Part shown: positions 1-64,000 of the stretch, one piece after another | How the letters are laid out: every line of letters begins with the position of its first letter | Position numbering within the stretch: the first letter of the stretch is position 1 | NCBI RefSeq assembly: GCF_963666195.1 | Contig: NZ_OY762653.1 | Span: 1,769,501-1,833,500, forward strand | Direction of reading: 5' to 3' | Origin: Trichococcus shcherbakoviae | GTDB lineage: Bacteria > Bacillota > Bacilli > Lactobacillales > Aerococcaceae | Length of the DNA stretch: 64,000 bases | The notes under the pieces: model-generated | What the model was told of the DNA's origin: nothing | Databases searched by the model: none | Seen by the model: the letters and a program-made list of their open reading frames with translations, nothing else | Position numbers and translations under genes: made by a program

Positions 1-94
1 GCACCACGCAAGCATCCAGAATATCCTGCATCTTGGGCGACAAGCCTTCTTTACTGCGAATTTTTTGTTTTAAAGCTTCCACAAACTTTTCCAT
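1..94 (-). CDS. Start of an unidentified gene, cut by the window edge
   Basis: A reverse-strand reading frame starts with ATG at 94 and runs off the left edge after about 31 codons. An AGAGGAG ribosome site sits about 10 bases ahead of the ATG, which makes a real gene start likely. The visible residues (MEKFVEALKQKIRS, then LSPKMQDILDAC) are helical and vaguely like the first helix of TetR-type regulators, but too little is present to assign a family. It diverges from the dehydrogenase gene at 256. Confidence 0.55.
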   Translation of the reverse strand, partial: MEKFVEALKQKIRSKEGLSPKMQDILDACVV

Positions 95-255
95 TTAACG
101 TATGCTCCTCTGGGTGATGTTGCTTCCATAGTACTCGGACCGGTGGATTAATGCAACAAGTCGGCGCCATGACTTATCCTCTTTTGCGAAATACGTGTGA
201 TAAATCGCCGAAAAGGTGCTAAGATGAAAGTATGATGAGAATTGGAGGGGAAAAG

Positions 256-1239
256 ATGCACAAAAATAAACTGGTTGTGGTGGGTGTGGGCCACGTAGGG
301 TCCTATGTGTTGGCTGACGCGATGAAATTGCGGTTATTTGCGGAAATTGCGACGATCGATATTTTGAAGGATGTTGCCCATGGGGAAGCCTTGGATCAGG
401 CGCATGCGACCGCGTTGACCTATATGTCCAATGTCGATGTACACGCTGGGGATTACGCCGATTGCGCGGATGCGGACGTCATCATCATCGCTGCTGGACC
501 GAGTGTTCTTAAGGATGATAAGAATCCGAATGCCATCCCGGATCGCGCATCATTGACCGGGAAAAATGCGGCGGTCATCCGTGAAGTCATGGCCGAAATC
601 ATAAAATATACAAAAGAGGCCATCATCATCCTGATAACGAATCCATTGGACACAGTGACCTATATCGCAGCCAGCGAATTCGATTATCCGGAAGGACGGA
701 TCTTCGGGACAGGCACGATGTTGGACTCTGCCCGTCTGCGGAAAGTGATTTCGCAACAGTACGGTGTCGATCCCAAGAGTGTGACCGGCTACATGATGGG
801 CGAGCATGGCTTTACCGCCTTCCCGGTGGTGAGCCGGTTGGCCATAAACGGCATCCGCTATGATGAGTTCGGAACTTATTTCCCGGAAGTGGAGACATTG
901 GATCCCGAAGCAATCGGGGCGGCGGTCGTGAAGTCGGCCTATGATGTCCTGAATGGGAAAGGCTGGACGAATGCCGGGGTTGCGCAATCTGCGATCACTC
1001 TAGCGCAGGCTGTCCTACTGGATGAAAAGAGCGTCCATCCCGTCTGCACAATTCTGCGCGGACAGTACGGACATGACGGTGATGTGGCTTTGAGCATGCC
1101 TTGCCTGATCGGTCGCAATGGCGTGGAAAAACAATTCGGGGTCGCTTTGGATGAGTGGGAAACTGCCAAACTCAACGCTTCCATCGATTACATCCAATTG
1201 GCGATGAAGGATGCGAAGACGGGTCCGTTCAAAGATTAA
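256..1239 (+). CDS. Lactate/malate-family NAD-dependent L-2-hydroxyacid dehydrogenase
   Basis: A cytoplasmic enzyme of about 327 residues that should interconvert a 2-oxoacid and an L-2-hydroxyacid with NAD(H). The N-terminus has the Rossmann motif VVVGVGHVGSYV, followed by the ITNPLD segment and the catalytic histidine in GEHGF (about His184), all typical of the LDH/MDH superfamily. The substrate loop (PSVLKDDKNPNAIPDR) is unlike that of standard LDH, so L-2-hydroxyisocaproate-type substrates are possible. ATG 256 is preferred to the upstream ATG 232 because GGAGGGG at 244-250 lies six bases before it. It stands alone and ends in a hairpin terminator at 1247-1273. The family is certain, the substrate is not. 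Confidence 0.85.
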   Translation: MHKNKLVVVGVGHVGSYVLADAMKLRLFAEIATIDILKDVAHGEALDQAHATALTYMSNVDVHAGDYADCADADVIIIAAGPSVLKDDKNPNAIPDRASLTGKNAAVIREVMAEIIKYTKEAIIILITNPLDTVTYIAASEFDYPEGRIFGTGTMLDSARLRKVISQQYGVDPKSVTGYMMGEHGFTAFPVVSRLAINGIRYDEFGTYFPEVETLDPEAIGAAVVKSAYDVLNGKGWTNAGVAQSAITLAQAVLLDEKSVHPVCTILRGQYGHDGDVALSMPCLIGRNGVEKQFGVALDEWETAKLNASIDYIQLAMKDAKTGPFKD

Positions 1240-1246
1240 GAAGGAG

Positions 1247-1275
1247 GGCATAGCGGCAAGCTATGCTCTTTTTGA
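1247..1275 (+). terminator. Rho-independent terminator after the dehydrogenase
   Basis: GCATAGC and GCTATGC pair around a five-base loop and are followed by CTTTTT. It starts eight bases after the stop codon of the dehydrogenase gene. Confidence 0.8.
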
Positions 1276-1319
1276 GTGATGGATTTTTTGGTGCTGAGCC
1301 CTTAAAGACATCGCAAAAT

Positions 1320-1349
1320 TTGACAAAGGTGCTCATGAATATCCATAAT
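1320..1349 (+). promoter_or_regulatory. Putative sigma-A promoter for the DUF4153 gene
   Basis: TTGACA at 1320-1325 and CATAAT at 1344-1349 are spaced by 18 bases. They lie about 140 bases ahead of the ATG at 1490. No operator is evident. Confidence 0.5.
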
Positions 1350-1489
1350 TAAGATAAGTAAACTGTGCGATTTCATCGGGAATACCTTTAGAAATAACGC
1401 GGGTGCAAAGGATAGGAGCTGGAAGGGGGAAGGTTTCGGAAAAAGAGAATGCTATCCGATCATCCGAATGCCTGAAAGGAGTGGCAAAA

Positions 1490-3298
1490 ATGAAATTCAA
1501 AGAATCATTATGGAAAGCCTACAAAGGAATGGGACGTTCCATCAGTCGTTATCCATTGACCGTACTTTTTTTGATTGCGGTCGCGGTTTTGAACAGCTTC
1601 ATGATCGAAAACCCGCGCGAGGATTATGCCCGCTATCTGTTCACTTTTTTGGTGGGGGCCATGTTGAGCATCGTCGGCCAAATGATTTATGAACGTTTCT
1701 TTACACAACTGAATGCCCGCTATCTGCTGATGGGCGGAGCGGTGTTGCTTGCGACAGGCTACTACTTCGCGGTCGGGCCGCAGACGCTGTACAATATAGC
1801 AATCAGTGTAAAAACAGGTGTGGCACTGTTCGCTCTCATGATCGCGTTTATTTGGATACCTTCAATCAAAAGTGTTAAAGCACCTTTCCACCGGAGTTTT
1901 TTGTCAGCACTGAAAGCCTTCTTTACGACCATACTTTTTTCAGGAGTGTTGGCAGCAGGTATCAGCGCCATTTTTTACGCTACGGATTACCTTCTCTTCA
2001 ATATCGATTATAAAATGCTCACACATCTTCTGAACATAGTCGGTTCCTTGTTCGCGCCGATCTATTTCTTGTCGATGACACCAATGTACCCGGGCAAACG
2101 TGAAGAAATGATACCGGATGAGGCGTGGGCGAAACGCGGGGAAACATTGGAACGTCAATTTATTGTGCCGCGCTTCTTGGAAGTTCTGATTTCCTACATC
2201 ATCATCCCGTTGACGGCCATTTATACGTTGATCCTTGTGGTCTATGTCGTCATGAATATCCGAGGGGAATTCTGGACAGACAATCTTTTGGAACCACTGC
2301 TTGTTTCCTATGCGATCATCGTCATCATCGTCTATATCCTTGCTTGCAATCTCGAGAATAAATTTGCTGACCTGTTCCGCAAGATTTTCCCTAAGGTCCT
2401 GATTCCGATTGTCGTCTTCCAGACCATCGCTTCCTTCCTGAAAATCAGGGAGATGGGCGTCACGCACGGCCGCTATTATGTCATCCTGTTCGGCATCTTC
2501 GCGACGATAGCCGGAGTGATCTTCAGTTTCATGAAACCGAAGCATAATGGTTTGATCGCCATCGCTTTGCTTGCGCTGTCGGCTATTTCCATCATTCCGC
2601 CGATTGATGCCTTTACCGTCAGCAAGAACAACCAAATCGGCTTTTTGGAACAGAAACTGATTGAAAATGATATGTTGGTAAATAACGCCATCGTTCCGAA
2701 AAGTGACGTTTCCCTCAGCGATAAGATTGTCATCACAAAGGTCGCTTCCTACATCGACAACATGGGCTACAATAAAGAGGTAGCCTACCTGCCGAGTGAT
2801 TTCAATGTCTACAGTGATTTCAGCGATACCTACGGATTCGACATGACCTATTCCGAAACGGATTATCCTCAAGGCGAAGGCGAATTCGTCTACCTGAATT
2901 GGGATGCCGATCCCGTACTTGGAATCGCAAACTTCGATGTCATGGTCCACCAGTATCTTTACTATTCCGAAGTCGAAACAAGCCCAGTTGAAACTACCGA
3001 TTTTGAAGTGGATGGACAACCATACCAACTGGAAAAAAGGTTGGATGGCACGTATTATGTCTTGACCGTAAAGGATGCGGCAGGAGAAGAATTGATCGCC
3101 TACAATACCCGCGAAGTGTACGATACCATTTTCGAGGAGGCTGCGACTTCCGGCTTCGACAAAGGGAATCTGACGACTGAGGATGCGACGATAACCACCG
3201 AAAATGACCAGATCCGAATGAATATTTTGGTCAATTCCTTGGAGCGTACGCCGGATTTCACAGGTGGAGATCTGTATCTCTTCATTGAATTCAAATAA
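1490..3298 (+). CDS. DUF4153 family multi-pass membrane protein
   Basis: A protein of about 602 residues with roughly ten to twelve hydrophobic segments in the first 380 residues, then a soluble C-terminal part of about 220 residues rich in acidic and aromatic residues. The overall pattern (N-terminal YPLTVLFLIAVAVL, later YYVILFG) matches DUF4153, a family of unknown function in the cell membrane. ATG 1490 is chosen over upstream in-frame starts because GAAAGGAGTGG at 1474-1484 precedes it at a good distance. It appears monocistronic: a promoter at 1320-1349 and a weak terminator at 3321-3370 flank it. The family is recognised from overall pattern; no function is proposed. Confidence 0.75.
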   Translation: MKFKESLWKAYKGMGRSISRYPLTVLFLIAVAVLNSFMIENPREDYARYLFTFLVGAMLSIVGQMIYERFFTQLNARYLLMGGAVLLATGYYFAVGPQTLYNIAISVKTGVALFALMIAFIWIPSIKSVKAPFHRSFLSALKAFFTTILFSGVLAAGISAIFYATDYLLFNIDYKMLTHLLNIVGSLFAPIYFLSMTPMYPGKREEMIPDEAWAKRGETLERQFIVPRFLEVLISYIIIPLTAIYTLILVVYVVMNIRGEFWTDNLLEPLLVSYAIIVIIVYILACNLENKFADLFRKIFPKVLIPIVVFQTIASFLKIREMGVTHGRYYVILFGIFATIAGVIFSFMKPKHNGLIAIALLALSAISIIPPIDAFTVSKNNQIGFLEQKLIENDMLVNNAIVPKSDVSLSDKIVITKVASYIDNMGYNKEVAYLPSDFNVYSDFSDTYGFDMTYSETDYPQGEGEFVYLNWDADPVLGIANFDVMVHQYLYYSEVETSPVETTDFEVDGQPYQLEKRLDGTYYVLTVKDAAGEELIAYNTREVYDTIFEEAATSGFDKGNLTTEDATITTENDQIRMNILVNSLERTPDFTGGDLYLFIEFK

Positions 3299-3320
3299 GT
3301 CTTCCAAGAAAAATACTATC

Positions 3321-3370
3321 TAAGTCCCGGTTGCGTGAATATAGCGTAATTGGGGCTTTTTTGTTTTTTA
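3321..3370 (+). terminator. Probable terminator after the DUF4153 gene
   Basis: AAGTCCC pairs with GGGGCTT (one G-T pair) across a long loop and is followed by TTTTGTTTTTT. It lies 23 bases after the stop codon at 3298. The remaining sequence to 3600 holds no gene that can be supported. Confidence 0.55.
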
Positions 3371-3600
3371 GTGAAAGATCATGTTAGGAATGGTAACGCG
3401 GAGGAGCAGCGATTGGGTAGGGGTCTGGGAAGGGATTTTAAAGGCATGTGAGGTTTTGTGACCTGGTTTGTTATAGGAAAGTAGACAATGGCCAAAAATC
3501 CCCTTATAGTTAGTTTCATAAATGAATTGCACTCACAAATGAGGTGCCGATCCGACGTTCGTGTGATTAAATCTTACACGTTTGGGAAGGGAGAGATAAT

Positions 3601-4821
3601 ATGGCGTATGGGATGGAGATTGAAGGAAACAAAAAAATATATGATTTCGAGTCGGTCCTCAGCAGAAAAAACAAAGGCTCCGTGAAATGGCAACAGATGT
3701 ATCAATGGATGCCGGATGTAGCGGATGATGTGGTGCCGCTTACGGTGGCGGACATGGAATTCAGGACTGCGCCCGAGATCACCAAAGGCTTACAGGAATA
3801 TTTGGAGGACAACATACTGGGCTATAGTGTCCCTACCGAAGGCTACTATCAAGCGGTCATCGATTGGCAACGACGCCGGCACAATTTTGAGGTGGAGAAG
3901 GAATGGATTTTGACCAGTCCCGGTGTCGTTTCAGCATTTTATGCGGCAGTCAGGGCGTATACCCAGCCGGGTGAAGGTGTCATCATCATGACGCCGGTTT
4001 ATTATCCTTTCTTTGGAGCCATCGAAAATGCGGGACGGAAAGTCGTCAGGAATCCTCTCTTGAATCGCGCGGACGATTACACGATCGACTTTAAAGGGCT
4101 TGAGCATCTTTGCCGTAAGAAAGAGAACAAGCTCATTATTTTCTGCAGTCCCCATAATCCAGTCGGAAGGGTGTGGACGGAAGAGGAGTTGGCGCGCTTG
4201 GCGGATATCGTGTTGCGCTATGACATGATTATCGTCGCGGATGAAATCCATCATGACCTGATCATGCCCGGCTACGAACATAAGGTTTTCCAGACACTTT
4301 CCTACGCAGTGGCTGAAAGAACGATCACCTGCACTTCGCCATCCAAAACATTCAATTTGGCTGGGCTGTGCACTTCCAACATCATCATTCAAAATGAGAC
4401 TTTGCGGAAGAAACTGTCCGATGCGCTCGGAAGTGTCGCTTGCGGTATGGTCGGGACGCTGGGGTTGGAAGGATGCCGAATTGCCTACGATGAAGCGGAA
4501 CAGTGGCTTGATCATCTGATTCCGGTCATCGACAGGAACCAGCATCTGGTGCGTGATTTCTTCACTGCGAATTTCCCTAAGATAACCGCACCCTTGGTTG
4601 AGGGGACTTATCTACAATGGGTGAACTTCAAAGCATTAGGATTTTCGGCGGAAGAACTGGAAAAGTTCATGCGCGAGGAAGTGCAGTTCTTCACTGATGA
4701 AGGCTATATCTTCGGTGAAGAGGGCGAAGGCTACGAACGCATCAACTTGGCGGCGCCGACCAAAGTGATCGAAGACACGCTCGATCGTCTCGGGCAAGCA
4801 TTGTACCTAATGCAACAGTAA
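3601..4821 (+). CDS. MalY/PatB-family PLP-dependent cystathionine beta-lyase / aminotransferase
   Basis: A cytoplasmic 406-residue fold-type I PLP enzyme. The MalY/PatB subgroup cleaves C-S bonds of cystathionine or cysteine S-conjugates. Visible marks are the N-terminal VKWQ and VADMEF (substrate contact), PHNPVGRVW, VADEIHHDL (PLP-binding Asp) and the Schiff-base lysine in SPSKTFNLAGL (Lys249). The length matches the family. ATG 3601 follows AAGGGAGAG. The next gene is a 43-residue small ORF 48 bases downstream, before any terminator, so the two are probably one transcript that ends at 5068-5103. The family is well supported; beta-lyase rather than aminotransferase activity is inferred from the subgroup. 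Confidence 0.85.
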   Translation: MAYGMEIEGNKKIYDFESVLSRKNKGSVKWQQMYQWMPDVADDVVPLTVADMEFRTAPEITKGLQEYLEDNILGYSVPTEGYYQAVIDWQRRRHNFEVEKEWILTSPGVVSAFYAAVRAYTQPGEGVIIMTPVYYPFFGAIENAGRKVVRNPLLNRADDYTIDFKGLEHLCRKKENKLIIFCSPHNPVGRVWTEEELARLADIVLRYDMIIVADEIHHDLIMPGYEHKVFQTLSYAVAERTITCTSPSKTFNLAGLCTSNIIIQNETLRKKLSDALGSVACGMVGTLGLEGCRIAYDEAEQWLDHLIPVIDRNQHLVRDFFTANFPKITAPLVEGTYLQWVNFKALGFSAEELEKFMREEVQFFTDEGYIFGEEGEGYERINLAAPTKVIEDTLDRLGQALYLMQQ

Positions 4822-4869
4822 CCAGTAAACCAGCAAGATGTGCGTTTCATAATGAAGGAGGGAGCAACA

Positions 4870-5001
4870 ATGATGAAAAATTTTATTAAATGGGGATCCG
4901 TTGTCTATTATTTCGCTGGAAAGAAACCTGAAAAGGCAAAGAAACCAAAAAAAGTAGAAGAAATCAGGGAAGCTTCCATCATCACTGCGTCCATCGATTA
5001 G
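4870..5001 (+). CDS. Small basic protein of 43 residues, unknown
   Basis: ATG 4870 (or the second ATG at 4873) is preceded by AAGGAGGGAGC at a good distance, which is as strong a ribosome site as any in the window. The product starts with a short hydrophobic stretch (FIKWGSVVYYFAG), continues with a lysine-rich middle (KKPEKAKKPKKVEE) and ends in an Ile/Ala/Ser tail. It could be a small membrane-associated peptide. It lies between the C-S lyase gene and its terminator, so it is probably co-transcribed with it. I do not recognise the family. The evidence for translation is the ribosome site and the position, not homology. Confidence 0.55.
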   Translation: MMKNFIKWGSVVYYFAGKKPEKAKKPKKVEEIREASIITASID

Positions 5002-5067
5002 TTTTGGACAAATTCGCATGGGGAACGCATGAAGCAATGTCTTAATGACAATTGATCCATAAAAGAA

Positions 5068-5103
5068 TACGGAACGCAGCTGGCTGCGCGTTCCGTATTT
5101 TTT
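5068..5103 (+). terminator. Strong rho-independent terminator
   Basis: ACGGAACGCAG and CTGCGCGTTCCGT pair across a CTGG loop and are followed by ATTTTTTT. It ends the unit that contains the C-S lyase gene and the 43-residue ORF. Confidence 0.9.
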
Positions 5104-5184
5104 TGCGTCAGCCCTGTCCCGGCAGGTAAACTCTGTGATATGATGGGTGTACTATTTTCATCAATTAAGGGAAGGTGTGGGGTT

Positions 5185-6075
5185 GTGTCGAAAGGAAAAG
5201 GTAAAGTGATGCTATCGATGCTGATATTCGGGACGATCAGCATCTTCGTTAAGAATATTGACTTGGCTTCCAATCAGGTTGCCTTCTTCAGGGGCGCTTT
5301 GGGGAGTCTGTTCCTCTGGGGGACATTGTTGGTGCGCAAGGAAAGGATCCCTTTGGCGTTGGTCAGGAAAAATGCAAAGTTCCTGTTGCTTTCGGGTTTT
5401 GCTGTCGGCATGAACTGGATCTTGCTGTTTGAAGCTTTCCGTTACACGACGGTATCGAATGCAACCTTGAGCTATTATTTCCAACCGATCTTCATGACGC
5501 TGTTGGCACCGTTCGTCTTCAAGGAATCCTTGACCGCTAAGAAGATCGCTTGCGTCCTGTTGGCGATGCTCGGGATGTTCCTGATTATCGGAGTGAGCCC
5601 CAATGCGGGGGCATATAATCATCCGGTCGGGATCGGATTCGGTTTGGCTGCTGCATTTTTCTATGCGGTGGCCATCATGTCCAACAAAAAAATCGCGGGT
5701 CTTGGAGGGATCCCTTTGACTGCTTTGACGCTCGTCATCGCAACCGGAATCCTGACCCCTTATGTTGCACTGACTTCCGGGTTCGGATTGGGACAATTGA
5801 CTGGAAGCTCAATCACCAGTCTGCTGGTTTTGGGGATCATCCACACGGGGATTGCCTATGTGCTGATGTTTGCAGGCGCCCAAGCTGTCGAGAGCCAGAC
5901 ATTCGCTGTGCTCAGCTATGTCGATCCGGTGACGGCGATTGTGGTTTCGGCTGTATTCCTGAAAGAAGACTTGTCACCCGTGCAATTGGCGGGAGGCGTG
6001 CTGATACTGGCTGCGGCCTTCCTGAACGAATTTCTGGGCAACAAAGAGAAACAAGTAGTGATCAGCAAAGAGTAG
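5185..6075 (+). CDS. EamA/DMT-superfamily permease
   Basis: About 296 residues with ten hydrophobic helices arranged as two EamA repeats (residues about 8-135 and 145-285), a family that exports or imports small metabolites across the cell membrane. Repeat 1 contains ASNQVAFFRG and FRYTTVSNATLSYYFQPIF, repeat 2 VESQTFAVLSYVDPVTAIVVSAVFLKE, both typical of the family. I start it at GTG 5185 rather than ATG 5140 because AAGGGAAGG at 5167-5175 stands about 10 bases ahead of the GTG and the extra 15 residues look untranslated. The substrate cannot be told. It ends just before a palindrome array. Confidence 0.8.
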   Translation: MSKGKGKVMLSMLIFGTISIFVKNIDLASNQVAFFRGALGSLFLWGTLLVRKERIPLALVRKNAKFLLLSGFAVGMNWILLFEAFRYTTVSNATLSYYFQPIFMTLLAPFVFKESLTAKKIACVLLAMLGMFLIIGVSPNAGAYNHPVGIGFGLAAAFFYAVAIMSNKKIAGLGGIPLTALTLVIATGILTPYVALTSGFGLGQLTGSSITSLLVLGIIHTGIAYVLMFAGAQAVESQTFAVLSYVDPVTAIVVSAVFLKEDLSPVQLAGGVLILAAAFLNEFLGNKEKQVVISKE

Positions 6076-6126
6076 CAAAAAGGTAGAGGCTTTCCATATG
6101 GAAAGCGGCTTTATGCTCAGAAATAA

Positions 6127-6254
6127 CCCGTCAAAAGCGGTTTGGCGGGGAAAATCAGTTCAAATAACAGTCAGAAAACCCGCCGAAACCACTTTGGCGG
6201 GGAAAAACGTCCGTGGACAACATGAGATTGCCCGTCAAAACCATTTTGGCGGGG
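6127..6254. repeat. Array of three 24-nt palindromes at an exact 52-nt period
   Basis: Units lie at 6127-6150, 6179-6202 and 6231-6254. Each has the form CCCGYC-AAA...TTTGGCGGGG, so each can form a hairpin. The two spacers are both 28 nt long and unrelated to each other in sequence. The middle of the palindrome (AGCGG, CCAC, CCAT) varies. Start-to-start distance is 52 nt both times. It sits between the EamA gene and the terminator at 6287-6321. Confidence 0.85.
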
Positions 6255-6286
6255 AATTCCGCCACGAACGCGAATATCAAAACACA

Positions 6287-6321
6287 GAAAGGGGCGGCCT
6301 CCAACGAGGCCGCCCCTTTCG
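6287..6321. terminator. Bidirectional terminator
   Basis: GAAAGGGGCGGCCTC and GAGGCCGCCCCTTTC form a perfect 15-bp stem around CAAC. It lies between the convergent EamA gene and the reverse-strand hypothetical gene and can serve both. Confidence 0.85.
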
Positions 6322-6340
6322 TTCGGTATAGATTCAGTTG

Positions 6341-6712
6341 TTATGCGATTTTTATCATGCGCTTCCGGATGGCTTTTTCCCATGTATCATAGTGATTGAC
6401 TGCGAATTTGAAGAGGGTACCGTCTTTCCTTTCGATGATCAGCGCTTTGCGGAGGCCGTAAGCGCCTGGACGTACGCTCCTGATGTCATCATAGGGAATA
6501 GCGATATCGTAGATGCCATCAGCGAAGGCTTTTGAGAAGGGTTTGAAGAAAATTTTTGTCATGATTTTGGCTATTTCCGGCATGTCGAAGCGGAGTTGCT
6601 TGTCTGTCAAAAAGCCAAAGCCATCCAGAGCGGACTGTTCGCTTCGGCACCAACTCATCCTACCGCTGTACAAGGTTACTTCCCCGGATCTGTCTCCAGT
6701 CTTTTTAAACAT
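6341..6712 (-). CDS. Hypothetical protein of about 123 residues (possible PH/GRAM-like fold)
   Basis: ATG 6712 follows a GAAGGAA ribosome site; an upstream in-frame ATG at 6730 has none. The product has alternating beta-type segments (GEVTLYSG, KQLRFDM, ALIIERKDGTLFKFAV) and a closing amphipathic helix (TWEKAIRKRMIKIA), a layout seen in PH- or GRAM-like domains, but no family is claimed. No signal peptide or membrane segment is seen. It is monocistronic between the bidirectional terminators at 6287-6321 and 6799-6828. Confidence 0.65.
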   Translation of the reverse strand: MFKKTGDRSGEVTLYSGRMSWCRSEQSALDGFGFLTDKQLRFDMPEIAKIMTKIFFKPFSKAFADGIYDIAIPYDDIRSVRPGAYGLRKALIIERKDGTLFKFAVNHYDTWEKAIRKRMIKIA

Positions 6713-6798
6713 ATCGGTTCCTTCTTCCATAAATAAAACAGCAATAATTCTTCGCCCTTATTATACCAAGAAGCTAATCAACAGGTCTAAAAACACAC

Positions 6799-6828
6799 AA
6801 AAAACCGGACAGATTTGTCCGGTTTTCG
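6799..6828. terminator. Hairpin terminator
   Basis: AAAACCGGACA and TGTCCGGTTTT pair around GATT-type loop bases, with A-rich and T-rich flanks, so it can act on both strands. No gene clearly ends here; it separates the small hypothetical gene from the RpiR unit. Confidence 0.75.
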
Positions 6829-7111
6829 TAGAGCAGAATGCCTCATTGCGTATGGCAGTACGTGGTTGAAGGCCTTTCTTCTCAAGAATGGAGTCATTTT
6901 TTTCCGACGCTTACTGACTGAGCGATCTCACGCCGGGAGGATTTCATTAAGAAATGAAGGTTCCTCTTTTATGGATGGATTCAGTATAAGCCATAACTAT
7001 TTTTGAAAAAAGGTGCCGAGCCACTAATGAAAGAAACCTCTCAAAACTTGCATCCGTATGGTTTGAACAGTGAGAGAATCTTTTCAGAAGGAGTGGCTTT
7101 TCCGATGATCA
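6829..7111. other. Intergenic stretch with no supported gene
   Basis: Short open frames exist (for example a 63-codon forward frame at 6815-7006) but none has a ribosome site or a recognisable product. A GAGAG/CTCTC pairing near 7036-7080 could be a weak hairpin at the end of the reverse-strand RpiR gene. Nothing else was seen. Confidence 0.5.
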
Positions 7112-7966
7112 TCACCAGATGATTCGGCTGATTTTTTTGTAGTAATCCATCTTCAGTGCGACATTGTGCTCGTAGTCGAGTTTGAAATAGCTGGTATAAA
7201 GACAATCCAGCAAGAACAGCAAAGAAAGCCTGGTCGAAAATGAAGAAATCTTATTGTAGTGACTTTCATTTGAGCTCATGTACAGGTGATGCGTGGCGGC
7301 GCTCGCGAAAGGAATCTCATCGGTAGATGTGATCAACAGGATGGGCGATCGGTTATTCTGCAGTATCTTCACGATTTCAGGAATGACCGTGCCCCGTCCT
7401 CCGTAGGAAACAACAATGGAAAGGTGCGAAGAATCGCTGGCGGCCGCCGTCAAACGTTGATGATACTCTTCGATCGGGACATTGACGAATCTGCCGATTT
7501 CCTGCATCTGGAATTTGAAGTTCTCGGCGAAGAACAGATTCCCGGCGGAAGTATAAAGGTCGATGGCTGGAACCTTTTTAATCAAGGAAGCCGCCTGCCG
7601 AAGTTGTTCCAGATCCAGGTTGTTGAGCGAGGACACCACAGTCTGCTCATAGAGTTCCTGCATCGTCCGCGTAATTTGGTATTGGGTTTCGTTGGAGTGG
7701 ATCGGATAGTTGAAATCAAGGGTCGTCCGTTCCTTCAGATAATCACCCATCGAAGCCGAAACCAAGATCTTCAATTCGGAAAGTCCGGCCAGGTCCAATT
7801 TTTTGCACAAACGGTAGATCGTTGCGTTCGAAATGAAGCTGGCTTCGCTGATTTCCGCGGAATTCATCTTCACGAAAGCCTCGGGATTTTCTTTTATATA
7901 GGAAACCAAAATTTTCTCATTTTCGGTCAGGCTCACTAAATTGTCCATTTTGCTGAAGATATTCAT
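7112..7966 (-). CDS. MurR/RpiR-family transcriptional regulator
   Basis: A 284-residue cytoplasmic DNA-binding protein. Residues 1-80 are the RpiR helix-turn-helix (LTENEKILVSYIKENPEAF, then SAEISEASFISNATIYRLCKKL); residues about 125-260 are a sugar-isomerase (SIS) domain that normally senses a phosphosugar, with the phosphate loop around SAGNLFFAENF and VVSYGGRGTVIPE. The length is normal for the family. It starts 11 bases after the stop of the exonuclease-BRCT gene and is probably co-transcribed with it. No sugar gene adjoins it, so the effector and targets are unknown. Confidence 0.85.
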   Translation of the reverse strand: MNIFSKMDNLVSLTENEKILVSYIKENPEAFVKMNSAEISEASFISNATIYRLCKKLDLAGLSELKILVSASMGDYLKERTTLDFNYPIHSNETQYQITRTMQELYEQTVVSSLNNLDLEQLRQAASLIKKVPAIDLYTSAGNLFFAENFKFQMQEIGRFVNVPIEEYHQRLTAAASDSSHLSIVVSYGGRGTVIPEIVKILQNNRSPILLITSTDEIPFASAATHHLYMSSNESHYNKISSFSTRLSLLFLLDCLYTSYFKLDYEHNVALKMDYYKKISRIIW

Positions 7967-7977
7967 CTGTCTTCACC

Positions 7978-8907
7978 TCATTCCTTCAGAAAGTTGCGCA
8001 GGAAATCCGATTCCGAAAGCATCGTCAAATTGTGGCCGCTGCCTTGCAGCTCGCGGACTACCTGGATTTTGCGGCTCTCGCTCGGTGTGCCGATCTTGCG
8101 CCAATCGCTGTCGGCGACGACCAAATAAAGGGTCTCGTAACTTAGATTGGCATCGAAATGGCCGCCGACGTCGACGACGAGCTGGGCCAAATCGTTGCGC
8201 TTCAGTTTTTGGAAGCGACCGGTAAAGCAGACGTGCTTGTCGTAAAAGACGTGTTCCCTATCGAACAGCAGGCTCTTCGGCTTCAGCGGTGCCGCCGTTT
8301 TTGTTCGTCTGGCAGGCGTACTTTTGCCGCCTTTCGTCACTCCGAAAGCATGCGAGAACAATTTGCCCATCCGGTATTGGTATTCGTCCAGAAAACCTTG
8401 GATATCATAGTCGTATTGCGCCAGCATTTTGCTGGTGATCAGCCCGCAGGCGACCGCATCCTCCACGGCATTATGGTGATTATCGATCGTCATGCCGAAG
8501 TAGTCCAACACGGTCGGCAAGCGGTTATTGTGCAGATCCAGCATACGCTGCGCCATCTTGCAGGAACAGAAAAACTCATTCTGCATCTTCGGCAGTTTGT
8601 AAGTTTCAATCGTTTGTTGCAGGCAACTCATATCGAATTGGGCAAAGTGGGCCACCAGCGGATCGGTTCCGATGAAGGAACGGATGTCTGGGTATAGGCC
8701 GGCAAAGTCGGGTTCACGAGCGACCATGTCCTCGGTGATGCCGTGGATTTGAATATTTCCGCGGCTGAAATACTGGCGCGGATTGATGAGCGCATAGTAG
8801 CGATCGATTTCCTTGCCGTCGGAAAAGCGGCTCAAGCCAATGGAACAGACGCTGTCACCACGGCTGTTTGCAGTTTCAAAGTCAATGGCGACGTAATCCA
8901 TGTGCAT
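7978..8907 (-). CDS. DEDD 3'-5' exonuclease with C-terminal BRCT domain
   Basis: A 309-residue protein. Residues 1-165 are a DnaQ-like exonuclease: YVAIDFETANS carries the DxE pair, VAHFAQFDMSCL the second Asp, and NHHNAVEDAVACG the final His/Asp. Residues about 225-305 are a BRCT domain (HVFYDKHVCFTGRF... VDVGGHFDANLSYETLYLVV), the arrangement seen in Firmicutes exonucleases related to the DNA polymerase III epsilon subunit. A proofreading or repair role on DNA 3' ends is the likely one. AAGGAG precedes ATG 8907 by five bases and an in-frame ATG 8901 by eleven, so either may be used. The RpiR gene follows at once. Confidence 0.85.
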   Translation of the reverse strand: MHMDYVAIDFETANSRGDSVCSIGLSRFSDGKEIDRYYALINPRQYFSRGNIQIHGITEDMVAREPDFAGLYPDIRSFIGTDPLVAHFAQFDMSCLQQTIETYKLPKMQNEFFCSCKMAQRMLDLHNNRLPTVLDYFGMTIDNHHNAVEDAVACGLITSKMLAQYDYDIQGFLDEYQYRMGKLFSHAFGVTKGGKSTPARRTKTAAPLKPKSLLFDREHVFYDKHVCFTGRFQKLKRNDLAQLVVDVGGHFDANLSYETLYLVVADSDWRKIGTPSESRKIQVVRELQGSGHNLTMLSESDFLRNFLKE

Positions 8908-8949
8908 ACATACTCCTTTTGATTGTTTAGTGAAAAATGAATAGATGGC

Positions 8950-9240
8950 TTATTGCTGCTGCAAAGCCATGATCTGTTGGTAATAAGGGATCATGCTGCC
9001 CAAAGCCGCGCCGATGATGAAAAACAACAGCATGCGGATCAAAATATAGGCCCAGCTTGCTGTATAATCCCGGGACGGGTTTTTATTGGAGCGTCGGAAG
9101 AGGATGAACATGCCGATCCCCGCAATCCAGCCGATGCCCGACAAAAGCGCCTGCGAAGTCGCAGGATTCAGGTAGCCGATCACGAAGCCGACAACCGTGG
9201 CAAACGCCAACAAAAGCCTTTGCTTCATTTTTTCTGTCAT
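8950..9240 (-). CDS. Small membrane protein of 96 residues, unknown
   Basis: ATG 9240 follows AAAGGGGGAAA. The product has three hydrophobic helices (LLLAFATVVGFVIGYL, ALLSGIGWIAGIGMFILF, ILIRMLLFFIIGAALGSMI) joined by short polar turns and ends in a glutamine-rich tail. It lies 42 bases ahead of the exonuclease gene on the same strand and may share its transcript. No family is recognised. Confidence 0.6.
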   Translation of the reverse strand: MTEKMKQRLLLAFATVVGFVIGYLNPATSQALLSGIGWIAGIGMFILFRRSNKNPSRDYTASWAYILIRMLLFFIIGAALGSMIPYYQQIMALQQQ

Positions 9241-9316
9241 CAAAATTTCCCCCTTTTTCGTAAGCCTATTCTACCACAAAGGGCGCTTGTGGAATACGGT
9301 TGTGATCCGACAAAAA

Positions 9317-9346
9317 AGCCTTTCCGATTATGCGGAAAGGCGGGAG
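9317..9346 (-). terminator. Terminator-like hairpin behind the FNR-like regulator
   Basis: GCCTTTCCG and CGGAAAGGC pair around ATTATG. On the reverse strand it follows the regulator stop codon at 9351 directly and is followed by TTTTTTGTCGG. Confidence 0.75.
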
Positions 9347-9350
9347 TGTT

Positions 9351-10061
9351 TCATAAAAACAACAAGCCGTCGAGATCTAAGATGACGATTTCGCGGTGAT
9401 TCAGTTGTTTGATGAGGTGGTGGTCCTCCAACGAACCCATCTTGCGGCTGATCGTTTCCGGAGTCGTTCCGAGGTAGGAAGCCAGATCCTTCTTCGACAT
9501 CGGCAAGGTGATGGTGTCGCCGTCCTTCGTGGCCAGTTCGGCAAGGTAGAGGGCCAAGCGGGCTTCGACTTTTTCGGTCGCCACGTAGGTCGTCTGCCGT
9601 TCCGACTTTTCCAGACGGTTGGAGAATTCCTGCAGCAATTTCAAAGAAATGGCAGGGTATTTCAACAAAAAGTGCTGTAGATCGTTCCTTTTCATCCGGC
9701 AAACTTGGGTTTCCTTCACCGCTTCGGCATAGGCTTCGTGCTTCGATTCGCTGAAGAGGGCCAACTCACCAGTGAAATCGCCAGGATTGAGGAAACGCAC
9801 GAGCTGCTCTTTTCCGGACTCGGCCAGCCGGTAAATGCGGATCAGGCCGGAATGGAGGATATAGAGTGTATCCGACGTATCATCGGGGCGGTAGAGCAGT
9901 TCGCCTTTTTTGTAGGTCGCCGGATGCGTGACGGACATGATTTCGTCCATCTGGTCCGGCTCCAAGTGATTGAAGATCGGCACCAGCGAAATGCAGGATT
10001 TGTGCGAGTTGCAGGCGCAGTCTCCGCCGCAATTGTGCGCTGGTTTATGGGTTTCGTTCAT
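9351..10061 (-). CDS. Crp/Fnr-family regulator with FNR-type cysteines
   Basis: A 236-residue regulator. Residues about 28-150 are the cyclic-nucleotide-like effector domain (YKKGELLYRPDD, GDFTGELALF), residues about 155-225 the winged helix, whose recognition helix reads LGTTPETISRKM as in FNR-type proteins. The N-terminus holds four cysteines (Cys11, 15, 17, 23), and a further cysteine lies in ETQVCRMKR at about the place of the E. coli FNR cluster ligand Cys122, so an oxygen-sensitive Fe-S cluster or a thiol switch is plausible. It lies beside the metal ATPase gene, whose promoter carries an FNR-type box (12276-12289); a second box precedes the metal-binding protein gene at 22495. Activation of both under low oxygen is inferred. 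Confidence 0.85.
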   Translation of the reverse strand: MNETHKPAHNCGGDCACNSHKSCISLVPIFNHLEPDQMDEIMSVTHPATYKKGELLYRPDDTSDTLYILHSGLIRIYRLAESGKEQLVRFLNPGDFTGELALFSESKHEAYAEAVKETQVCRMKRNDLQHFLLKYPAISLKLLQEFSNRLEKSERQTTYVATEKVEARLALYLAELATKDGDTITLPMSKKDLASYLGTTPETISRKMGSLEDHHLIKQLNHREIVILDLDGLLFL

Positions 10062-10173
10062 AGGGAAAATCCTCCGTTTCGGAATGGGACAGGCAGTCTT
10101 GGTTGCTTAAATTGTACCGCAAACCGTAGGCTGCATGCGAATTTTATCTTGGATGTGAGCTTTTTATAACGAC

Positions 10174-10360
10174 TGATGGCTAGTTTCACGGGTTAGCCCT
10201 TCGGAAAGGATAAAGGAACCCCTTGTCTCTACGAGCCAAGGATACTATTCGACTAACCTGCTGACGCAGGAAGTCTCTCAGCATATTGCGCTCTACGATG
10301 CTCAGTCGGCACGATTTCCTAAATTTCTCTCATGGCTGAACGAACCCGTTCCGCTTTTCT
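10174..10360 (-). repeat. Copy 1 of a 3'-end repeat element (187 bp)
   Basis: On the reverse strand it begins AAAAGCGGAACGGGTTCGTT, contains GACTGAGCATCG and GAGCGCAATA, and ends GGGCTAACCCGTG...CTAGCCATCA. The same outer blocks occur at 61968-62095 with a shorter middle. Inverted segments (ACGGGTT with AACCCGT, GGAAA with TTTCC) predict a long folded stem. It overlaps the end of the metal ATPase gene, whose last ~17 codons and stop lie in it. Confidence 0.8.
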
Positions 10361-12212
10361 TCCGGTTGAAGCCGATTAAACGCATAGCGTTCAGGATGAC
10401 GGCCAGGATGCTGGCTTCATGAATGAACATACCGCTGGCGAGATGGACGGAACCCATCAGCACGCCCGCCAAAAGGAAGAACACGACTCCAACCGCAATG
10501 GCGATGTTCTGTTTCATGTTGCGCATGGTCGCCTTTGAGAGCGAATAAGCATGGGAAAACTGCATCAGTTTGTCGGCCATCAGCACAACATCGGCTGTCT
10601 CCATCGAGATGTCGGTCCCGCCTTCGCCCATGGCCAAGCCGATGTCGGCTGTCGCGATGGCCGGTGCATCGTTGATGCCGTCACCGGCCATCGCCACGAC
10701 GGCGCCATCTGCCTGCAGTTGTTTGACGAAACGCACTTTGTCCTCCGGCAACAGCTCGGCATGGAAAGCGTCCAATCCCAATTGTTCGGCGACCGCTTGG
10801 GCGGTGTGGCGGTTGTCCCCCGTCAGCATAATGATCTGTTTGATGCCGTTGCGGCGCATTTCGGCCAAAGCCTGCGGTGCGTCCTCGCGGATCTGATCAG
10901 CAATGGAGAAGAGCCCGGCGAGCGTGCCGTCAATGGCCACGAAAACGACGGTATTGCCGGTTTTTTCGCGTGCAATCGCGTAGATTTCTGCTGCTTCATT
11001 TATCAAGATTCCGGACTGGACCATCAGTTTGCGGTTGCCGGCGACGAGACGTTGACCTTCAACTGTCGCTCTCAATCCGTGGCCTTTGATGACTTCCGCA
11101 TCTTTCGGCGCAACAGATATTTCCAGCCCTTGTTGATGTGCGTATTTCACGATTGTTTGTCCGAGATGGTGTTCGGAAATGCGCTCCGCCGAAGCCGTCA
11201 GCTGCAGCAGTTCGCTGCGATCGGCGCCACTGAGGACATGGATATCGGTCACTTCCGGTTTGCCTTTCGTCAGCGTGCCGGTCTTGTCGAAAACAAGTGT
11301 ATCGACTTTGGAAAAGCGATCCATGACCTCGCCACCTTTCACCAGCACGCCGTATTTGGCGCCGTTGCCGATGCCGGCCACGTTCGATACCGGAGCACCG
11401 ATCACAAGCGCACCCGGGCAGGCGATCACAAGGAAAGTGATGGCAAGATGCAGGTCGCGCGTCCAAACGTAAACGATGACGGAGAGCACCACAATCGCCG
11501 GCGTGTAGAAGTTGGCGAAGGCATCTAGGAAACGTTCGGCCTTGGATTTGGATTCCTGCGCCTCTTCGACCAATTCAATAATTTTTGCGAAAGTTGTGTC
11601 ATCGCCGACCTTTTCCGCGATCATTTCAATGAAGCCATCGTCCACCAATGTACCCGAAAAGACTTTGTCATCCAAGGATTTATTGGCCGGGATCGCTTCT
11701 CCCGTCACAGCGGCTTCGTTGATGGCCGCCTGACCCTTCACGATGATGCCGTCAACCGGAATTTTGCCGCCGGGCTTGATGAACAGCCGATCCCCGACAG
11801 CCACTTCCTCGACCGGCACAACGACTTGATCGGTGCCATGCAGGACGATCGCTTCCTGGGGCGCCATGTCGATCAACGACCGCAGAGAAGAGCGGGTCTT
11901 TTCCAAGGTGCGTGCTTCCAGGAAGTCACCGAACAGAAACAGGAAGGTGACGACGGAAGACTCCGTATATTCGCGGATGAACAGCGCACCGATGACGGCA
12001 ATCGTCACCAGCAGCTCGATGCTGAAAGCCTTCATCCGCAACGCCAGATAGGCTTTGTACATGATCGGAACCACCGCGATGAGCGTCGCGAAGATAAGCG
12101 CGAAGTCAGCAGCAGTGGTATATCCGAGGGTTTTCAAAGCAAAACCGATGACGATTAGGAAGCCTGATAGTGCGGTAATGCGGTTTTTGTATTTATTTAT
12201 CCATTTGATCAT
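10302..12212 (-). CDS. Heavy-metal-transporting P1B-type ATPase (CPG variant)
   Basis: A 636-residue membrane pump without an N-terminal metal-binding domain. Order of parts: four N-terminal helices, actuator loop with VTGEAIPANK, the membrane motif ACPGALVIGAPV (CPG where copper and zinc pumps have CPC), the phosphorylation site FDKTGTLTKG, a nucleotide domain with SEHHLGQTIV, and AGDGINDAPAIA. It should use ATP to move a transition metal out of the cell; the CPG motif makes the metal uncertain. AGAGGAGGT precedes ATG 12212. Its promoter has an FNR-type box and the FNR-like gene is its neighbour. The C-terminal tail after LIGFNRKK (SGTGSFSHERNLGNRAD) is encoded by the repeat element at 10174-10360 and is not part of the family. 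Confidence 0.9.
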   Translation of the reverse strand: MIKWINKYKNRITALSGFLIVIGFALKTLGYTTAADFALIFATLIAVVPIMYKAYLALRMKAFSIELLVTIAVIGALFIREYTESSVVTFLFLFGDFLEARTLEKTRSSLRSLIDMAPQEAIVLHGTDQVVVPVEEVAVGDRLFIKPGGKIPVDGIIVKGQAAINEAAVTGEAIPANKSLDDKVFSGTLVDDGFIEMIAEKVGDDTTFAKIIELVEEAQESKSKAERFLDAFANFYTPAIVVLSVIVYVWTRDLHLAITFLVIACPGALVIGAPVSNVAGIGNGAKYGVLVKGGEVMDRFSKVDTLVFDKTGTLTKGKPEVTDIHVLSGADRSELLQLTASAERISEHHLGQTIVKYAHQQGLEISVAPKDAEVIKGHGLRATVEGQRLVAGNRKLMVQSGILINEAAEIYAIAREKTGNTVVFVAIDGTLAGLFSIADQIREDAPQALAEMRRNGIKQIIMLTGDNRHTAQAVAEQLGLDAFHAELLPEDKVRFVKQLQADGAVVAMAGDGINDAPAIATADIGLAMGEGGTDISMETADVVLMADKLMQFSHAYSLSKATMRNMKQNIAIAVGVVFFLLAGVLMGSVHLASGMFIHEASILAVILNAMRLIGFNRKKSGTGSFSHERNLGNRAD

Positions 12213-12247
12213 TTTAATGACCTCCTCTGGTATTTTCCTATAGCCTA

Positions 12248-12289
12248 ATCATACGCCATCAGGCAGGAAAGCGACTTGATGGGGGTCAA
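12248..12289 (-). promoter_or_regulatory. FNR-box promoter of the metal ATPase gene
   Basis: TTGATGGGGGTCAA at 12276-12289 matches the FNR consensus TTGAT-N4-ATCAA in nine of ten positions. On the reverse strand the -10 hexamer TATGAT (12253-12248) begins exactly 22 bases after the box, which places the box centre at about -41.5, the class II activator position. No good -35 hexamer exists, as expected for activator-dependent promoters. Confidence 0.75.
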
Positions 12290-12333
12290 GCTTTGGATGC
12301 GCAATTTCGCTCAGCAGAATCTCAACCGTTTTC

Positions 12334-12490
12334 CTCCGGCGAACGGAGGCTACGCCGGAGTACGGCCCACATTTAAGTCTTGTGCTCCGACGAAACCCTG
12401 CCCGCAGGAGAAGAGCCCGCAAGTTACCGCTGTTCTCCGGTGTGGGAAGCCTCACCGGAGGAGCGCAGCGACTTCACCGCTCAATGGTAT
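12334..12490. repeat. CTCCGG-family palindrome array, copy 1
   Basis: Units start at 12334, 12385 and 12435 (periods 51 and 50). Unit 1 has 8-bp arms CTCCGGCG/CGCCGGAG, unit 2 is degenerate (CTCCGA...CAGGAG), unit 3 is CTCCGGTG...TCACCGGAG. Spacers resemble those of the arrays at 39641 and 41214. It lies between the ATPase promoter and the 3' end of the cystine symporter gene; with the ATPase promoter it accounts for the 350 bases without a gene. Confidence 0.85.
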
Positions 12491-12508
12491 CCGAATACAA
12501 AAAAAGCT

Positions 12509-12536
12509 GCCCGCAAATTGCAGGCAGCCGAGTCCT
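12509..12536 (-). terminator. Terminator of the cystine symporter gene
   Basis: GCTGCC and GGCAGC pair with an adjoining CGCAAATTGCAG segment; on the reverse strand the stem is followed by TTTTTTTGTATTC. It lies about 30 bases behind the stop at 12563. Confidence 0.6.
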
Positions 12537-12562
12537 TCGTCAGGACAGATATAAATAGAAGA

Positions 12563-13957
12563 CTAAATCGCATCCCCATCGACAACAGCAGCTTCATCAT
12601 TCAGGATGGAAGAATCAAATTCCCCGATGTTGCGGGAAGAAACGACGCCAGCCAGCATGCTGTCGTTGACGTTTGTCAGCGTGCGCATCATGTCGATGAC
12701 CGGTTCAACGGAGATGACAAGTCCGGCGATTGTGACAGGCAAGTTCATGGCGCCCAGAACGATCAAAGCGGCGAAAGTAGCACCGCCGCCGACACCGGCA
12801 ACCCCGAAGGAACTGATCGTAACGACCAAGATCAATGTCAATACAAAACCGATGCTGGTGACGTCGATGCCCAAAGTTGGAGCCACGATGGTCGCCAACA
12901 TGGCAGGATAGACGCCCGCGCAACCGTTCTGACCGATCGACAAGCCGAAGCTGGCGGCGAAGTTGGCGGAAGCATCATCGACGCCCAAAGCTTTCGTTTG
13001 TGTTTCAACGTTCAACGGCAGTGCGCCGGCGCTGGAACGGGCAGTGAAGGCGAAGCTCAATACCGGGAAAGCTTTTTTGAAGTAGGTAATCGGATTGACG
13101 CCGACTCCAGCCAAAATCAAGCTGTGCACCAGCAGGACGACCAGTAACGCGGCATAGGAAGCGACCACGAACAGTCCTAAGTTGACGATGGCTTGGTAAC
13201 TGGATGTCGCCATCATTTTGGTCATCAAGGCCAAGATTCCGTATGGAGTCAGACGAAGGACCAAAGTAACGATGCGCATGACGATCGATTGGATGACTTG
13301 CAACCCTTTCTTGAATAGAGCGGCATTGTCGGGTTGTTTTTTCTTGATGCCCATATAAGCGATTCCGACAAAAGCGGAAAAGACCACGACGGCAATCGTA
13401 CTCGTGCTGCGCAGACCGGCCAGATCCTGGAAGATGTTGGTCGGGATGAAGCTGAGCACTTGACCAGGAATCGTCAAGTCAGCGACTTGTGTCTGTTGGG
13501 TAGTCAAAGCTTCGATCCTTGCAGTTTCAGCGGTACCTTGCGTGAATTGCGCGCCATCAAGATTGAAGAGAATGACCGATGCCCACCCGATCAGAGCCGC
13601 GATGGCGGTTGTGCCCAGCAAAGTGCCAAGAACGGATCCGCTGATTTTGCCCAGATTTTTGGTTTCCTCGATGCGGGTAAAAGCGCCCACGATAGAGACG
13701 AAAATCAATGGGATGATCAGCATCTGTAGGAAGCGGACGTAACCGTTACCGACGATATTGATCCAATCGATTGCAGTGATTGTGATTGTGCTGTCCGGTG
13801 CAAAAAGCAATTGGATGGCTGCCCCGAAGATAACCCCTAAAGCCAGTGCGATGAAAACACGTTTTGAAAACTTGACGTGTTTGGCGCCCAAACGATAAAG
13901 TGCGAAAAGCAATGCCGCAAATACAGCTAAAATAATGACAATGGAAATGATATCCAT
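12563..13957 (-). CDS. tcyP: TcyP-type L-cystine:cation symporter
   Basis: A 464-residue member of the dicarboxylate/amino acid:cation symporter family with about eight helices plus two hairpin loops. SFAFTARSSAGALPLNVETQ and SIGQNGCAGVYPAMLATIVAP are the substrate-site segments of the TcyP/YdjN branch, which imports cystine. AAGGAGG precedes ATG 13957. The assignment is strengthened by its leader, a T-box riboswitch with a cysteine TGC specifier, so expression should rise when tRNA-Cys is uncharged. It is a single-gene unit. Family and substrate agree on two independent lines of evidence. Confidence 0.9.
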   Translation of the reverse strand: MDIISIVIILAVFAALLFALYRLGAKHVKFSKRVFIALALGVIFGAAIQLLFAPDSTITITAIDWINIVGNGYVRFLQMLIIPLIFVSIVGAFTRIEETKNLGKISGSVLGTLLGTTAIAALIGWASVILFNLDGAQFTQGTAETARIEALTTQQTQVADLTIPGQVLSFIPTNIFQDLAGLRSTSTIAVVVFSAFVGIAYMGIKKKQPDNAALFKKGLQVIQSIVMRIVTLVLRLTPYGILALMTKMMATSSYQAIVNLGLFVVASYAALLVVLLVHSLILAGVGVNPITYFKKAFPVLSFAFTARSSAGALPLNVETQTKALGVDDASANFAASFGLSIGQNGCAGVYPAMLATIVAPTLGIDVTSIGFVLTLILVVTISSFGVAGVGGGATFAALIVLGAMNLPVTIAGLVISVEPVIDMMRTLTNVNDSMLAGVVSSRNIGEFDSSILNDEAAVVDGDAI

Positions 13958-13994
13958 TTGAATTCCTCCTTAAATTTATCTATCCCGAGAACGT

Positions 13995-14272
13995 AAAAAA
14001 GCCCTCGTCCCTATACTCCAAATACTTGGAATACAGGGACGAAAGCTCTTCGTGATCCACCCTTATTCGCACGACCCTCGCGGATGGTGCCTTATGAAGT
14101 ACGCAAAACCAGCCATACTTCTGTACGCTATCGGGTACAAACCGAAATGACACTAACGCATCATTTTGCTCCGAGACGCATTTTCGCTTTCCTGACCATG
14201 CCTCTTCTCACCGATTGAGGCTCTCTTTGATGACCGTGAAAGGTACTTCTTCTCTTCAACGCACGTTTATTT
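13995..14272 (-). ncRNA. T-box riboswitch, cysteine-specific, upstream of tcyP
   Basis: On the reverse strand the leader holds a long stem I (from about 14270), the specifier codon TGC at 14180-14178 in the context AAAATGCGTC, and the T-box AAGGGTGGATCACG at 14064-14051. The T-box is followed by a terminator made of TCGTCCCT and AGGGACGAGGGC and a run of six T (14040-13995). Part of the T-box side can pair instead with the terminator arm, as in all such leaders. Uncharged tRNA-Cys should prevent termination and allow expression of the symporter. Confidence 0.9.
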
Positions 14273-14289
14273 TCATTTGTTTTTTCATG

Positions 14290-14320
14290 ATAGCACGCTT
14301 ATTTTTCAAAAGCAACTTAT
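14290..14320 (-). promoter_or_regulatory. Promoter of the T-box leader
   Basis: Reverse strand TTGCTT and TATCAT are separated by 17 bases, just ahead of the start of the T-box leader. Confidence 0.6.
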
Positions 14321-14437
14321 TTGGATTAGAGATGATTCTTTAACGTTTATAATTTTGGAAGATCCAGCACCGCCTCAACGCGGTCTGTTTGAAGGAGGCT
14401 GAACGTTATTCAGCCAATTCAATTTTCTTCAGACGAT

Positions 14438-14486
14438 AAAAAAACACAAACCCCCAAAAGAAAAAGTCTTTTTGGGGGTTGTGAAT
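14438..14486 (-). terminator. Terminator of glmS
   Basis: On the reverse strand ACAACCCCCAAAAAGAC and a matching TTTTGGGGGTTTGT form a long stem followed by GTTTTTTT. It lies about 115 bases beyond the glmS stop; nothing else was seen between 14487 and 14600. Confidence 0.8.
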
Positions 14487-14600
14487 GTGATCATCATATT
14501 TTAATAGGTAAGCATCTCAGCAACGCTATTTGACAGAGAACCAAAATTTACTCCATCTGTACGAGAATAGGAATAAATTGAGTTTTTTCAAGGCGTTTTA

Positions 14601-16409
14601 TTATTCTACAGTAACACTCTTAGCAAGGTTGCGTGGTTTGTCAACGTCATAGCCACGTTCAAGTGTTGCGTAGTAGGCGAATAATTGTCCCGGAACAACA
14701 GCTAATAAAGGTGTTAACGCTGGATGAACGGCAGGCATTACGAATTGATCGCCTTTCTTTTCCAATCCTTCCATAGCAAAGATAAGCGTATTGGCTCCAC
14801 GGGAACGTACTTCCTCAACGTTACCCCTGGTGTGGGAAGCAACGTTTTTCTGGGTAATGATCGCAAGGACTGGTGTACCCTCTTCGATCAAAGCGATTGT
14901 GCCGTGTTTCAATTCTCCAGCCGCAAATCCTTCCGCTTGTATGTAAGAAATTTCTTTTAATTTCAGCGATGATTCCATACATACATAGTAATCCAATCCG
15001 CGACCGATATAGAAAGCATTACGGGCGCTCTGAACATAGTCTATTGCAAAGTCGTGAATGGTCTCTTTATCATTGATGATGACATCCATTGCATTAGCAA
15101 CAATGCTTAATTCGTGAGCCATGTCGATATCGGTTTGTACACCTTTTGTTTTTGCTAAAATTTCGCAAAGCATTGCTTGGACCGCGATTTGGCCAGTGTA
15201 AGCTTTTGTTGAAGCAACAGCGATTTCAGGGCCGGCATGTAACAATAAAGTATATTTTGCTTCACGTGAAAGGGTAGAACCTGGTACGTTTGTAATCGTC
15301 ACAGCAGGGAAGTTCCATTCATTTGTTTTTACAAGCACTTGGCGGCTGTCTGCTGTTTCGCCACTTTGAGAGAGGTAAATAAAGAATGGTTTACCTTGGA
15401 TTAATGGCGTATTATATGAAAACTCACTGGACAAATGCACTTCTGTAGGGATTTTAGCAATATTTTCGAACAAGGATTTGCCGACCCAACCTGCATTATA
15501 GCTTGTCCCGCAAGCTATAATATGAATGCGATCCGCTTCTGCCAATTCTTTAAGTAAAGCGGCATCAATGTTGAATCCGCCTTTGTCATCGGAATATTCT
15601 TTAACGATTTTGCGCATAACGCCGGGTTGTTCATCGATTTCTTTCAACATGTAGAATGGGTAGGTCCCTTTTTCTAAATCACTTGAATCGAGATGAGCTG
15701 TGTATGGGGCACGTTCCCTAATTGTGCCATCGAATGATTCAATCGTAACCTTGTCAGCTGTTACAATAACCAACTCACCATCATGGATTTCAACGTACTG
15801 ATTTGTCAGTTGGATCATAGCGATAGCATCACTGACGATACCGTTGAAAGTGTCGCCTTTAGCTATTAATAAAGGACTTTTATTTTTTGCGGCATATAAA
15901 GTGTTTGGAGTTTCTTTATCCATTAAAACAAACGCAAATGATCCCGTGATCACTTCAAGCGCTTTTTTGAAGGCTTCTTTTCCAGATAGATTATCTTTTT
16001 CAGCAAAATATTCGATAACAGCCACGGCAATTTCTGTGTCTGTTTGACCATTTAGAGCGACATCTTCCAAATAAGTTTCGTTCAGCTCACGATAGTTTTC
16101 GATAACCCCATTATGGACTAAAGTGAAACGTCCATTAGGGGACTGATGCGGATGAGCATTTTCAATGCTTGGTTCCCCATGGGTAGCCCATCGCGTATGG
16201 CCAATACCCTGATGAGCAAAAATGTCAAAATTTACTTTTTCTTTTAATGCAGCAATATGGCCTGTTTCTTTGAATATATGACCCTTTTTATTTTCATCAA
16301 CAACATAAATTCCCGCTGAATCATAACCGCGATATTCTAATTTTTGTAAACCGGCAACTAAAATTTCTTGTGCCTTGCCTTTTCCGATGTATCCTACGAT
16401 TCCACACAT
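14601..16409 (-). CDS. glmS: Glutamine--fructose-6-phosphate aminotransferase (isomerizing)
   Basis: A 602-residue cytoplasmic enzyme making glucosamine-6-phosphate from fructose-6-phosphate and glutamine, the first step to UDP-GlcNAc and the cell wall. The N-terminal glutaminase domain starts with the catalytic cysteine (MCGIVGYIG) and has HTRWATHG; two SIS domains follow ([19 protein letters not shown], and [13 protein letters not shown]) and the end is [11 protein letters not shown], with the conserved lysine for the sugar. The length is normal. The gene is preceded by a glmS ribozyme, so its mRNA should be cut when glucosamine-6-phosphate is abundant. It diverges from the mannitol operon. 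Confidence 0.97.
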
Positions 16410-16454
16410 ATCTAATCATCCTTTTCTTATATAAGGTAGTTTTGTGTTTTCTGG

Positions 16455-16590
16455 TGTGTGAATAGTTTTTTGTCAGCTCGCGCTGGTTGTTTTATTCTGT
16501 AGACTACACTAGCCTGAAGTCATCCGCCGAATCTTTCGATAAACTTCTTCCTCGTCACCCAAATGAAATTGGGTCTGGCGCTATCCCGAT
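16455..16590 (-). ncRNA. glmS self-cleaving ribozyme
   Basis: On the reverse strand: AGCGCCAGACCC, then TGGGTGACGAGG, GTTTATCGAAAGATTCGGCGG and ATGACTTCAGGCTAGTGTAG follow the conserved core of the glmS ribozyme (AGCGCC...TTGACGAGG...TATCGAA...CGGCGGATG...). Cleavage should fall between A at 16582 and G at 16581. The 3' limit (P3/P4 domain) is approximate. It ends about 45 bases ahead of the glmS start. Glucosamine-6-phosphate is the known cofactor. Confidence 0.93.
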
Positions 16591-16632
16591 TGATTTATAT
16601 ATCCTCCTTTTTTATTTTCAGAAAACATCATT

Positions 16633-16661
16633 ATGATAGCATGAATCTGAATATTAGGCAA
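16633..16661 (-). promoter_or_regulatory. Promoter of glmS
   Basis: Reverse strand TTGCCT (16661-16656) and TATCAT (16638-16633) are 17 bases apart and lie just upstream of the ribozyme. Confidence 0.6.
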
Positions 16662-16733
16662 TCGACTATTATCCGTCATTCTAGAGCGTAGCTTCCCAAA
16701 TTACTCGCGGTTGTCAGAAACGAAACAATGATG

Positions 16734-16755
16734 TTGTCAAAATTTATTTTGCCAA
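16734..16755 (+). promoter_or_regulatory. Candidate MtlR operator
   Basis: TTGTCAAAA and TTTTGCCAA form a 9-bp inverted repeat around TTTA. It resembles the TTGNCA...TGNCAA type reported for Firmicutes MtlR activators, with arms two bases longer apart. It lies just upstream of the -35 element of mtlA, the place expected for an activator. Confidence 0.6.
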
Positions 16756-16773
16756 ATTCACAAGTGCATTATC

Positions 16774-16802
16774 TTGAAAACGCATTCTTTTACCAATATA
16801 CT
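16774..16802 (+). promoter_or_regulatory. mtlA promoter with overlapping cre site
   Basis: TTGAAA (16774-16779) and TATACT (16797-16802) are 17 bases apart. TTGAAAACGCATTCT at 16774-16788 matches the CcpA consensus WTGNAANCGNWNNCW at every defined position and covers the -35 hexamer, so catabolite repression by promoter blocking is expected. Confidence 0.8.
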
Positions 16803-16848
16803 ATGCTTGTAAGTAAGTAATTGAACTTATACGAGGAGGAAAAATTCA

Positions 16849-18294
16849 ATGGCTACAAATAATGATACTGCTGCAAAAGACGGTGTAAAAGTCAAGGTTC
16901 AAAAGCTGGGTAGTTTTTTAAGCGGGATGATCATGCCGAATATTGCTGGATTTATTGCTTGGGGAATCATCACTGCACTATTTATTGAAGTGGGTTGGCT
17001 GCCGAACGAAGAGCTAGCGACAATTGTTGGTCCGATGCTAACCTACTTATTGCCTATACTGATTGCTTTTACCGGAGGTCATAAAGTCTATGGTCACCGT
17101 GGTGGGGTTGTCGGTGCAATTGCAACTATGGGGGTTATCGGTGGATCTACAGTGCCGATGTTCATTGGGGCAATGGCAATGGGGCCGTTTGCTTCATGGT
17201 TGATCAAGAAATTTGACAAGGCGATGGAAGGAAAAATTAAATCTGGTTTTGAAATGTTAGTAAATAACTTCTCTGCTGGTATTATAGGCTTTATCCTTGC
17301 CGTGTTAGGTTTCTATGCTGTAGGTCCTTTCGTAGAGACATTCACAAGCATAATGGCAAATGGTGTTGATTGGTTGATTGGGGCCGGATTACTTCCATTG
17401 GCGAATATTTTCATTGAACCTGCTAAGGTTTTATTCCTGAACAACGCTATCAACCATGGTATTTTAACGCCATTGGGTATCGAACAGGCTGCAGAAACAG
17501 GTAAATCCATTTTGTTCCTATTAGAAGCTAATCCAGGACCAGGGCTTGGTCTGTTGGGTGCGTACATGTTGTTCGGTAAAGGTTCAGCTAAATCAACTGC
17601 AGCGGGTGCTGCAATCATTCATTTCTTCGGTGGGATTCATGAAATCTATTTCCCATATGTCTTGATGAATCCAGTTTTATTCCTTGCAGTTATTGCCGGG
17701 GGGATTGCGGGTACTTTTGTTAACTCAATTCTGGGATCTGGTTTAATCGCTGCTGCTTCACCTGGTTCAATTATTGCTATTTTCGCTATGAGTCCTAAAG
17801 GTGGATTTTTGCCAGTTATCGCAGGTGTCCTAGCCGGGGCGGTCGTTTCCTTCTTGGTAGCCAGTATCATCTTAAAAGCCACTAAACCAAGTGCAGAAGA
17901 TGAAACGTCATTCGAAGATAAAGTTGCTCAGACCGTTGCGATGAAAACTGAATCAAAAGGCCAAGCGACTCAAGTATCTGCAGCAGGCACAAAAGAAGAA
18001 AATATCTCTGCCGGAAGCATCAAGAAAATCATTTTTGCTTGTGATGCAGGTATGGGTTCAAGTGCAATGGGAGCTTCATTGTTACGTAAAAAAGTAACGG
18101 AAGCCGGTATGGATATCCCGGTTACAAATATGGCCATCAGTAACTTAGAAGATGTAGAAGGTTTACTGGTTGTTACGCAGGAAGAGTTACTGCAACGTGC
18201 AAAAGCTAAAACACCTAATGCAGTGCATGTTGGTGTAAATAATTTCCTAAGCACTCCAAAATATGATGAAATCGTTGAAAAGCTTAAAAAATAG
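16849..18294 (+). CDS. mtlA: PTS mannitol-specific EIICB
   Basis: A 481-residue membrane permease that imports mannitol and phosphorylates it. Residues about 20-345 are the EIIC domain (FLSGMIMPNIAGFIAWGIITALF, GGHKVYGHRGGVVGAIATMGVIGG, and the HGGIHE-like FFGGIHEIYFPYVLM); residues about 388-481 are EIIB with the phosphorylated cysteine in IIFACDAGMGSSAMG. No EIIA domain is fused; that is the separate mtlF. GAGGAGG precedes ATG 16849. First gene of mtlA-mtlR-mtlF-mtlD, under cre and a candidate MtlR site. Confidence 0.95.
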   Translation: MATNNDTAAKDGVKVKVQKLGSFLSGMIMPNIAGFIAWGIITALFIEVGWLPNEELATIVGPMLTYLLPILIAFTGGHKVYGHRGGVVGAIATMGVIGGSTVPMFIGAMAMGPFASWLIKKFDKAMEGKIKSGFEMLVNNFSAGIIGFILAVLGFYAVGPFVETFTSIMANGVDWLIGAGLLPLANIFIEPAKVLFLNNAINHGILTPLGIEQAAETGKSILFLLEANPGPGLGLLGAYMLFGKGSAKSTAAGAAIIHFFGGIHEIYFPYVLMNPVLFLAVIAGGIAGTFVNSILGSGLIAAASPGSIIAIFAMSPKGGFLPVIAGVLAGAVVSFLVASIILKATKPSAEDETSFEDKVAQTVAMKTESKGQATQVSAAGTKEENISAGSIKKIIFACDAGMGSSAMGASLLRKKVTEAGMDIPVTNMAISNLEDVEGLLVVTQEELLQRAKAKTPNAVHVGVNNFLSTPKYDEIVEKLKK

Positions 18295-18310
18295 TTAAGA
18301 TTTTTTCAAA

Positions 18311-18359
18311 ATAAGCGGCAGCTAGCAACCTATTGAAAACGGGTGCTGGCTTCTGCTTT
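18311..18359 (+). terminator. Intercistronic hairpin between mtlA and mtlR
   Basis: AAGCGGCAGCTAGCA and TGCTGGCTTCTGCTT pair with two wobble pairs and one mismatch, followed by a short T-rich stretch. It could attenuate transcription or stabilise the mtlA message, lowering mtlR relative to mtlA. Confidence 0.5.
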
Positions 18360-18386
18360 CAATTTTATAGAGTGCTAGCGAAATGA

Positions 18387-20468
18387 GTGAGTTTTATGTA
18401 CCTGACACAACGAGAAAAAAAGATTATGATGCTGTTGCTGAATCAACCTAAGGGTATTTTGATTGACTATATCCGCAATCAGTTGAAAGTAAGTGAGCGC
18501 ACGGTCTATCGAGATATGAAAAGTTTGGAAGATGTCTTAGCAAACTATCGAATAAAGATAAGCAATGATTCAAAAAGGGGATATTTCTTAAAAGGTTCTC
18601 TAGAGAATCTTCACCAGTTGCAAAAAGAATTGGATTTAAATTGGTCGGAGGAATTAACCACCCAGCAAAGACAGAGCCTGCTGATCATTGAATTGTTGAC
18701 TGCAGAGGAAGAAATCAAAACAGAGGCATTAGCAAATCAATATAAAGTGGGAATAAGTACGATCCAACTTGATCTCCAAGCAATTGAAGAAACACTAAAA
18801 GCCTATCATATTGAAATTCAGCGAAAAAAAGGCCGTGGTATTTCAGCGCGAGGAACTGAGAGCGATATTCGGTTGGTCATTAGCGGGTTGGTTAATATGG
18901 AAATTGATGAATATAATTTTTTTCAAATTGTTGATGAAAAAAAATCACTTCAAAATAATCCTTTTTTTCAATACATTCAACCCTGGGATATGAAAGTGGC
19001 CTATGACATCATCACTCAGGTTGCAGCAGATTATTTCCTGCATGTAACTGATGTTCGGTTGAAAAGAATCACTACCTTTATCGCTGTGACGCTGTGGCGT
19101 TTAAAGGAAGGGAAAAGTATCTTCACATTATCTCAAAATAATTCAATAATCCAGGACGAAAGGGTTCTGGAAATCGCAAAAATAATTTTTGAGAAGATTC
19201 AGCAAACAACCAGAACAGAATACAATGAAAAGGAAGTTGCTTTCATAGCTTTTCAAATCCAAGGTTTGAATCTACCCGTAAATACAGCAGATTTTTTGGA
19301 GGGATTTGAGTCCAGTTTAGCTTACCATGTCCATGAATTGATTCGTCTTGTCTCTGATGAATTGAGTTGGAATTTCAATCAGGATGACACTCTGTTTAAA
19401 GATTTATTGTCGCATATTGGCGCCGCCATCAACCGAACCTATGTCCCTATGCCAGAAGGACATGAGGTGTTTCTGGATAAAATTTTTAAACAATATGATG
19501 CATTGGGCTCCACCGTTGAAAAAGCTTTAAAAGTAGTCTTTCCTACAGTCCGTTTCAGCAAGAACGAGATAGTCTACATCATTGTCCATTTTGCTTCTGC
19601 TGCTGAAAAAGTTCCAAGAATACATCAACTCTCAGCACTCCTGATTTGTTCGAGCGGAGTAGGAACCACCAAAATCTTAGAGACTCGTATCCGCCGCTAT
19701 ATACCTGAAATTCATGATGTCACGACTTCAAGCATCTCAAAATTACATGAATTAGAATTGGGTAATTTTGATTTGATTTTATCGACTACTTTCCTGCAAG
19801 GTTTTGAACATGATTATAAGGTTGTGACACCCTTGTTGATGGAGGATGAAATTATTGGTATACGTGAAAAAGTGAAAACCCTCATTCCTCCTGATCAAGC
19901 GGTATTTGAACCATTGAAAGGGAAATCCAGAGGTGATATCCCTTCCAGAGGGGATCAGGATTTCATGGAATATTATCAACTTTTCCAAACGGCTAAATTT
20001 GTACTGACGAATTTTGAGGTGTGCAAGATGGAAGAAGAGTCTTCAATACAAGCTTATTTGGAGGCTATTTGCCGACGGTTACAGGGGACAATCTTAGCGG
20101 ATCCAATGGTCGTCCAAAAACAATTGCTGGAACGCATGCACTTAGCGCCGATTGGATTGCCGCAGACAGGCATTGGGTTCTTTCACTGCCTATCTGAAGA
20201 AGTGAAAAATCCGTTCTTTGGAATCTATGATTTAGCAAAATCTGTTCCTATTTTGGATATCAATAAAGATAGCATGGAATTGAAACGCGTCCTCTTGATG
20301 CTCGCTCCAGAAGATATTGATTCCTCAACAAAAGAAATACTTGGTGCCATTTCAGCATCTATGGTGGAGAGTAATTTAAATCTAGAAATTTTTAATTTGG
20401 GGACAAAGGAAAATATCGAAAAATTACTGAATAACCTGTTTGTAAATATAATAAAAAAATACAGTTAA
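18387..20468 (+). CDS. mtlR: MtlR-type PRD-containing transcriptional activator
   Basis: A 693-residue modular regulator: two N-terminal helix-turn-helix segments (LNQPKGILIDYIRNQLKVSERTVYRDM and TAEEEIKTEALANQYKVGISTIQLDL), two PTS regulation domains (about 195-410), an EIIB-like domain with the cysteine in LLICSSGVGTTKILETRI, and a C-terminal EIIA-like domain. This layout is that of mannitol activators, whose activity is set by PTS phosphorylation of the PRDs and EIIB/EIIA-like parts. GTG 18387 and ATG 18396 are both possible starts; neither has a strong ribosome site. In the EIIA-like part the usual PH motif appears as GFFHCLSEE. It sits between mtlA and mtlF. Confidence 0.92.
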   Translation: MSFMYLTQREKKIMMLLLNQPKGILIDYIRNQLKVSERTVYRDMKSLEDVLANYRIKISNDSKRGYFLKGSLENLHQLQKELDLNWSEELTTQQRQSLLIIELLTAEEEIKTEALANQYKVGISTIQLDLQAIEETLKAYHIEIQRKKGRGISARGTESDIRLVISGLVNMEIDEYNFFQIVDEKKSLQNNPFFQYIQPWDMKVAYDIITQVAADYFLHVTDVRLKRITTFIAVTLWRLKEGKSIFTLSQNNSIIQDERVLEIAKIIFEKIQQTTRTEYNEKEVAFIAFQIQGLNLPVNTADFLEGFESSLAYHVHELIRLVSDELSWNFNQDDTLFKDLLSHIGAAINRTYVPMPEGHEVFLDKIFKQYDALGSTVEKALKVVFPTVRFSKNEIVYIIVHFASAAEKVPRIHQLSALLICSSGVGTTKILETRIRRYIPEIHDVTTSSISKLHELELGNFDLILSTTFLQGFEHDYKVVTPLLMEDEIIGIREKVKTLIPPDQAVFEPLKGKSRGDIPSRGDQDFMEYYQLFQTAKFVLTNFEVCKMEEESSIQAYLEAICRRLQGTILADPMVVQKQLLERMHLAPIGLPQTGIGFFHCLSEEVKNPFFGIYDLAKSVPILDINKDSMELKRVLLMLAPEDIDSSTKEILGAISASMVESNLNLEIFNLGTKENIEKLLNNLFVNIIKKYS

Positions 20469-20486
20469 CAATAAGGAGAAAAAATT

Positions 20487-20927
20487 ATGGCAATCTTAAA
20501 AGAGAGTAATATTTTATTGAATCAGGAATTCACATCAAAATATGATGCGATCCGAGTTGCTGGCCAACTGTTAGTTGATAATGGTTATGTGGAAAAAGAA
20601 TATATCGAAAAAATGATTGAACGCGAAGATATGCTATCTGTTTATATAGGGAACTTTATTGCCATTCCGCATGGAACAGAGGATGCAAAAAAATTCGTTA
20701 ATAAATCGGGCATTTCAGTTATACAAGTTCCGAATGGCGTGAATTTTGATGGGTCCTCTGATGACAAGTTAGTAACAATGGTTTTTGGAATTGCAGGCAT
20801 AGGCAACGAACATCTGGATATTCTTTCGAAAATTGCGATTTATTGTTCGGAAATTGAGAACGTGGCTAAGTTAGTTGCCGCTACAGATAAGAAAGAAATC
20901 ATCGAATTATTGGGAGGCTTGGAATAA
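20487..20927 (+). CDS. mtlF: PTS mannitol-specific EIIA
   Basis: A 146-residue cytoplasmic phosphocarrier that passes phosphate from HPr to the EIIB domain of MtlA. The phosphorylated histidine lies in FIAIPHGTEDAKKFV. Size and sequence match free-standing MtlF proteins. AAGGAG precedes ATG 20487, 18 bases after mtlR. The mtlD start follows its stop codon by one base, so the two are translationally close. Confidence 0.95.
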   Translation: MAILKESNILLNQEFTSKYDAIRVAGQLLVDNGYVEKEYIEKMIEREDMLSVYIGNFIAIPHGTEDAKKFVNKSGISVIQVPNGVNFDGSSDDKLVTMVFGIAGIGNEHLDILSKIAIYCSEIENVAKLVAATDKKEIIELLGGLE

Positions 20928-20928
20928 T

Positions 20929-22077
20929 ATGTTAGATATACATTTTGGTGGAGGCAACATTGGTCGGGGATTTATCGGAGAAGTATTGCACAACAACGGA
21001 TTTGATATAATTTTTGTTGATGTCAATGAGAAAATCATTGATGAGTTGAATGCTCGCGGCAGTTATGAGATTGAAATTGCTGAAGAAGGAAAACGCACAG
21101 TAGCAATTGATCACGTTTCTGGCATCAACAGTAAAAAAGATCCGCAAAAGGTTATTGATGCGTTCCTTAAAGCGGATCTAGTGACGACTGCTATCGGGCC
21201 TAACATTTTACCTTATATCGCGGAATTGATCGCAAAAGGAATCAAAATCCGCAAAAATAATGATATCGAAAAAGGCTTGGACATCATGGCGTGTGAAAAC
21301 ATGATCGGCGGTTCAGAATTTTTGAAATCAGAAGTGGTAAAATATTTAGATGGCGATGATGTTGATTATTTGGATAAGTTCGTTGGGTTCCCAAATGCGG
21401 CTGTTGACCGTATCGTGCCAATGCAACACCATGAAGATATCCTCCGTGTTACTGTGGAGCCTTATAAAGAATGGGTTGTTGATGAAACTGGTATGAAAAA
21501 TGCGGCATTACGCTTAGAGGGTGTTCATTATGCAGCAAACTTGGATCCGTTCATCGAAAGAAAACTATTTACTGTAAACACAGGACACGCAACGGTAGCC
21601 TATGAAGGCAAACTAAAAGGGTATCAAACCATTTTAGAGGCACTGCAAGATGATGAGTTGAAAGAGCAAGTATTGAATGTGTTGTCTGAAACAGGCTCAC
21701 TGATGGTCGCAAAATGGGGCTTCGATAAAGAAGAACACCAAACATACATCCACAAAATCATTTCACGTTTTGCGAATCCATATATTGTTGATGAAATTAC
21801 CCGCGTTGGAAGGACACCAATGAGAAAGTTAGGGTTTGATGAACGTTTCATCCGACCTATCCGCAGTCTTTCAGAAAAAGGATTAAATTATTCACATCTG
21901 ATCAAAACCGTAGCGAAAATTTTCGTGTATGATGATTCCGAGGACACCGAAAGCGTAGCGTTGCTTGCTATGTTGAAAGAGAAACCTTTTCAAGAAGTTG
22001 CCAAAGAAGTTACAGGCTTGACTGATGAAAAGCTGCTTGCGGCGATTGAAAAAGAATACCAAGCACTAGTAAAATAG
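20929..22077 (+). CDS. mtlD: Mannitol-1-phosphate 5-dehydrogenase
   Basis: A 382-residue NAD-dependent enzyme that turns mannitol-1-phosphate into fructose-6-phosphate. The N-terminus has the nucleotide-binding motif IHFGGGNIGRGFIGEVL; NAAVDRIVPMQ and the catalytic lysine region FIERKLFTVNTGHATVAY are typical of MtlD. ATG 20929 begins the Rossmann fold; the longer frame to 20875 only overlaps mtlF. GGGAGG lies inside the end of mtlF as its ribosome site. Last gene of the mannitol operon, ended by the terminator at 22111-22147. Confidence 0.96.
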   Translation: MLDIHFGGGNIGRGFIGEVLHNNGFDIIFVDVNEKIIDELNARGSYEIEIAEEGKRTVAIDHVSGINSKKDPQKVIDAFLKADLVTTAIGPNILPYIAELIAKGIKIRKNNDIEKGLDIMACENMIGGSEFLKSEVVKYLDGDDVDYLDKFVGFPNAAVDRIVPMQHHEDILRVTVEPYKEWVVDETGMKNAALRLEGVHYAANLDPFIERKLFTVNTGHATVAYEGKLKGYQTILEALQDDELKEQVLNVLSETGSLMVAKWGFDKEEHQTYIHKIISRFANPYIVDEITRVGRTPMRKLGFDERFIRPIRSLSEKGLNYSHLIKTVAKIFVYDDSEDTESVALLAMLKEKPFQEVAKEVTGLTDEKLLAAIEKEYQALVK

Positions 22078-22110
22078 ACCCTAACATCACTATTTTATTG
22101 GATGTATGCA

Positions 22111-22147
22111 AACTCTGAAGGCCCTTGCCTTCAGAGCTTTTTTCGGA
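22111..22147 (+). terminator. Terminator of the mannitol operon
   Basis: CTCTGAAGGC and GCCTTCAGAG pair around CCTT and are followed by CTTTTTT. Confidence 0.92.
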
Positions 22148-22225
22148 TGGCCGGGCTTACTTTAGGAGTTAGGCGAAAGGGAACAAAAGCAACTGTACTA
22201 TTTCGAAAGAACAACGACCCAAAGG

Positions 22226-22264
22226 GAAAAGGGGCCCAAAGCATAGTATGCCTGGGCCCCTTCT
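22226..22264 (-). terminator. Terminator behind the metal-binding protein gene
   Basis: AAAGGGGCCC and GGGCCCCTTCTTT pair across a 16-base loop. It directly abuts the stop codon at 22265 and is A/T flanked on both strands. Confidence 0.75.
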
Positions 22265-22495
22265 TTAGGTTCTCTGAGAAACTTTGACGTGCTCAACACT
22301 ATAACCCAGTTTTTGGATTATTTCGCTGATGTCGTTCCCTGAAGTCTTGTTGCCGTCGAATTCGGCTTTGACTTTGCTTGAGTTGAACAACACTTTGACG
22401 GTTGCGACCCCATCGATTTTGCTGACGGCAGATTCGATTTTCTTGATGCAGGATGGGCAAGTGACGGGTCCTAATTGGATAACAGCTTGGCTCAT
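22265..22495 (-). CDS. Heavy-metal-associated (HMA) domain protein, CopZ/MerP-like
   Basis: A 76-residue cytoplasmic protein with the beta-alpha-beta-beta-alpha-beta ferredoxin-like plan and the metal-binding motif TCPSC (CxxC) at residues 13-17, followed by IKKIESAVSKIDGVATVKV. Such proteins carry soft metals to P1B ATPases. The P1B ATPase at 10302-12212 has no HMA domain of its own, so this could be its separate metal-binding partner; both genes have the same FNR-box promoter layout although they lie 10 kb apart. GGAGGAAT precedes ATG 22495. Which metal is bound is not known. Confidence 0.85.
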   Translation of the reverse strand: MSQAVIQLGPVTCPSCIKKIESAVSKIDGVATVKVLFNSSKVKAEFDGNKTSGNDISEIIQKLGYSVEHVKVSQRT

Positions 22496-22528
22496 GATTC
22501 ATTCCTCCTATTTGTCTGATATGACTAT

Positions 22529-22570
22529 AGTATAAGCGGAATACGCCGGAAAGGACTTGACCGGCATCAA
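22529..22570 (-). promoter_or_regulatory. FNR-box promoter of the HMA protein gene
   Basis: TTGACCGGCATCAA at 22557-22570 matches TTGAT-N4-ATCAA in nine of ten positions. On the reverse strand the -10 hexamer TATACT (22534-22529) begins exactly 22 bases after the box, as in the ATPase promoter at 12248-12289, giving a box centre near -41.5. Confidence 0.75.
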
Positions 22571-22580
22571 GTATTCAAAA

Positions 22581-23966
22581 TCATTTTACATCGTAATCGT
22601 AGAAGATGCGGCCTTCCAATTTGCAGCGGTCGTAATCCTCCAAAATGCCTTTGACTTGATTGGACAGAAAGAAGAGACCGAACAAGTTGGGGATGACCAT
22701 CAAGGCATTGAACGTATCGGCAAGCATCCAAACGATATCGACTTCCTGAAGCGCACCCAGGAAGATGAAAATCGCCACCAGAATCTGATAAGGCAGAACA
22801 CCTTTCGTTCCGAACAGATACTTGATGTTCGATTCGCCGAAGTAGTACCAGCCGACGATTGTCGTGAAAGCGAAGAAGGTCAGGCAGATGGCCAACAGGA
22901 CGGATCCGCCGCCACCGAAAGCAATCGAGAACGCGGCCTGGGTCACTTGCGCACCCTTCAAGGCAGGATCCAGATAGGATTCGGTCACCAAGATGATCAG
23001 TGCAGTTGCGGAACAGACGATGACGGTATCGATGAAGACGCCGACCATCGCTGCCAATCCTTGCTGTACCGGATGATCAACGTGCGCGACGGCATGCGCA
23101 TGCGGAGTCGAACCCATTCCGGCTTCGTTCGAGAACAAACCACGGGCTACGCCTTTTTGGACTGCGGCTCTTACGGATGCTCCAGCGATACCGCCGATTG
23201 CGGCTTGCGGCGTAAAGGCGCCGACAAAAATCATTTTGAAGGCAGGTATCACATTATCACGGAACAGGAATAAGATAACGAGACTGGCGACGATGTAAAC
23301 AAGCGCCATAATTGGGACGACGAATTCCGCGAAGGTAGCGATGCGCTTCATTCCGCCTGCGAAAATCAGGATGGCTGCCAAAGCGATCACGAGTCCGGTC
23401 ACCCATTCCGGAATGGCGAATGCGGTTGTCACAGCCGATGCGATTGAGTTCGATTGCACCATGTTACCGATGAATCCCAAAGCTACGATAAGCGAAACGG
23501 AGAAAAATTTCGCCAAAGCATTGGATCCGACACCTTTTGAAAGGTAGTATGCCGGTCCACCGACGAGGTCGCCTTTGTTGCGGTCGCGCATCCGGTAGAC
23601 TTGCGCCAGGATCGCTTCATTAAAAATTGTACCCATACCAAGGAAAGCGGAGACCCACATCCAGAAGATCGCTCCCGGCCCACCACCGAGGATGGCCGTA
23701 GCCACACCCGCCACGTTTCCTGTCCCTACCTGTGCGGCAACAGCAGTCGCCAAGGCCTGGAAGGAGGACATGGAACCTTCTTGGGAAACGTCCTTTTTGA
23801 ACAATTTACCGAAAACTTGTTTGAAAGCTTCCCACATGCGCGTGACTTGCGGGAACCCGAAGCGAATCGAGAAGTACAATCCGGCGAACAGCAGGCCATA
23901 TGTCAAAAAGTAGTCCCATAAGAGAACATTCACATAGTCGGCCAAAAAATTATATATAACATCCAT
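22581..23966 (-). CDS. AGCS-family sodium:alanine/glycine symporter
   Basis: A 461-residue permease with about eleven helices. The family signature appears in SSFQALATAVAAQVGTGNVAGVATAI and in EAGMGSTPHAHAV. Family members import alanine, glycine or glutamine with sodium. ATG 23966 (MDVIYNFLADYVN) is chosen because TTGGAGGAT lies 11 bases ahead; the extra 24 residues upstream to 24038 are polar/aromatic and not in the family pattern. Monocistronic. The exact amino acid is not known. Confidence 0.9.
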   Translation of the reverse strand: MDVIYNFLADYVNVLLWDYFLTYGLLFAGLYFSIRFGFPQVTRMWEAFKQVFGKLFKKDVSQEGSMSSFQALATAVAAQVGTGNVAGVATAILGGGPGAIFWMWVSAFLGMGTIFNEAILAQVYRMRDRNKGDLVGGPAYYLSKGVGSNALAKFFSVSLIVALGFIGNMVQSNSIASAVTTAFAIPEWVTGLVIALAAILIFAGGMKRIATFAEFVVPIMALVYIVASLVILFLFRDNVIPAFKMIFVGAFTPQAAIGGIAGASVRAAVQKGVARGLFSNEAGMGSTPHAHAVAHVDHPVQQGLAAMVGVFIDTVIVCSATALIILVTESYLDPALKGAQVTQAAFSIAFGGGGSVLLAICLTFFAFTTIVGWYYFGESNIKYLFGTKGVLPYQILVAIFIFLGALQEVDIVWMLADTFNALMVIPNLFGLFFLSNQVKGILEDYDRCKLEGRIFYDYDVK

Positions 23967-24039
23967 ATAATACCAAATCCTCCAATAAGTGAATTCACAC
24001 CATTTTATTATGTATCTTTGATATTCTATCGATATCACA

Positions 24040-24600
24040 CGGCTGTGTCAATGCAATTGTGAAACTTTCATTAGAAAAAACAGCTCCAAGCGAGGGTAAG
24101 GTTAGAGTTCTGTGAATAAAAACACATGTTTCTGCTTGATAATAATGTTTGTTTCCGTGAATTCAAGCTGCAACCTAAAAAAATATGAACGTTCAGAACA
24201 GTTGTTTTCAGAGAATGGAGTTAAAAAATATTAGCAAATAAATTGATTAATATTACATAGGTGATCACGAGGAACAATCTGAGCAAGAAGAGTAGTTTTA
24301 GGCAAAGTAAATTAGAAAATGATGAGAATATAGCCTGCGGCAGCCATTTCAGCATTGTCAATCGTTCCGATTGTGATGACTTTGTGATATGCAGGGCTAA
24401 GTCTGATCGACGATAATTTGAAAAAGTATGAGAATTCATAATATATAGAAGCAACTAAATTCTAGATATTATGAAACGATTGAAGCAAACGCGTATCTTC
24501 CTCGATAGGATTTTTGTTTTGCGGAACAATAAAAGATCGCTGTAAGCGGTGTATTCTAGTTTTCCGGAACATAGCTTTGTGGATTTGGTTGTCCTATACT
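24040..24600. other. AT-rich intergenic stretch without a supported gene
   Basis: Base composition is clearly more AT-rich than the neighbours. A 77-codon reverse frame (24221-24454) with hydrophobic residues has no ribosome site and is not called. No repeat of the palindrome type and no structured RNA were recognised. Confidence 0.5.
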
Positions 24601-24603
24601 AAT

Positions 24604-25377
24604 GACATCAATTCGCATCCGGAAAACGCGGCACTGCCCCATTCCGGAGCGTTTGGAACGATCCGGCAGCCAACAGCTATGCATGTTCTTTGCTGGTCCA
24701 TCATAATGAGAAAGAAGGAATCATCATGAGCCTCGCACATCAGATCCCTTTCATGGACCAACAAGTGCGCCATGACAATTGGGGCGCGCTACGAACACAA
24801 GGGGACGGAGCTGAAAGGCAAGACACTCGGTCTGATCGGTCTGGGACGCATTGGCTCGCTGGTTGCCCGCAAAGCGACAAACGGATTCGACATGAAGGTG
24901 ATTGCTTATGACGAATTTCTCGTGAAAAATGAATATGCAGGCTTCGTGACTTGCGCTGGTTCGATGGAGGAAGTTTTGGCAAAATCCGATTTCGTTTCCT
25001 TGCATGTCCCTGTCACAGCGGAAACAACAGGAATGATCAATCAGGAAACACTGCGCTTGATGAAACCGAACGCCTACTTGATCAATTGTGCCCGCGGAGA
25101 ACTCATCAACGAGGAGGCGCTTCATGAATCCTTGAAGAGCGGTGTCATCAACGGCGCTGCCCTGGATGTCTTTCAGGAGGAGCCAATCGCGCAGGATCAT
25201 CCATTCTTTGAATTGGATAACCTGATCATGACACCGCATAACGCCATCATCACGCACGAAGCGATGGATCTGATGGGCTACCACGCAGCCGTCGGGATCG
25301 ATGATGTGCTGAACGGCAGACAGCCGCAATGGCAGGAACGCTTATTACAAACTGCTGTGGCGGAACAGGTTCAGTAG
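24604..25377 (+). pseudogene. Broken D-2-hydroxyacid dehydrogenase (phosphoglycerate dehydrogenase-like)
   Basis: The C-terminal two thirds is well kept: YEHKGTELKGKTLGLIGLGRIGSL (NAD fold), VSLHVPVTAETTGMI, NCARGELINEEAL and the catalytic EEPIAQDHP/MTPHNAIITHEA region. The N-terminal part is not: the reading frame shifts at about 24790, where AAT TGG GGC GCG must slip by one base to reach TAC GAA CAC AAG. Upstream of that, only MSLAHQIPFMDQQVRHDNW and, further up, a remnant SVWNDPAANSYA remain of the first ~100-130 residues, with a scrambled segment between. ATG 24772 could give a 201-residue fragment lacking the first domain. The annotated left end is where similarity becomes visible. Function is very likely lost. 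Confidence 0.8.
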
Positions 25378-25396
25378 AGCCGAAATAAGCTGAAAA

Positions 25397-25442
25397 ATAG
25401 AGTGGAAAAGCCATCCGGACAGGGTGCCTTTTCCACTCTATT
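25397..25442. terminator. Bidirectional terminator
   Basis: AATAGAGTGGAAAAG and CTTTTCCACTCTATT pair across GCC-ATCCGGACAGGGT-G. It separates the dehydrogenase pseudogene from the convergent YtxH gene. Confidence 0.85.
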
Positions 25443-25451
25443 TGTTTACGC

Positions 25452-25790
25452 TCACAATGTTTTCATTGCTTCCTCGATTGGATCGAGTTCATCCGACTCT
25501 GTCACGGGCGCTTCCGTTTCGGCATCGAATTTCCCCTCAACTTCAGCAGCCTTCGAGGCGAATTGTTGCTTCACCGTATCTGTCGTTTCTTGGGCCATTT
25601 CTTTAGCTTGATCGACGGCTTCTTTTGCAGTTTCCTTTGCTTTATCTGTGTAGTCCATCACCTTGTCCAAGGTTTCATCGGCTTTGTCGGCCAAATCTTT
25701 GCGAATTTCTTTTCCTGGCTTAGGTGACAATAGTAGGGCGATTCCTCCGCCAATCATAATCCCTTTGACGAAACTAGAAAATTTTCCCAT
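25452..25790 (-). CDS. YtxH-domain protein
   Basis: A 112-residue protein: one hydrophobic N-terminal helix (FVKGIMIGGGIALLLSPKPGKEIRKDL, the YtxH signature) followed by a long charged, coiled-coil-like stretch of KAKET/AKEAVDQAKEMA repeats and an acidic tail. Proteins of this kind are small membrane-anchored stress-related proteins; a precise function is not known. ATG 25790 follows AAGGAGGAACC; seven more residues upstream are open but less likely. Monocistronic. Confidence 0.8.
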   Translation of the reverse strand: MGKFSSFVKGIMIGGGIALLLSPKPGKEIRKDLADKADETLDKVMDYTDKAKETAKEAVDQAKEMAQETTDTVKQQFASKAAEVEGKFDAETEAPVTESDELDPIEEAMKTL

Positions 25791-26095
25791 TCGTGGTTCC
25801 TCCTTCTTCATGCGGCAACGCGAACGCTGCCAACGGACATCAAGACAAACGAGTGTTGACCAAAAACCTATTTGAATGTGTACAAAATCAGAGTTTCTTT
25901 ATGAATTCAGTATATAACACGCCAAAAATTAAGCAAAATGATAACCATCAGATCAGCCTAAATATCGCTCATCTTCTTGTTGATCTGAACCATGCTCAAA
26001 CGGCCGGTGTGCTCCATCAGGATTCGTAATTGGCCATTCGATATGGTTCTTTGCGGATCTGCAAAAATTGGTCATATGCGTTGCGGGGGTCTGTC

Positions 26096-26195
26096 CTCCG
26101 GCGAAGCCGCGGTGGTCAGAGGTGATGATTTTTTTGGATCTCCTCCTCCGGCAGAGGGGCGCTCACCGGAGGAATAGGCCTTATACTCTCCGGAG
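26096..26195. repeat. CTCCGG-family palindrome array, degenerate copy
   Basis: CTCCGGCG at 26096 has lost its partner arm; CTCCGGCAG...CTCACCGGAG spans 26146-26171, exactly 50 bases later; a collapsed CTCCGGAG follows at 26188-26195. The order and spacing match the other copies of the family. Confidence 0.65.
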
Positions 26196-26337
26196 AAAAA
26201 CAACCTCGCCTCTATTTTGACTGTGAGTCTACAATAATTTGATTCCTTGTCTAACAATATTTACATTGTCCATCCAAAAGTGTTAGTATTAATAATGTAA
26301 CCGATACCGGCAAGATTCAAATGAATGGCAGCGGTTG

Positions 26338-26351
26338 CTGAAAGCTTTTGC
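26338..26351 (+). promoter_or_regulatory. Probable cre site ahead of the GH1 gene
   Basis: TGAAAGCTTTTGCA differs from the cre consensus at one defined base (T for G in the central CG). It lies about 65 bases ahead of the start codon and downstream of promoter-like TTGTCC/TAATAA elements near 26275-26305. Confidence 0.45.
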
Positions 26352-26393
26352 ATGAGCGAAAGCAATGAAACTGTATGCAACATTTTAGTATAA

Positions 26394-27845
<1,452 letters not shown>

Positions 27846-27894
27846 GGGCCAATTGGTTTGCTTGCTGACGCAAGCGGAAATTGCATAAGACACA

Positions 27895-27943
27895 AAAATA
27901 GCAGCAGTGAGGCATTTTTTGCCTCGCTGCTGCTATTTTTTGC
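27895..27943 (+). terminator. Terminator of the GH1 gene
   Basis: AAATAGCAGCAGTGAGGC and GCCTCGCTGCTGCTATTT pair around ATTTTTT and end in a T run. Confidence 0.9.
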
Positions 27944-27968
27944 GGCGTGCCCGCTGCCGGGTTGTCAC

Positions 27969-28125
27969 CTCCGGCGAGGGCCGGATCCCCGGAGTTCGCG
28001 GAGAAATCCGATCATTACCTCCGACGAGGGATTGCCCCCCGGAGATAACCGACTAATCCGACTGTCACCACCGGCGTAGACCCGCTCACCGGTGGTGACA
28101 ACCGAAACCGACCATCAAACTCCGG
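27969..28125. repeat. CTCCGG-family palindrome array with a strong third unit
   Basis: Units of 26 nt start at 27969, 28019 and 28069, an exact 50-nt period. Unit 3 has changed to an 11-bp perfect inverted repeat, GTCACCACCGG/CCGGTGGTGAC, with both arms altered together. A half unit CTCCGG at 28120-28125 closes the array. The spacers share AATCCGA/ACCGAC words. It lies between the GH1 terminator and the 3' end of maeR. Confidence 0.85.
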
Positions 28126-28139
28126 CCAAGCCACTCCAA

Positions 28140-28820
28140 TTATTTTTTCCGGTAAAACGCGGTCGGTCTTCCGACCGTTCCGTATTCCAGCCTCATTTCA
28201 ATGACCTGTTTGTCCTCCAGATAGCGCAGATATTTCCTGACCGATACATGCGACAGGTTCGCCAGACTGGTGATGTCGTTTACGGTGAAATCGCCTTTCT
28301 GTTGGTCGATGCAAGCCATGATCATGGCCAGCGTCGAAGGGGTCAGCCCCTTGTCGATGGCGTCGTCGTCCTTCTCATCCGGTTGCTTATCCAGCGAGTG
28401 GAGCTGGTCCAATTGTTTTTGTGTGACCGGATTGCGGGAATGCAGCAGCTCCTGGCGCTGCACGAAAGCTTCGATGCTCTTCTCGAAGCGTTTGAACTGG
28501 AACGGCTTGAGGATGTAGTCGACGATGCCGCACTGCAGGCCGATCCGGATGGCTTCCTGTTCGCCGGCTGCCGTGATCATGATCAGCTCGGCCGGGTAAT
28601 CCCTTTTCCGCAGTGCCCGGATCAAATCCAATCCGCTTTTGCCCTGGATGTTGACGTCGACCAAAAGCAGGTCATAGGTATGCTTACTGGTCAAACGGAT
28701 GGCCTCCTCAAAGCTGCCGCAAGTCCCGGATACGATAAAGCCGGGTATTTTCTCCAGATAACGACGATTGATGGACAATACCATCGGATCGTCCTCCACA
28801 ATCAATACGTGATAGACCAT
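28140..28820 (-). CDS. maeR: CitB/DcuR-type response regulator of malate utilisation
   Basis: A 226-residue regulator. Residues 1-120 are a receiver domain with VEDDPM, the phosphorylated Asp in LLLVDVNI (about Asp54) and the lysine in LKPFQ; the C-terminus is the CitB-type winged helix (DFTVNDITSLANLSHVSVRKYLRYLE). It overlaps the kinase gene by one base (TGATG). The pair diverges from a malate-type transporter and malic enzyme, the same set as maeKR/maePE of Lactobacillus casei, so it should activate those genes when malate is present. The name rests on this arrangement and family. Confidence 0.85.
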   Translation of the reverse strand: MVYHVLIVEDDPMVLSINRRYLEKIPGFIVSGTCGSFEEAIRLTSKHTYDLLLVDVNIQGKSGLDLIRALRKRDYPAELIMITAAGEQEAIRIGLQCGIVDYILKPFQFKRFEKSIEAFVQRQELLHSRNPVTQKQLDQLHSLDKQPDEKDDDAIDKGLTPSTLAMIMACIDQQKGDFTVNDITSLANLSHVSVRKYLRYLEDKQVIEMRLEYGTVGRPTAFYRKK

Positions 28821-30382
28821 CAGTTCCCTTCCTTTCGGTACGCCGTCTTCAGAGAAATCTTGATCCGGCGGTCATTGCTTTCGATTTCCAGTTGTCCGTC
28901 CACTCTTTTCAGCAGTTGGGAAATGACGGGAGTGTGCAGTTCGTCCGTAATCCGCTCCTTCATGGCGGGCTCCAGCTGCAATTCGTAAACGGTCTCCAAC
29001 CGATCGTTCCAGAAGCCGAAATGGATCTGCAGGTCATCCGCCAATCTGTTTTCCAAAATGAATTGGTCCAGGAAACGGATGATGTTGATCCAGCATTGGA
29101 CAGCCGTATGATCGGTGGTCGGCGGCACATCCGGGTAGACTTCAATCATGAACGGATAGTTCTGCTCCGTGAATTTGCTGCGTTCGCCGATCAGGAAGCC
29201 GGCGATGACCGGATTTTTGACCAGGAAAATCATGCGGTGCGAAAATTCCTGCTCCGGTTCGAGTATTTTGCCTAAGTAGTCGTTCAATTCCTCATATTCC
29301 TCCAAGTCCGCCAAGCCGTAGATGACATGCAGCTTGTTCAGGAAATCATGCGATTGCGTCTGCAGGGTGGTGGTGTAGGTGGCCGCGTTGAACAGCTGAT
29401 CCGTCAGCAGATAGAGCTCCGTGGCATCACGCATCAGGATGATTTGGCCGATGACCTTCTTGGCGACGGTGATCGGGGCTGTCGAAAGCAAGTAGTCCAC
29501 GCCGTCCTGATGATAGATCCGGTCAGTCGTTTTGTCTTTCCCGGCCAACAGCTGCAAGTCCTGCGCTACAGGCAAAAGCGATTGGATGGGCAGGCCAACG
29601 ATGGCCTGCCCATCCAACTCGTCCCGTTGGAACAGTTTTTTGGCCTCCAGATTGGACAGGACGACCCGGTTGTCCTTGTCGGTGACGAGGATGGCGTCTT
29701 TCGTGTTCTCCAGCATCGCATTGCGTTCTTCCAATAATCGGGCTATTTCGATTGGCTCCAGATTGTACATTTGGTTTTTCAGCTGGAATGCAGTGAAGAT
29801 CGCGGCGGCAGCTCCGAACAGCAGGCTGACCGCGAAACTAACAGAGAAGGGCTGCATCGTTTTCTTGGCGATCGAAGCGAGCGTTGTTGTCTTGATGCCG
29901 ATCGCGACGACGCCGATTTCCACGTTTTCAGCATTGAAGACAGGGACGAAGGCGCGCAGCGATTGCCCCAACGTACCTTGCGCAATCGAAGTTGTCTCCT
30001 GGCCCGAAAGCGCGTCCTCTTCATCGCCGCCCTGGAAGGGGGCATTGATCTTTTCCGGATCGGGATGGGTGAGGCGGATGCGGTCCATCGTCATGACCAC
30101 GACGAAGTCCAGCTGATAGGTTTCGGTTATCTGATTGGCATAGGTTTGCACTTCCGGATTGGTGGCGCCGTTGCTCAGCGTTTGGATCACCAACGGCTGC
30201 GCGGCCACGATTTCGGCGATGGACAGGAGCTGTTCTTCTTCCTGCGTCTGCGTCGCTTCATAGATGCGGTTCGTCAGCGAGAGGTAGAGGACGCTGACTG
30301 TCAGTGCCACCGTGATCAATACCATGAAGGTCAACTTCACCCATAAGCGCTGATTTTTCCATTTTTGCTTCAGTTTGATCAT
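28820..30382 (-). CDS. maeK: CitA/DcuS-type sensor kinase with atypical ATP-binding domain
   Basis: A 520-residue membrane sensor: helix 1 (LTFMVLITVALTVSVLYLSL), an extracellular PDC/sCache domain (about 40-175) that should bind malate, helix 2 (VSFAVSLLFGAAAAIFTAF), a PAS domain (about 220-320) and the histidine box QSHDFLNKLHVIYGLADL. The C-terminal 120 residues align in length with an ATPase domain, but no DxGxG (G1) or GxGxG (G2) motif can be seen, and the N-box is only NIIRFLD. CitA-family kinases normally have all three, so autophosphorylation is uncertain. Transcribed with maeR. ATG 30382 has AAGGGAAC ahead of it. Confidence 0.82.
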   Translation of the reverse strand: MIKLKQKWKNQRLWVKLTFMVLITVALTVSVLYLSLTNRIYEATQTQEEEQLLSIAEIVAAQPLVIQTLSNGATNPEVQTYANQITETYQLDFVVVMTMDRIRLTHPDPEKINAPFQGGDEEDALSGQETTSIAQGTLGQSLRAFVPVFNAENVEIGVVAIGIKTTTLASIAKKTMQPFSVSFAVSLLFGAAAAIFTAFQLKNQMYNLEPIEIARLLEERNAMLENTKDAILVTDKDNRVVLSNLEAKKLFQRDELDGQAIVGLPIQSLLPVAQDLQLLAGKDKTTDRIYHQDGVDYLLSTAPITVAKKVIGQIILMRDATELYLLTDQLFNAATYTTTLQTQSHDFLNKLHVIYGLADLEEYEELNDYLGKILEPEQEFSHRMIFLVKNPVIAGFLIGERSKFTEQNYPFMIEVYPDVPPTTDHTAVQCWINIIRFLDQFILENRLADDLQIHFGFWNDRLETVYELQLEPAMKERITDELHTPVISQLLKRVDGQLEIESNDRRIKISLKTAYRKEGN

Positions 30383-30448
30383 TCTTCCATGTTCCCTTCC
30401 TATTGCACAGTCATTATACCAAATGGAAAGTAGGCGTTCTCAATTTAA

Positions 30449-30502
30449 TTAATTGAATAACGCTTAAATTAATTAAATAATCTATTTTAAATCTGTAAGC
30501 GG
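30449..30502. promoter_or_regulatory. Candidate MaeR binding region between maeK and maeP
   Basis: The divergent intergenic space holds AT-rich direct/inverted repeats: TTTAATTAATTGAAT, TTAAATTAATTAAAT and TATTTTAAAT within about 54 bases. They resemble the TTATTWAA direct repeats described for L. casei MaeR. No other stretch near here is so AT-rich. Confidence 0.5.
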
Positions 30503-30523
30503 TAGCATAATGAAACCAGGTTA

Positions 30524-30538
30524 AAGAAAGCGCTTTAT
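30524..30538 (+). promoter_or_regulatory. Weak cre-like palindrome ahead of maeP
   Basis: AAGAAAGCGCTTTAT is a good palindrome with AAAGCGCTTT at its centre, but misses two defined positions of the cre consensus. It lies about 35 bases before the start codon. Confidence 0.35.
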
Positions 30539-30571
30539 GAATTGCGGTTAATCAAAAGGAGGAGAAGGAAA

Positions 30572-31915
30572 GTGAGAGACACGACAAAAGAATTGGAGCT
30601 TGAACAGCTCCCGGGCATTTCCGAGTTGACGGTTTTCGACAGATTTAAAAATGCGAAGGTAGGCGCGATTCCGTTGCCGACTTATCTCGTGATGTCAGCC
30701 ATTATAATAGCTTCTGCTTATCTGGGCGAGTTGCCCGTCAACATGCTGGGCGGTTTCGCAGTCATCTTGAGTTTGGGTTGGCTTCTGGGTGGAATCGGTG
30801 CTAGCATCCCGGGATTGAAAAATTTCGGGGGATCGGCCATCCTGTCGCTGATGGTGCCATCGATCATGGTATTCATGAATGTATTCAACCAAAATACGCT
30901 GGATGCAGCGAACATGCTGATGAGGGAAGCGAACTTCCTGTATTTCTACATCGCCTGTCTTGTCTGCGGAAGTATCCTGGGGATGCACCGCAAGATTCTG
31001 GTGCAAGGCTTGATTCGGATGATCATTCCGATGGCAGTGGCGATGATCGCTGCTTTGATCGTCGGAACTTCAGTTGGAACTTTGTTGGGATTGGGTTTTG
31101 AGCATACGCTCTTCTACATCGTGACACCGATCATCGCCGGCGGAATCGGCGAAGGCATCCTGCCGTTATCGTTAGGCTACAGCGCCATCACCGGTATCCC
31201 GAGTGGGGAATTGGTTGGACAATTGATTCCAGCAACCATCATCGGTAACTTCTTTGCGATCATCTGCTCCGGTATTTTGAATCGCCTAGGCGAAAAATAT
31301 CCGGAGAAAAGCGGCAAGGGCCAATTGATCAAATTCGGCGGCGACGACGATATGGCTGATGCCATGCAGGAAGACAAGAGCCCGCTGGACATCAAATTGA
31401 TGGGCGCCGGCGTATTGACGGCCTGCACACTCTTCATCGCAGGCGGACTTTTGGAAAGACTTACGGGCTTCCCGGGACCGGTCCTGATGATCCTTATCGC
31501 TGCAACCATCAAATATTTGAGCCTGTTGCCTAAAGATGTCGAAAAAGGCTCGAAACAGCTGTACAAATTCGTTTCAGGCAACTTCACTTTCCCGTTGATG
31601 GTCGGCTTGGGCTTATTGTACATCCCGCTCAAAGACGTCGTCGGCATGCTTTCTTGGCAGTATTTCGTGGTTGTGATCTCAGTCGTGTTGACCGTAGTCC
31701 TGACCGGTTTCTTCGTCGGTGGAAAAATGAACATGAACCCGATCGAAGCAGCCATCGTAACGGCTTGCCAAAGCGGCATGGGCGGAACCGGGGATGTCGC
31801 CATCCTATCTGCTTCCAACCGCATGAACCTGATGCCATTTGCCCAAGTAGCCACACGTTTGGGTGGAGCCATCACCGTCATTTCCATGACATCCTTACTG
31901 CGTTTCCTGTTCTAA
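30572..31915 (+). CDS. maeP: 2-hydroxycarboxylate transporter (malate/citrate type)
   Basis: A 447-residue permease of the 2HCT family with about eleven helices. The family marks are visible: GGIGEGILPLSLGYSAITG (first GGxG loop) and CQSGMGGTGDVAILSASNRMNLMPFAQ (second loop with the substrate arginine). Such proteins import malate or citrate with sodium or protons or exchange it for lactate. GTG 30572 is chosen because AAAGGAGG (30555-30562) lies nine bases ahead; the ten residues upstream are arginine-rich and not part of the family. With malic enzyme downstream and maeKR divergent, malate uptake is the likely role. Confidence 0.88.
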   Translation: MRDTTKELELEQLPGISELTVFDRFKNAKVGAIPLPTYLVMSAIIIASAYLGELPVNMLGGFAVILSLGWLLGGIGASIPGLKNFGGSAILSLMVPSIMVFMNVFNQNTLDAANMLMREANFLYFYIACLVCGSILGMHRKILVQGLIRMIIPMAVAMIAALIVGTSVGTLLGLGFEHTLFYIVTPIIAGGIGEGILPLSLGYSAITGIPSGELVGQLIPATIIGNFFAIICSGILNRLGEKYPEKSGKGQLIKFGGDDDMADAMQEDKSPLDIKLMGAGVLTACTLFIAGGLLERLTGFPGPVLMILIAATIKYLSLLPKDVEKGSKQLYKFVSGNFTFPLMVGLGLLYIPLKDVVGMLSWQYFVVVISVVLTVVLTGFFVGGKMNMNPIEAAIVTACQSGMGGTGDVAILSASNRMNLMPFAQVATRLGGAITVISMTSLLRFLF

Positions 31916-31959
31916 CAACATAAAAAAACTAAAACGAGAAGAAAGAGAGAGTGTTCATT

Positions 31960-33132
31960 ATGACAAATGTAAATGAAAAAGCATTGGCTATCAGCAAAAA
32001 ATTCGGCGGTAAATTGGAGGTCATCTCAAAAGTGCCGATCGAAACAATGGAAGATCTGAGCATCGCCTATACACCGGGCGTCGCAGCTGTCTGCATGGAA
32101 ATCGCGAACAACAAAGAATCCGTCTATACTTATACCACTAAAAAGAATCTGGTTGCCGTCGTAACCGACGGATCAGCCGTCCTGGGCTTGGGCAATATCG
32201 GACCGGAAGCAGCCATTCCGGTTATGGAAGGCAAAGCGGCCTTGTTCAAACGCTTCGGGAATGTGGATGCCGTTCCTATTTCCTTGAATACGCAGGATGT
32301 TGAAGAAATCATCTCGCACGTTGCTGCCATCGCACCTTCTTTCGGCGGGATCAACCTGGAAGACATCAGCGCGCCTCGCTGCTTCGAAATCGAACGCCGT
32401 TTGAAAGAGATGTTGGACATTCCGGTCTTCCATGATGACCAACACGGGACCGCGATCATTGTTCTGGCTGCCCTTTACAATTCCTTGCGCCTGACAGGCA
32501 AAAAAATCGATGAGATTCAAGTGGTCGTCAATGGCGGCGGTGCTGCAGGGATCGCCATCAGCCAAATGTTCCTTTCAGCGGGCATCAAGAACCTGATGGT
32601 CGTGGACCGCACCGGCATCATTTCCGAAACCGATCCTGAATTGGCCGAACGCCATGTGGAAATTTCAAAAGTGACTAACCGCAGTTTCAGAACCGGCACT
32701 TTGGAGGATGCAGTGGTCGGAATGGACGTATTCGTCGGCGTATCCGCGCCAGGCGTCCTGAAGAAGGAATGGATCGCAACCATGAACGAAAAACCGGTCA
32801 TCTTCGCGATGGCGAACCCGACACCGGAAATCTTCCCGGATGAAGCAAAAGCAGGCGGCGCCTATATCGTCGGCACCGGTCGCAGCGACTTCCCGAACCA
32901 GATCAACAATGTGCTCGCATTCCCGGGGATCTTCCGCGGAGCCTTGGACGCAAGAGCTAAAGACATCACGATCGAAATGCAGCTTGCTGCAGCGCGCGGC
33001 ATCGCCAGCATCGTCAGCGATGAGGAACTGAACGTCGACTATATCATGCCGGATGTCTTCACTCCGGGCGTAGCGGACATCGTAGCCGCCAGCGTTATGA
33101 ATGCAGTAAAGAAAGAGGAAGTACTTGTTTAA
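31960..33132 (+). CDS. maeE: NAD-dependent malic enzyme (oxaloacetate-decarboxylating)
   Basis: A 390-residue cytoplasmic enzyme converting malate to pyruvate, CO2 and NADH. The N-terminal half has SIAYTPGVAAVC (catalytic Tyr), VTDGSAVLGLGNIGPEAAIPVMEGK and the metal site DISAPRCFEIER/FHDDQHGTA; the C-terminal half is the NAD domain (VVVNGGGAAGIAI, FAMANPTPEIFPDEA). Start ATG 31960 is preferred over GTG 31951. It lies 44 bases behind maeP and is co-transcribed. In lactobacilli this pathway lets cells grow on malate, unlike the malolactic route. Confidence 0.93.
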   Translation: MTNVNEKALAISKKFGGKLEVISKVPIETMEDLSIAYTPGVAAVCMEIANNKESVYTYTTKKNLVAVVTDGSAVLGLGNIGPEAAIPVMEGKAALFKRFGNVDAVPISLNTQDVEEIISHVAAIAPSFGGINLEDISAPRCFEIERRLKEMLDIPVFHDDQHGTAIIVLAALYNSLRLTGKKIDEIQVVVNGGGAAGIAISQMFLSAGIKNLMVVDRTGIISETDPELAERHVEISKVTNRSFRTGTLEDAVVGMDVFVGVSAPGVLKKEWIATMNEKPVIFAMANPTPEIFPDEAKAGGAYIVGTGRSDFPNQINNVLAFPGIFRGALDARAKDITIEMQLAAARGIASIVSDEELNVDYIMPDVFTPGVADIVAASVMNAVKKEEVLV

Positions 33133-33146
33133 AAAGTAGAGAACGA

Positions 33147-33182
33147 AGAAGCTGCCTCCAGAGTGAGGCAGCTTCTTCTTCT
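33147..33182 (+). terminator. Terminator of maePE
   Basis: AAGAAGCTGCCTC and GAGGCAGCTTCTT form a 13-bp stem around CAGAGT, followed by a short T/C run. Confidence 0.85.
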
Positions 33183-33387
33183 GCGTCCGCCGGTGAAGGA
33201 GTTAAAATCCGACAATCTAATTGCGCACGGTCCAACAGATTCTTGTTTCGTCTGTCTGATTTGTCGGAAAAGTGTTTTTCCTTTGGTTTTCATGTCCCTA
33301 TCATATATACAAAAAAACGTCTATTCTGATATGGTTGAGTCAACAATATTCTTTTTTGGGAAAAATCAAAAAAATGGAGGCATGAAC

Positions 33388-34071
33388 ATGAGCGAAAACA
33401 AGCAAAGAATGGGCTTCAGAATCTACAAGGACATCCCCAGACCGACACCGGACCTGCTGGAAAGACTGAACAAATTCACCGTGCCGGAACTGTGCGACGG
33501 GATGGACGTCTTCCGCGCAATGGATTACCAGATCAAGCCAATGGTGACGACGCAAAAAATTATCGGGCCTGCTGTCACGCTGCAGTTGCTGCTCGGCGAC
33601 AGCCTGATTGTACCGAAAGCTTTGGAGGTAGCGCAACCGGGTGACATCATCGTCATCGATGCGAAAGGTAGCTGCAATAATGGCGTTTGGGGCGACAACC
33701 GCAGCCGGGTGGCCAAGGCGATTGGTTTAGCCGGTGTCGTAATCGACGGTGCCTTCCGCGATATCGAAGAAAATGAAGCACTCGGCTTCCCGATTTATGC
33801 CCGGGCGAACACCTGCGGCAGAAGCACTAGGGGCGCGAAGGGGGAAGTCAATGTACCGATTTCCTGTGGCGGCGTGTCGGTGCGCCCCGGGGACATCATC
33901 GTCGGGGACCGTAATGGGGTCGTCGTGATTCCGTTGGAGCATGCCGAGGAAATCATCCAAGCAGCCCAAGAGCAAGTGGATAAGATGGAGGCGCAAATTG
34001 CGAAATTCGAAGCGACCGGTCAGATCGTCCCGGACAGCCTGGAAAAGGAATTGAAAAGATTAGGCTATTAA
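33388..34071 (+). CDS. RraA-like protein (HMG aldolase / oxaloacetate decarboxylase family)
   Basis: A 227-residue cytoplasmic protein of the RraA fold. GDIIVIDAKGSCNNGVWGDNRSRVAK and VVIDGAFRDIEE contain the Gly-Asp and Arg-Asp residues that hold Mg2+ and pyruvate enolate in 4-hydroxy-4-methyl-2-oxoglutarate aldolases, which also decarboxylate oxaloacetate. True RraA ribonuclease inhibitors are shorter, so an enzyme is more likely. ATG 33388 is chosen over 33382 because TGGAGG (33375-33380) is seven bases ahead. It follows the maePE terminator with its own promoter (TTGGTT/TATACA near 33287-33315). A link to C4-acid metabolism is an inference from place. Confidence 0.8.
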   Translation: MSENKQRMGFRIYKDIPRPTPDLLERLNKFTVPELCDGMDVFRAMDYQIKPMVTTQKIIGPAVTLQLLLGDSLIVPKALEVAQPGDIIVIDAKGSCNNGVWGDNRSRVAKAIGLAGVVIDGAFRDIEENEALGFPIYARANTCGRSTRGAKGEVNVPISCGGVSVRPGDIIVGDRNGVVVIPLEHAEEIIQAAQEQVDKMEAQIAKFEATGQIVPDSLEKELKRLGY

Positions 34072-34099
34072 AAGCGGAAAAAATTCAATCAAAGAAGAC

Positions 34100-34136
34100 A
34101 AAACCACCTGTGCAGGGAGCACAGGTGGTTTTGATT
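34100..34136. terminator. Bidirectional terminator between the RraA-like gene and xylR
   Basis: AAAACCACCTGTGC and GCACAGGTGGTTTT pair around AGGGA. The two genes converge here. Confidence 0.88.
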
Positions 34137-35294
34137 TTACCAGTCTTTATTCATTTTCAGGTTCTGGATGTTCAGGAAGTTCTGCGTGGACTTGGCCACA
34201 CCCCCGAACAAGGTCGCTTTTCGCTTGAGCGAGCTGCTGACAACACTGGTATCGCACGATAATTTACTTTTGAGATCCCCCTTTAGGATGCTGATCAACT
34301 CAGGGATTTGCGAATAAATGGAGCTGTTGATCACCACTAGATCGGGTTCATAGATCACCGCCAGGTTATTGACGGCGATGCTCAAATAATGCGCATTGGT
34401 CCGAAGTGTTTTTTGGACAACAGGATCGCCTTTTTTGTAGCGTTCGATCACCACGGACGAATTGAGGTCAGGCAACGCAAGCATCTGTTCCAATTCGCTG
34501 TAGATGGCCTGATGGGATGCGTACTGTTCGAGGCAACCGTCATTGCCGCAAGGACACTTTCGGCCATCGGGGTAGAGGATGCTGTGGCCAATTTCACCGG
34601 CTATACCTTTTTTCCCGGTCCTCAGTTTCCCATTTTCGACAATTCCGGCTCCGATGCCCGTATGGATGCTCAGGCTGACGACGCTGTCCGAAATGGATCC
34701 AAAAGTATATTCACCGAGCGCCGCCAGATTCGCTTCATTTTCCAAATATACATAAAAGGGATAAATTTCTTCTAATTGTACCTTCAGATTGCTCTGCAAA
34801 GTATAGTTGGGTGTAAAGATGATTTCTTCCTGAGTGACGAGTCCGTGGATCGCAACGCAGAGTCCCGTGATGCCGTGAGGCGTTTCCACCGCATGTTGCG
34901 TCAATTTTTCAACCATTTCCGTGATATAGGCGAGGACATTGTCGGAAGAAACTTTGATACCTCTGATTTCGGACTCATAAAGGATCTTTCCATCAATGTA
35001 GGCGATGAGCCCTTCTACATAATTAGGTGCAACATCCAAGGAAAGGGTAAGCGCAGCTTTTCCATTAAAAGTGAGCATGATGGGCTTCCGGCCGCCAATT
35101 CGTGCGGCATCGCCAATCCGGTCCTCATGGATCAACTCGTCATCCAACAGTTTCTTAATGATCGAGGATACCGAAGCCTTATTCAGACCGGCAAGCACGG
35201 ATAATTCAGCGCGGGAAATTTCTTTCTGGCTGATGATGGCATTCAAAATGGTCGCCTCATTGTTTTCGCGGATTGTATATTTGCTATGAATCAA
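34137..35294 (-). CDS. xylR: XylR, ROK-family xylose repressor
   Basis: A 385-residue repressor. The N-terminal winged helix reads SQKEISRAELSVLAGLNKASVSSIIKKLL; the ROK sugar domain follows with GIGAGIVENGKL and the zinc motif CPCGNDGCLEQYAS. It should bind the operator in front of xylA and leave it when xylose binds. I start it at TTG 35294: AAGGAG lies eight bases ahead, whereas GTG 35303 overlaps that site. It diverges from xylA, the usual arrangement. Confidence 0.92.
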   Translation of the reverse strand: MIHSKYTIRENNEATILNAIISQKEISRAELSVLAGLNKASVSSIIKKLLDDELIHEDRIGDAARIGGRKPIMLTFNGKAALTLSLDVAPNYVEGLIAYIDGKILYESEIRGIKVSSDNVLAYITEMVEKLTQHAVETPHGITGLCVAIHGLVTQEEIIFTPNYTLQSNLKVQLEEIYPFYVYLENEANLAALGEYTFGSISDSVVSLSIHTGIGAGIVENGKLRTGKKGIAGEIGHSILYPDGRKCPCGNDGCLEQYASHQAIYSELEQMLALPDLNSSVVIERYKKGDPVVQKTLRTNAHYLSIAVNNLAVIYEPDLVVINSSIYSQIPELISILKGDLKSKLSCDTSVVSSSLKRKATLFGGVAKSTQNFLNIQNLKMNKDW

Positions 35295-35336
35295 TAAAAC
35301 CACTCCTTCTTCCTTCGTTATCTATCATATATCTTC

Positions 35337-35374
35337 TGAAAGCGCTTGACAACAAAAAAATAATCGTTTATATT
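35337..35374 (+). promoter_or_regulatory. xylA promoter with overlapping cre-like site
   Basis: TTGACA (35346-35351) and TATATT (35369-35374) are 17 bases apart. TGAAAGCGCTTGACA at 35337-35351 is a near match to cre and covers the -35 element. Confidence 0.7.
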
Positions 35375-35384
35375 ATGTTCATGA

Positions 35385-35403
35385 GTTAGTTGAGCGAACT
35401 AAC
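35385..35403. promoter_or_regulatory. XylR operator
   Basis: GTTAGTTGAGCGAACTAAC is a 7-bp inverted repeat around a 5-bp centre. GTTAGT half sites are those of Firmicutes XylR. It begins about ten bases behind the xylA -10 element, so a bound repressor would block transcription of xylA. Confidence 0.85.
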
Positions 35404-35439
35404 CCAAAGACAAGATAACATTTTTGAGGAGGAAAAGAA

Positions 35440-36747
35440 ATGAGTTATTTTTCAACAGTAGATAAAATCAATTATGAAGGCGTTACCACAGAAAATCCAA
35501 TGGCTTTCCGTCATTATAATGCATCTGAAATGGTGATGGGCAAAACGATGAAAGATCACTTGCGCTTCGCGGTAGCTTACTGGCACACAATGACGCAGGA
35601 CGGTTCCGATCCTTTCGGAAGCCCTACGAACATCCGCACATGGGAAGGTTCCACTCCAATGGAAACCGCAAAAAACCGTGTGGAAGCTTTCTTTGAAATT
35701 TTAGAAAAACTTGGCGTTGAATATTTCTGTTTCCATGATGTGGATATCGCACCAGAAGGCGATTCGCTGGAAGAATTCTTCAACAACATCGATGAAATCA
35801 CGGATCTGATCAAAGCAAAAATGGATCAAACTGGCATCAAACTGTTGTGGAATACAGCAAACATGTTCTCACACCCACGTTATGTGAACGGGGCAGCTTC
35901 ATCCAATAGCGCTGAAGTTTTTGCCTATGCAGCGGCACAAGTTAAAAAAGGCCTGGACATCAGCAAAAAATTGGGAGGCGCAAACTATGTCTTCTGGGGT
36001 GGCCGTGAAGGTTATGAGTCCTTATTGAATACAGACATGAAATTCGAGCAAGACAACATCGCTCGCTTGTTCAAAATGGCAGTTGCTTACGGCGAGAAAA
36101 TCGGCCATAAACCACAGTTCCTGATCGAACCAAAACCGATGGAGCCGTCGAAGCACCAATACGACTTCGATGCGGCAACAACAATGGCCTTCATCCAAAA
36201 ATACGGTCTGGAAGGCGACTTCAAACTGAACCTGGAAGCGAACCACGCAACATTGGCTGGACATACATTTGAACATGAAATGAATGTGGCCCGCTGCTAC
36301 GATGCGCTGGGATCGATCGATGCCAACCAAGGCGACATGCTGTTGGGCTGGGATACAGACGAATTCCCGACAAACATCTATGATACGACATTGGCTATGT
36401 ATGAAATTCTTGAAAACGGTGGAATTGCGCCGGGCGGAATCAACTTCGATTCCAAAGTACGCCGCTCTTCATTCGAGATGGAAGATCTGTTATTGGCACA
36501 TATCGCCGGAATGGACACTTTTGCCCGCGGATTGAAAGCTGCTGCCAAGTTGAAAGAGGAACGTTTCTTCGATGATCTGAAAGACAAACGCTATGCTAGC
36601 TACAATGAAGGTATCGGCGCAAGAATCTTGTATGACGAAGAAACTTTAGAATCGTTGACAGAGTATTCCATGCAAAACGGAGACATCAAATTGGAGTCAA
36701 GCCATCTTGAATTCGTTAAATCCCGCTTGAACGATTACCTAGTATAA
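35440..36747 (+). CDS. xylA: Xylose isomerase
   Basis: A 435-residue cytoplasmic TIM-barrel enzyme converting xylose to xylulose with two divalent metals. Class II marks are present: [12 protein letters not shown] (catalytic His/Asp), [11 protein letters not shown], the metal-binding [32 protein letters not shown] and [17 protein letters not shown] precedes ATG 35440. It is followed 52 bases later by xylB. Confidence 0.97.
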
Positions 36748-36799
36748 TCCATTCCAAAGTCGTTCGGCTGATGGATGCAACAGAAGAGGAGCAGAAGTT

Positions 36800-38293
36800 A
36801 TGGCGTATGTGTTAGGAATAGACTTGGGAACAAGTTCATTGAAGGGGTTGCTGCTGGATGAGCACGGTAAAGCAGTAGCTTCCGCCCAAAAAGAGTATCC
36901 GCTGATCCATCCGAAATCTGGATACAGCGAGCAGGATCCGGGACAATGGATCCTGGCCTGCGAGTATGTACTGGACAGGCTGAAGGATGAAGTTGCGGAC
37001 TTCACCGAAAAATTGGAGGGAATCAGCTTCTCCGGCCAAATGCACAGTTTGGTTGTGCTGGATGAAGAGAATAACGTCCTCCGCAATGCGATTCTGTGGA
37101 ATGACGTCAGGACAACCAAACAGTGCAAGGTAATCACAGATGCCTTCGGTGAAGAACTGCTTGCAATCACGAAAAACATTGCGTTGGAAGGATTCACTTT
37201 GCCAAAAATTCTGTGGATCCAGGAAAACGAGCCGGAAATCTGGGACAAGGTGCGACATATGCTGCTTCCAAAGGATTATCTGGGATATTGGATGACCGGC
37301 ACTATGCATATGGATTACTCGGATGCAGCCGGCACGCTGCTTCTGGATGTGGAAAAGAAAGAATGGTCCAAAGCTGTTCTCGAAAAATTCAGCATCCCGG
37401 AAACCTATCTGCCTGATTTGATCGGATCATCGGGCAAGACCGGAAACCTGCGGCCGGAATTGGCGAACCGCTTCGGCTTTGAAAAGGAAGTAAAAATATT
37501 TGCGGGTGGGGCAGATAACGCCTGCGCTGCGATTGGCGCAGGTATCGTGAATGCTGAGACTGGCATGGCCAGCATCGGAACATCCGGTGTGTTCCTCGCA
37601 TTCGAGGATTCGGCTGAGCAGGATTACCAAGGCAAATTGCATCTGTTCAATCACACCATTGAGGATGGCTACTACTCGATGGGCGTCACCTTGGCGGCGG
37701 GCCACAGCCTCAACTGGTTCAAGGACACTTTCGCGCCGGACAGCACGTTCGAAGAACTGCTTGAAGGCATGGATGCGATCAAACCGGGTGCGGCCGGCTT
37801 GTTGTTCACCCCGTATATCGTCGGAGAACGCACGCCGCATGTAGACAGCAAAATCCGCGGCAGTTTCATCGGGATGGACACGAATCATACGATCAAACAT
37901 TTTGCGCGAGCAGTCCTGGAAGGAATCACCTTCTCCTTGAAGGATTCGCAAGTATTGATGGAAAAAGTGGCGGGCAAATCCTTTAAGCGGGTTGTTTCCG
38001 TTGGTGGGGGCGCCAAAAATCCGGATTGGCTGCAGATTCAAGCAGATGTTTTCGATACCGAAATCACTTGTCTGGAAGTTGAACAGGGACCTGGTTTGGG
38101 TGCTGCAATGTTGGCAGCGGTCGGACTCGGGTGGTTCCCGACAGTGACAGCTTGCGCGGACGTGTTTGTTTCCTACAAAGATGTCGTCCGGCCTATTCCG
38201 GAAAACGTTGCAGCCTACCAAAAAATATATGCACTGTATACGCAAGTGTACGGAGCGACAAAAGAATTGTGTCATGCATTGGCGAAAGAATAA
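36800..38293 (+). CDS. xylB: Xylulokinase
   Basis: A 497-residue FGGY-family kinase producing xylulose-5-phosphate for the phosphoketolase or pentose phosphate route. The N-terminal VLGIDLGTSSLKG phosphate loop, the substrate motif SGQMHSLVVLDEE, GGADNACAAIGAG and the C-terminal VSVGGGAKNPDWLQIQADV are all typical of XylB. AGAGGAGCAG precedes ATG 36800. Second gene of the xyl operon. Confidence 0.95.
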   Translation: MAYVLGIDLGTSSLKGLLLDEHGKAVASAQKEYPLIHPKSGYSEQDPGQWILACEYVLDRLKDEVADFTEKLEGISFSGQMHSLVVLDEENNVLRNAILWNDVRTTKQCKVITDAFGEELLAITKNIALEGFTLPKILWIQENEPEIWDKVRHMLLPKDYLGYWMTGTMHMDYSDAAGTLLLDVEKKEWSKAVLEKFSIPETYLPDLIGSSGKTGNLRPELANRFGFEKEVKIFAGGADNACAAIGAGIVNAETGMASIGTSGVFLAFEDSAEQDYQGKLHLFNHTIEDGYYSMGVTLAAGHSLNWFKDTFAPDSTFEELLEGMDAIKPGAAGLLFTPYIVGERTPHVDSKIRGSFIGMDTNHTIKHFARAVLEGITFSLKDSQVLMEKVAGKSFKRVVSVGGGAKNPDWLQIQADVFDTEITCLEVEQGPGLGAAMLAAVGLGWFPTVTACADVFVSYKDVVRPIPENVAAYQKIYALYTQVYGATKELCHALAKE

Positions 38294-38353
38294 CAGTCTG
38301 TTTGTGCAGACGCTTGAGTGTGCAACGTTAAGATTTTGGGTTTGAATCATGGA

Positions 38354-38398
38354 AACGAATCGTGGCTGAATGGTTTCATACCATCCAGCCACGATTCG
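38354..38398. terminator. Long perfect hairpin behind xylB
   Basis: CGAATCGTGGCTG-ATGGT and ACCAT-CAGCCACGATTCG pair around TTTCAT. It has no long T run on the forward strand, so it may be a processing or attenuation element. Confidence 0.65.
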
Positions 38399-38432
38399 CG
38401 AAATGATGCTAAGGAAACGGACAATCCATTTA

Positions 38433-38447
38433 ATGTAAGCGTTATTT
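38433..38447 (+). promoter_or_regulatory. Probable cre site ahead of the sugar-binding protein gene
   Basis: ATGTAAGCGTTATTT matches the cre consensus with one mismatch (T for C near the end). It lies about 50 bases ahead of the start codon. Confidence 0.5.
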
Positions 38448-38497
38448 TTGTGGGTGTGGTCAAGATGTGAAATTAATCAGCAGTGGAGGAATTTGGA

Positions 38498-39586
38498 ATG
38501 AAATTCAGTTTGAAAAAAGGTATCCTTGCAACAGCAACTTTGTTATCTGCAGTGGTCTTGGGAGCTTGCGGAAGTGGCAACGCTTCTACCGGAGAAAGTG
38601 GTTATGTCGGGATTGCGATGCCAACGAAATCGATGGAACGATGGATTTCGGACGGTAACAACATGGTGACGGAATTGGAGAAGCTGGGGTATAAAACGGA
38701 CTTGCAATATGGAGAAGACAAAGTCGAAAATCAGATTGCGCAAATCGAGAACATGATCACGAAGGGCGTAGATCTTTTGGTGATAGCCCCCATCGATGGT
38801 TCTGCTTTGACAAACGTTCTGGAAAAAGCTGCGAACGAGGATATTGAAGTCATCGCTTACGACCGTCTGTTGATGAATTCCGAGCACGTGGATTATTATG
38901 CCACATTCGATAACTTCGGCGTTGGCGTTCTACAGGCTTCTTATATCGAAGATGCACTGAACTTGAGTGAAGGTGAAGGCCCTTATAATATTGAATTATT
39001 CAGTGGATCTCCAGATGACAATAATGCATTGATCAATTACGATGGTGTGATGTCCGTATTCCAACAGTACCTTGATAGCGGTCAACTGGTTGTTCGTTCC
39101 GGTCAAACAAAATTCAGCCAAATCGCAACGCTGCGTTGGGACGGCTCGACTGCACAAGGACGGATGGATAATCTGTTGAGCGCAAACTATACAGATGAAA
39201 CATTGGATGCCGTCTTGTCTCCCAATGATACGATCAGTCTAGGGGTTATCTCTTCTTTGAAAGGGGTGGGATACGGCTCCGCAGACAAACCGATGCCGGT
39301 CATCACAGGACAAGATGCAGACCAAGCCGGCGTGAAATCGATCATTGCAGGCGAACAAACGCAGACTGTATTCAAAGATACGCGTATCTTGGCTAAAAAT
39401 ACAATCGAGATGATCGAAGCGATTTTCAAGGGTGAAGAAGTACCGGTAAATGACACTGAAACCTATGACAACAGCGTTAAAGTGGTGCCGACCTATTTGG
39501 CAAACCCGATTTCTGTCGATAAAGAAAACTATAAAGCTGAACTGATCGATACGGAATATTATACAGAAGAAGATTTAGCGCAATAA
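38498..39586 (+). CDS. ChvE/XylF-type sugar-binding lipoprotein without its ABC partners
   Basis: A 362-residue lipoprotein: signal with lipobox VVLGAC (lipidated Cys24), then a type I periplasmic-binding fold ([81 protein letters not shown]). It resembles ChvE and xylose-binding proteins of ABC importers. ATG 38498 follows TGGAGGAATTTGG. The position behind xylAB suggests xylose as ligand. No ATPase or permease gene follows: the next 380 bases hold a terminator and a palindrome array, then an unrelated gene. The partners must be elsewhere or lost. Confidence 0.85.
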
Positions 39587-39593
39587 ATGATAG

Positions 39594-39641
39594 GAACGAA
39601 CACAGGCTGTCTCATTTCGAGGCAGCCTGTGTTCGTTCTTC
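39594..39641 (+). terminator. Terminator of the sugar-binding protein gene
   Basis: GAACGAACACAGGCTG and CAGCCTGTGTTCGTTC form a 16-bp stem across TCTCATTTCGAGG, followed by TT and then the array. Confidence 0.88.
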
Positions 39642-39805
39642 TCCGGCGAACGGAGGCTTCACCGGAGGACGGCCCGCATTTTGAGTCTGTGCTCCGATGA
39701 GGACAGGCTCGCAGGATAAGGGCCCGCAAGTTACCGCTGTCCTCCGGTGTGGGGATCCTCGCCGGAGGCTGGCATCGATCCAGACGTGCAACTCCGGCCA
39801 GCGAT
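39641..39805. repeat. CTCCGG-family palindrome array, copy 2
   Basis: Units start at 39641, 39692 and 39742 (periods 51 and 50), with a closing half unit CTCCGGCCA at 39792. Unit 1 is CTCCGGCGAA...TTCACCGGAG, unit 2 is degenerate as in the array at 12334, unit 3 is CTCCGGTGTG...TCGCCGGAG. The spacers are close to those at 12334 and 41214 (for example GCCCGCAAGTTACCGCTGT), so these three share a recent origin. Confidence 0.88.
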
Positions 39806-39848
39806 ATTCTGAGATGATTGTACAGCAGGGAATGGCTGATGTATGATG

Positions 39849-39862
39849 ATGTTATACAACAT
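39849..39862 (+). promoter_or_regulatory. Possible operator ahead of dgaE
   Basis: ATGTT-ATAC-AACAT is an inverted repeat about 110 bases ahead of the dgaE start, of the kind bound by GntR-type regulators. No regulator gene adjoins it, so the protein is unknown. Confidence 0.4.
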
Positions 39863-39896
39863 TATCCAGGGAATCAGAATATGGCAGCCCGCTTGC

Positions 39897-39931
39897 AGCG
39901 GTCGGCGAAGGAAGTCCGACCGCTGCAACGA
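39897..39931 (+). terminator. Strong hairpin in the dgaE leader
   Basis: TTGCAGCGGTCGG and CCGACCGCTGCAA form a 13-bp perfect stem around a ten-base loop, without a T run. It lies about 40 bases before the start codon and could act on dgaE expression or mark the end of upstream transcription. Confidence 0.5.
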
Positions 39932-39969
39932 ATATACCAGGATCCCTACAATTATGGGAGGACAATGCT

Positions 39970-41067
39970 ATGACGGTCAGTTATGAGAAGTTTGATTTGA
40001 AGGAAGTCATCAATGCTTCCGGTCGGATGACGATTTTAGGTGTATCGAAAGTATCGCAAGCTGTTCTGGCTGCCCAACAGTATGGGGGAGAACACTTTTT
40101 TGAGATGGAAGATTTATCGGTGAAAGTCGGCGCTTATTTGGCTGATCTGCTCAAAGCGGAAGACGCCCAAGTTGTGTCTTCTGCTTCGGCGGGCATCGCC
40201 CAATCCGTGGCAGGAGTCATCGGAAAAGGCAGTTTGTTTCATGCCTACCATCCTTATGCAGAAACAATCACGCAGCGGGAAATCATTTTGCCCAAAGGCC
40301 ATAATGTGGATTACGGTACGCCGGTTGAAGTCATGGTTCAGCAAGGGGGCGGCAAAGTCATTGAAGCGGGATACGCAAACATGTGCACCCCGGAACACGT
40401 GGAAATGCTGATTACCGCGGATACGGCGGCCCTCCTTTATGTCAAAAGCCACCACACCGTGCAAAAGAGCATGCTGACTGTGGAAGAAATGGTGACCGTA
40501 GCCCGAAAATACGACTTGCCGGTGATCGTCGACGCCGCAGCGGAAGAAGATTTGTTCGGCTATTATGCAGCGGGGGCGGATTTGGTGATCTATTCAGGAG
40601 CCAAAGCGATTGAAGGCCCTAGTGCCGGACTGGTTGTCGGGAAAAAAAGCGCGATCGGGTGGGTGCGACTCCAAGGCAAGGGAATTGGCCGGGCCATGAA
40701 AATCGGCAAAGACAATATTCTGGGGTTTGCCCAAGCCGTGGAAGATTATCTGGCTAACGGCAGCGAAAGCGGCGAATCGATGAAGGCACGCCTGGTCCCT
40801 TTTGTCGAATCTATCAATCAAATACCCGCTTTGCAAGCTACGGTTGTGCAGGACAGCGCCGGCCGGGAGATCTATCGGGGCAGTGTCAAAGTGACTGGGA
40901 CAATCAGCGCCAAAGAAGTCATCCGACAGTTGAAAACGCAAAATCCGGCGATCTACACGCGCGAATACCAAGCTAATAACGGCATCATTGAATTTGATGT
41001 CCGCTCCGTGGACCAGACTGAAATGGCGAAAATTGTCCAGCGATTGCGGGAAATTTTAGGTGAATAA
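39970..41067 (+). CDS. dgaE: DgaE-type PLP-dependent ammonia lyase
   Basis: A 365-residue fold-type I PLP enzyme of the SelA-like branch. DgaE removes ammonia from D-glucosaminate-6-phosphate to give KDG-6-phosphate. Marks: VINASGRMTILGVS at the start, SSASAGIAQSVAG, PVIVDAAAEEDL (PLP-binding Asp) and the lysine in YSGAKAIEGPSAGLVVG. TGGGAGG precedes ATG 39970. In enteric bacteria dgaE sits with a PTS and the aldolase dgaF; here it is alone between two palindrome arrays, so the pathway assignment rests on sequence only. Confidence 0.75.
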   Translation: MTVSYEKFDLKEVINASGRMTILGVSKVSQAVLAAQQYGGEHFFEMEDLSVKVGAYLADLLKAEDAQVVSSASAGIAQSVAGVIGKGSLFHAYHPYAETITQREIILPKGHNVDYGTPVEVMVQQGGGKVIEAGYANMCTPEHVEMLITADTAALLYVKSHHTVQKSMLTVEEMVTVARKYDLPVIVDAAAEEDLFGYYAAGADLVIYSGAKAIEGPSAGLVVGKKSAIGWVRLQGKGIGRAMKIGKDNILGFAQAVEDYLANGSESGESMKARLVPFVESINQIPALQATVVQDSAGREIYRGSVKVTGTISAKEVIRQLKTQNPAIYTREYQANNGIIEFDVRSVDQTEMAKIVQRLREILGE

Positions 41068-41145
41068 GAAAAAGGGATTCCCGCCGTTTACCATCGAAAA
41101 AGAAGCGAAGGCAATGTATGTCGAAGAACCAGAAAAACAAAACAA

Positions 41146-41200
41146 ACAGCGAATGGACTGCCTAAAATTGGCGGTCCATTCGCTGTTTGTTTTAGCGGTA
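41146..41200 (+). terminator. Terminator behind dgaE
   Basis: AAACAGCGAATGGACTGCC and GGCGGTCCATTCGCTGTTT pair around TAAAATT, followed by GTTTTAG. It lies about 80 bases behind the stop. Confidence 0.85.
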
Positions 41201-41213
41201 TTCGATCATTCTC

Positions 41214-41356
41214 CTCCGGCGAACGGAGGCTACGCCGGAGGAAGCCTCACATTTGAGATCTGTGCTCCGGTGAGGACAGGCTCGCAGGAGAAGAGTCCGT
41301 AAATTACCGCTGTCCTCCGGCCGAAGCAAGCCTCGCCGGAGGAGCGCTTCCGTCGC

Positions 41357-41366
<10 letters not shown>
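41214..41366. repeat. CTCCGG-family palindrome array, copy 3
   Basis: Units start at 41214, 41265 and 41315 (periods 51 and 50); a half unit CTCCGGTCA lies at 41361. Unit 1 has the same arms and centre as at 12334. The half unit overlaps the end of the reverse-strand GH13 gene, whose final Arg-Ser and stop codon read from it. Confidence 0.88.
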
Positions 41367-44634
<3,268 letters not shown>

Positions 44635-44665
44635 TCATCTCTTATTTATTCTAAATAGGCAGTGA

Positions 44666-46429
44666 CTATTCTTTCATCAACACAAAACCTTTGCGCGCCA
44701 ATTCGACAGCCCCGTCCGATACGTCCGCAAGGTTCGAGAACAAAGCCTCTCCGATCAGCTCGACCCGTGCCGTGTGCTCGCCGGTATTGAAGGTGCCGCG
44801 GATGACCTCGCCGCCCAGCATGCGCTCAAAGATGACTACGCCGGATTCTTCGGATACCTGGCGCCAATAAACAGTGCCTTCCGAAAGGATTTTTTGTTGC
44901 TCTTTGCGGATCCCGTTCAGTTCTTTCACGAAACGGTGCAGATCGCGATCCTGTTTTTCTTCTTCCCAGACCATGCACTTTCGGCAATCCGGGTCCATCC
45001 CGCCGGTCAAACCGATTTCATCCCCGTAGTACAGGCATGGAACGCCAGGCTGGATATAGGTGAAGGCCAGCGCTTGTTTCATGACGTCTTTGTCCTCGTT
45101 GGCTTCCGTCAATAGACGCGGTGTATCGTGGGAATCGAGGATATTGAATTGCATCTGGTTTGTCTGATTGCGGTAGAGCATCAGCTGGTTGTTCATTTCC
45201 GAAACCATTTTACTCAATGATAATTCATTCTTCACGAAATAACCCATAATCGCATCAGTGAAGGCGTAGTTCATCACGGCATGGAATTCGTCGCCCTGCA
45301 GCCAGTTTTGGGAAGAATGCCAAATTTCGCCGAGAATGTAGAAATCTTTTTTGGCTTCATCGCAGACAATCCGGAATTTTTTCCAAAAAGCGTGGTCGAC
45401 TTCGTTCGCGACATCCAAACGCCAGGCGTCGATATCGAAAGCCTCGATCCAATAGCGGGCGATGTTCAGCAGATAATCCTGCACTTCCGGATTGGCCGTG
45501 TTCAGCTTCGGCATATGCGGGTTGGCGGCAAAGACATCGTAAGTGATGTCGTAGGCATCTTCGAAATTTTCACCGCGTTTGTAGGAAGCCGGAAACTCAT
45601 TGATGTGGAACCAGTCGACGTATTGCGAATCTTCCCCGTGTGCAAGTACGTCCTGCCATTGCGGCGAAGAATCACCGATATGATTGAAGACGGCATCCAG
45701 CATGACTTTCATGCCGCGCTTGTGGCATTCTTCCACGAGTTTTTTGAAAGTTTCTGCATCGCCGAAAGCCGGGTCGATCTTCAGGTAATCGATCGTATCG
45801 TACTTATGGTTGGAAGAAGCTTCAAAAATCGGGCAGAAGTAGATGCCGTTGATACCCAGGTCCTCCAAATAATCAAGGTGATCGATGACCCCCTGCAGGT
45901 CGCCGCCGAAGAAGTTCTCGCGGCTTGGATCTGCCGAACCCCAGGCCAGCGTGCCTTCCGGATCATTGCTCGGATCCCCATTGGCAAAACGTTCCGGGAA
46001 AATCTGATACCAAACTGTTTTTTTGACCCATTCCGGTGTTTTATAGCGATCGACTTCATGGAAGAAGGGCATCCGAAAGTAGTTGTTCGGCATCCGCAAA
46101 TAGTCTTCTTCTAATGGATAAACGCCGTGATCGCCGTAAAATACGGAAATCCCATCATGGCCCTTCAAGGCGAATGCATAAGACAGGCGCTTTAAGGGGG
46201 CCGTGACTTCGACGAACCAGTAATCGTAAAGATCAGTGGAAAGGGTTTTGATCATCTGAAGCGGTTTGCGGAACCACTCTTCTTTGTCCAAAAAATAAGG
46301 ATCCCCGTAAAGCAAACCCATCTCGCGGACGTCTCCACGAGCAGTACGCAGACGAACGTGCATCGTTTCTGGGTCATATAGGTAGGCGAATTCGCTTTCA
46401 GGGCGATGGTAAAGTGCGGAAGTGTTCAT
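44666..46429 (-). CDS. GH13_20 neopullulanase / cyclomaltodextrinase / maltogenic amylase
   Basis: A 587-residue cytoplasmic enzyme. Residues 1-125 form the extra N-terminal beta domain (CBM34) of this subfamily; the barrel starts at VWYQIFPERFANGDPSNDPEG and carries DAVFNHIGD, the nucleophile in DAWRLDVANEVD, the acid/base in LGEIWH and ILDSHDTPR. The MPKLN segment in region V is the marker of the neopullulanase subfamily. It should open maltodextrins and cyclodextrins brought in by MalEFG. AAAGGAG precedes ATG 46429. First gene of the reverse operon, divergent from malE. Confidence 0.92.
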   Translation of the reverse strand: MNTSALYHRPESEFAYLYDPETMHVRLRTARGDVREMGLLYGDPYFLDKEEWFRKPLQMIKTLSTDLYDYWFVEVTAPLKRLSYAFALKGHDGISVFYGDHGVYPLEEDYLRMPNNYFRMPFFHEVDRYKTPEWVKKTVWYQIFPERFANGDPSNDPEGTLAWGSADPSRENFFGGDLQGVIDHLDYLEDLGINGIYFCPIFEASSNHKYDTIDYLKIDPAFGDAETFKKLVEECHKRGMKVMLDAVFNHIGDSSPQWQDVLAHGEDSQYVDWFHINEFPASYKRGENFEDAYDITYDVFAANPHMPKLNTANPEVQDYLLNIARYWIEAFDIDAWRLDVANEVDHAFWKKFRIVCDEAKKDFYILGEIWHSSQNWLQGDEFHAVMNYAFTDAIMGYFVKNELSLSKMVSEMNNQLMLYRNQTNQMQFNILDSHDTPRLLTEANEDKDVMKQALAFTYIQPGVPCLYYGDEIGLTGGMDPDCRKCMVWEEEKQDRDLHRFVKELNGIRKEQQKILSEGTVYWRQVSEESGVVIFERMLGGEVIRGTFNTGEHTARVELIGEALFSNLADVSDGAVELARKGFVLMKE

Positions 46430-46503
46430 AGTAGTATCGGCTCCTTTTCATTCTTTGTTTTCCCACATTGTGTCACATCGTATAGTTGGATGCAAGAACT
46501 TTT

Positions 46504-46518
46504 AGCAATCGGTTGCAT
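46504..46518. promoter_or_regulatory. MalR-type operator in front of the GH13 operon
   Basis: AGCAATCGGTTGCAT is a LacI-family inverted repeat (GCAA-TCGG-TTGC). On the reverse strand TTGCTA within it could be the -35 element, with TATACG 18 bases on as -10, so a bound repressor would block the GH13 operon. Confidence 0.8.
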
Positions 46519-46657
46519 TTTGTTTTTTAGTTAGGGAATGGCGTCCGATGGGTTATTGTTCACCGGAAAAGCTTTATATAACTATATAAGTAAGCTTTTT
46601 GGGACGAATCAAACACTGTCGGAAAATGAACCGTTTTCTTTTTTTAAGAAATAAAGC

Positions 46658-46686
46658 TTGACTATTAAAGCAATCGGTTGCATAAT
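46658..46686 (+). promoter_or_regulatory. malE promoter with MalR-type operator in the spacer
   Basis: TTGACT (46658-46663) and CATAAT (46681-46686) are 17 bases apart and the operator AGCAATCGGTTGCAT (46669-46683) lies between and over them. It is identical to the operator at 46504. The same plan is seen at the right edge of the window (63962-63990). Confidence 0.85.
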
Positions 46687-46726
46687 CAAACATGTAAAGG
46701 AAATTCATTTCAAGGGGGACAAGTAA

Positions 46727-48001
46727 GTGAAAACGAATTGGAAAAAGTATTTTGGAAGCGGTTTAATATTGGGGGCATCTGCTTTAATCTTGGGCGCATG
46801 CGGCGGCACAACTGATACAAGCGACACAGGCTCGGCTGAAAACACATCCGGGGAAGTCGTCGTCGAAGGCGATGTTAAATTGTGGGTGGATACGGATCAT
46901 GTGGAAGTATTCAAAGGAATCGTAGCGGACTTCGAAAAAGAATTCCCCGAAGTTACGGTTGAAGTGGCAGCAGGAAGCTCAGCGGATGCAAAAAAAGATG
47001 TCTCGAAAGATCCGAAAGCGGCTGCCGATGTTTTCATGATGCCGCATGACCAGGTCGGTCAAATGGCTGAAGCGGGTCTATTGTACCCGAACACAAAATA
47101 CGCAGATGAAGTAAAAGCAAACAACGTGGAATCGGCTGTGGAAGGCGTAACGTGGAACGATGAGCTTTACGGCTACCCATACGGCGTTGAATCGCAAGTT
47201 CTCTACTATAACAAAGCGAAACTTACTGAAGATGATGTGAAGAGCTGGACGACATTGTCTGAAAAAGGCAAAATCGGCACAAACTTTGCTGAAGCCGGAG
47301 CCAACTATATCTTCGGACCGCTGTTCATGAGTAACGGCCTTTACTTGTACGGCGAAACCGGTGAAGATCCAAGCGGAACCAATTTCAACAGCGAAAAAGG
47401 TGCTGAAGTACTTGCATGGATCGCAGCTCAAAAGAACAATCCAGGCGTGATCCAATCCGGTGCTGAAGCTTTGGCAAACTTGGAAGCAGGCGTTTCCGAT
47501 GCTTTCCTTTCCGGTCCTTGGTCGAAAAATGATGTCACTAAAGCATTGGGCGAAAACATGGGCGTTGCGGCTTATCCGACAGTCGATTTCGGCAGCGGCG
47601 AAGTTCAGATGAAAGCTTTCTTGGGCGTCAAATTGTTTGCCGTAAACCAACAGACAGATGCTCCTTTAGCATCCATGGCTTTGGCGAACTACCTGTCCAA
47701 CGAAACTTCCCAAATGACTGAATTCCAGGAAATGGGCGTCATCCCATCGAACAAGGTCGTTCAGGCAAATGCGGAAGTGCAAGAAGATGTTGTGGCGAAA
47801 GCGGTCATGGAAATGTCCCAATCCACTCATTCAGTCGTCATGCCTAAAGTTCCGGAAATCGTTTCGTTCTGGCCAGCGATGGATGCCATCATCAATGATG
47901 CATACAAAGGCAACATCACCGCAGACGAATACATGGAAAAACTGGACAAATTGGTAGAAGACACATCCAAAGTAACAGAACCTGAAGAAGAAAAAGAATA
48001 A
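46727..48001 (+). CDS. malE: Maltose/maltodextrin-binding lipoprotein
   Basis: A 424-residue lipoprotein with lipobox LILGAC (Cys25) and a type II binding fold: VKLWVDTDHVEVFKGIVADFEKEFP, DVFMMPHDQVGQMAEAGLL, GYPYGVESQVLYYNKAKL, ANLEAGVSDAFLSGPWS and an acidic tail. These features fit maltodextrin-binding proteins (MalE/MdxE) of Gram-positive bacteria. GTG 46727 follows AAGGGGGAC. First gene of malEFG; a hairpin at 48013-48050 separates it from malF and probably keeps its level higher. Confidence 0.93.
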   Translation: MKTNWKKYFGSGLILGASALILGACGGTTDTSDTGSAENTSGEVVVEGDVKLWVDTDHVEVFKGIVADFEKEFPEVTVEVAAGSSADAKKDVSKDPKAAADVFMMPHDQVGQMAEAGLLYPNTKYADEVKANNVESAVEGVTWNDELYGYPYGVESQVLYYNKAKLTEDDVKSWTTLSEKGKIGTNFAEAGANYIFGPLFMSNGLYLYGETGEDPSGTNFNSEKGAEVLAWIAAQKNNPGVIQSGAEALANLEAGVSDAFLSGPWSKNDVTKALGENMGVAAYPTVDFGSGEVQMKAFLGVKLFAVNQQTDAPLASMALANYLSNETSQMTEFQEMGVIPSNKVVQANAEVQEDVVAKAVMEMSQSTHSVVMPKVPEIVSFWPAMDAIINDAYKGNITADEYMEKLDKLVEDTSKVTEPEEEKE

Positions 48002-48012
48002 AAGAAACTAAA

Positions 48013-48050
48013 AAGGGAGGGCGAAAGATCACGCATCTTTCGTCCCTCCT
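48013..48050 (+). terminator. Intercistronic hairpin malE-malF
   Basis: AGGGAGGGCGAAAGAT and ATCTTTCGTCCCTCCT pair around CACGC, without a long T run. It is likely an mRNA-stabilising or partial termination element, as is common behind binding-protein genes. Confidence 0.75.
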
Positions 48051-48081
48051 ATTTAAAATGATGAAAGTGAGTGGGGAAGCC

Positions 48082-49431
48082 ATGTTCAAGAAAAAAAGTT
48101 ACGGCCAGCAGATGACCTTTCGGGAATTGTTCAAAGAAGGGGACGTCGCAACAAAACTTTCCTTTGTTGTCATGGGAGCTGCCAATCTTGCCAATAAACA
48201 ATACCTAAAAGGTTTGATTTTCCTGTTTTCGCAGATCGCCTTCTTCTATTGGCTGATCCGCAACGGACTGCGGGCGCTATCCATGTTGGCGACGTTGGGT
48301 ACCCAATCGCAAGGGCTCGTTTTTGACGAACGCCTAGGGATTGAAGTGCTGCAAGAGGGCGACAACTCGATGTTACTGCTATTATTCGGGATTGCTGCCA
48401 TTGTGATTTGTTTGCTCCTTGTTGGTTTGTACGTCATCAATCTGAAAAGCGCAAGGAATATCCATGAACTGAAGAAAGCAGGAAAAAAAATCCCGAGCAC
48501 GATGGATGATTTGGCGAGTTTGTTGAATGAACGATTCCATGCCACCTTGATGACGATTCCGTTGTTGGGCGTACTTTTGTTCACGGTCCTGCCGCTGCTC
48601 TACATGATTTCGATCGCCTTCACGAACTATGACCACACGCATCTGCCGCCGAAAAACCTTTTTACCTGGGTCGGCTTTGTAAACTTCGGTAACGTCATTT
48701 CCGGAAATATGGCAGACACCTTCTTCCCGGTCTTGGGCTGGACGCTGATTTGGGCGACGTTGGCAACAGTCACTTGCTTTTTCTTCGGCATCCTGCTGGC
48801 ACTTTTGATCAATACTAAAGGCCTGAAATTCAAAGGCGTTTGGCGCACAATTTTCGTCACCACGATGGCCGTTCCGCAGTTTATTTCACTGTTGGTGATG
48901 CGCAATCTCTTGAATGGCGCGGGTCCCATCAACGCGACATTGTTGAACTTGGGCCTGATCGATTCAGCCATTCCATTTTTGACAGATCCGATTTGGGCAA
49001 AAATTACCGTCATTGTCGTCAACATGTGGATCGGGATTCCGGCAACGATGCTGGTTTCGACGGGGATCATCCAAAACCTGCCGACGGATCAGATCGAAGC
49101 GGCCCGGATCGATGGCGCCAACAAACTGCAGATTTTCAGGAACATCACTTTCCCGCAAATTCTGTTCGTGATGATGCCTGCGTTGATCCAACAGTTTATC
49201 GGCAACATCAATAACTTCAACGTCATTTTCCTGTTGACCGGCGGCGGCCCATCAAATTCCGATTTCTACGGCGCGGGTTCGACGGACTTGTTGGTTACGT
49301 GGCTGTACAACTTGACGGTCAATACGATGGACTACAATTTGGCATCCGTCATCGGTATCCTGATCTTCATCCTGTCCGCAGTGTTCAGTCTGCTGGCTTA
49401 CACAAGAACGAATTCATTCAAGGAGGGCTAA
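48082..49431 (+). CDS. malF: Maltodextrin ABC transporter permease MalF
   Basis: A membrane protein of about 449 residues with eight or so helices. The N-terminal 150 residues (two helices and a cytoplasmic loop) are the usual MalF extension; the core carries the EAA loop EAARIDGANKLQIFRNITFPQI, the contact site for the ATPase. ATG 48082 has GGGGAAG ahead; ATG 48058 lies next to the hairpin and has no ribosome site. Ends five bases ahead of malG. Confidence 0.92.
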   Translation: MFKKKSYGQQMTFRELFKEGDVATKLSFVVMGAANLANKQYLKGLIFLFSQIAFFYWLIRNGLRALSMLATLGTQSQGLVFDERLGIEVLQEGDNSMLLLLFGIAAIVICLLLVGLYVINLKSARNIHELKKAGKKIPSTMDDLASLLNERFHATLMTIPLLGVLLFTVLPLLYMISIAFTNYDHTHLPPKNLFTWVGFVNFGNVISGNMADTFFPVLGWTLIWATLATVTCFFFGILLALLINTKGLKFKGVWRTIFVTTMAVPQFISLLVMRNLLNGAGPINATLLNLGLIDSAIPFLTDPIWAKITVIVVNMWIGIPATMLVSTGIIQNLPTDQIEAARIDGANKLQIFRNITFPQILFVMMPALIQQFIGNINNFNVIFLLTGGGPSNSDFYGAGSTDLLVTWLYNLTVNTMDYNLASVIGILIFILSAVFSLLAYTRTNSFKEG

Positions 49432-49435
49432 AAAA

Positions 49436-50308
49436 ATGGCAAAAGTAAAGAAAACAACAGGATACAAAGCGCAACGGCGGTTTTCGCTGGCTACAGTCTA
49501 TGCCGTCCTGGCTGTTCTGTCGGTCATTTGGCTATTCCCTATCGTGTGGATCGTTTTGACCAGCTTCCGGGCAGAAGGCGGCGCGTTCGTTCCGTATATT
49601 ATTCCAAAATCATTCACTTTGGATAACTACAGAATTCTTTTGCAGAACACAACCGGAAATTATCCGTTTGTGCGCTGGTTCCTGAACACGTTGTTTGTTT
49701 CCGTCATCAGTTGCATTCTGTCGACTTTCATCACAATCGCAATGGCGTACGCACTGTCGCGCCTGCGCTTCAAGATGCGGAAACCGTTCCTGAAAGTCGC
49801 GTTGGTCCTGAACATGTTCCCCGGATTCATGAGCATGATCGCCGTGTACTACATCCTGAAAGCCCTGAACCTGACGGAAAGCCTGCTTGCTTTGATTCTG
49901 GTCTATTCCGCCGGCTCGGCGCTAGGCTTCTACATCGCCAAAGGATTCTTCGACACGATCCCGATGGCATTGGATGAATCGGCCATGATCGACGGTGCCA
50001 ACAAGTGGGAGATCTTCACAAAAATCACACTGCCGTTGTCCAAACCGATCATCGTGTACACGTCCTTGCTGGCTTTCATGGGACCATGGATGGATTTCAT
50101 CTTCGCAAAAATCATCATGGGCGACAACATCCCGAACTACACGATCGCGATTGGGCTGTTCACGATGATGACCCGCACAACCGCGAACTCGCTGTTCATG
50201 GCCTTCACCGCAGGCTGTGTGCTGATTGCCATCCCGATCACGATTCTGTTCATCTTCATGCAACGCTTCTACGTGGAAGGCGTGACTTCCGGATCAGTCA
50301 AAGGATAG
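49436..50308 (+). CDS. malG: Maltodextrin ABC transporter permease MalG
   Basis: A 290-residue membrane protein with six helices and the EAA loop DESAMIDGANKWEIFTKITLPLSKP. The C-terminus FMQRFYVEGVTSGSVKG is the typical MalG ending that reaches into the ATPase. AAGGAGGG precedes ATG 49436. No ATPase gene follows; Gram-positive maltodextrin importers commonly use a shared MsmX/MalK encoded elsewhere. The operon ends at the terminator 50322-50364. Confidence 0.94.
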   Translation: MAKVKKTTGYKAQRRFSLATVYAVLAVLSVIWLFPIVWIVLTSFRAEGGAFVPYIIPKSFTLDNYRILLQNTTGNYPFVRWFLNTLFVSVISCILSTFITIAMAYALSRLRFKMRKPFLKVALVLNMFPGFMSMIAVYYILKALNLTESLLALILVYSAGSALGFYIAKGFFDTIPMALDESAMIDGANKWEIFTKITLPLSKPIIVYTSLLAFMGPWMDFIFAKIIMGDNIPNYTIAIGLFTMMTRTTANSLFMAFTAGCVLIAIPITILFIFMQRFYVEGVTSGSVKG

Positions 50309-50321
50309 GAATATATAGTGA

Positions 50322-50364
50322 AAAATCCCAAAAGGCGCTCTTGCCGGAGCGCCTTTTGGGATTT
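50322..50364 (+). terminator. Terminator of malEFG
   Basis: AAAATCCCAAAAGGCGCTC and GAGCGCCTTTTGGGATTTT pair around TTGCCG and end in T-rich sequence. Confidence 0.92.
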
Positions 50365-50421
50365 TCTGGGTTTTGTGTGGTTGGGGTGGGCGATCTTGTC
50401 GTATAAACATGAATAAATTGT

Positions 50422-50522
50422 AGTTATCCATGTTTCGGGCTCGAAAAGATGGATACTTCAGAGTTATTCATGCATCCGCCCGGGGTTCGTCCCGTAAAGA
50501 TGAATAACTCGCAGATATCCAT
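50422..50522. repeat. Tandem long-armed palindromes of another sequence family
   Basis: AGTTATCCAT...ATGGATACTT (50422-50458) is followed by AGTTATTCAT...ATGAATAACT (50462-50509, perfect 10-bp arms) and a half unit GATATCCAT (50514-50522). The unit is longer (37-48 nt) and the spacing less regular than in the other arrays. It lies between the malEFG terminator and the AraC gene. Confidence 0.65.
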
Positions 50523-50603
50523 TCTATCGCCATCAACAGGTGTTGTGCTAAAATATAGCTATACAAATATACCGATAAATAAACAGATAACAGAGGATAC
50601 GCC

Positions 50604-51437
50604 ATGAGCGAAAAACTATTGAAGGATCTATTTTTTAAAGAATATTATTTTTCGGATTTTTATTTTTTTAATGTGGGATATGAGAAGTGCCAGAGCAGGC
50701 ATCGGTTTGGCCCTTCGTTACGGGATAACTATATCGTGCACTTTGTGATCAGCGGAAAGGGAAGGTATACCGTAACCGATAAAACGCATCACTTGGGTGC
50801 GGGTGATTTTTTTCTGATCCGGCCGAATGAACTGGTCGATTACGAAGCGGATGCGGAAGATCCCTGGGAATACTATTGGATCGGGTTTTCCGGCAACAAA
50901 GTGAAAGAAATCCTGCATACGAACGGGATCGGAGTTAAGGACTATACAGGCCAAGTTGGCGCACAAGAAGAGCTACAGGGAAAATTCGAGAGCTTTATGC
51001 AAGCCGATTTTTTTGATGATTCTAACAAACTGGTAAATCAGGCCCTCTTCTATGACATTTTTTCGTTCTTCAAAATCCATAATGAAAATATGGAAATGGG
51101 GGTCCGCGTCAGCCGAACGAAAAAATACAGCGAAGCCTTTTTGTTGTATGTGGAAAATAATTATTATCGCGAGGATCTGACGATCGAAGAAATTGCGAAA
51201 TCCATGTACCTTCACCCGTCCTATTTCAGTCAGGTGATCAAAGAGGAATTGGGCTTGAGCGCCCTCAAATATTTGAACCTGTACCGGATGAACAAAGCCA
51301 GTCAGCTGTTGAAAACGACGGAATTGTCGGTGGAGGAAATAGCAAGCGCGGTAGGATACCAGAACCGGCACTCTTTTTCACGGGCCTTCAAAAACAGATT
51401 CCACAGTTCCCCAACCCGGTATAAGCTCGAAAAATAA
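50604..51437 (+). CDS. AraC-family regulator, probably of the alpha-galactosidase gene
   Basis: A 277-residue regulator. Residues about 20-115 are a cupin-type sugar-sensing domain (DNYIVHFVISGKGRYTVTDKTHHLGAGDFFLIRP); residues about 175-275 are the double helix-turn-helix (DLTIEEIAKSMYLHPSYFSQVIKEE and LSVEEIASAVGYQNRHSFSRAFKN). This is the MsmR/RafR type that activates alpha-galactoside genes. The GH4 gene starts 96 bases downstream on the same strand with its own promoter (TATACT near 51498), so the target is probably that gene. AGAGGAT precedes ATG 50604. Confidence 0.88.
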   Translation: MSEKLLKDLFFKEYYFSDFYFFNVGYEKCQSRHRFGPSLRDNYIVHFVISGKGRYTVTDKTHHLGAGDFFLIRPNELVDYEADAEDPWEYYWIGFSGNKVKEILHTNGIGVKDYTGQVGAQEELQGKFESFMQADFFDDSNKLVNQALFYDIFSFFKIHNENMEMGVRVSRTKKYSEAFLLYVENNYYREDLTIEEIAKSMYLHPSYFSQVIKEELGLSALKYLNLYRMNKASQLLKTTELSVEEIASAVGYQNRHSFSRAFKNRFHSSPTRYKLEK

Positions 51438-51533
51438 GACCTAAAAAATTGTACCCTGCGGCTAAAAACATGCCCTTCTTATTCAGTGTGAATAGCCTAT
51501 ACTGAAGACATCAAAAGGAAAAGGAGCATGGAC

Positions 51534-52844
51534 ATGGTCAAAATTTGTTTTATCGGTGCAGGCAGCACAATCTTCGCAAAAAACGTTTTGGGGGACGCGA
51601 TGTTGACTCCGAGTCTCCAGGATGCAGAAATCGCATTGTACGATATTGATGAAAAACGCTTAAAAGAATCCGAACTGATGCTTCAGACCATCAACAAAAA
51701 CTCGAATCAAAGCCGCGCAAAAATACAATCTTTCAGCGACAGAAAAGAAGCTTTGAAAGATGCGAATTTTGTCATCAATGCGATCCAAGTGGGCGGCTAC
51801 AAGCCGAGCACTGTGATTGATTTTGAGATTCCTAAAAAATACGGCTTGCAGCAGACAATCGGGGATACTACCGGTATCGGCGGTATTTTCAGAGGCTTGC
51901 GTACACTTCCGGTGATGTTTGAATTTGCCAAAGACATGGAAGAAGTGTGTCCGGATGCATGGCTATTGAACTACACCAATCCTATGGCCATTTTGACGAT
52001 GGGCATGCTGAAAGCGACGAAGATCAAAACGGTCGGCTTGTGCCACAGTGTCCAAGTCTGTGTGCCGGAACTCTTCGAGCATCTGGGCATAAAAGATCAA
52101 TACAATCTGGATGAATTCCAATGGAAAATCGCCGGTATCAACCACATGGCTTGGCTATTGGAAATCAACCGGAATGGAAAAGATTTCTATCCTGAAATCC
52201 GCAGTCTGGCTTCAAAAATCGCTAATCCACATAAGGATTCTGTGCGCTTTGAATTGATGAAACACTTCGGCTACTATGTCACGGAATCCAGCGAGCATAA
52301 TGCGGAGTACCATCCTTACTTCATCAAAAAGAATTATCCGGAATTGATCGATCAATTGCAGATCCCGATCGATGAATACTTGAGAAGATGCGTTGATCAA
52401 ATCGAACGCTGGGAAACTCAAAGAGACGAGATCGTCAATGACGGTTCGCTGGAACATACAAGAAGCCGCGAATATGCCTCTTATATTATGGGTGCGATTA
52501 CAACCGGAACGCCGACTGTAATTGCTGGGAATGTTCTCAATAAAGGTCTAATCACGAATTTGCCGGAAAATTGCTGTGTGGAAGTGCCGTGTTTGGTGGA
52601 CAAAAACGGCGTTCAACCTACCTATGTTGGCGACCTTCCTACGCAACTGGCCGCATTGGACCGAACAAACATCAATGTCCAGGAGTTGACGGTTGAAGCA
52701 GCAATGACACTTGAAAAAGACAAAATCTATCAAGCGGCATTGATGGACCCGCATGCGAATTCGGAACTGTCCATTTCAGAAATCAAAGCAATGGTGGACG
52801 AATTGATCGCTGCCCATGGCGATTATCTGCCGGCTTATAAATAA
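51534..52844 (+). CDS. melA: GH4 alpha-galactosidase
   Basis: A 436-residue cytoplasmic NAD- and Mn-dependent glycosidase of family GH4. CFIGAGSTIFAKNVLGD is the NAD fold; the metal-binding motif is CHSVQVC, and CHSV is the signature of the alpha-galactosidase branch (melibiose, raffinose). NYTNPMAILT and GINHMAW are further family sites. ATG 51534 has AAGGAG seven bases ahead; ATG 51528 is too close to it. It stands behind an AraC regulator and has no transporter gene beside it. Confidence 0.9.
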   Translation: MVKICFIGAGSTIFAKNVLGDAMLTPSLQDAEIALYDIDEKRLKESELMLQTINKNSNQSRAKIQSFSDRKEALKDANFVINAIQVGGYKPSTVIDFEIPKKYGLQQTIGDTTGIGGIFRGLRTLPVMFEFAKDMEEVCPDAWLLNYTNPMAILTMGMLKATKIKTVGLCHSVQVCVPELFEHLGIKDQYNLDEFQWKIAGINHMAWLLEINRNGKDFYPEIRSLASKIANPHKDSVRFELMKHFGYYVTESSEHNAEYHPYFIKKNYPELIDQLQIPIDEYLRRCVDQIERWETQRDEIVNDGSLEHTRSREYASYIMGAITTGTPTVIAGNVLNKGLITNLPENCCVEVPCLVDKNGVQPTYVGDLPTQLAALDRTNINVQELTVEAAMTLEKDKIYQAALMDPHANSELSISEIKAMVDELIAAHGDYLPAYK

Positions 52845-52877
52845 AAAGTGCCTGCGAATCGCTCTTCTGCTTCGGGT

Positions 52878-53059
52878 TGTCCGATATTTTGCGATTATCG
52901 GACAAGCAGGCCGGTATAGTCTGCGTGGATGTCCGATACTTTGGGATTATCGGACAAGCGGGTCAATATCATTGCCTGGATGTCCGATTCTTTGATTTTA
53001 TCGGACATCCGCTTCACAATAAGCTACCTAATTGTCCGATTCTTCGGACTTATCGGACA
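52878..53059. repeat. TGTCCGAT-family palindrome array, copy 1
   Basis: Four 27-nt palindromes TGTCCGAT...ATCGGACA start at 52878, 52930, 52981 and 53033 (periods 52, 51, 52). Arms of eight bases are kept in all four; the centre varies. The first two spacers contain TATAGTCTGCGTGGA/ATTGCCTGGA and are related. The same array with the same flanks occurs at 60771-60953. Confidence 0.92.
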
Positions 53060-53080
53060 ACCCCCAAAAGAATAACGCCC

Positions 53081-53113
53081 AACCAAAGCTGCCTCTTCAC
53101 GAGACAGCTTTTT
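53081..53113 (+). terminator. Terminator linked to palindrome array copy 1
   Basis: AAAGCTGCCTC and GAGACAGCTTTTT pair around TTCAC. The same terminator with the same distance from the last palindrome lies behind the array at 60771. Confidence 0.8.
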
Positions 53114-53213
53114 CTTTGTATTCATCAACATGTACGCATGGCGGCCTGAGAAATTTCCCGTCAAATGGTAAAAAGCCCGTTGTGAGAACGCTTTCCCTAA
53201 AGGGGCTCTAGGC

Positions 53214-53242
53214 ATTGTTGAGGCTTTTTGCCCGTGCTATAG
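53214..53242 (+). promoter_or_regulatory. Promoter of the alpha-glucoside PTS operon
   Basis: TTGTTG (53214-53219) and TATAGT (53237-53242) are 17 bases apart. A cre-like GTGAGAACGCTTTCC with two mismatches lies just upstream at about 53181-53195. Confidence 0.55.
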
Positions 53243-53285
53243 TAGTCACATGAAAAGGATTTCAAAAAACAAAAGGAGATGAAAA

Positions 53286-54878
53286 ATGATGATGCAGAAA
53301 TTGCAGCGCTTTGGTGGCGCCATGTTTACACCTGTTTTATTATTCGCTTTTGCAGGGATTATCTTGTCGCTTTCAATCATGTTCCAAAATGAAATGTTGG
53401 TTGGTGGAATCGCAGCGGAAGGAACAATATGGAAAAACTTCTGGGCGGTTGTTGAATCCGGTGGGTGGACAGTTTTTAATCAGATTGAGTTATTATTCGT
53501 TATTGGTTTGCCTATGGGATTGGCGCAAAAAGCAAATGCTCGCGCAGCTTTGGAGTCGTTCGTTGTCTATACCACATTCAACAACTTCTTAAGCAAAATT
53601 CTTCAGCTGATGGGCCCGACATTCAATGTTGACTTCACACAAGAAGTCGGCGGTAACAGTGGCCTGAAAATGATCGCCGGTACTAAGACGCTGGACACCA
53701 ATTTAATCGGCGCTATCTTGATTGCGGCAATTGTTGTGTGGATCCACAATCGCTATTTCGAAAAGAAACTGCCTGATTGGATCGGTATTTTCCAAGGTTC
53801 TTCGCTGGTTGTGATTATCGGGTTCTTCCTGATGCTGCCGATAGCATTTTTGACGGCTTGGATTTGGCCGATCATCCAAAGCGGTATCGGATCAGCACAA
53901 GGCTTCATGGCCAATTCCGGTACATTCGGTGTTTGGCTGTATGTGTTCCTCGAACGGATTTTGATTCCGACAGGATTGCACCACTTCATCTATCAACCAT
54001 TCATTTTTGGGCCAGCGGTGGTCGAAGGTGGGTTGACCGCTGCTTGGTTGGAAAACCTGAATACATTCGCACAGTCTAGTGAGCCTTTGAAAGATTTGTT
54101 CCCTGAAGGTGGGTTCGCTTTGCACAATGTTTCCAAACTATTCGCACCGCTGGGGATTGCGGCTGCCTTCTATACGACAGCCAGTCCTGAGAAGCGTAAA
54201 AAGACATTGGCCCTGTTGATTCCGACGGCGTTGACAGCCATTCTTTCCGGGATTACGGAACCGTTCGAATTCACGTTCCTGTTTATAGCACCGCAGTTGT
54301 TCTTGGTTCATGCTTTGTTGGCGGCAACTTTAGGCGCGACGGTATATGCTTTTGGAGTTGTCGGAGATATCGGCGGTGGTTTGATCACGAACCTGTCGCA
54401 GTTCATCATTCCGATGTCGATCAATCATATGGGCTCGGTCCTGACCCTCTTCGCAGTCGGTTTTGCTTTCAGTGTCATCTACTTCTTTGTGTTCCGATTC
54501 GCCATCCTGAAATATGACCTGAAAACACCTGGTCGTGAAGATGCGGCAGAAGTCAAAATGTACAGCAAACAAGAGTACCGGGAAAAGCAAGCCAAGAAAA
54601 ATGCAGGTGCTTTGGCCGATAATCCTTATGCCGTAAGTGCTGCGCATTATATGGAGGCGTTAGGCGGTGTGGAAAACATTGTCGAGGTGAACAACTGTGC
54701 AACAAGGCTGCGTGTCACAGTGGCTGATGAAGCATTGGTGGCACCTGATGCGGAATTCAAACAAGGTGGCGCACATGGTCTCGTCAGAAATGGAAAGGCG
54801 TTCCAAGTGATAGTGGGGCTAGATGTTCCGCAAGTCCGGGAAGCATTCGATCAGCTGGTCGCACAAAGGCCGATTTAA
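53286..54878 (+). CDS. PTS alpha-glucoside (maltose-type) EIICB
   Basis: A 530-residue PTS permease. Residues about 1-415 are EIIC of the glucose superfamily (QRFGGAMFTPVLLFAFAGI, FLERILIPTGLHHFIYQPF, GITEPFEFTFLFIAPQLF); residues about 450-530 are EIIB with the phosphorylated cysteine in NNCATRLRVTV. It resembles GlvC/MalP/AglA transporters of alpha-glucosides such as maltose or trehalulose. No EIIA is fused; a shared glucose-type EIIA is likely. AAGGAG lies seven bases ahead of ATG 53286. First gene of a three-gene set with a GH4 enzyme and an RpiR regulator. Confidence 0.9.
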   Translation: MMMQKLQRFGGAMFTPVLLFAFAGIILSLSIMFQNEMLVGGIAAEGTIWKNFWAVVESGGWTVFNQIELLFVIGLPMGLAQKANARAALESFVVYTTFNNFLSKILQLMGPTFNVDFTQEVGGNSGLKMIAGTKTLDTNLIGAILIAAIVVWIHNRYFEKKLPDWIGIFQGSSLVVIIGFFLMLPIAFLTAWIWPIIQSGIGSAQGFMANSGTFGVWLYVFLERILIPTGLHHFIYQPFIFGPAVVEGGLTAAWLENLNTFAQSSEPLKDLFPEGGFALHNVSKLFAPLGIAAAFYTTASPEKRKKTLALLIPTALTAILSGITEPFEFTFLFIAPQLFLVHALLAATLGATVYAFGVVGDIGGGLITNLSQFIIPMSINHMGSVLTLFAVGFAFSVIYFFVFRFAILKYDLKTPGREDAAEVKMYSKQEYREKQAKKNAGALADNPYAVSAAHYMEALGGVENIVEVNNCATRLRVTVADEALVAPDAEFKQGGAHGLVRNGKAFQVIVGLDVPQVREAFDQLVAQRPI

Positions 54879-54920
54879 CAACATATCCAACAGAATCATC
54901 ATCATAAAAAACTAAGTTAA

Positions 54921-56285
<1,365 letters not shown>

Positions 56286-56324
56286 GAGTTCCGTCCTGAA
56301 ACGGGCCATTCATGTGATACAATA

Positions 56325-56370
56325 GAGTCGCACACCAAAGAGAGTTGCTCTTGGTAGGCGACTCTTTGTT
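56325..56370 (+). terminator. Terminator-like hairpin before the RpiR gene
   Basis: AGAGTCGC/GCGACTCT form an outer stem and ACCAA-GAG/CTC-TTGGT an inner one, followed by TTGTTT. It may lower but not exclude read-through into the regulator gene. Confidence 0.7.
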
Positions 56371-56385
56371 TACGGAGGGATATGA

Positions 56386-57153
56386 GTGGAATTAGAAGGC
56401 ATCATCAATGAGCACTTCAACGAACTGAACGAAAATGAAAAAGCAATTATTGAATACATCATCAAGAATAAGGCGAACTGCCAAGAAATGACCATCATTG
56501 AATTGGCGAAAGAGACGCTGACATCGAAGTCGTCCATCCTGCGCTTGACGCAAAAACTGGGATTCAGCGGGTACAGTGAATTCAAATACAGCATCCGAAA
56601 AGATATTTCCAAGAAAAATATCGTCGGAGAAAACTACGATCTTTACAGTCTGCAAATCAAAGATATTGAAGCGACAAAGAAAATTTTTGAACAAACCGAA
56701 TTGACACCTATTTTGAAGCAATTGCATGAAGCAAATCGGATTTATTGTTATGGCACAGGCTGGGGACAGCGCAACGTTTTGGCTGACTTTTTACGCTCTA
56801 TGATTGCTGTTGGCAAATATCCCATTCTATTGGAAGCCAAAAGGGAATTGGAAATGGCATCCAAAAGCGACATAAGGCCTTCTGACTTGTTGATCGTGGT
56901 TTCGTTGAGCGGGGATATACGCGAAGTTGAAAAAGAAATGGGCATTTTGAAGCTAAAAGGCATTCCGATTGTCTCGATTACTAGCTTGAGCAATAACAGC
57001 TTGGCTTCTTTAGGCAAGTATAATCTGTATTTCCAAAGTACGCCTGTTGTGCTGAGGGATTCCGAAATTGTTTCCTTTCTGCCCATCCACCTGACACTGG
57101 ATAGCCTGTACAGGAAATATGTGGACTATACAAACGACCTTCCCAAGAAGTAG
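56386..57153 (+). CDS. MurR/RpiR-family regulator of the alpha-glucoside PTS genes
   Basis: A 255-residue regulator with the RpiR helix-turn-helix (LNENEKAIIEYIIKNKANCQEMTIIELAKETLTSKSSILRLTQKLGF) and a C-terminal SIS domain (about 105-245, IYCYGTGWGQRNVLADFLR, VVSLSGDIREVEKEM). GlvR of Bacillus, from the equivalent operon, belongs to this family and is an activator. The start is GTG 56386 behind GGAGGG; no ATG is available. It follows the GH4 gene by 100 bases with a hairpin between. Confidence 0.87.
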   Translation: MELEGIINEHFNELNENEKAIIEYIIKNKANCQEMTIIELAKETLTSKSSILRLTQKLGFSGYSEFKYSIRKDISKKNIVGENYDLYSLQIKDIEATKKIFEQTELTPILKQLHEANRIYCYGTGWGQRNVLADFLRSMIAVGKYPILLEAKRELEMASKSDIRPSDLLIVVSLSGDIREVEKEMGILKLKGIPIVSITSLSNNSLASLGKYNLYFQSTPVVLRDSEIVSFLPIHLTLDSLYRKYVDYTNDLPKK

Positions 57154-57183
57154 CGATCTGGCTACAGCGATTTGGAAATATGT

Positions 57184-57223
57184 ACAAAATCCCTGTCATC
57201 TTTTTTAGATGATAGGGATTTTT
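57184..57223 (+). terminator. Terminator behind the RpiR gene
   Basis: AAAATCCCT-TCATC and GATGA-AGGGATTTT pair around TTTTTTA and end in TTTTTTG. Confidence 0.88.
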
Positions 57224-57240
57224 TGATGTAAGTTGCATCG

Positions 57241-57345
57241 TCACGCATGCGTGACTGCTACTCCATAATGGTCGGAGATGTAAGGCAATTTGTTTCTAAC
57301 CAATGAATCTGGATAAATGAAAAAAGAACAAGGGCTATCGCAGCA
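57241..57345 (-). pseudogene. C-terminal remnant of an endonuclease/exonuclease/phosphatase-family gene
   Basis: The reverse strand ends NKLPYISDHYGVAVTHA and a stop codon. The intact protein at 61039-61857 ends KKLPCVSDHYGVAVTYL, so 11 of 15 residues agree around the catalytic SDHYGV. Upstream the frame is open for only about 15 further codons and no start or other catalytic motif is present. It is the last trace of a second gene of this family. Confidence 0.65.
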
Positions 57346-57418
57346 TAAGTATGTTAACAGAAACGTTTTTGTATCAATGGTTTTAGTTCGTTTTTAAGTT
57401 GCTAAAGTTAAGAAGATA

Positions 57419-57447
57419 TTTACTTTTTATAACTTATAAGTTATAAT
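57419..57447 (+). promoter_or_regulatory. Promoter and autoregulatory operator of the toxin-antitoxin pair
   Basis: TTTACT and TATAAT (57442-57447) are 17 bases apart. TTATAACTTATAAGTTATAA at 57427-57446 is a perfect 20-bp palindrome covering the spacer and -10 element, the expected place for repression by the antitoxin. Confidence 0.75.
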
Positions 57448-57453
57448 AGGGAT

Positions 57454-57819
57454 ATGAAAAAATACAATTTTGATGTCTATGAAAAAGAAAACGGTGAAGC
57501 TCCCTTTTTGGAGTATTTAGATAGTTTGGATGTAAAATCCAGAGCCAAAGTATTACGAGCAATAACTATTGTGGAAGATTTCGGAGCACATTCTCCACCA
57601 GGATATATCGACCACTTAGGCGATGGCATTTACGAACTTCGAGTGAAATTCTCAAGCAATATTTTTAGGTGTTTATATTTTCATTTTCACAATAATAAGT
57701 ATATTATCACTCATGGTTTTACGAAAAAAACACAAAAAACCCCGTCAAGAGAAATCGCTAAATCTAAAGAGTATCGTAAAGACTACCTGGAAAGGAATGA
57801 AGAAAAAGATGGAAAATAA
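57454..57819 (+). CDS. HigB/RelE-type toxin (Gp49-like family)
   Basis: A 121-residue basic protein of the phage-derived Gp49-like/HigB group in the RelE superfamily, toxins that cut mRNA on the ribosome. Typical parts: YEKENGEAPFLEYLDSL at the start, GDGIYELRVKFSSNIFRCLYF in the core and HGFTKKTQKTPSREI near the end. The sequence is distinctly more AT-rich than its neighbours, in line with transfer. The antitoxin gene overlaps its end, toxin first, as in higBA. The start is ATG 57454, close behind the promoter. Confidence 0.88.
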   Translation: MKKYNFDVYEKENGEAPFLEYLDSLDVKSRAKVLRAITIVEDFGAHSPPGYIDHLGDGIYELRVKFSSNIFRCLYFHFHNNKYIITHGFTKKTQKTPSREIAKSKEYRKDYLERNEEKDGK

Positions 57820-58087
57820 ATTACAAAAATACTTTGATACCCAAATGGAAACACCGGAATTTGCTGAAGCATGGAAAGAAACCGAAGCCAGTTATCAAGC
57901 TGCAAATATTCTTTTAAAAATTAGAGCAGAAAAACAGTTAACCCAATCTGAGTTAGCAAATCTAACTGGGAAAAAACAATCTTATATTGCTCGAGTTGAA
58001 AAAGGTACGCAAAATATTAGTGTACAAACATTAAGTGACATCGTGGAATCTGCAGGCGGAAAGTTAAAAATAGAAGTAGTCGTTTAA
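57809..58087 (+). CDS. HigA-type antitoxin, XRE family
   Basis: A 92-residue protein with an N-terminal helical part and an XRE helix-turn-helix (KQLTQSELANLTGKKQSYIARVEKGTQNISVQTLSDIVESAGGKL). It should bind the toxin and repress the shared promoter through the palindrome at 57427. ATG 57809 gives an overlap of 11 bases with the toxin gene; ATG 57797 in the same frame is an alternative but touches the AAAGGA ribosome site. Confidence 0.88.
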   Translation: MENKLQKYFDTQMETPEFAEAWKETEASYQAANILLKIRAEKQLTQSELANLTGKKQSYIARVEKGTQNISVQTLSDIVESAGGKLKIEVVV

Positions 58088-58116
58088 ATATGTGTGAATC
58101 TTGCAATAGAGCATAA

Positions 58117-58161
58117 AAAAAGGTGGGTCTATTCTTGTTTGCAGACAACCCCGCCTTTTTG
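58117..58161 (+). terminator. Terminator of the toxin-antitoxin pair
   Basis: AAAAAGGTGGG and CCCCGCCTTTTT pair with one G-T pair across a long loop. Confidence 0.7.
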
Positions 58162-58291
58162 TCTGGCGTTGTTCAACATTTTTTTGGTAATGGTTTCCGC
58201 TCAGGAGTGCTTCGAAAAGTAGGGGTATGGTAAACTGGAGGTACATAAAAGAGCAGTGCCAAAAACCTATATCATTGGTGAGGTGTTAGTG

Positions 58292-59461
58292 ATGGTGAGC
58301 AGAGAATTGAAAGAAACCATATTGGAAGTAGTGGATAATCAACTGAGCATGAACGAACCAAAATGCACGACCGACACTTTTGAACGGCTGGTTGCTTCGG
58401 GATACAGCCCGCAGGAAGCAAAAAAACGGATTGCTGAAGTTCTTTTGGACAGAATGACAGCGAGTTTGGCAACGGGCAAAGCGTTCGATGAAGCGGATTT
58501 CGGCAAGCGGTTGGATCGTATCGAGGGTAAAGGGGAGCATCGTCCGGCAACCATCGAACCTTCAAAACATACAATCGTCGAAATAGTTGATCGCATCAAA
58601 TATGATCCAAAAAGGGATTTCCCGGAAGAAGAATTGGAAGAAATAATTGCCAATCAAGAAGAAGCGATTCCGTTGTTGCTGGATGTGCTTAAAGATGTAC
58701 GTGAGGACAAAGAAAAATACATCACCAATTTTGACTATTTCGGTCATGTCTATGCCGTTTATCTGTTGGCTCAGTTCAGAGTCAAAGAAGCCTATCCTAT
58801 CGTTCTTGAGCTGTTCAGCCTACCGAATGAACAGCCAGATCAGCTGTTTGGGGATATGATGGATTCTTCCGGAAGGATGCTGGCCTCGATTTGCGGGGGA
58901 GATGTGGCATCCATCAAGCAAATGATCGAGAATGAGGAAATCGATGAGTATATCCGAGTTCAGGCGATAACCGCATTGGCTATCTTGACATTGAATGGTG
59001 AATTCGAACGGGAAGAACTTATGGCTTATTACAAAGAGCTCTTTCGTACGATCGACAATATGACCATCCTGTCGCTGCTGATAAATCTCTGTACAGATAT
59101 CTATCCGGGAGAAGTGTATGAGGAAATAAAGGAAGCATATGAAAATGATAAGGTAGATTATTTAATGATCGGTATGGAATCGGTAGATCGGGCTATGGTG
59201 GAAGGGAAATCGACAGTTCTGGCTAGGGCCAAGAGGAACAGCCACTTGCAAAAAATCGATGATACTATCGGCGAGCTGAGGAACTGGGCGTATTTCAAAA
59301 ATAATTCCCGTGATAAGCAGTTTGACCAGATGATGAATAAAAACTCAGGCTTCATGTCACAACCGAAGGGTGCGCCGATTGTTAATGAACCAAAAATCGG
59401 CCGCAATGATCCTTGTCCTTGCGGTAGCGGTAAGAAGTACAAGAAATGCTGCGGGAAGTAA
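58292..59461 (+). CDS. DUF1186-type protein with C-terminal SEC-C zinc motif
   Basis: A 389-residue cytoplasmic protein. The middle (about 85-330) is all-helical with HEAT-like pairs ([45 protein letters not shown]) as in DUF1186; the last 22 residues are the SEC-C motif ([20 protein letters not shown]), the zinc knuckle also found at the end of SecA. No enzymatic motif is seen. ATG 58292 with GGTGAGGTG ahead is preferred to GTG 58256. It lies between two toxin-antitoxin loci; no functional link is claimed. Confidence 0.75.
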
Positions 59462-59958
59462 TTGGCAAAATCGCTTAGCGATGAAGGGGACATCCGGAAA
59501 TTAACCGCTGCTTTCAGCGGCTAGGAGTGGCTGCCGATCATGCCACGATTAACCCTGTCCAGCAGTCTCTCGATTAGATGTTATGTGCGTTCATGTTGCC
59601 TCGGGAACAACCATCACTTAGGGAATGACGTTTCTTCTCATGAGGAACTGGGCTTGATCCTCGCATTCTTCCAAGCCAATCTAAGACTATAAATTTTTGC
59701 AGATGCTAGAAGAAATTTATGAAGAATAGAAGGAAGTTCTTGACTTTTAGTCGAGAAATAATTATAGGAATCTTCGTTAATGCAGAGATCAAAAGTAAGG
59801 ATTCTAAAAAGTGAAACATATTTTTCTTTTTGGTTATAGCCATATCTCCTATTCAAAGGGGGGTATGACTTTTTTGTATTTTTAGCGCGTAGTTATTTTT
59901 ACCATTATACATCGAAAAGAAATTGTGTTTTTGATAGCGTATTTGATATAATTAGGAT
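59462..59958. other. Intergenic stretch; first 180 bases look structured
   Basis: Between about 59470 and 59640 several short hairpins follow each other (CCGCTG-CTTT-CAGCGG, GTGGC...GCCAC) in sequence of higher GC than what follows. No known RNA family is recognised. From 59650 to 59940 the sequence is AT-rich without a supported gene. Promoter elements TTGTGT and TATAAT (about 59922-59951) precede the toxin pseudogene. Confidence 0.4.
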
Positions 59959-60338
59959 GTGGAAAAGAAGCTGGTATTTGAATATATCCGAGATTCGGAT
60001 GGACAAGCGAATTTGAAAAATTCTTAGACTCAATGCCCTTGAAAGACGCAGCCAAGCTGTTAGCGGTCATTGAGAAAACGGAAAAATACGGCTTACTGGT
60101 GGCCGCTCAGAACTAGTGGGTCAAGAAGTTGGAATCGAATGTATTTGAGTTGCGTTCTAAAGTCGGATCAAACATCCAACGGGCCATCTACTTTCATGTG
60201 GTGGGAGACCGCTACATCATTACCCATGGCTTCACAAAGAAAACCCAAAAGACACCCGAGCCGGAAAAGAAGCGAGCACGTGAGACTCGTGATAGGTTCC
60301 TGAAGGAGGAAAACAATGGAAACAGCAAGAGTAAGTGA
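59959..60338 (+). pseudogene. Inactivated HigB/RelE-type toxin gene
   Basis: Read from GTG 59959: EKKLVFEYIRDSDGQ, then a one-base frameshift near 60007; the frame goes on as EFEKFLDSMPLKDAAKLL and VIEKTEKYGLLVAAQN, meets an in-frame TAG at 60114-60116, and continues WVKKLESNVFELRSKVGSN, YFHVVGDRYIITHGFTKKTQ. The parts line up with the toxin at 57454 (ITHGFTKKTQKTP is shared). Two separate lesions mean no full toxin is made. The downstream antitoxin is intact. Confidence 0.88.
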
Positions 60339-60597
60339 CTACATTGCCCGCCGCCGTGCCAATGACAAAGCCTTTGAGGAGAATTTTCAGGAGGAAAGCA
60401 AGCGCCTGGAGGTCGCTGTGGCTTTACGGGAGTTGCGGAAGGCGGAAGGACTTACCCAGCGACAGTTGGCTGAAAAAGTGCATAAGCCGCAATCTACGAT
60501 TGCCCGTATCGAGAACGGGAGTATCAATGTTACCTTCAAGACTATGAAAGAGATTGCTAATGCCCTGGACAAGGACATTGAGGTGCGGTTTGTTTAA
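60316..60597 (+). CDS. HigA-type antitoxin, XRE family, without a working toxin
   Basis: A 93-residue protein with an XRE helix-turn-helix (EGLTQRQLAEKVHKPQSTIARIENGSINVTFKTMKEIANAL). TGAAGGAGG precedes ATG 60316, and the gene overlaps the end of the ruined toxin gene by 23 bases. No lesion is visible. It may survive as a repressor or as an anti-addiction function against related toxins such as the one at 57454; this is inference. Confidence 0.85.
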   Translation: METARVSDYIARRRANDKAFEENFQEESKRLEVAVALRELRKAEGLTQRQLAEKVHKPQSTIARIENGSINVTFKTMKEIANALDKDIEVRFV

Positions 60598-60729
60598 GGC
60601 CAGATGACTTCAAAATTTGCCGATTTTGTCGCTGAGAGTGCCCACAAAAGTTTGTTAGCATACCCTTTAGCCAAGGGAGTCTCAATGCATCGGAAATTAA
60701 GAATGTTCAAAAGCAGAAAAAAGCAGGAG

Positions 60730-60762
60730 CCACCCCGATATGGAGCGGCTCCTGTTTTTTGG
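60730..60762 (+). terminator. Terminator behind the orphan antitoxin
   Basis: AGCAGGAGCC and GGCTCCTGTTTTTT pair (with an extra A) across ACCCCGATATGGAGC. It lies directly before the palindrome array. Confidence 0.7.
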
Positions 60763-60770
60763 GGACTGGA

Positions 60771-60953
60771 TGTCCGATTCTATGGAGTTATCGGACAAGT
60801 GGGGCAGTATAGCCTGCGTGGATGTCCGAATCTTTGGAGTTATCGGACAAGCGGGTCAGTATAGTCTGCGTGGATGTCCGATTCTTTGATGCTATCGGAC
60901 AAGCAGGTCAGCATCGTCAGCCTAAATGTCCGATTCTTCGGACTTATTGGACA
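60771..60953. repeat. TGTCCGAT-family palindrome array, copy 2
   Basis: Four 27-nt units start at 60771, 60823, 60875 and 60927, an exact 52-nt period. Spacers 1 and 2 are nearly the same (AGTATAGYCTGCGTGGA). The order of variant centres matches copy 1 at 52878, and the last unit is the TTCGGACTTAT type in both. Flanks downstream are shared as well. Confidence 0.93.
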
Positions 60954-60984
60954 CCCCCCACAAAAAATCGCGTCCAACCAAAAA

Positions 60985-61020
60985 AGCTGCCTCATCAACA
61001 TGAGACAGCTTTTTCTTTTT
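60985..61020. terminator. Terminator linked to palindrome array copy 2
   Basis: AAAAAGCTGCCTCAT and ATGAGACAGCTTTTT pair around CAAC. It is the counterpart of the terminator at 53081 and lies behind the 3' end of the reverse-strand gene at 61039, so it can serve both strands. Confidence 0.85.
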
Positions 61021-61038
61021 ATTCATCAACATTCATAA

Positions 61039-61857
61039 TCACAAATACGTAACCGCAACCCCATAATGATCGGACACGCAAGGCAATTTCTTCCCGTCGA
61101 ATTTGACTTCGTACGTTTCGACCGCTTGCGGCTGGTCTGAGAAGATATAGTCGATGCGCAAGGGGACTTCGTTTCCTTCCCAGCCGTCGATTGCCGGCGG
61201 AACGGTTGCAGATCCGATTCGCGTTGCGGCGACGGCGTAGGCATCCTGCCAGCCGGCATTCGTGATCAGGTCGTAGCCTTCATTGCGGACATCGGCTGGG
61301 TTGTTGACGTCACCCATGACATAGATGGGCTTGGTGCCGCGCAGCTTTTTAACTGCAGCCTCAACGGAAGTCCACTCCCGTAGGAACGGATTTTCTTCTT
61401 CCGCTTTCCACCAAGAAAGGTGGACGGAGACGAAAGCGGCTGCTTCGGTCTCGAGGACCAAAGCGCGGCGGGTGTGGATGTTTTCGAAATCATTGACTAC
61501 AGAAAGTTGGACCTGTTCGACTGACTGAATCGGCGCTTTGCTGAGGATGGCGACTCCTTCATCGAAACGGAAGTAGCCTTGGTGGCAAGGTACCCAGGAC
61601 CAATGATAGGAAAGTCCTTTCTCCGCCAAGAACTTCACCAAGAAGTAGGCGAAGTTATCCGATTTGATCGGGATTTCGTTCTGGGTGGGCAGATAGCCCT
61701 CCGGTTCGTTGACGCTTGTGCCGCTGGAAAGCTGATTCACCTCCTGCAAAGCGATGGCGTCGTATTCGTTTTCCAGAATGTCCGTAATCAGGGCGGCGTA
61801 AGTTTCGGGGTCTGCTGTTTGGACCCAGCTGTACGTATTCAAAGTCAGTAGTTTCAT
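61039..61857 (-). CDS. Endonuclease/exonuclease/phosphatase-family protein
   Basis: A 272-residue protein with the full set of EEP motifs: LTLNTYSW at the start, LQEVNQ (metal-binding Glu), VSVHLSWW, MGDVNNPADVR, RIDYIF and SDHYGVAV at the end. Members cut phosphodiesters in DNA, RNA or lipids; the substrate cannot be read from the sequence. No signal peptide is present, so it acts in the cytoplasm. GGTGAGG precedes ATG 61857. A C-terminal remnant of a relative lies at 57241-57345. Confidence 0.88.
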   Translation of the reverse strand: MKLLTLNTYSWVQTADPETYAALITDILENEYDAIALQEVNQLSSGTSVNEPEGYLPTQNEIPIKSDNFAYFLVKFLAEKGLSYHWSWVPCHQGYFRFDEGVAILSKAPIQSVEQVQLSVVNDFENIHTRRALVLETEAAAFVSVHLSWWKAEEENPFLREWTSVEAAVKKLRGTKPIYVMGDVNNPADVRNEGYDLITNAGWQDAYAVAATRIGSATVPPAIDGWEGNEVPLRIDYIFSDQPQAVETYEVKFDGKKLPCVSDHYGVAVTYL

Positions 61858-61967
61858 GTGGTCCTCACCTTTCTAAACAAATAGGTATTAATATGATCTT
61901 TTAAAAAATAGGAAGTGCATCATTTTAGTTATTTTACAGACTTTTAAAGTGTTTCGTGCATCCAAAA

Positions 61968-62095
61968 TGATGGCTAGCTACACGGGTAAGCCCTTCGGAA
62001 ATTAGATAAATCTGTCCTATTGCGCTCTTCGATGCTCAGTCGGACAGATTTCCTAAATTTCTTTCAGGGCTGAACGAACCCGTTCCGCTTTTCCT
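61968..62095 (-). repeat. Copy 2 of the 3'-end repeat element (128 bp)
   Basis: On the reverse strand it starts at the stop codon of the PTS gene (TAGGAAAAGCGGAACGGGTT) and ends CTAGCCATCA. Inside, AAATCTGTCC pairs with GGACAGATTT, flanked by GGAAAT/ATTTCC and by GGGTT...ACCCG, so the whole can fold into one long stem. It matches 10174-10360 over both outer blocks; the middle differs. Confidence 0.8.
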
Positions 62096-63764
62096 ATCTT
62101 CCTAATAAATCTATTATATCAGATTTTAGGACATCTGCTTGGGGACCGTACACGACTTGGATGCCTTTGCCTTTGCGGATGACGCCGCGTGCACCCAATG
62201 TGGACCATTTTTTATCTTCTGCAACTTGGGTTTCATCTTTGACCGTGACGCGCAGACGGGTCATGCAAGCATCGACTTCAGTGATGTTTTCTTGTCCGCC
62301 GAATGCGTCGATGATGTTCCAAACAAGTTTGTCGTTATCGGATGCACCAGCGTTGCCTTCCGGTTTCGCAGTGGCAGGAGCAGCTTCTTCCGCTTCGCCG
62401 TCGAAGTCCGTGTAGTTGCCCAAACGGCCTGGCGTTGCGAATTTGAAGCGTTTGATCATGAAGTTGGCGACGAAGTACATGATGACAGCAAACGCGAGCG
62501 TCACCCAGATGTAGTTGACGACATCCAACCATAAGCCGGCTTTCAAGGACATCGGGATGCGTGTCAGGAATTCCAGCGTACCGAAGGAGTGGACGCGCAG
62601 GCTGATGATATCGGCCATGGCGAATGCGACTCCTTGTAGGACTGCATAAACGCCGTAAAGCAGTGGTGCAGCGAACATGAACATGTACTCAAGCGGTTCG
62701 GTTACCCCTGTCAGGAAAACAGCGATGGCTGCGGAGAAGAACATGGATTTGTATTTCGGACGTTTGTCGACATCGACGTTGCGGTACATAGCATAAGCCA
62801 AGCCCATCAAGCTGCCGGCTGCGCCGATCATTTGACCAACTTTAAAGCGGGCAGGAGTGAATGCGTTAAGCAACTCATTGTAGGCTGCTGTATCGCCGGT
62901 GTTGTTCAAGTTCACCAAATCGCTGGCCCAAGCCAACCAAAGCGGATCTTGACCGAACACTTGAGAACCTGCAGCAGCGCCTGTCAAAATGGTGTAAGTT
63001 CCACCCAAAGAAGTGTAGTTCATCGGAATCGTCAGCATATGGTGCAGACCGAACGGCAACAAGAGACGTTCCAACGTACCATATACGAAAGGCGCCAAAA
63101 TCGGTGCGGTATCCGCGGAGTCCGCGATCCAAATCCCGAAATTATTGATGCCGGTCTGAACGACTGGCCAGATGATTGCCAAAACAAGGGAAATTAGAAC
63201 GGACCAACCAATGACGACGAAAGGCACGAAGCGTTTGCCGTTGAAGAAGGACAACGCATCAGGAAGTTTGCGGTAATTGTAGTATTTGTTGAAGATGACG
63301 GCACCGACAAAACCGGCGATGATCCCAACGAAGACACCCATATTCAAAGCAGGTGCACCCAAAACGTTCGTGAAGTAGCCATTGACCAGGATATCTTGGC
63401 CGAATAACGTTTTGGTAGTCGCGCCGTCCGTAGCCAGCATATCTCCGGTTACTGCGAAAAGTTTACCGGTCGTGCGGTTGATTAGGATGAAGGCAAGCAG
63501 TGCTGCGAAGGCTCCGCCGGCACGTTCTTTTGCCCAAGATCCCCCGATGGCGACGGCGAACAGGATATGCAGGTTGACGATGACAGCCCAGCCCAGATCT
63601 TCGATAACCCCAGCCGTTGTCAGCAACAGTTGGACATCCCCCGAGAACATAGCGATCATCTTGCCGATACTGATCATCAAACCAGCTGCCGGCATGACCG
63701 CGATAACAACCATCAAAGCTTTACCGAATTTTTGCCAAAAATCAAACGTAAATATTTTCTTCAT
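62094..63764 (-). CDS. PTS maltose/glucose-type EIICB
   Basis: A 556-residue permease. Residues about 1-440 are EIIC of the glucose family (FWQKFGKALMVVIAVMPAAGLMISIGK, GTLERLLLPFGLHHMLTIPM, GVTEPLEYMFMFAAPLLYGVY); residues about 480-556 are EIIB with the cysteine in VDACMTRLRVTV. It resembles MalT of enterococci. No EIIA is fused. ATG 63764 follows GAGAGGAG; the longer frame up to 63881 is not expected. TTGCAT/TATACT (17-base spacer, about 63823-63851) form its promoter and a MalR-type operator lies behind it, which supports maltose as substrate. Glucose cannot be excluded. Confidence 0.88.
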   Translation of the reverse strand: MKKIFTFDFWQKFGKALMVVIAVMPAAGLMISIGKMIAMFSGDVQLLLTTAGVIEDLGWAVIVNLHILFAVAIGGSWAKERAGGAFAALLAFILINRTTGKLFAVTGDMLATDGATTKTLFGQDILVNGYFTNVLGAPALNMGVFVGIIAGFVGAVIFNKYYNYRKLPDALSFFNGKRFVPFVVIGWSVLISLVLAIIWPVVQTGINNFGIWIADSADTAPILAPFVYGTLERLLLPFGLHHMLTIPMNYTSLGGTYTILTGAAAGSQVFGQDPLWLAWASDLVNLNNTGDTAAYNELLNAFTPARFKVGQMIGAAGSLMGLAYAMYRNVDVDKRPKYKSMFFSAAIAVFLTGVTEPLEYMFMFAAPLLYGVYAVLQGVAFAMADIISLRVHSFGTLEFLTRIPMSLKAGLWLDVVNYIWVTLAFAVIMYFVANFMIKRFKFATPGRLGNYTDFDGEAEEAAPATAKPEGNAGASDNDKLVWNIIDAFGGQENITEVDACMTRLRVTVKDETQVAEDKKWSTLGARGVIRKGKGIQVVYGPQADVLKSDIIDLLGR

Positions 63765-63790
63765 TTTAAAACTCCTCTCAAATTTGCCAG

Positions 63791-63804
63791 TGCAATCGAT
63801 TGCA
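63791..63804. promoter_or_regulatory. MalR-type operator in front of the PTS gene
   Basis: TGCAATCGATTGCA is a perfect 14-bp palindrome sharing GCAATCG and TTGCA with the operators at 46504 and 46669. It lies between the -10 element and the start codon, where a repressor would act as a roadblock. Confidence 0.8.
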
Positions 63805-63961
63805 ACGTTTACGATTCGAAGTATAGACCATATCCAGAAATTATGCAAGCGTTCTATTTCAGAATAATTCGGTTTTTTCAACGGTTATTCAGCGAATAGA
63901 TGAAGGGAAAAACGAAAATCCCGATAAATAACGCAACGGAAATAATAATGCAACTTTTGCA

Positions 63962-63990
63962 TTGACAATGCAACCGATTGCACGTAAACT
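63962..63990 (+). promoter_or_regulatory. Divergent promoter with MalR-type operator for a gene beyond the window
   Basis: TTGACA (63962-63967) and TAAACT (63985-63990) are 17 bases apart, with TGCAACCGATTGCA (63969-63982) between them, the same plan as the malE promoter. The gene it drives starts outside the window. Confidence 0.75.
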
Positions 63991-64000
63991 ATGGGGGAAG

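What the first reader, a model, noticed from the sequence alone, without database searches (positions are those of the whole stretch)
10174..10360. A repeat element supplies the C-terminal tail of the metal ATPase
The element copy at 10174-10360 covers the last ~17 codons and the stop of the P1B ATPase gene (tail SGTGSFSHERNLGNRAD). In copy 2 (61968-62095) the same sequence begins right at the stop codon of the PTS gene. So the element inserted near or in a 3' end and replaced the old stop codon, lengthening a protein.
Basis: partly seen in the sequence, partly recalled or inferred. Interest (0 to 1): 0.65.

Follow-up and report, generated by a model that had tools for sequence, protein, structure and literature searches.

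The report
Mobile hairpin repeat rewrote protein's tail
A small hairpin-shaped repeat that is scattered through Trichococcus genomes jumped into the very end of a metal-pump gene, replaced its stop signal and so gave the protein a new tail of about 17 residues; the event is well supported, and events of this kind are already known from other bacteria.

Summary
Window 10173-10360 is one of about 42 copies found of a palindromic repeat in this Trichococcus chromosome, and it covers the 3' end and stop codon of the P1B-ATPase gene. Orthologues settle the interpretation. Four genomes carry the element at this site, with identical junctions and the identical tail ...FNRKKSGTGSFSHERNLGNRAD* (636 aa; 635 in one). 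Eight other Trichococcus genomes lack it and end differently. The old TAA survives beyond the element at 10144-10146. In copy 2 the element abuts the unchanged stop of the PTS gene, so nothing was lengthened there. A nearby stop is common: 93 of 169 distinct 3' ends had one within -13..+3 nt. Tail replacement is rare: besides the ATPase, one family-supported case (RNase HII). The element is a covarying hairpin with optional modules. It often follows an intrinsic terminator and itself ends in hairpin+TTTTC. A covariance model finds relatives in 29 of 398 sampled genomes of the class (own included), sometimes as ~120-bp tandem arrays; Rfam gave none. It is MITE-like and resembles EFAR of Enterococcus faecalis (recalled; homology untested). 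The mobilising enzyme is unknown.

The parts
10173..10360 (+). Copy 1 of the palindromic element (outer hairpin plus 76-bp internal module)
   Evidence: R1 model hit 10173-10360, 73.6 bits, E 2.1e-19; BLAST family
10208..10283 (+). Internal module M1, in place of the left inner arm of the short form (approximate limits)
   Evidence: Present in G000, G010 and G089, absent from G011 at the same site with the same junctions; limits from query positions
10302..12212 (-). P1B heavy-metal ATPase gene (636 aa); the stop TGA 10302-10304 lies inside the element
   Evidence: TIGR01525 E 1e-173, best stretch residues 65-612; reading frame checked
10305..10358 (-). 18 codons read from the element: K then SGTGSFSHERNLGNRAD
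10144..10146 (-). Ancestral stop codon TAA (in AGATAA), about 155 bp beyond the new stop
   Evidence: AGATAA printed; AGA-TAA ends the gene in several empty-site orthologues
10153..10173 (.). About 21 bp of unassigned sequence between the old gene end and the hairpin, the same in all four carriers
   Evidence: GTCGTTATAAAAAGCTCACAT (minus strand) in G000, G089, G010, G011
61881..61966 (+). Left module of copy 2 (diverged)
   Evidence: BLAST of the left module: 74% identity, E 4.1e-11
61967..62094 (+). Copy 2, short-form hairpin
   Evidence: R1 151.9 bits, E 8.3e-43; RNA fold -49.6 kcal/mol, z -5.88
62094..63881 (-). PTS IIBC gene; its TAG (62094-62096) abuts the element, stop unchanged
   Evidence: TIGR02003 E 2.7e-272; G001 and G008 empty sites keep the TAG
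9351..10061 (-). Crp/Fnr-type regulator gene downstream of the ATPase; the element now lies between the two genes
   Evidence: NCBIfam hits, best PRK11161 E 2.7e-25, below its cut-off

Best explanation
A non-autonomous, MITE-like palindromic element inserted into the last codons of the ATPase gene, with its 3' end (..GCTTTTC) pointing into the gene. Read antisense it is open in this frame for 18 codons and then stops, so the ribosome now reads K-SGTGSFSHERNLGNRAD-stop in place of about six native residues plus stop. The protein gains about 12 residues after its last recognised domain. Shown: one insertion with shared junctions, relatives without it, the old stop left downstream, the element dispersed and present/absent at many other loci. 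Inferred: mobilisation in trans by an unidentified enzyme that recognises stem-loop + T-tract (terminator) targets, the ATPase site being an atypical target within coding sequence; translation to the new stop; and that the tail is tolerated rather than selected.
For: Carriers and empty sites. Tail identical in 4 of 4 carriers, absent from 8 of 8 Trichococcus orthologues without the element and from one outgroup (G025). The four carriers share the far junction and two bases of the tail-coding part, CATGAG against CCTGAA in most G000 copies. Dispersed family: 40 merged places; present in 12 of 12 Trichococcus genomes and 13 of 13. Polymorphism: 22 G000 loci in 3-4 relatives, 80 orthologous stretches: 64 have no R1 match at E<=0.01 and 16 do; each of the 22 loci has at least one relative without a match, but by eye the unmatched stretches at 2592417 and 2889518, and some at other loci, hold deletion remnants. 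Clean empty sites by eye at 327287, 1084452, 28400, 542836, 2836910, 1831468, 720464, 2758430, 2626307, 675468. Terminator-like site in the 200 bp upstream, sense: 84 of 152 copies (antisense 65); downstream: 19 sense, 9 antisense; random windows 211 of 1500. T-tract 80-109 nt before the hairpin in 53 of the 84, about the length of the left module.
Against: No mobilising enzyme or autonomous partner found. No consistent target-site duplication (TTAT on both sides at 720464, not general). 68 of 152 copies have no detected terminator upstream. I see no terminator at the ATPase site, and copy 1 lacks the usual left module, so the original insertion may have been rearranged. The gene tree does not unite the four carriers (2 changes; 0% of 200 bootstrap trees with 1; few well-supported branches), so transfer of the locus between species is possible. 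No expression or proteomic data.
Confidence: 0.88

Rival explanations
1. The tail is ancestral to the ATPase family and the repeat arose from, or was copied out of, this gene end.
For: The tail is shared by four genomes of three species.
Against: Eight of eight Trichococcus orthologues without the element, and outgroup G025, lack the tail; dozens of copies lie elsewhere, and related elements occur in other genera.
Confidence: 0.02
2. The element is a functional 3'-UTR RNA (terminator, processing or stability hairpin) kept by selection at gene ends; mobility is incidental and stop-codon adjacency is the selected feature.
For: 93 of 169 distinct 3' ends have an antisense stop within -13..+3 nt. 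Pairing is strongly conserved: 98.1-98.2% of cells in Trichococcus copies, 94.9% in other genera.
Against: 64 of 80 orthologous stretches lack an R1 match, so individual copies are often not retained or not yet present. Among departures from the commonest pair G-U is rare: 0 against 17 mismatches in A1, 12 against 59 in A3; selection on RNA should favour G-U. A2 shows 29 against 49, but 27 of the 29 lie in the apical helix disturbed by inserted modules. Stop adjacency is also expected if the target is a bidirectional terminator near the stop.
Confidence: 0.2
3. The tail has been recruited: selection keeps the new C-terminus because it alters ATPase regulation or degradation.
For: The tail is identical in 4 of 4 carriers although the proteins differ by up to 4%.
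Against: The element is conserved as DNA at other loci too, so identity does not show protein-level selection. No domain covers the tail: the best family stretch ends at residue 612 of 636.
Confidence: 0.08
4. The element is mobilised by a Y1 (IS200/IS605-type) transposase, or retrohomes like a group IIC intron.
For: Y1 transposase genes in 11 of 12 Trichococcus genomes. The hairpin + T-tract target logic recalls group IIC introns (recalled).
Against: G008 (98% complete) has no Y1 match but 20 R1 matches. Six of six Y1 loci examined (L195-L200) hold no R1 match. No search for reverse transcriptases was made. No Rfam match at the element.
Confidence: 0.2

Closest known systems
EFAR of Enterococcus faecalis (Venditti et al. 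2007: abstract recalled, paper not held; named among bacterial MITEs in a passage of PMC3733652) and perhaps the same as Efa-1 of PMC2267715 (passages; the equation is my guess)
   Same: Lactobacillales; high-copy intergenic palindromic repeat; modular length variation, presence/absence between strains and stem-loop targets (all three recalled); Efa-1 is 163 bp, 65 copies, with two adjacent stem-loops
   Different: Homology not tested, no EFAR sequence at hand. Trichococcus copies have their own left module and keep the terminator hairpin beside the element, whereas EFAR is recalled to delete most of its target hairpin
Rickettsia palindromic elements and other MITEs fused into ORFs (ERIC, YPAL, NEMIS, RU-3; review PMC2229807, passages)
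   Same: Short stem-loop mobile repeat read in frame by a host gene; RU-3 sits at the C-terminal end of a putative LivJ protein
   Different: Here the stop of a conserved enzyme is replaced and orthologues show before and after; no sequence relation was tested
GTAG-tagged REPs (PMC3733652, passages)
   Same: Palindromic repeats abutting genes, said there to provide TAG stops often; here four copies complete a TAG with the element's first base, all four in frames with a Pfam match
   Different: REPs are 20-40 bp with a GTAG or CGTC tag; this hairpin is about 128-257 bp and I see no such tag at its ends
bcr1 of the Bacillus cereus group (table rows of PMC2267715; original paper not held)
   Same: Intergenic element of about 150 bp with conserved structure; title of the original paper speaks of mobile-element characteristics
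   Different: No sequence comparison made

Membership tests
MITE (non-autonomous mobile element) | Short, repeated, without a transposase gene | tested here: met
   128-257 bp hairpin forms plus ~85-bp left module, 40 merged places in G000; too short for a transposase
MITE (non-autonomous mobile element) | Filled and empty sites in close relatives | tested here: met
   64 of 80 orthologous stretches without and 16 with an R1 match; ATPase site 4 filled, 8 empty
MITE (non-autonomous mobile element) | Terminal inverted repeats shared with a parental IS | tested here: inconclusive
   The hairpin is a palindrome, but the outermost ends are not inverted repeats by eye; no parental IS found
MITE (non-autonomous mobile element) | Target-site duplication | tested here: inconclusive
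   TTAT on both sides at 720464; not consistent elsewhere
EFAR | Sequence homology to EFAR | not testable with these tools
   Paper not held; 37 of 105 genomes of another Lactobacillales family carry R1 matches, but they are unnamed
EFAR | Targets able to form stem-loops (recalled) | tested here: met
   Terminator-like site upstream in 84 of 152 copies vs 211 of 1500 random windows; a majority, not all
EFAR | Modular length variation (recalled) | tested here: met
   Forms of about 128-131, 187, 193 and 255 bp
IS200/IS605-derived element | Mobilised by a Y1 transposase, ends shared with an autonomous copy | tested here: inconclusive
   Y1 genes in 11 of 12 genomes, absent from G008; 6 of 6 Y1 loci examined without R1 match
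Any Rfam RNA family | Match to a family model | tested here: not met
   None at gathering score at either copy or in nine loci of relatives; none at E<=1 for 61850-62150
Group IIC intron derivative | Recognisable group II intron RNA | tested here: not met
   No Rfam match at E<=1 for 61850-62150; reverse transcriptase not searched

The most novel reading that the evidence does not exclude
The element belongs to a superfamily of DNA hairpins spread over a whole bacterial class (Bacilli). It inserts just after intrinsic terminators and itself ends in hairpin + TTTTC, so each copy is a fresh target; this makes tandem arrays and litters gene 3' ends. Its arms stay complementary through template-switch copying between them (G-U is no commoner than other mismatches, and one Trichococcus allele is a freshly perfected palindrome) rather than through selection on RNA. 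Occasional off-target hits, as in the ATPase, rewrite protein C-termini, and early stops in all three antisense frames keep the new tail short.
Probability: 0.35. Interest if true: 0.66.

Novelty: new member of a known kind. Interest (0 to 1): 0.45.

Why it matters
It is a clean before-and-after case of a small mobile repeat replacing the stop codon and C-terminus of a conserved enzyme. It also exposes a widespread hairpin repeat family without an Rfam match, with a target logic (terminator in, terminator-like end out) that would explain tandem arrays and clustering at gene ends. If the scarcity of G-U pairs holds up, it is a warning that covariation in mobile hairpins need not mean a functional RNA.

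Tried and rejected
Chance match: rejected (68 pieces, best non-self E 6.7e-83). Ancestral tail: rejected by orthologues.

Other genes with element-supplied ends. Of 169 distinct 3' ends, 11 had an antisense open frame of at least 100 codons with the stop more than 3 nt inside the element. Four are the ATPase in four genomes (L001, L046, L055, L354). L177 is a ribonuclease HII (PF01351, E 3e-41) whose stop lies 10 nt inside; its orthologues were not compared. The other six (L023, L263, L279, L283, L307, L351) have no Pfam match at E<=0.001 and are taken as chance frames. Six more have 1-3 stop bases in the element: L165 peptidase U32, L173 and L347 acyl-ACP thioesterase, L189 NlpA lipoprotein, L235 DegV; L183 has no Pfam match. 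The 169 include orthologous copies in different genomes, and apart from these 13 non-ATPase frames the frames were not checked to be genes.

Y1 transposase as partner: inconclusive. Left module without a hairpin as sign of an autonomous element: both G000 candidates (984585, 1281351) turned out to have a hairpin. In G080, 51 left ends stand against 44 R1 matches, of which 36 are listed; 16 left ends have no listed R1 match; left open.

Replication-strand bias: in G022 94 of 109 copies and in G080 43 of 50 point with the leading strand as judged from GC skew of fetched loci, not counting 3 and 1 copies outside the two arcs; in G000 26 of 42 (hand count). For G022 I used the 112 copies transcribed from the listing, of 142. 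I take the bias to follow from gene orientation and do not use it as evidence for single-stranded transposition.

Fold of copy 1: no better than shuffles (z -0.76), since the internal module breaks the inner stem; copy 2 folds at z -5.88.

Literature: searches listed no paper on this repeat in Trichococcus; most subscription journals are not held, so this is weak.

Full report
Setting. The window lies in a 2.93-Mb chromosome (handle G000). G089, the same species as the window, matches contigs deposited as 'Sedimentibacter sp. SX930'. Class Bacilli and order Lactobacillales are recalled for this genus.

The observation. The sequence at 10174-10360 matches 68 pieces in the genome, merged to 40 places; two further copies came through the left module. 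The ATPase frame enters the element and stops 58-59 nt inside it. Copy 2 abuts the TAG of the PTS gene.

ATPase orthologues were taken from 41 genomes plus G089. G000, G089, G010 and G011 end ...LIGFNRKKSGTGSFSHERNLGNRAD*. G001, G003, G004, G005, G006, G008, G002 and G009 have no element there and end in other tails; those of G009 and the outgroup G025 are longer and unrelated. Lengths read to the first stop are 623-625 aa for six of the eight and 633 aa for G009; G006 was read only as an open frame. G007 gave no orthologue. The insertion lies between the RK codons and AAGATAA; the old TAA remains at window 10144-10146. All four carriers share the far junction and two bases in the tail-coding part that differ from most G000 copies, so I read this as one insertion. 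G011 has the short form and the other three the form with module M1, so the inside of the element was exchanged in place (direction unknown). The gene tree has few supported branches and does not unite the carriers, so transfer between species may have moved the allele.

Why the tail has this length. Read antisense from its 3' end, the common GTTCCGC form of the element is open for 13, 9 and 18 codons in the three frames (my reading; the 13- and 18-codon tails appear). In copies with GTTCAGC one frame stops after 2-3 codons (L177, L279). Whatever frame a gene enters, translation ends within about 60 nt.

How typical is it? Of 169 distinct 3' ends in the fetched loci, 107 have an antisense open frame of at least 100 codons that ends no more than 30 nt before the element's end or inside it; 93 have the stop within -13..+3 nt, 22 exactly adjacent. 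The loci are a sample chosen by the searches, and orthologous copies count separately. Four copies complete a TAG with the element's first base, in a U32 peptidase, two orthologous-looking acyl-ACP thioesterases and an NlpA lipoprotein. Eleven of 169 have the stop more than 3 nt inside: four are the ATPase, one an RNase HII, six have no Pfam match. In G000, 22 of 40 copies have the stop of an antisense frame at -1..14 bp. So the element often lands beside a stop codon and rarely inside a gene.

The element. From 27 short-form copies: 36 pairs, 98.2% of 971 cells paired, 14 pairs with both sides changed, 82 such cells against 23.5 in shuffles. Model R1 gives 98.1% in 76 matches of other Trichococcus genomes. 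In 51 matches (34 distinct) from other genera 94.9% of cells pair, 33 of 36 pairs have both sides changed, and the covariation score is 0.697 against 0.197 shuffled. A2 and A3 are fitted to the model, and A1 was the basis of the structure. Departures from the commonest pair are mostly full Watson-Crick swaps: 82 swaps, 0 G-U, 17 mismatches in A1; 229, 29, 49 in A2, where 27 of the 29 G-U cells lie in the apical helix disturbed by inserted modules; 343, 12, 59 in A3. One G-U pair (columns 31-98 of A1) is itself conserved. This is what one expects if complementarity is kept at the DNA level or by copying one arm from the other, though no formal null model was run. One allele (locus 2023226 in G001) is a perfect 21-bp palindrome of its left arm. 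Two optional internal modules (76 and about 66 bp) and a left module of about 85 bp make up the length classes.

Where it sits. At 22 G000 loci, G001, G003 and G011, and G008 for 14, were compared (80 stretches). R1 finds no match in 64 and a match in 16; two of the 16 (L104, L149) are on the other strand or elsewhere in the stretch, and four (L085, L094, L095, L139) are much shortened copies. Clean empty sites typically read gene stop - terminator hairpin - T-tract - stop of the converging gene, with the element between T-tract and stop when filled. Exceptions: copy 2 lies between a gene start and a stop without a clear terminator; 2592417 is filled in three relatives by other forms; 2889518 carries remnants. 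Terminator-like sites: upstream sense 84 of 152, upstream antisense 65, downstream sense 19, downstream antisense 9, random windows 211 of 1500. In another genus of the family and a few further genomes, 20 copies begin (T)AGACTAGGGGATTATAAGTTCAGCC or a near variant; about 16 of the 20 follow a T-tract, two follow another copy head to tail, and TTAT or similar comes next (by eye). Head-to-tail copies are expected if the element's own hairpin + TTTTC serves as target.

Distribution. DNA search: 14 of 41 genomes, namely 12 of 12 Trichococcus (own included), G022, and one hit in G025. R1: 16 of 76 genomes of the family; G022 142, G080 44, G019 20 matches; 29 of 398 genomes and 16 of 146 genera of the class, own included (stricter filters); 37 of 105 genomes of another Lactobacillales family. 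Arrays with a period of about 120-125 bp are seen in several. E-values from R1 are rough. No match for copy 2 in plasmids or phages, for an exact pattern in viral contigs, for L227 in plasmids or L355 in plasmids or phages. Rfam: none.

What it is. It behaves as a MITE-like palindromic element. The nearest described repeat I know is EFAR of E. faecalis (recalled; paper not held): modular, polymorphic, targeting stem-loops. Passages of PMC3733652 list EFAR among MITEs and say that GTAG REPs often provide the TAG stop of flanking ORFs. Passages of PMC2229807 review MITE sequences fused in frame to genes, including RU-3 at a C-terminus. The phenomenon is therefore known; I found no description of this sequence family or of the terminator-in, terminator-out logic in the searches listed under Tried and rejected.

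What stays open. The enzyme, the insertion chemistry, the origin of the 21 bp beside copy 1, whether the tail matters to the pump, and whether the hairpin alters expression of the Crp/Fnr-type gene downstream.

Noticed in passing
G001 allele of locus 2023226 (L085): The element has become a perfect 21-bp palindrome: its right arm is an exact reverse copy of its left arm, as after template switching.
   Followed up: partly
window 10062-10301: The element separates two co-directional genes (ATPase, then a Crp/Fnr-type regulator) that lie closer together in relatives without it; expression of the second gene may be affected.
   Followed up: no
G000 locus 2592417 and its orthologues L084, L128, L150: The same gene end is filled by different forms or subfamilies of the element in different species, suggesting repeated insertion or replacement at one site.
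   Followed up: no
L179 (G080), L228 (G199) and L356 (G514), from three families of the order: Nearly identical copies of the AGACTAGGGGATTATAAGTTCAGCC subtype occur in three families, which suggests recent horizontal spread.
   Followed up: no
G467, G204, G376, G403 and others: Tandem arrays of about 120-125-bp hairpin units in other genera of the class; some relatives read AAAAGCGGA...GGAGCTAGACA (L229-L233).
   Followed up: partly
L177:702-1508: A ribonuclease HII gene (PF01351) whose stop codon lies 10 nt inside an element copy; a second candidate for an element-made protein end.
   Followed up: partly
window 16448-16593: glmS ribozyme/riboswitch on the minus strand just upstream of the 602-aa frame 14601-16409 (Rfam RF00234, 73.8 bits).
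   Followed up: no
records MUZD01000001-15: A genome deposited as Sedimentibacter sp. SX930 appears to be a Trichococcus of the window's species (contig lengths equal those of G089).
   Followed up: partly
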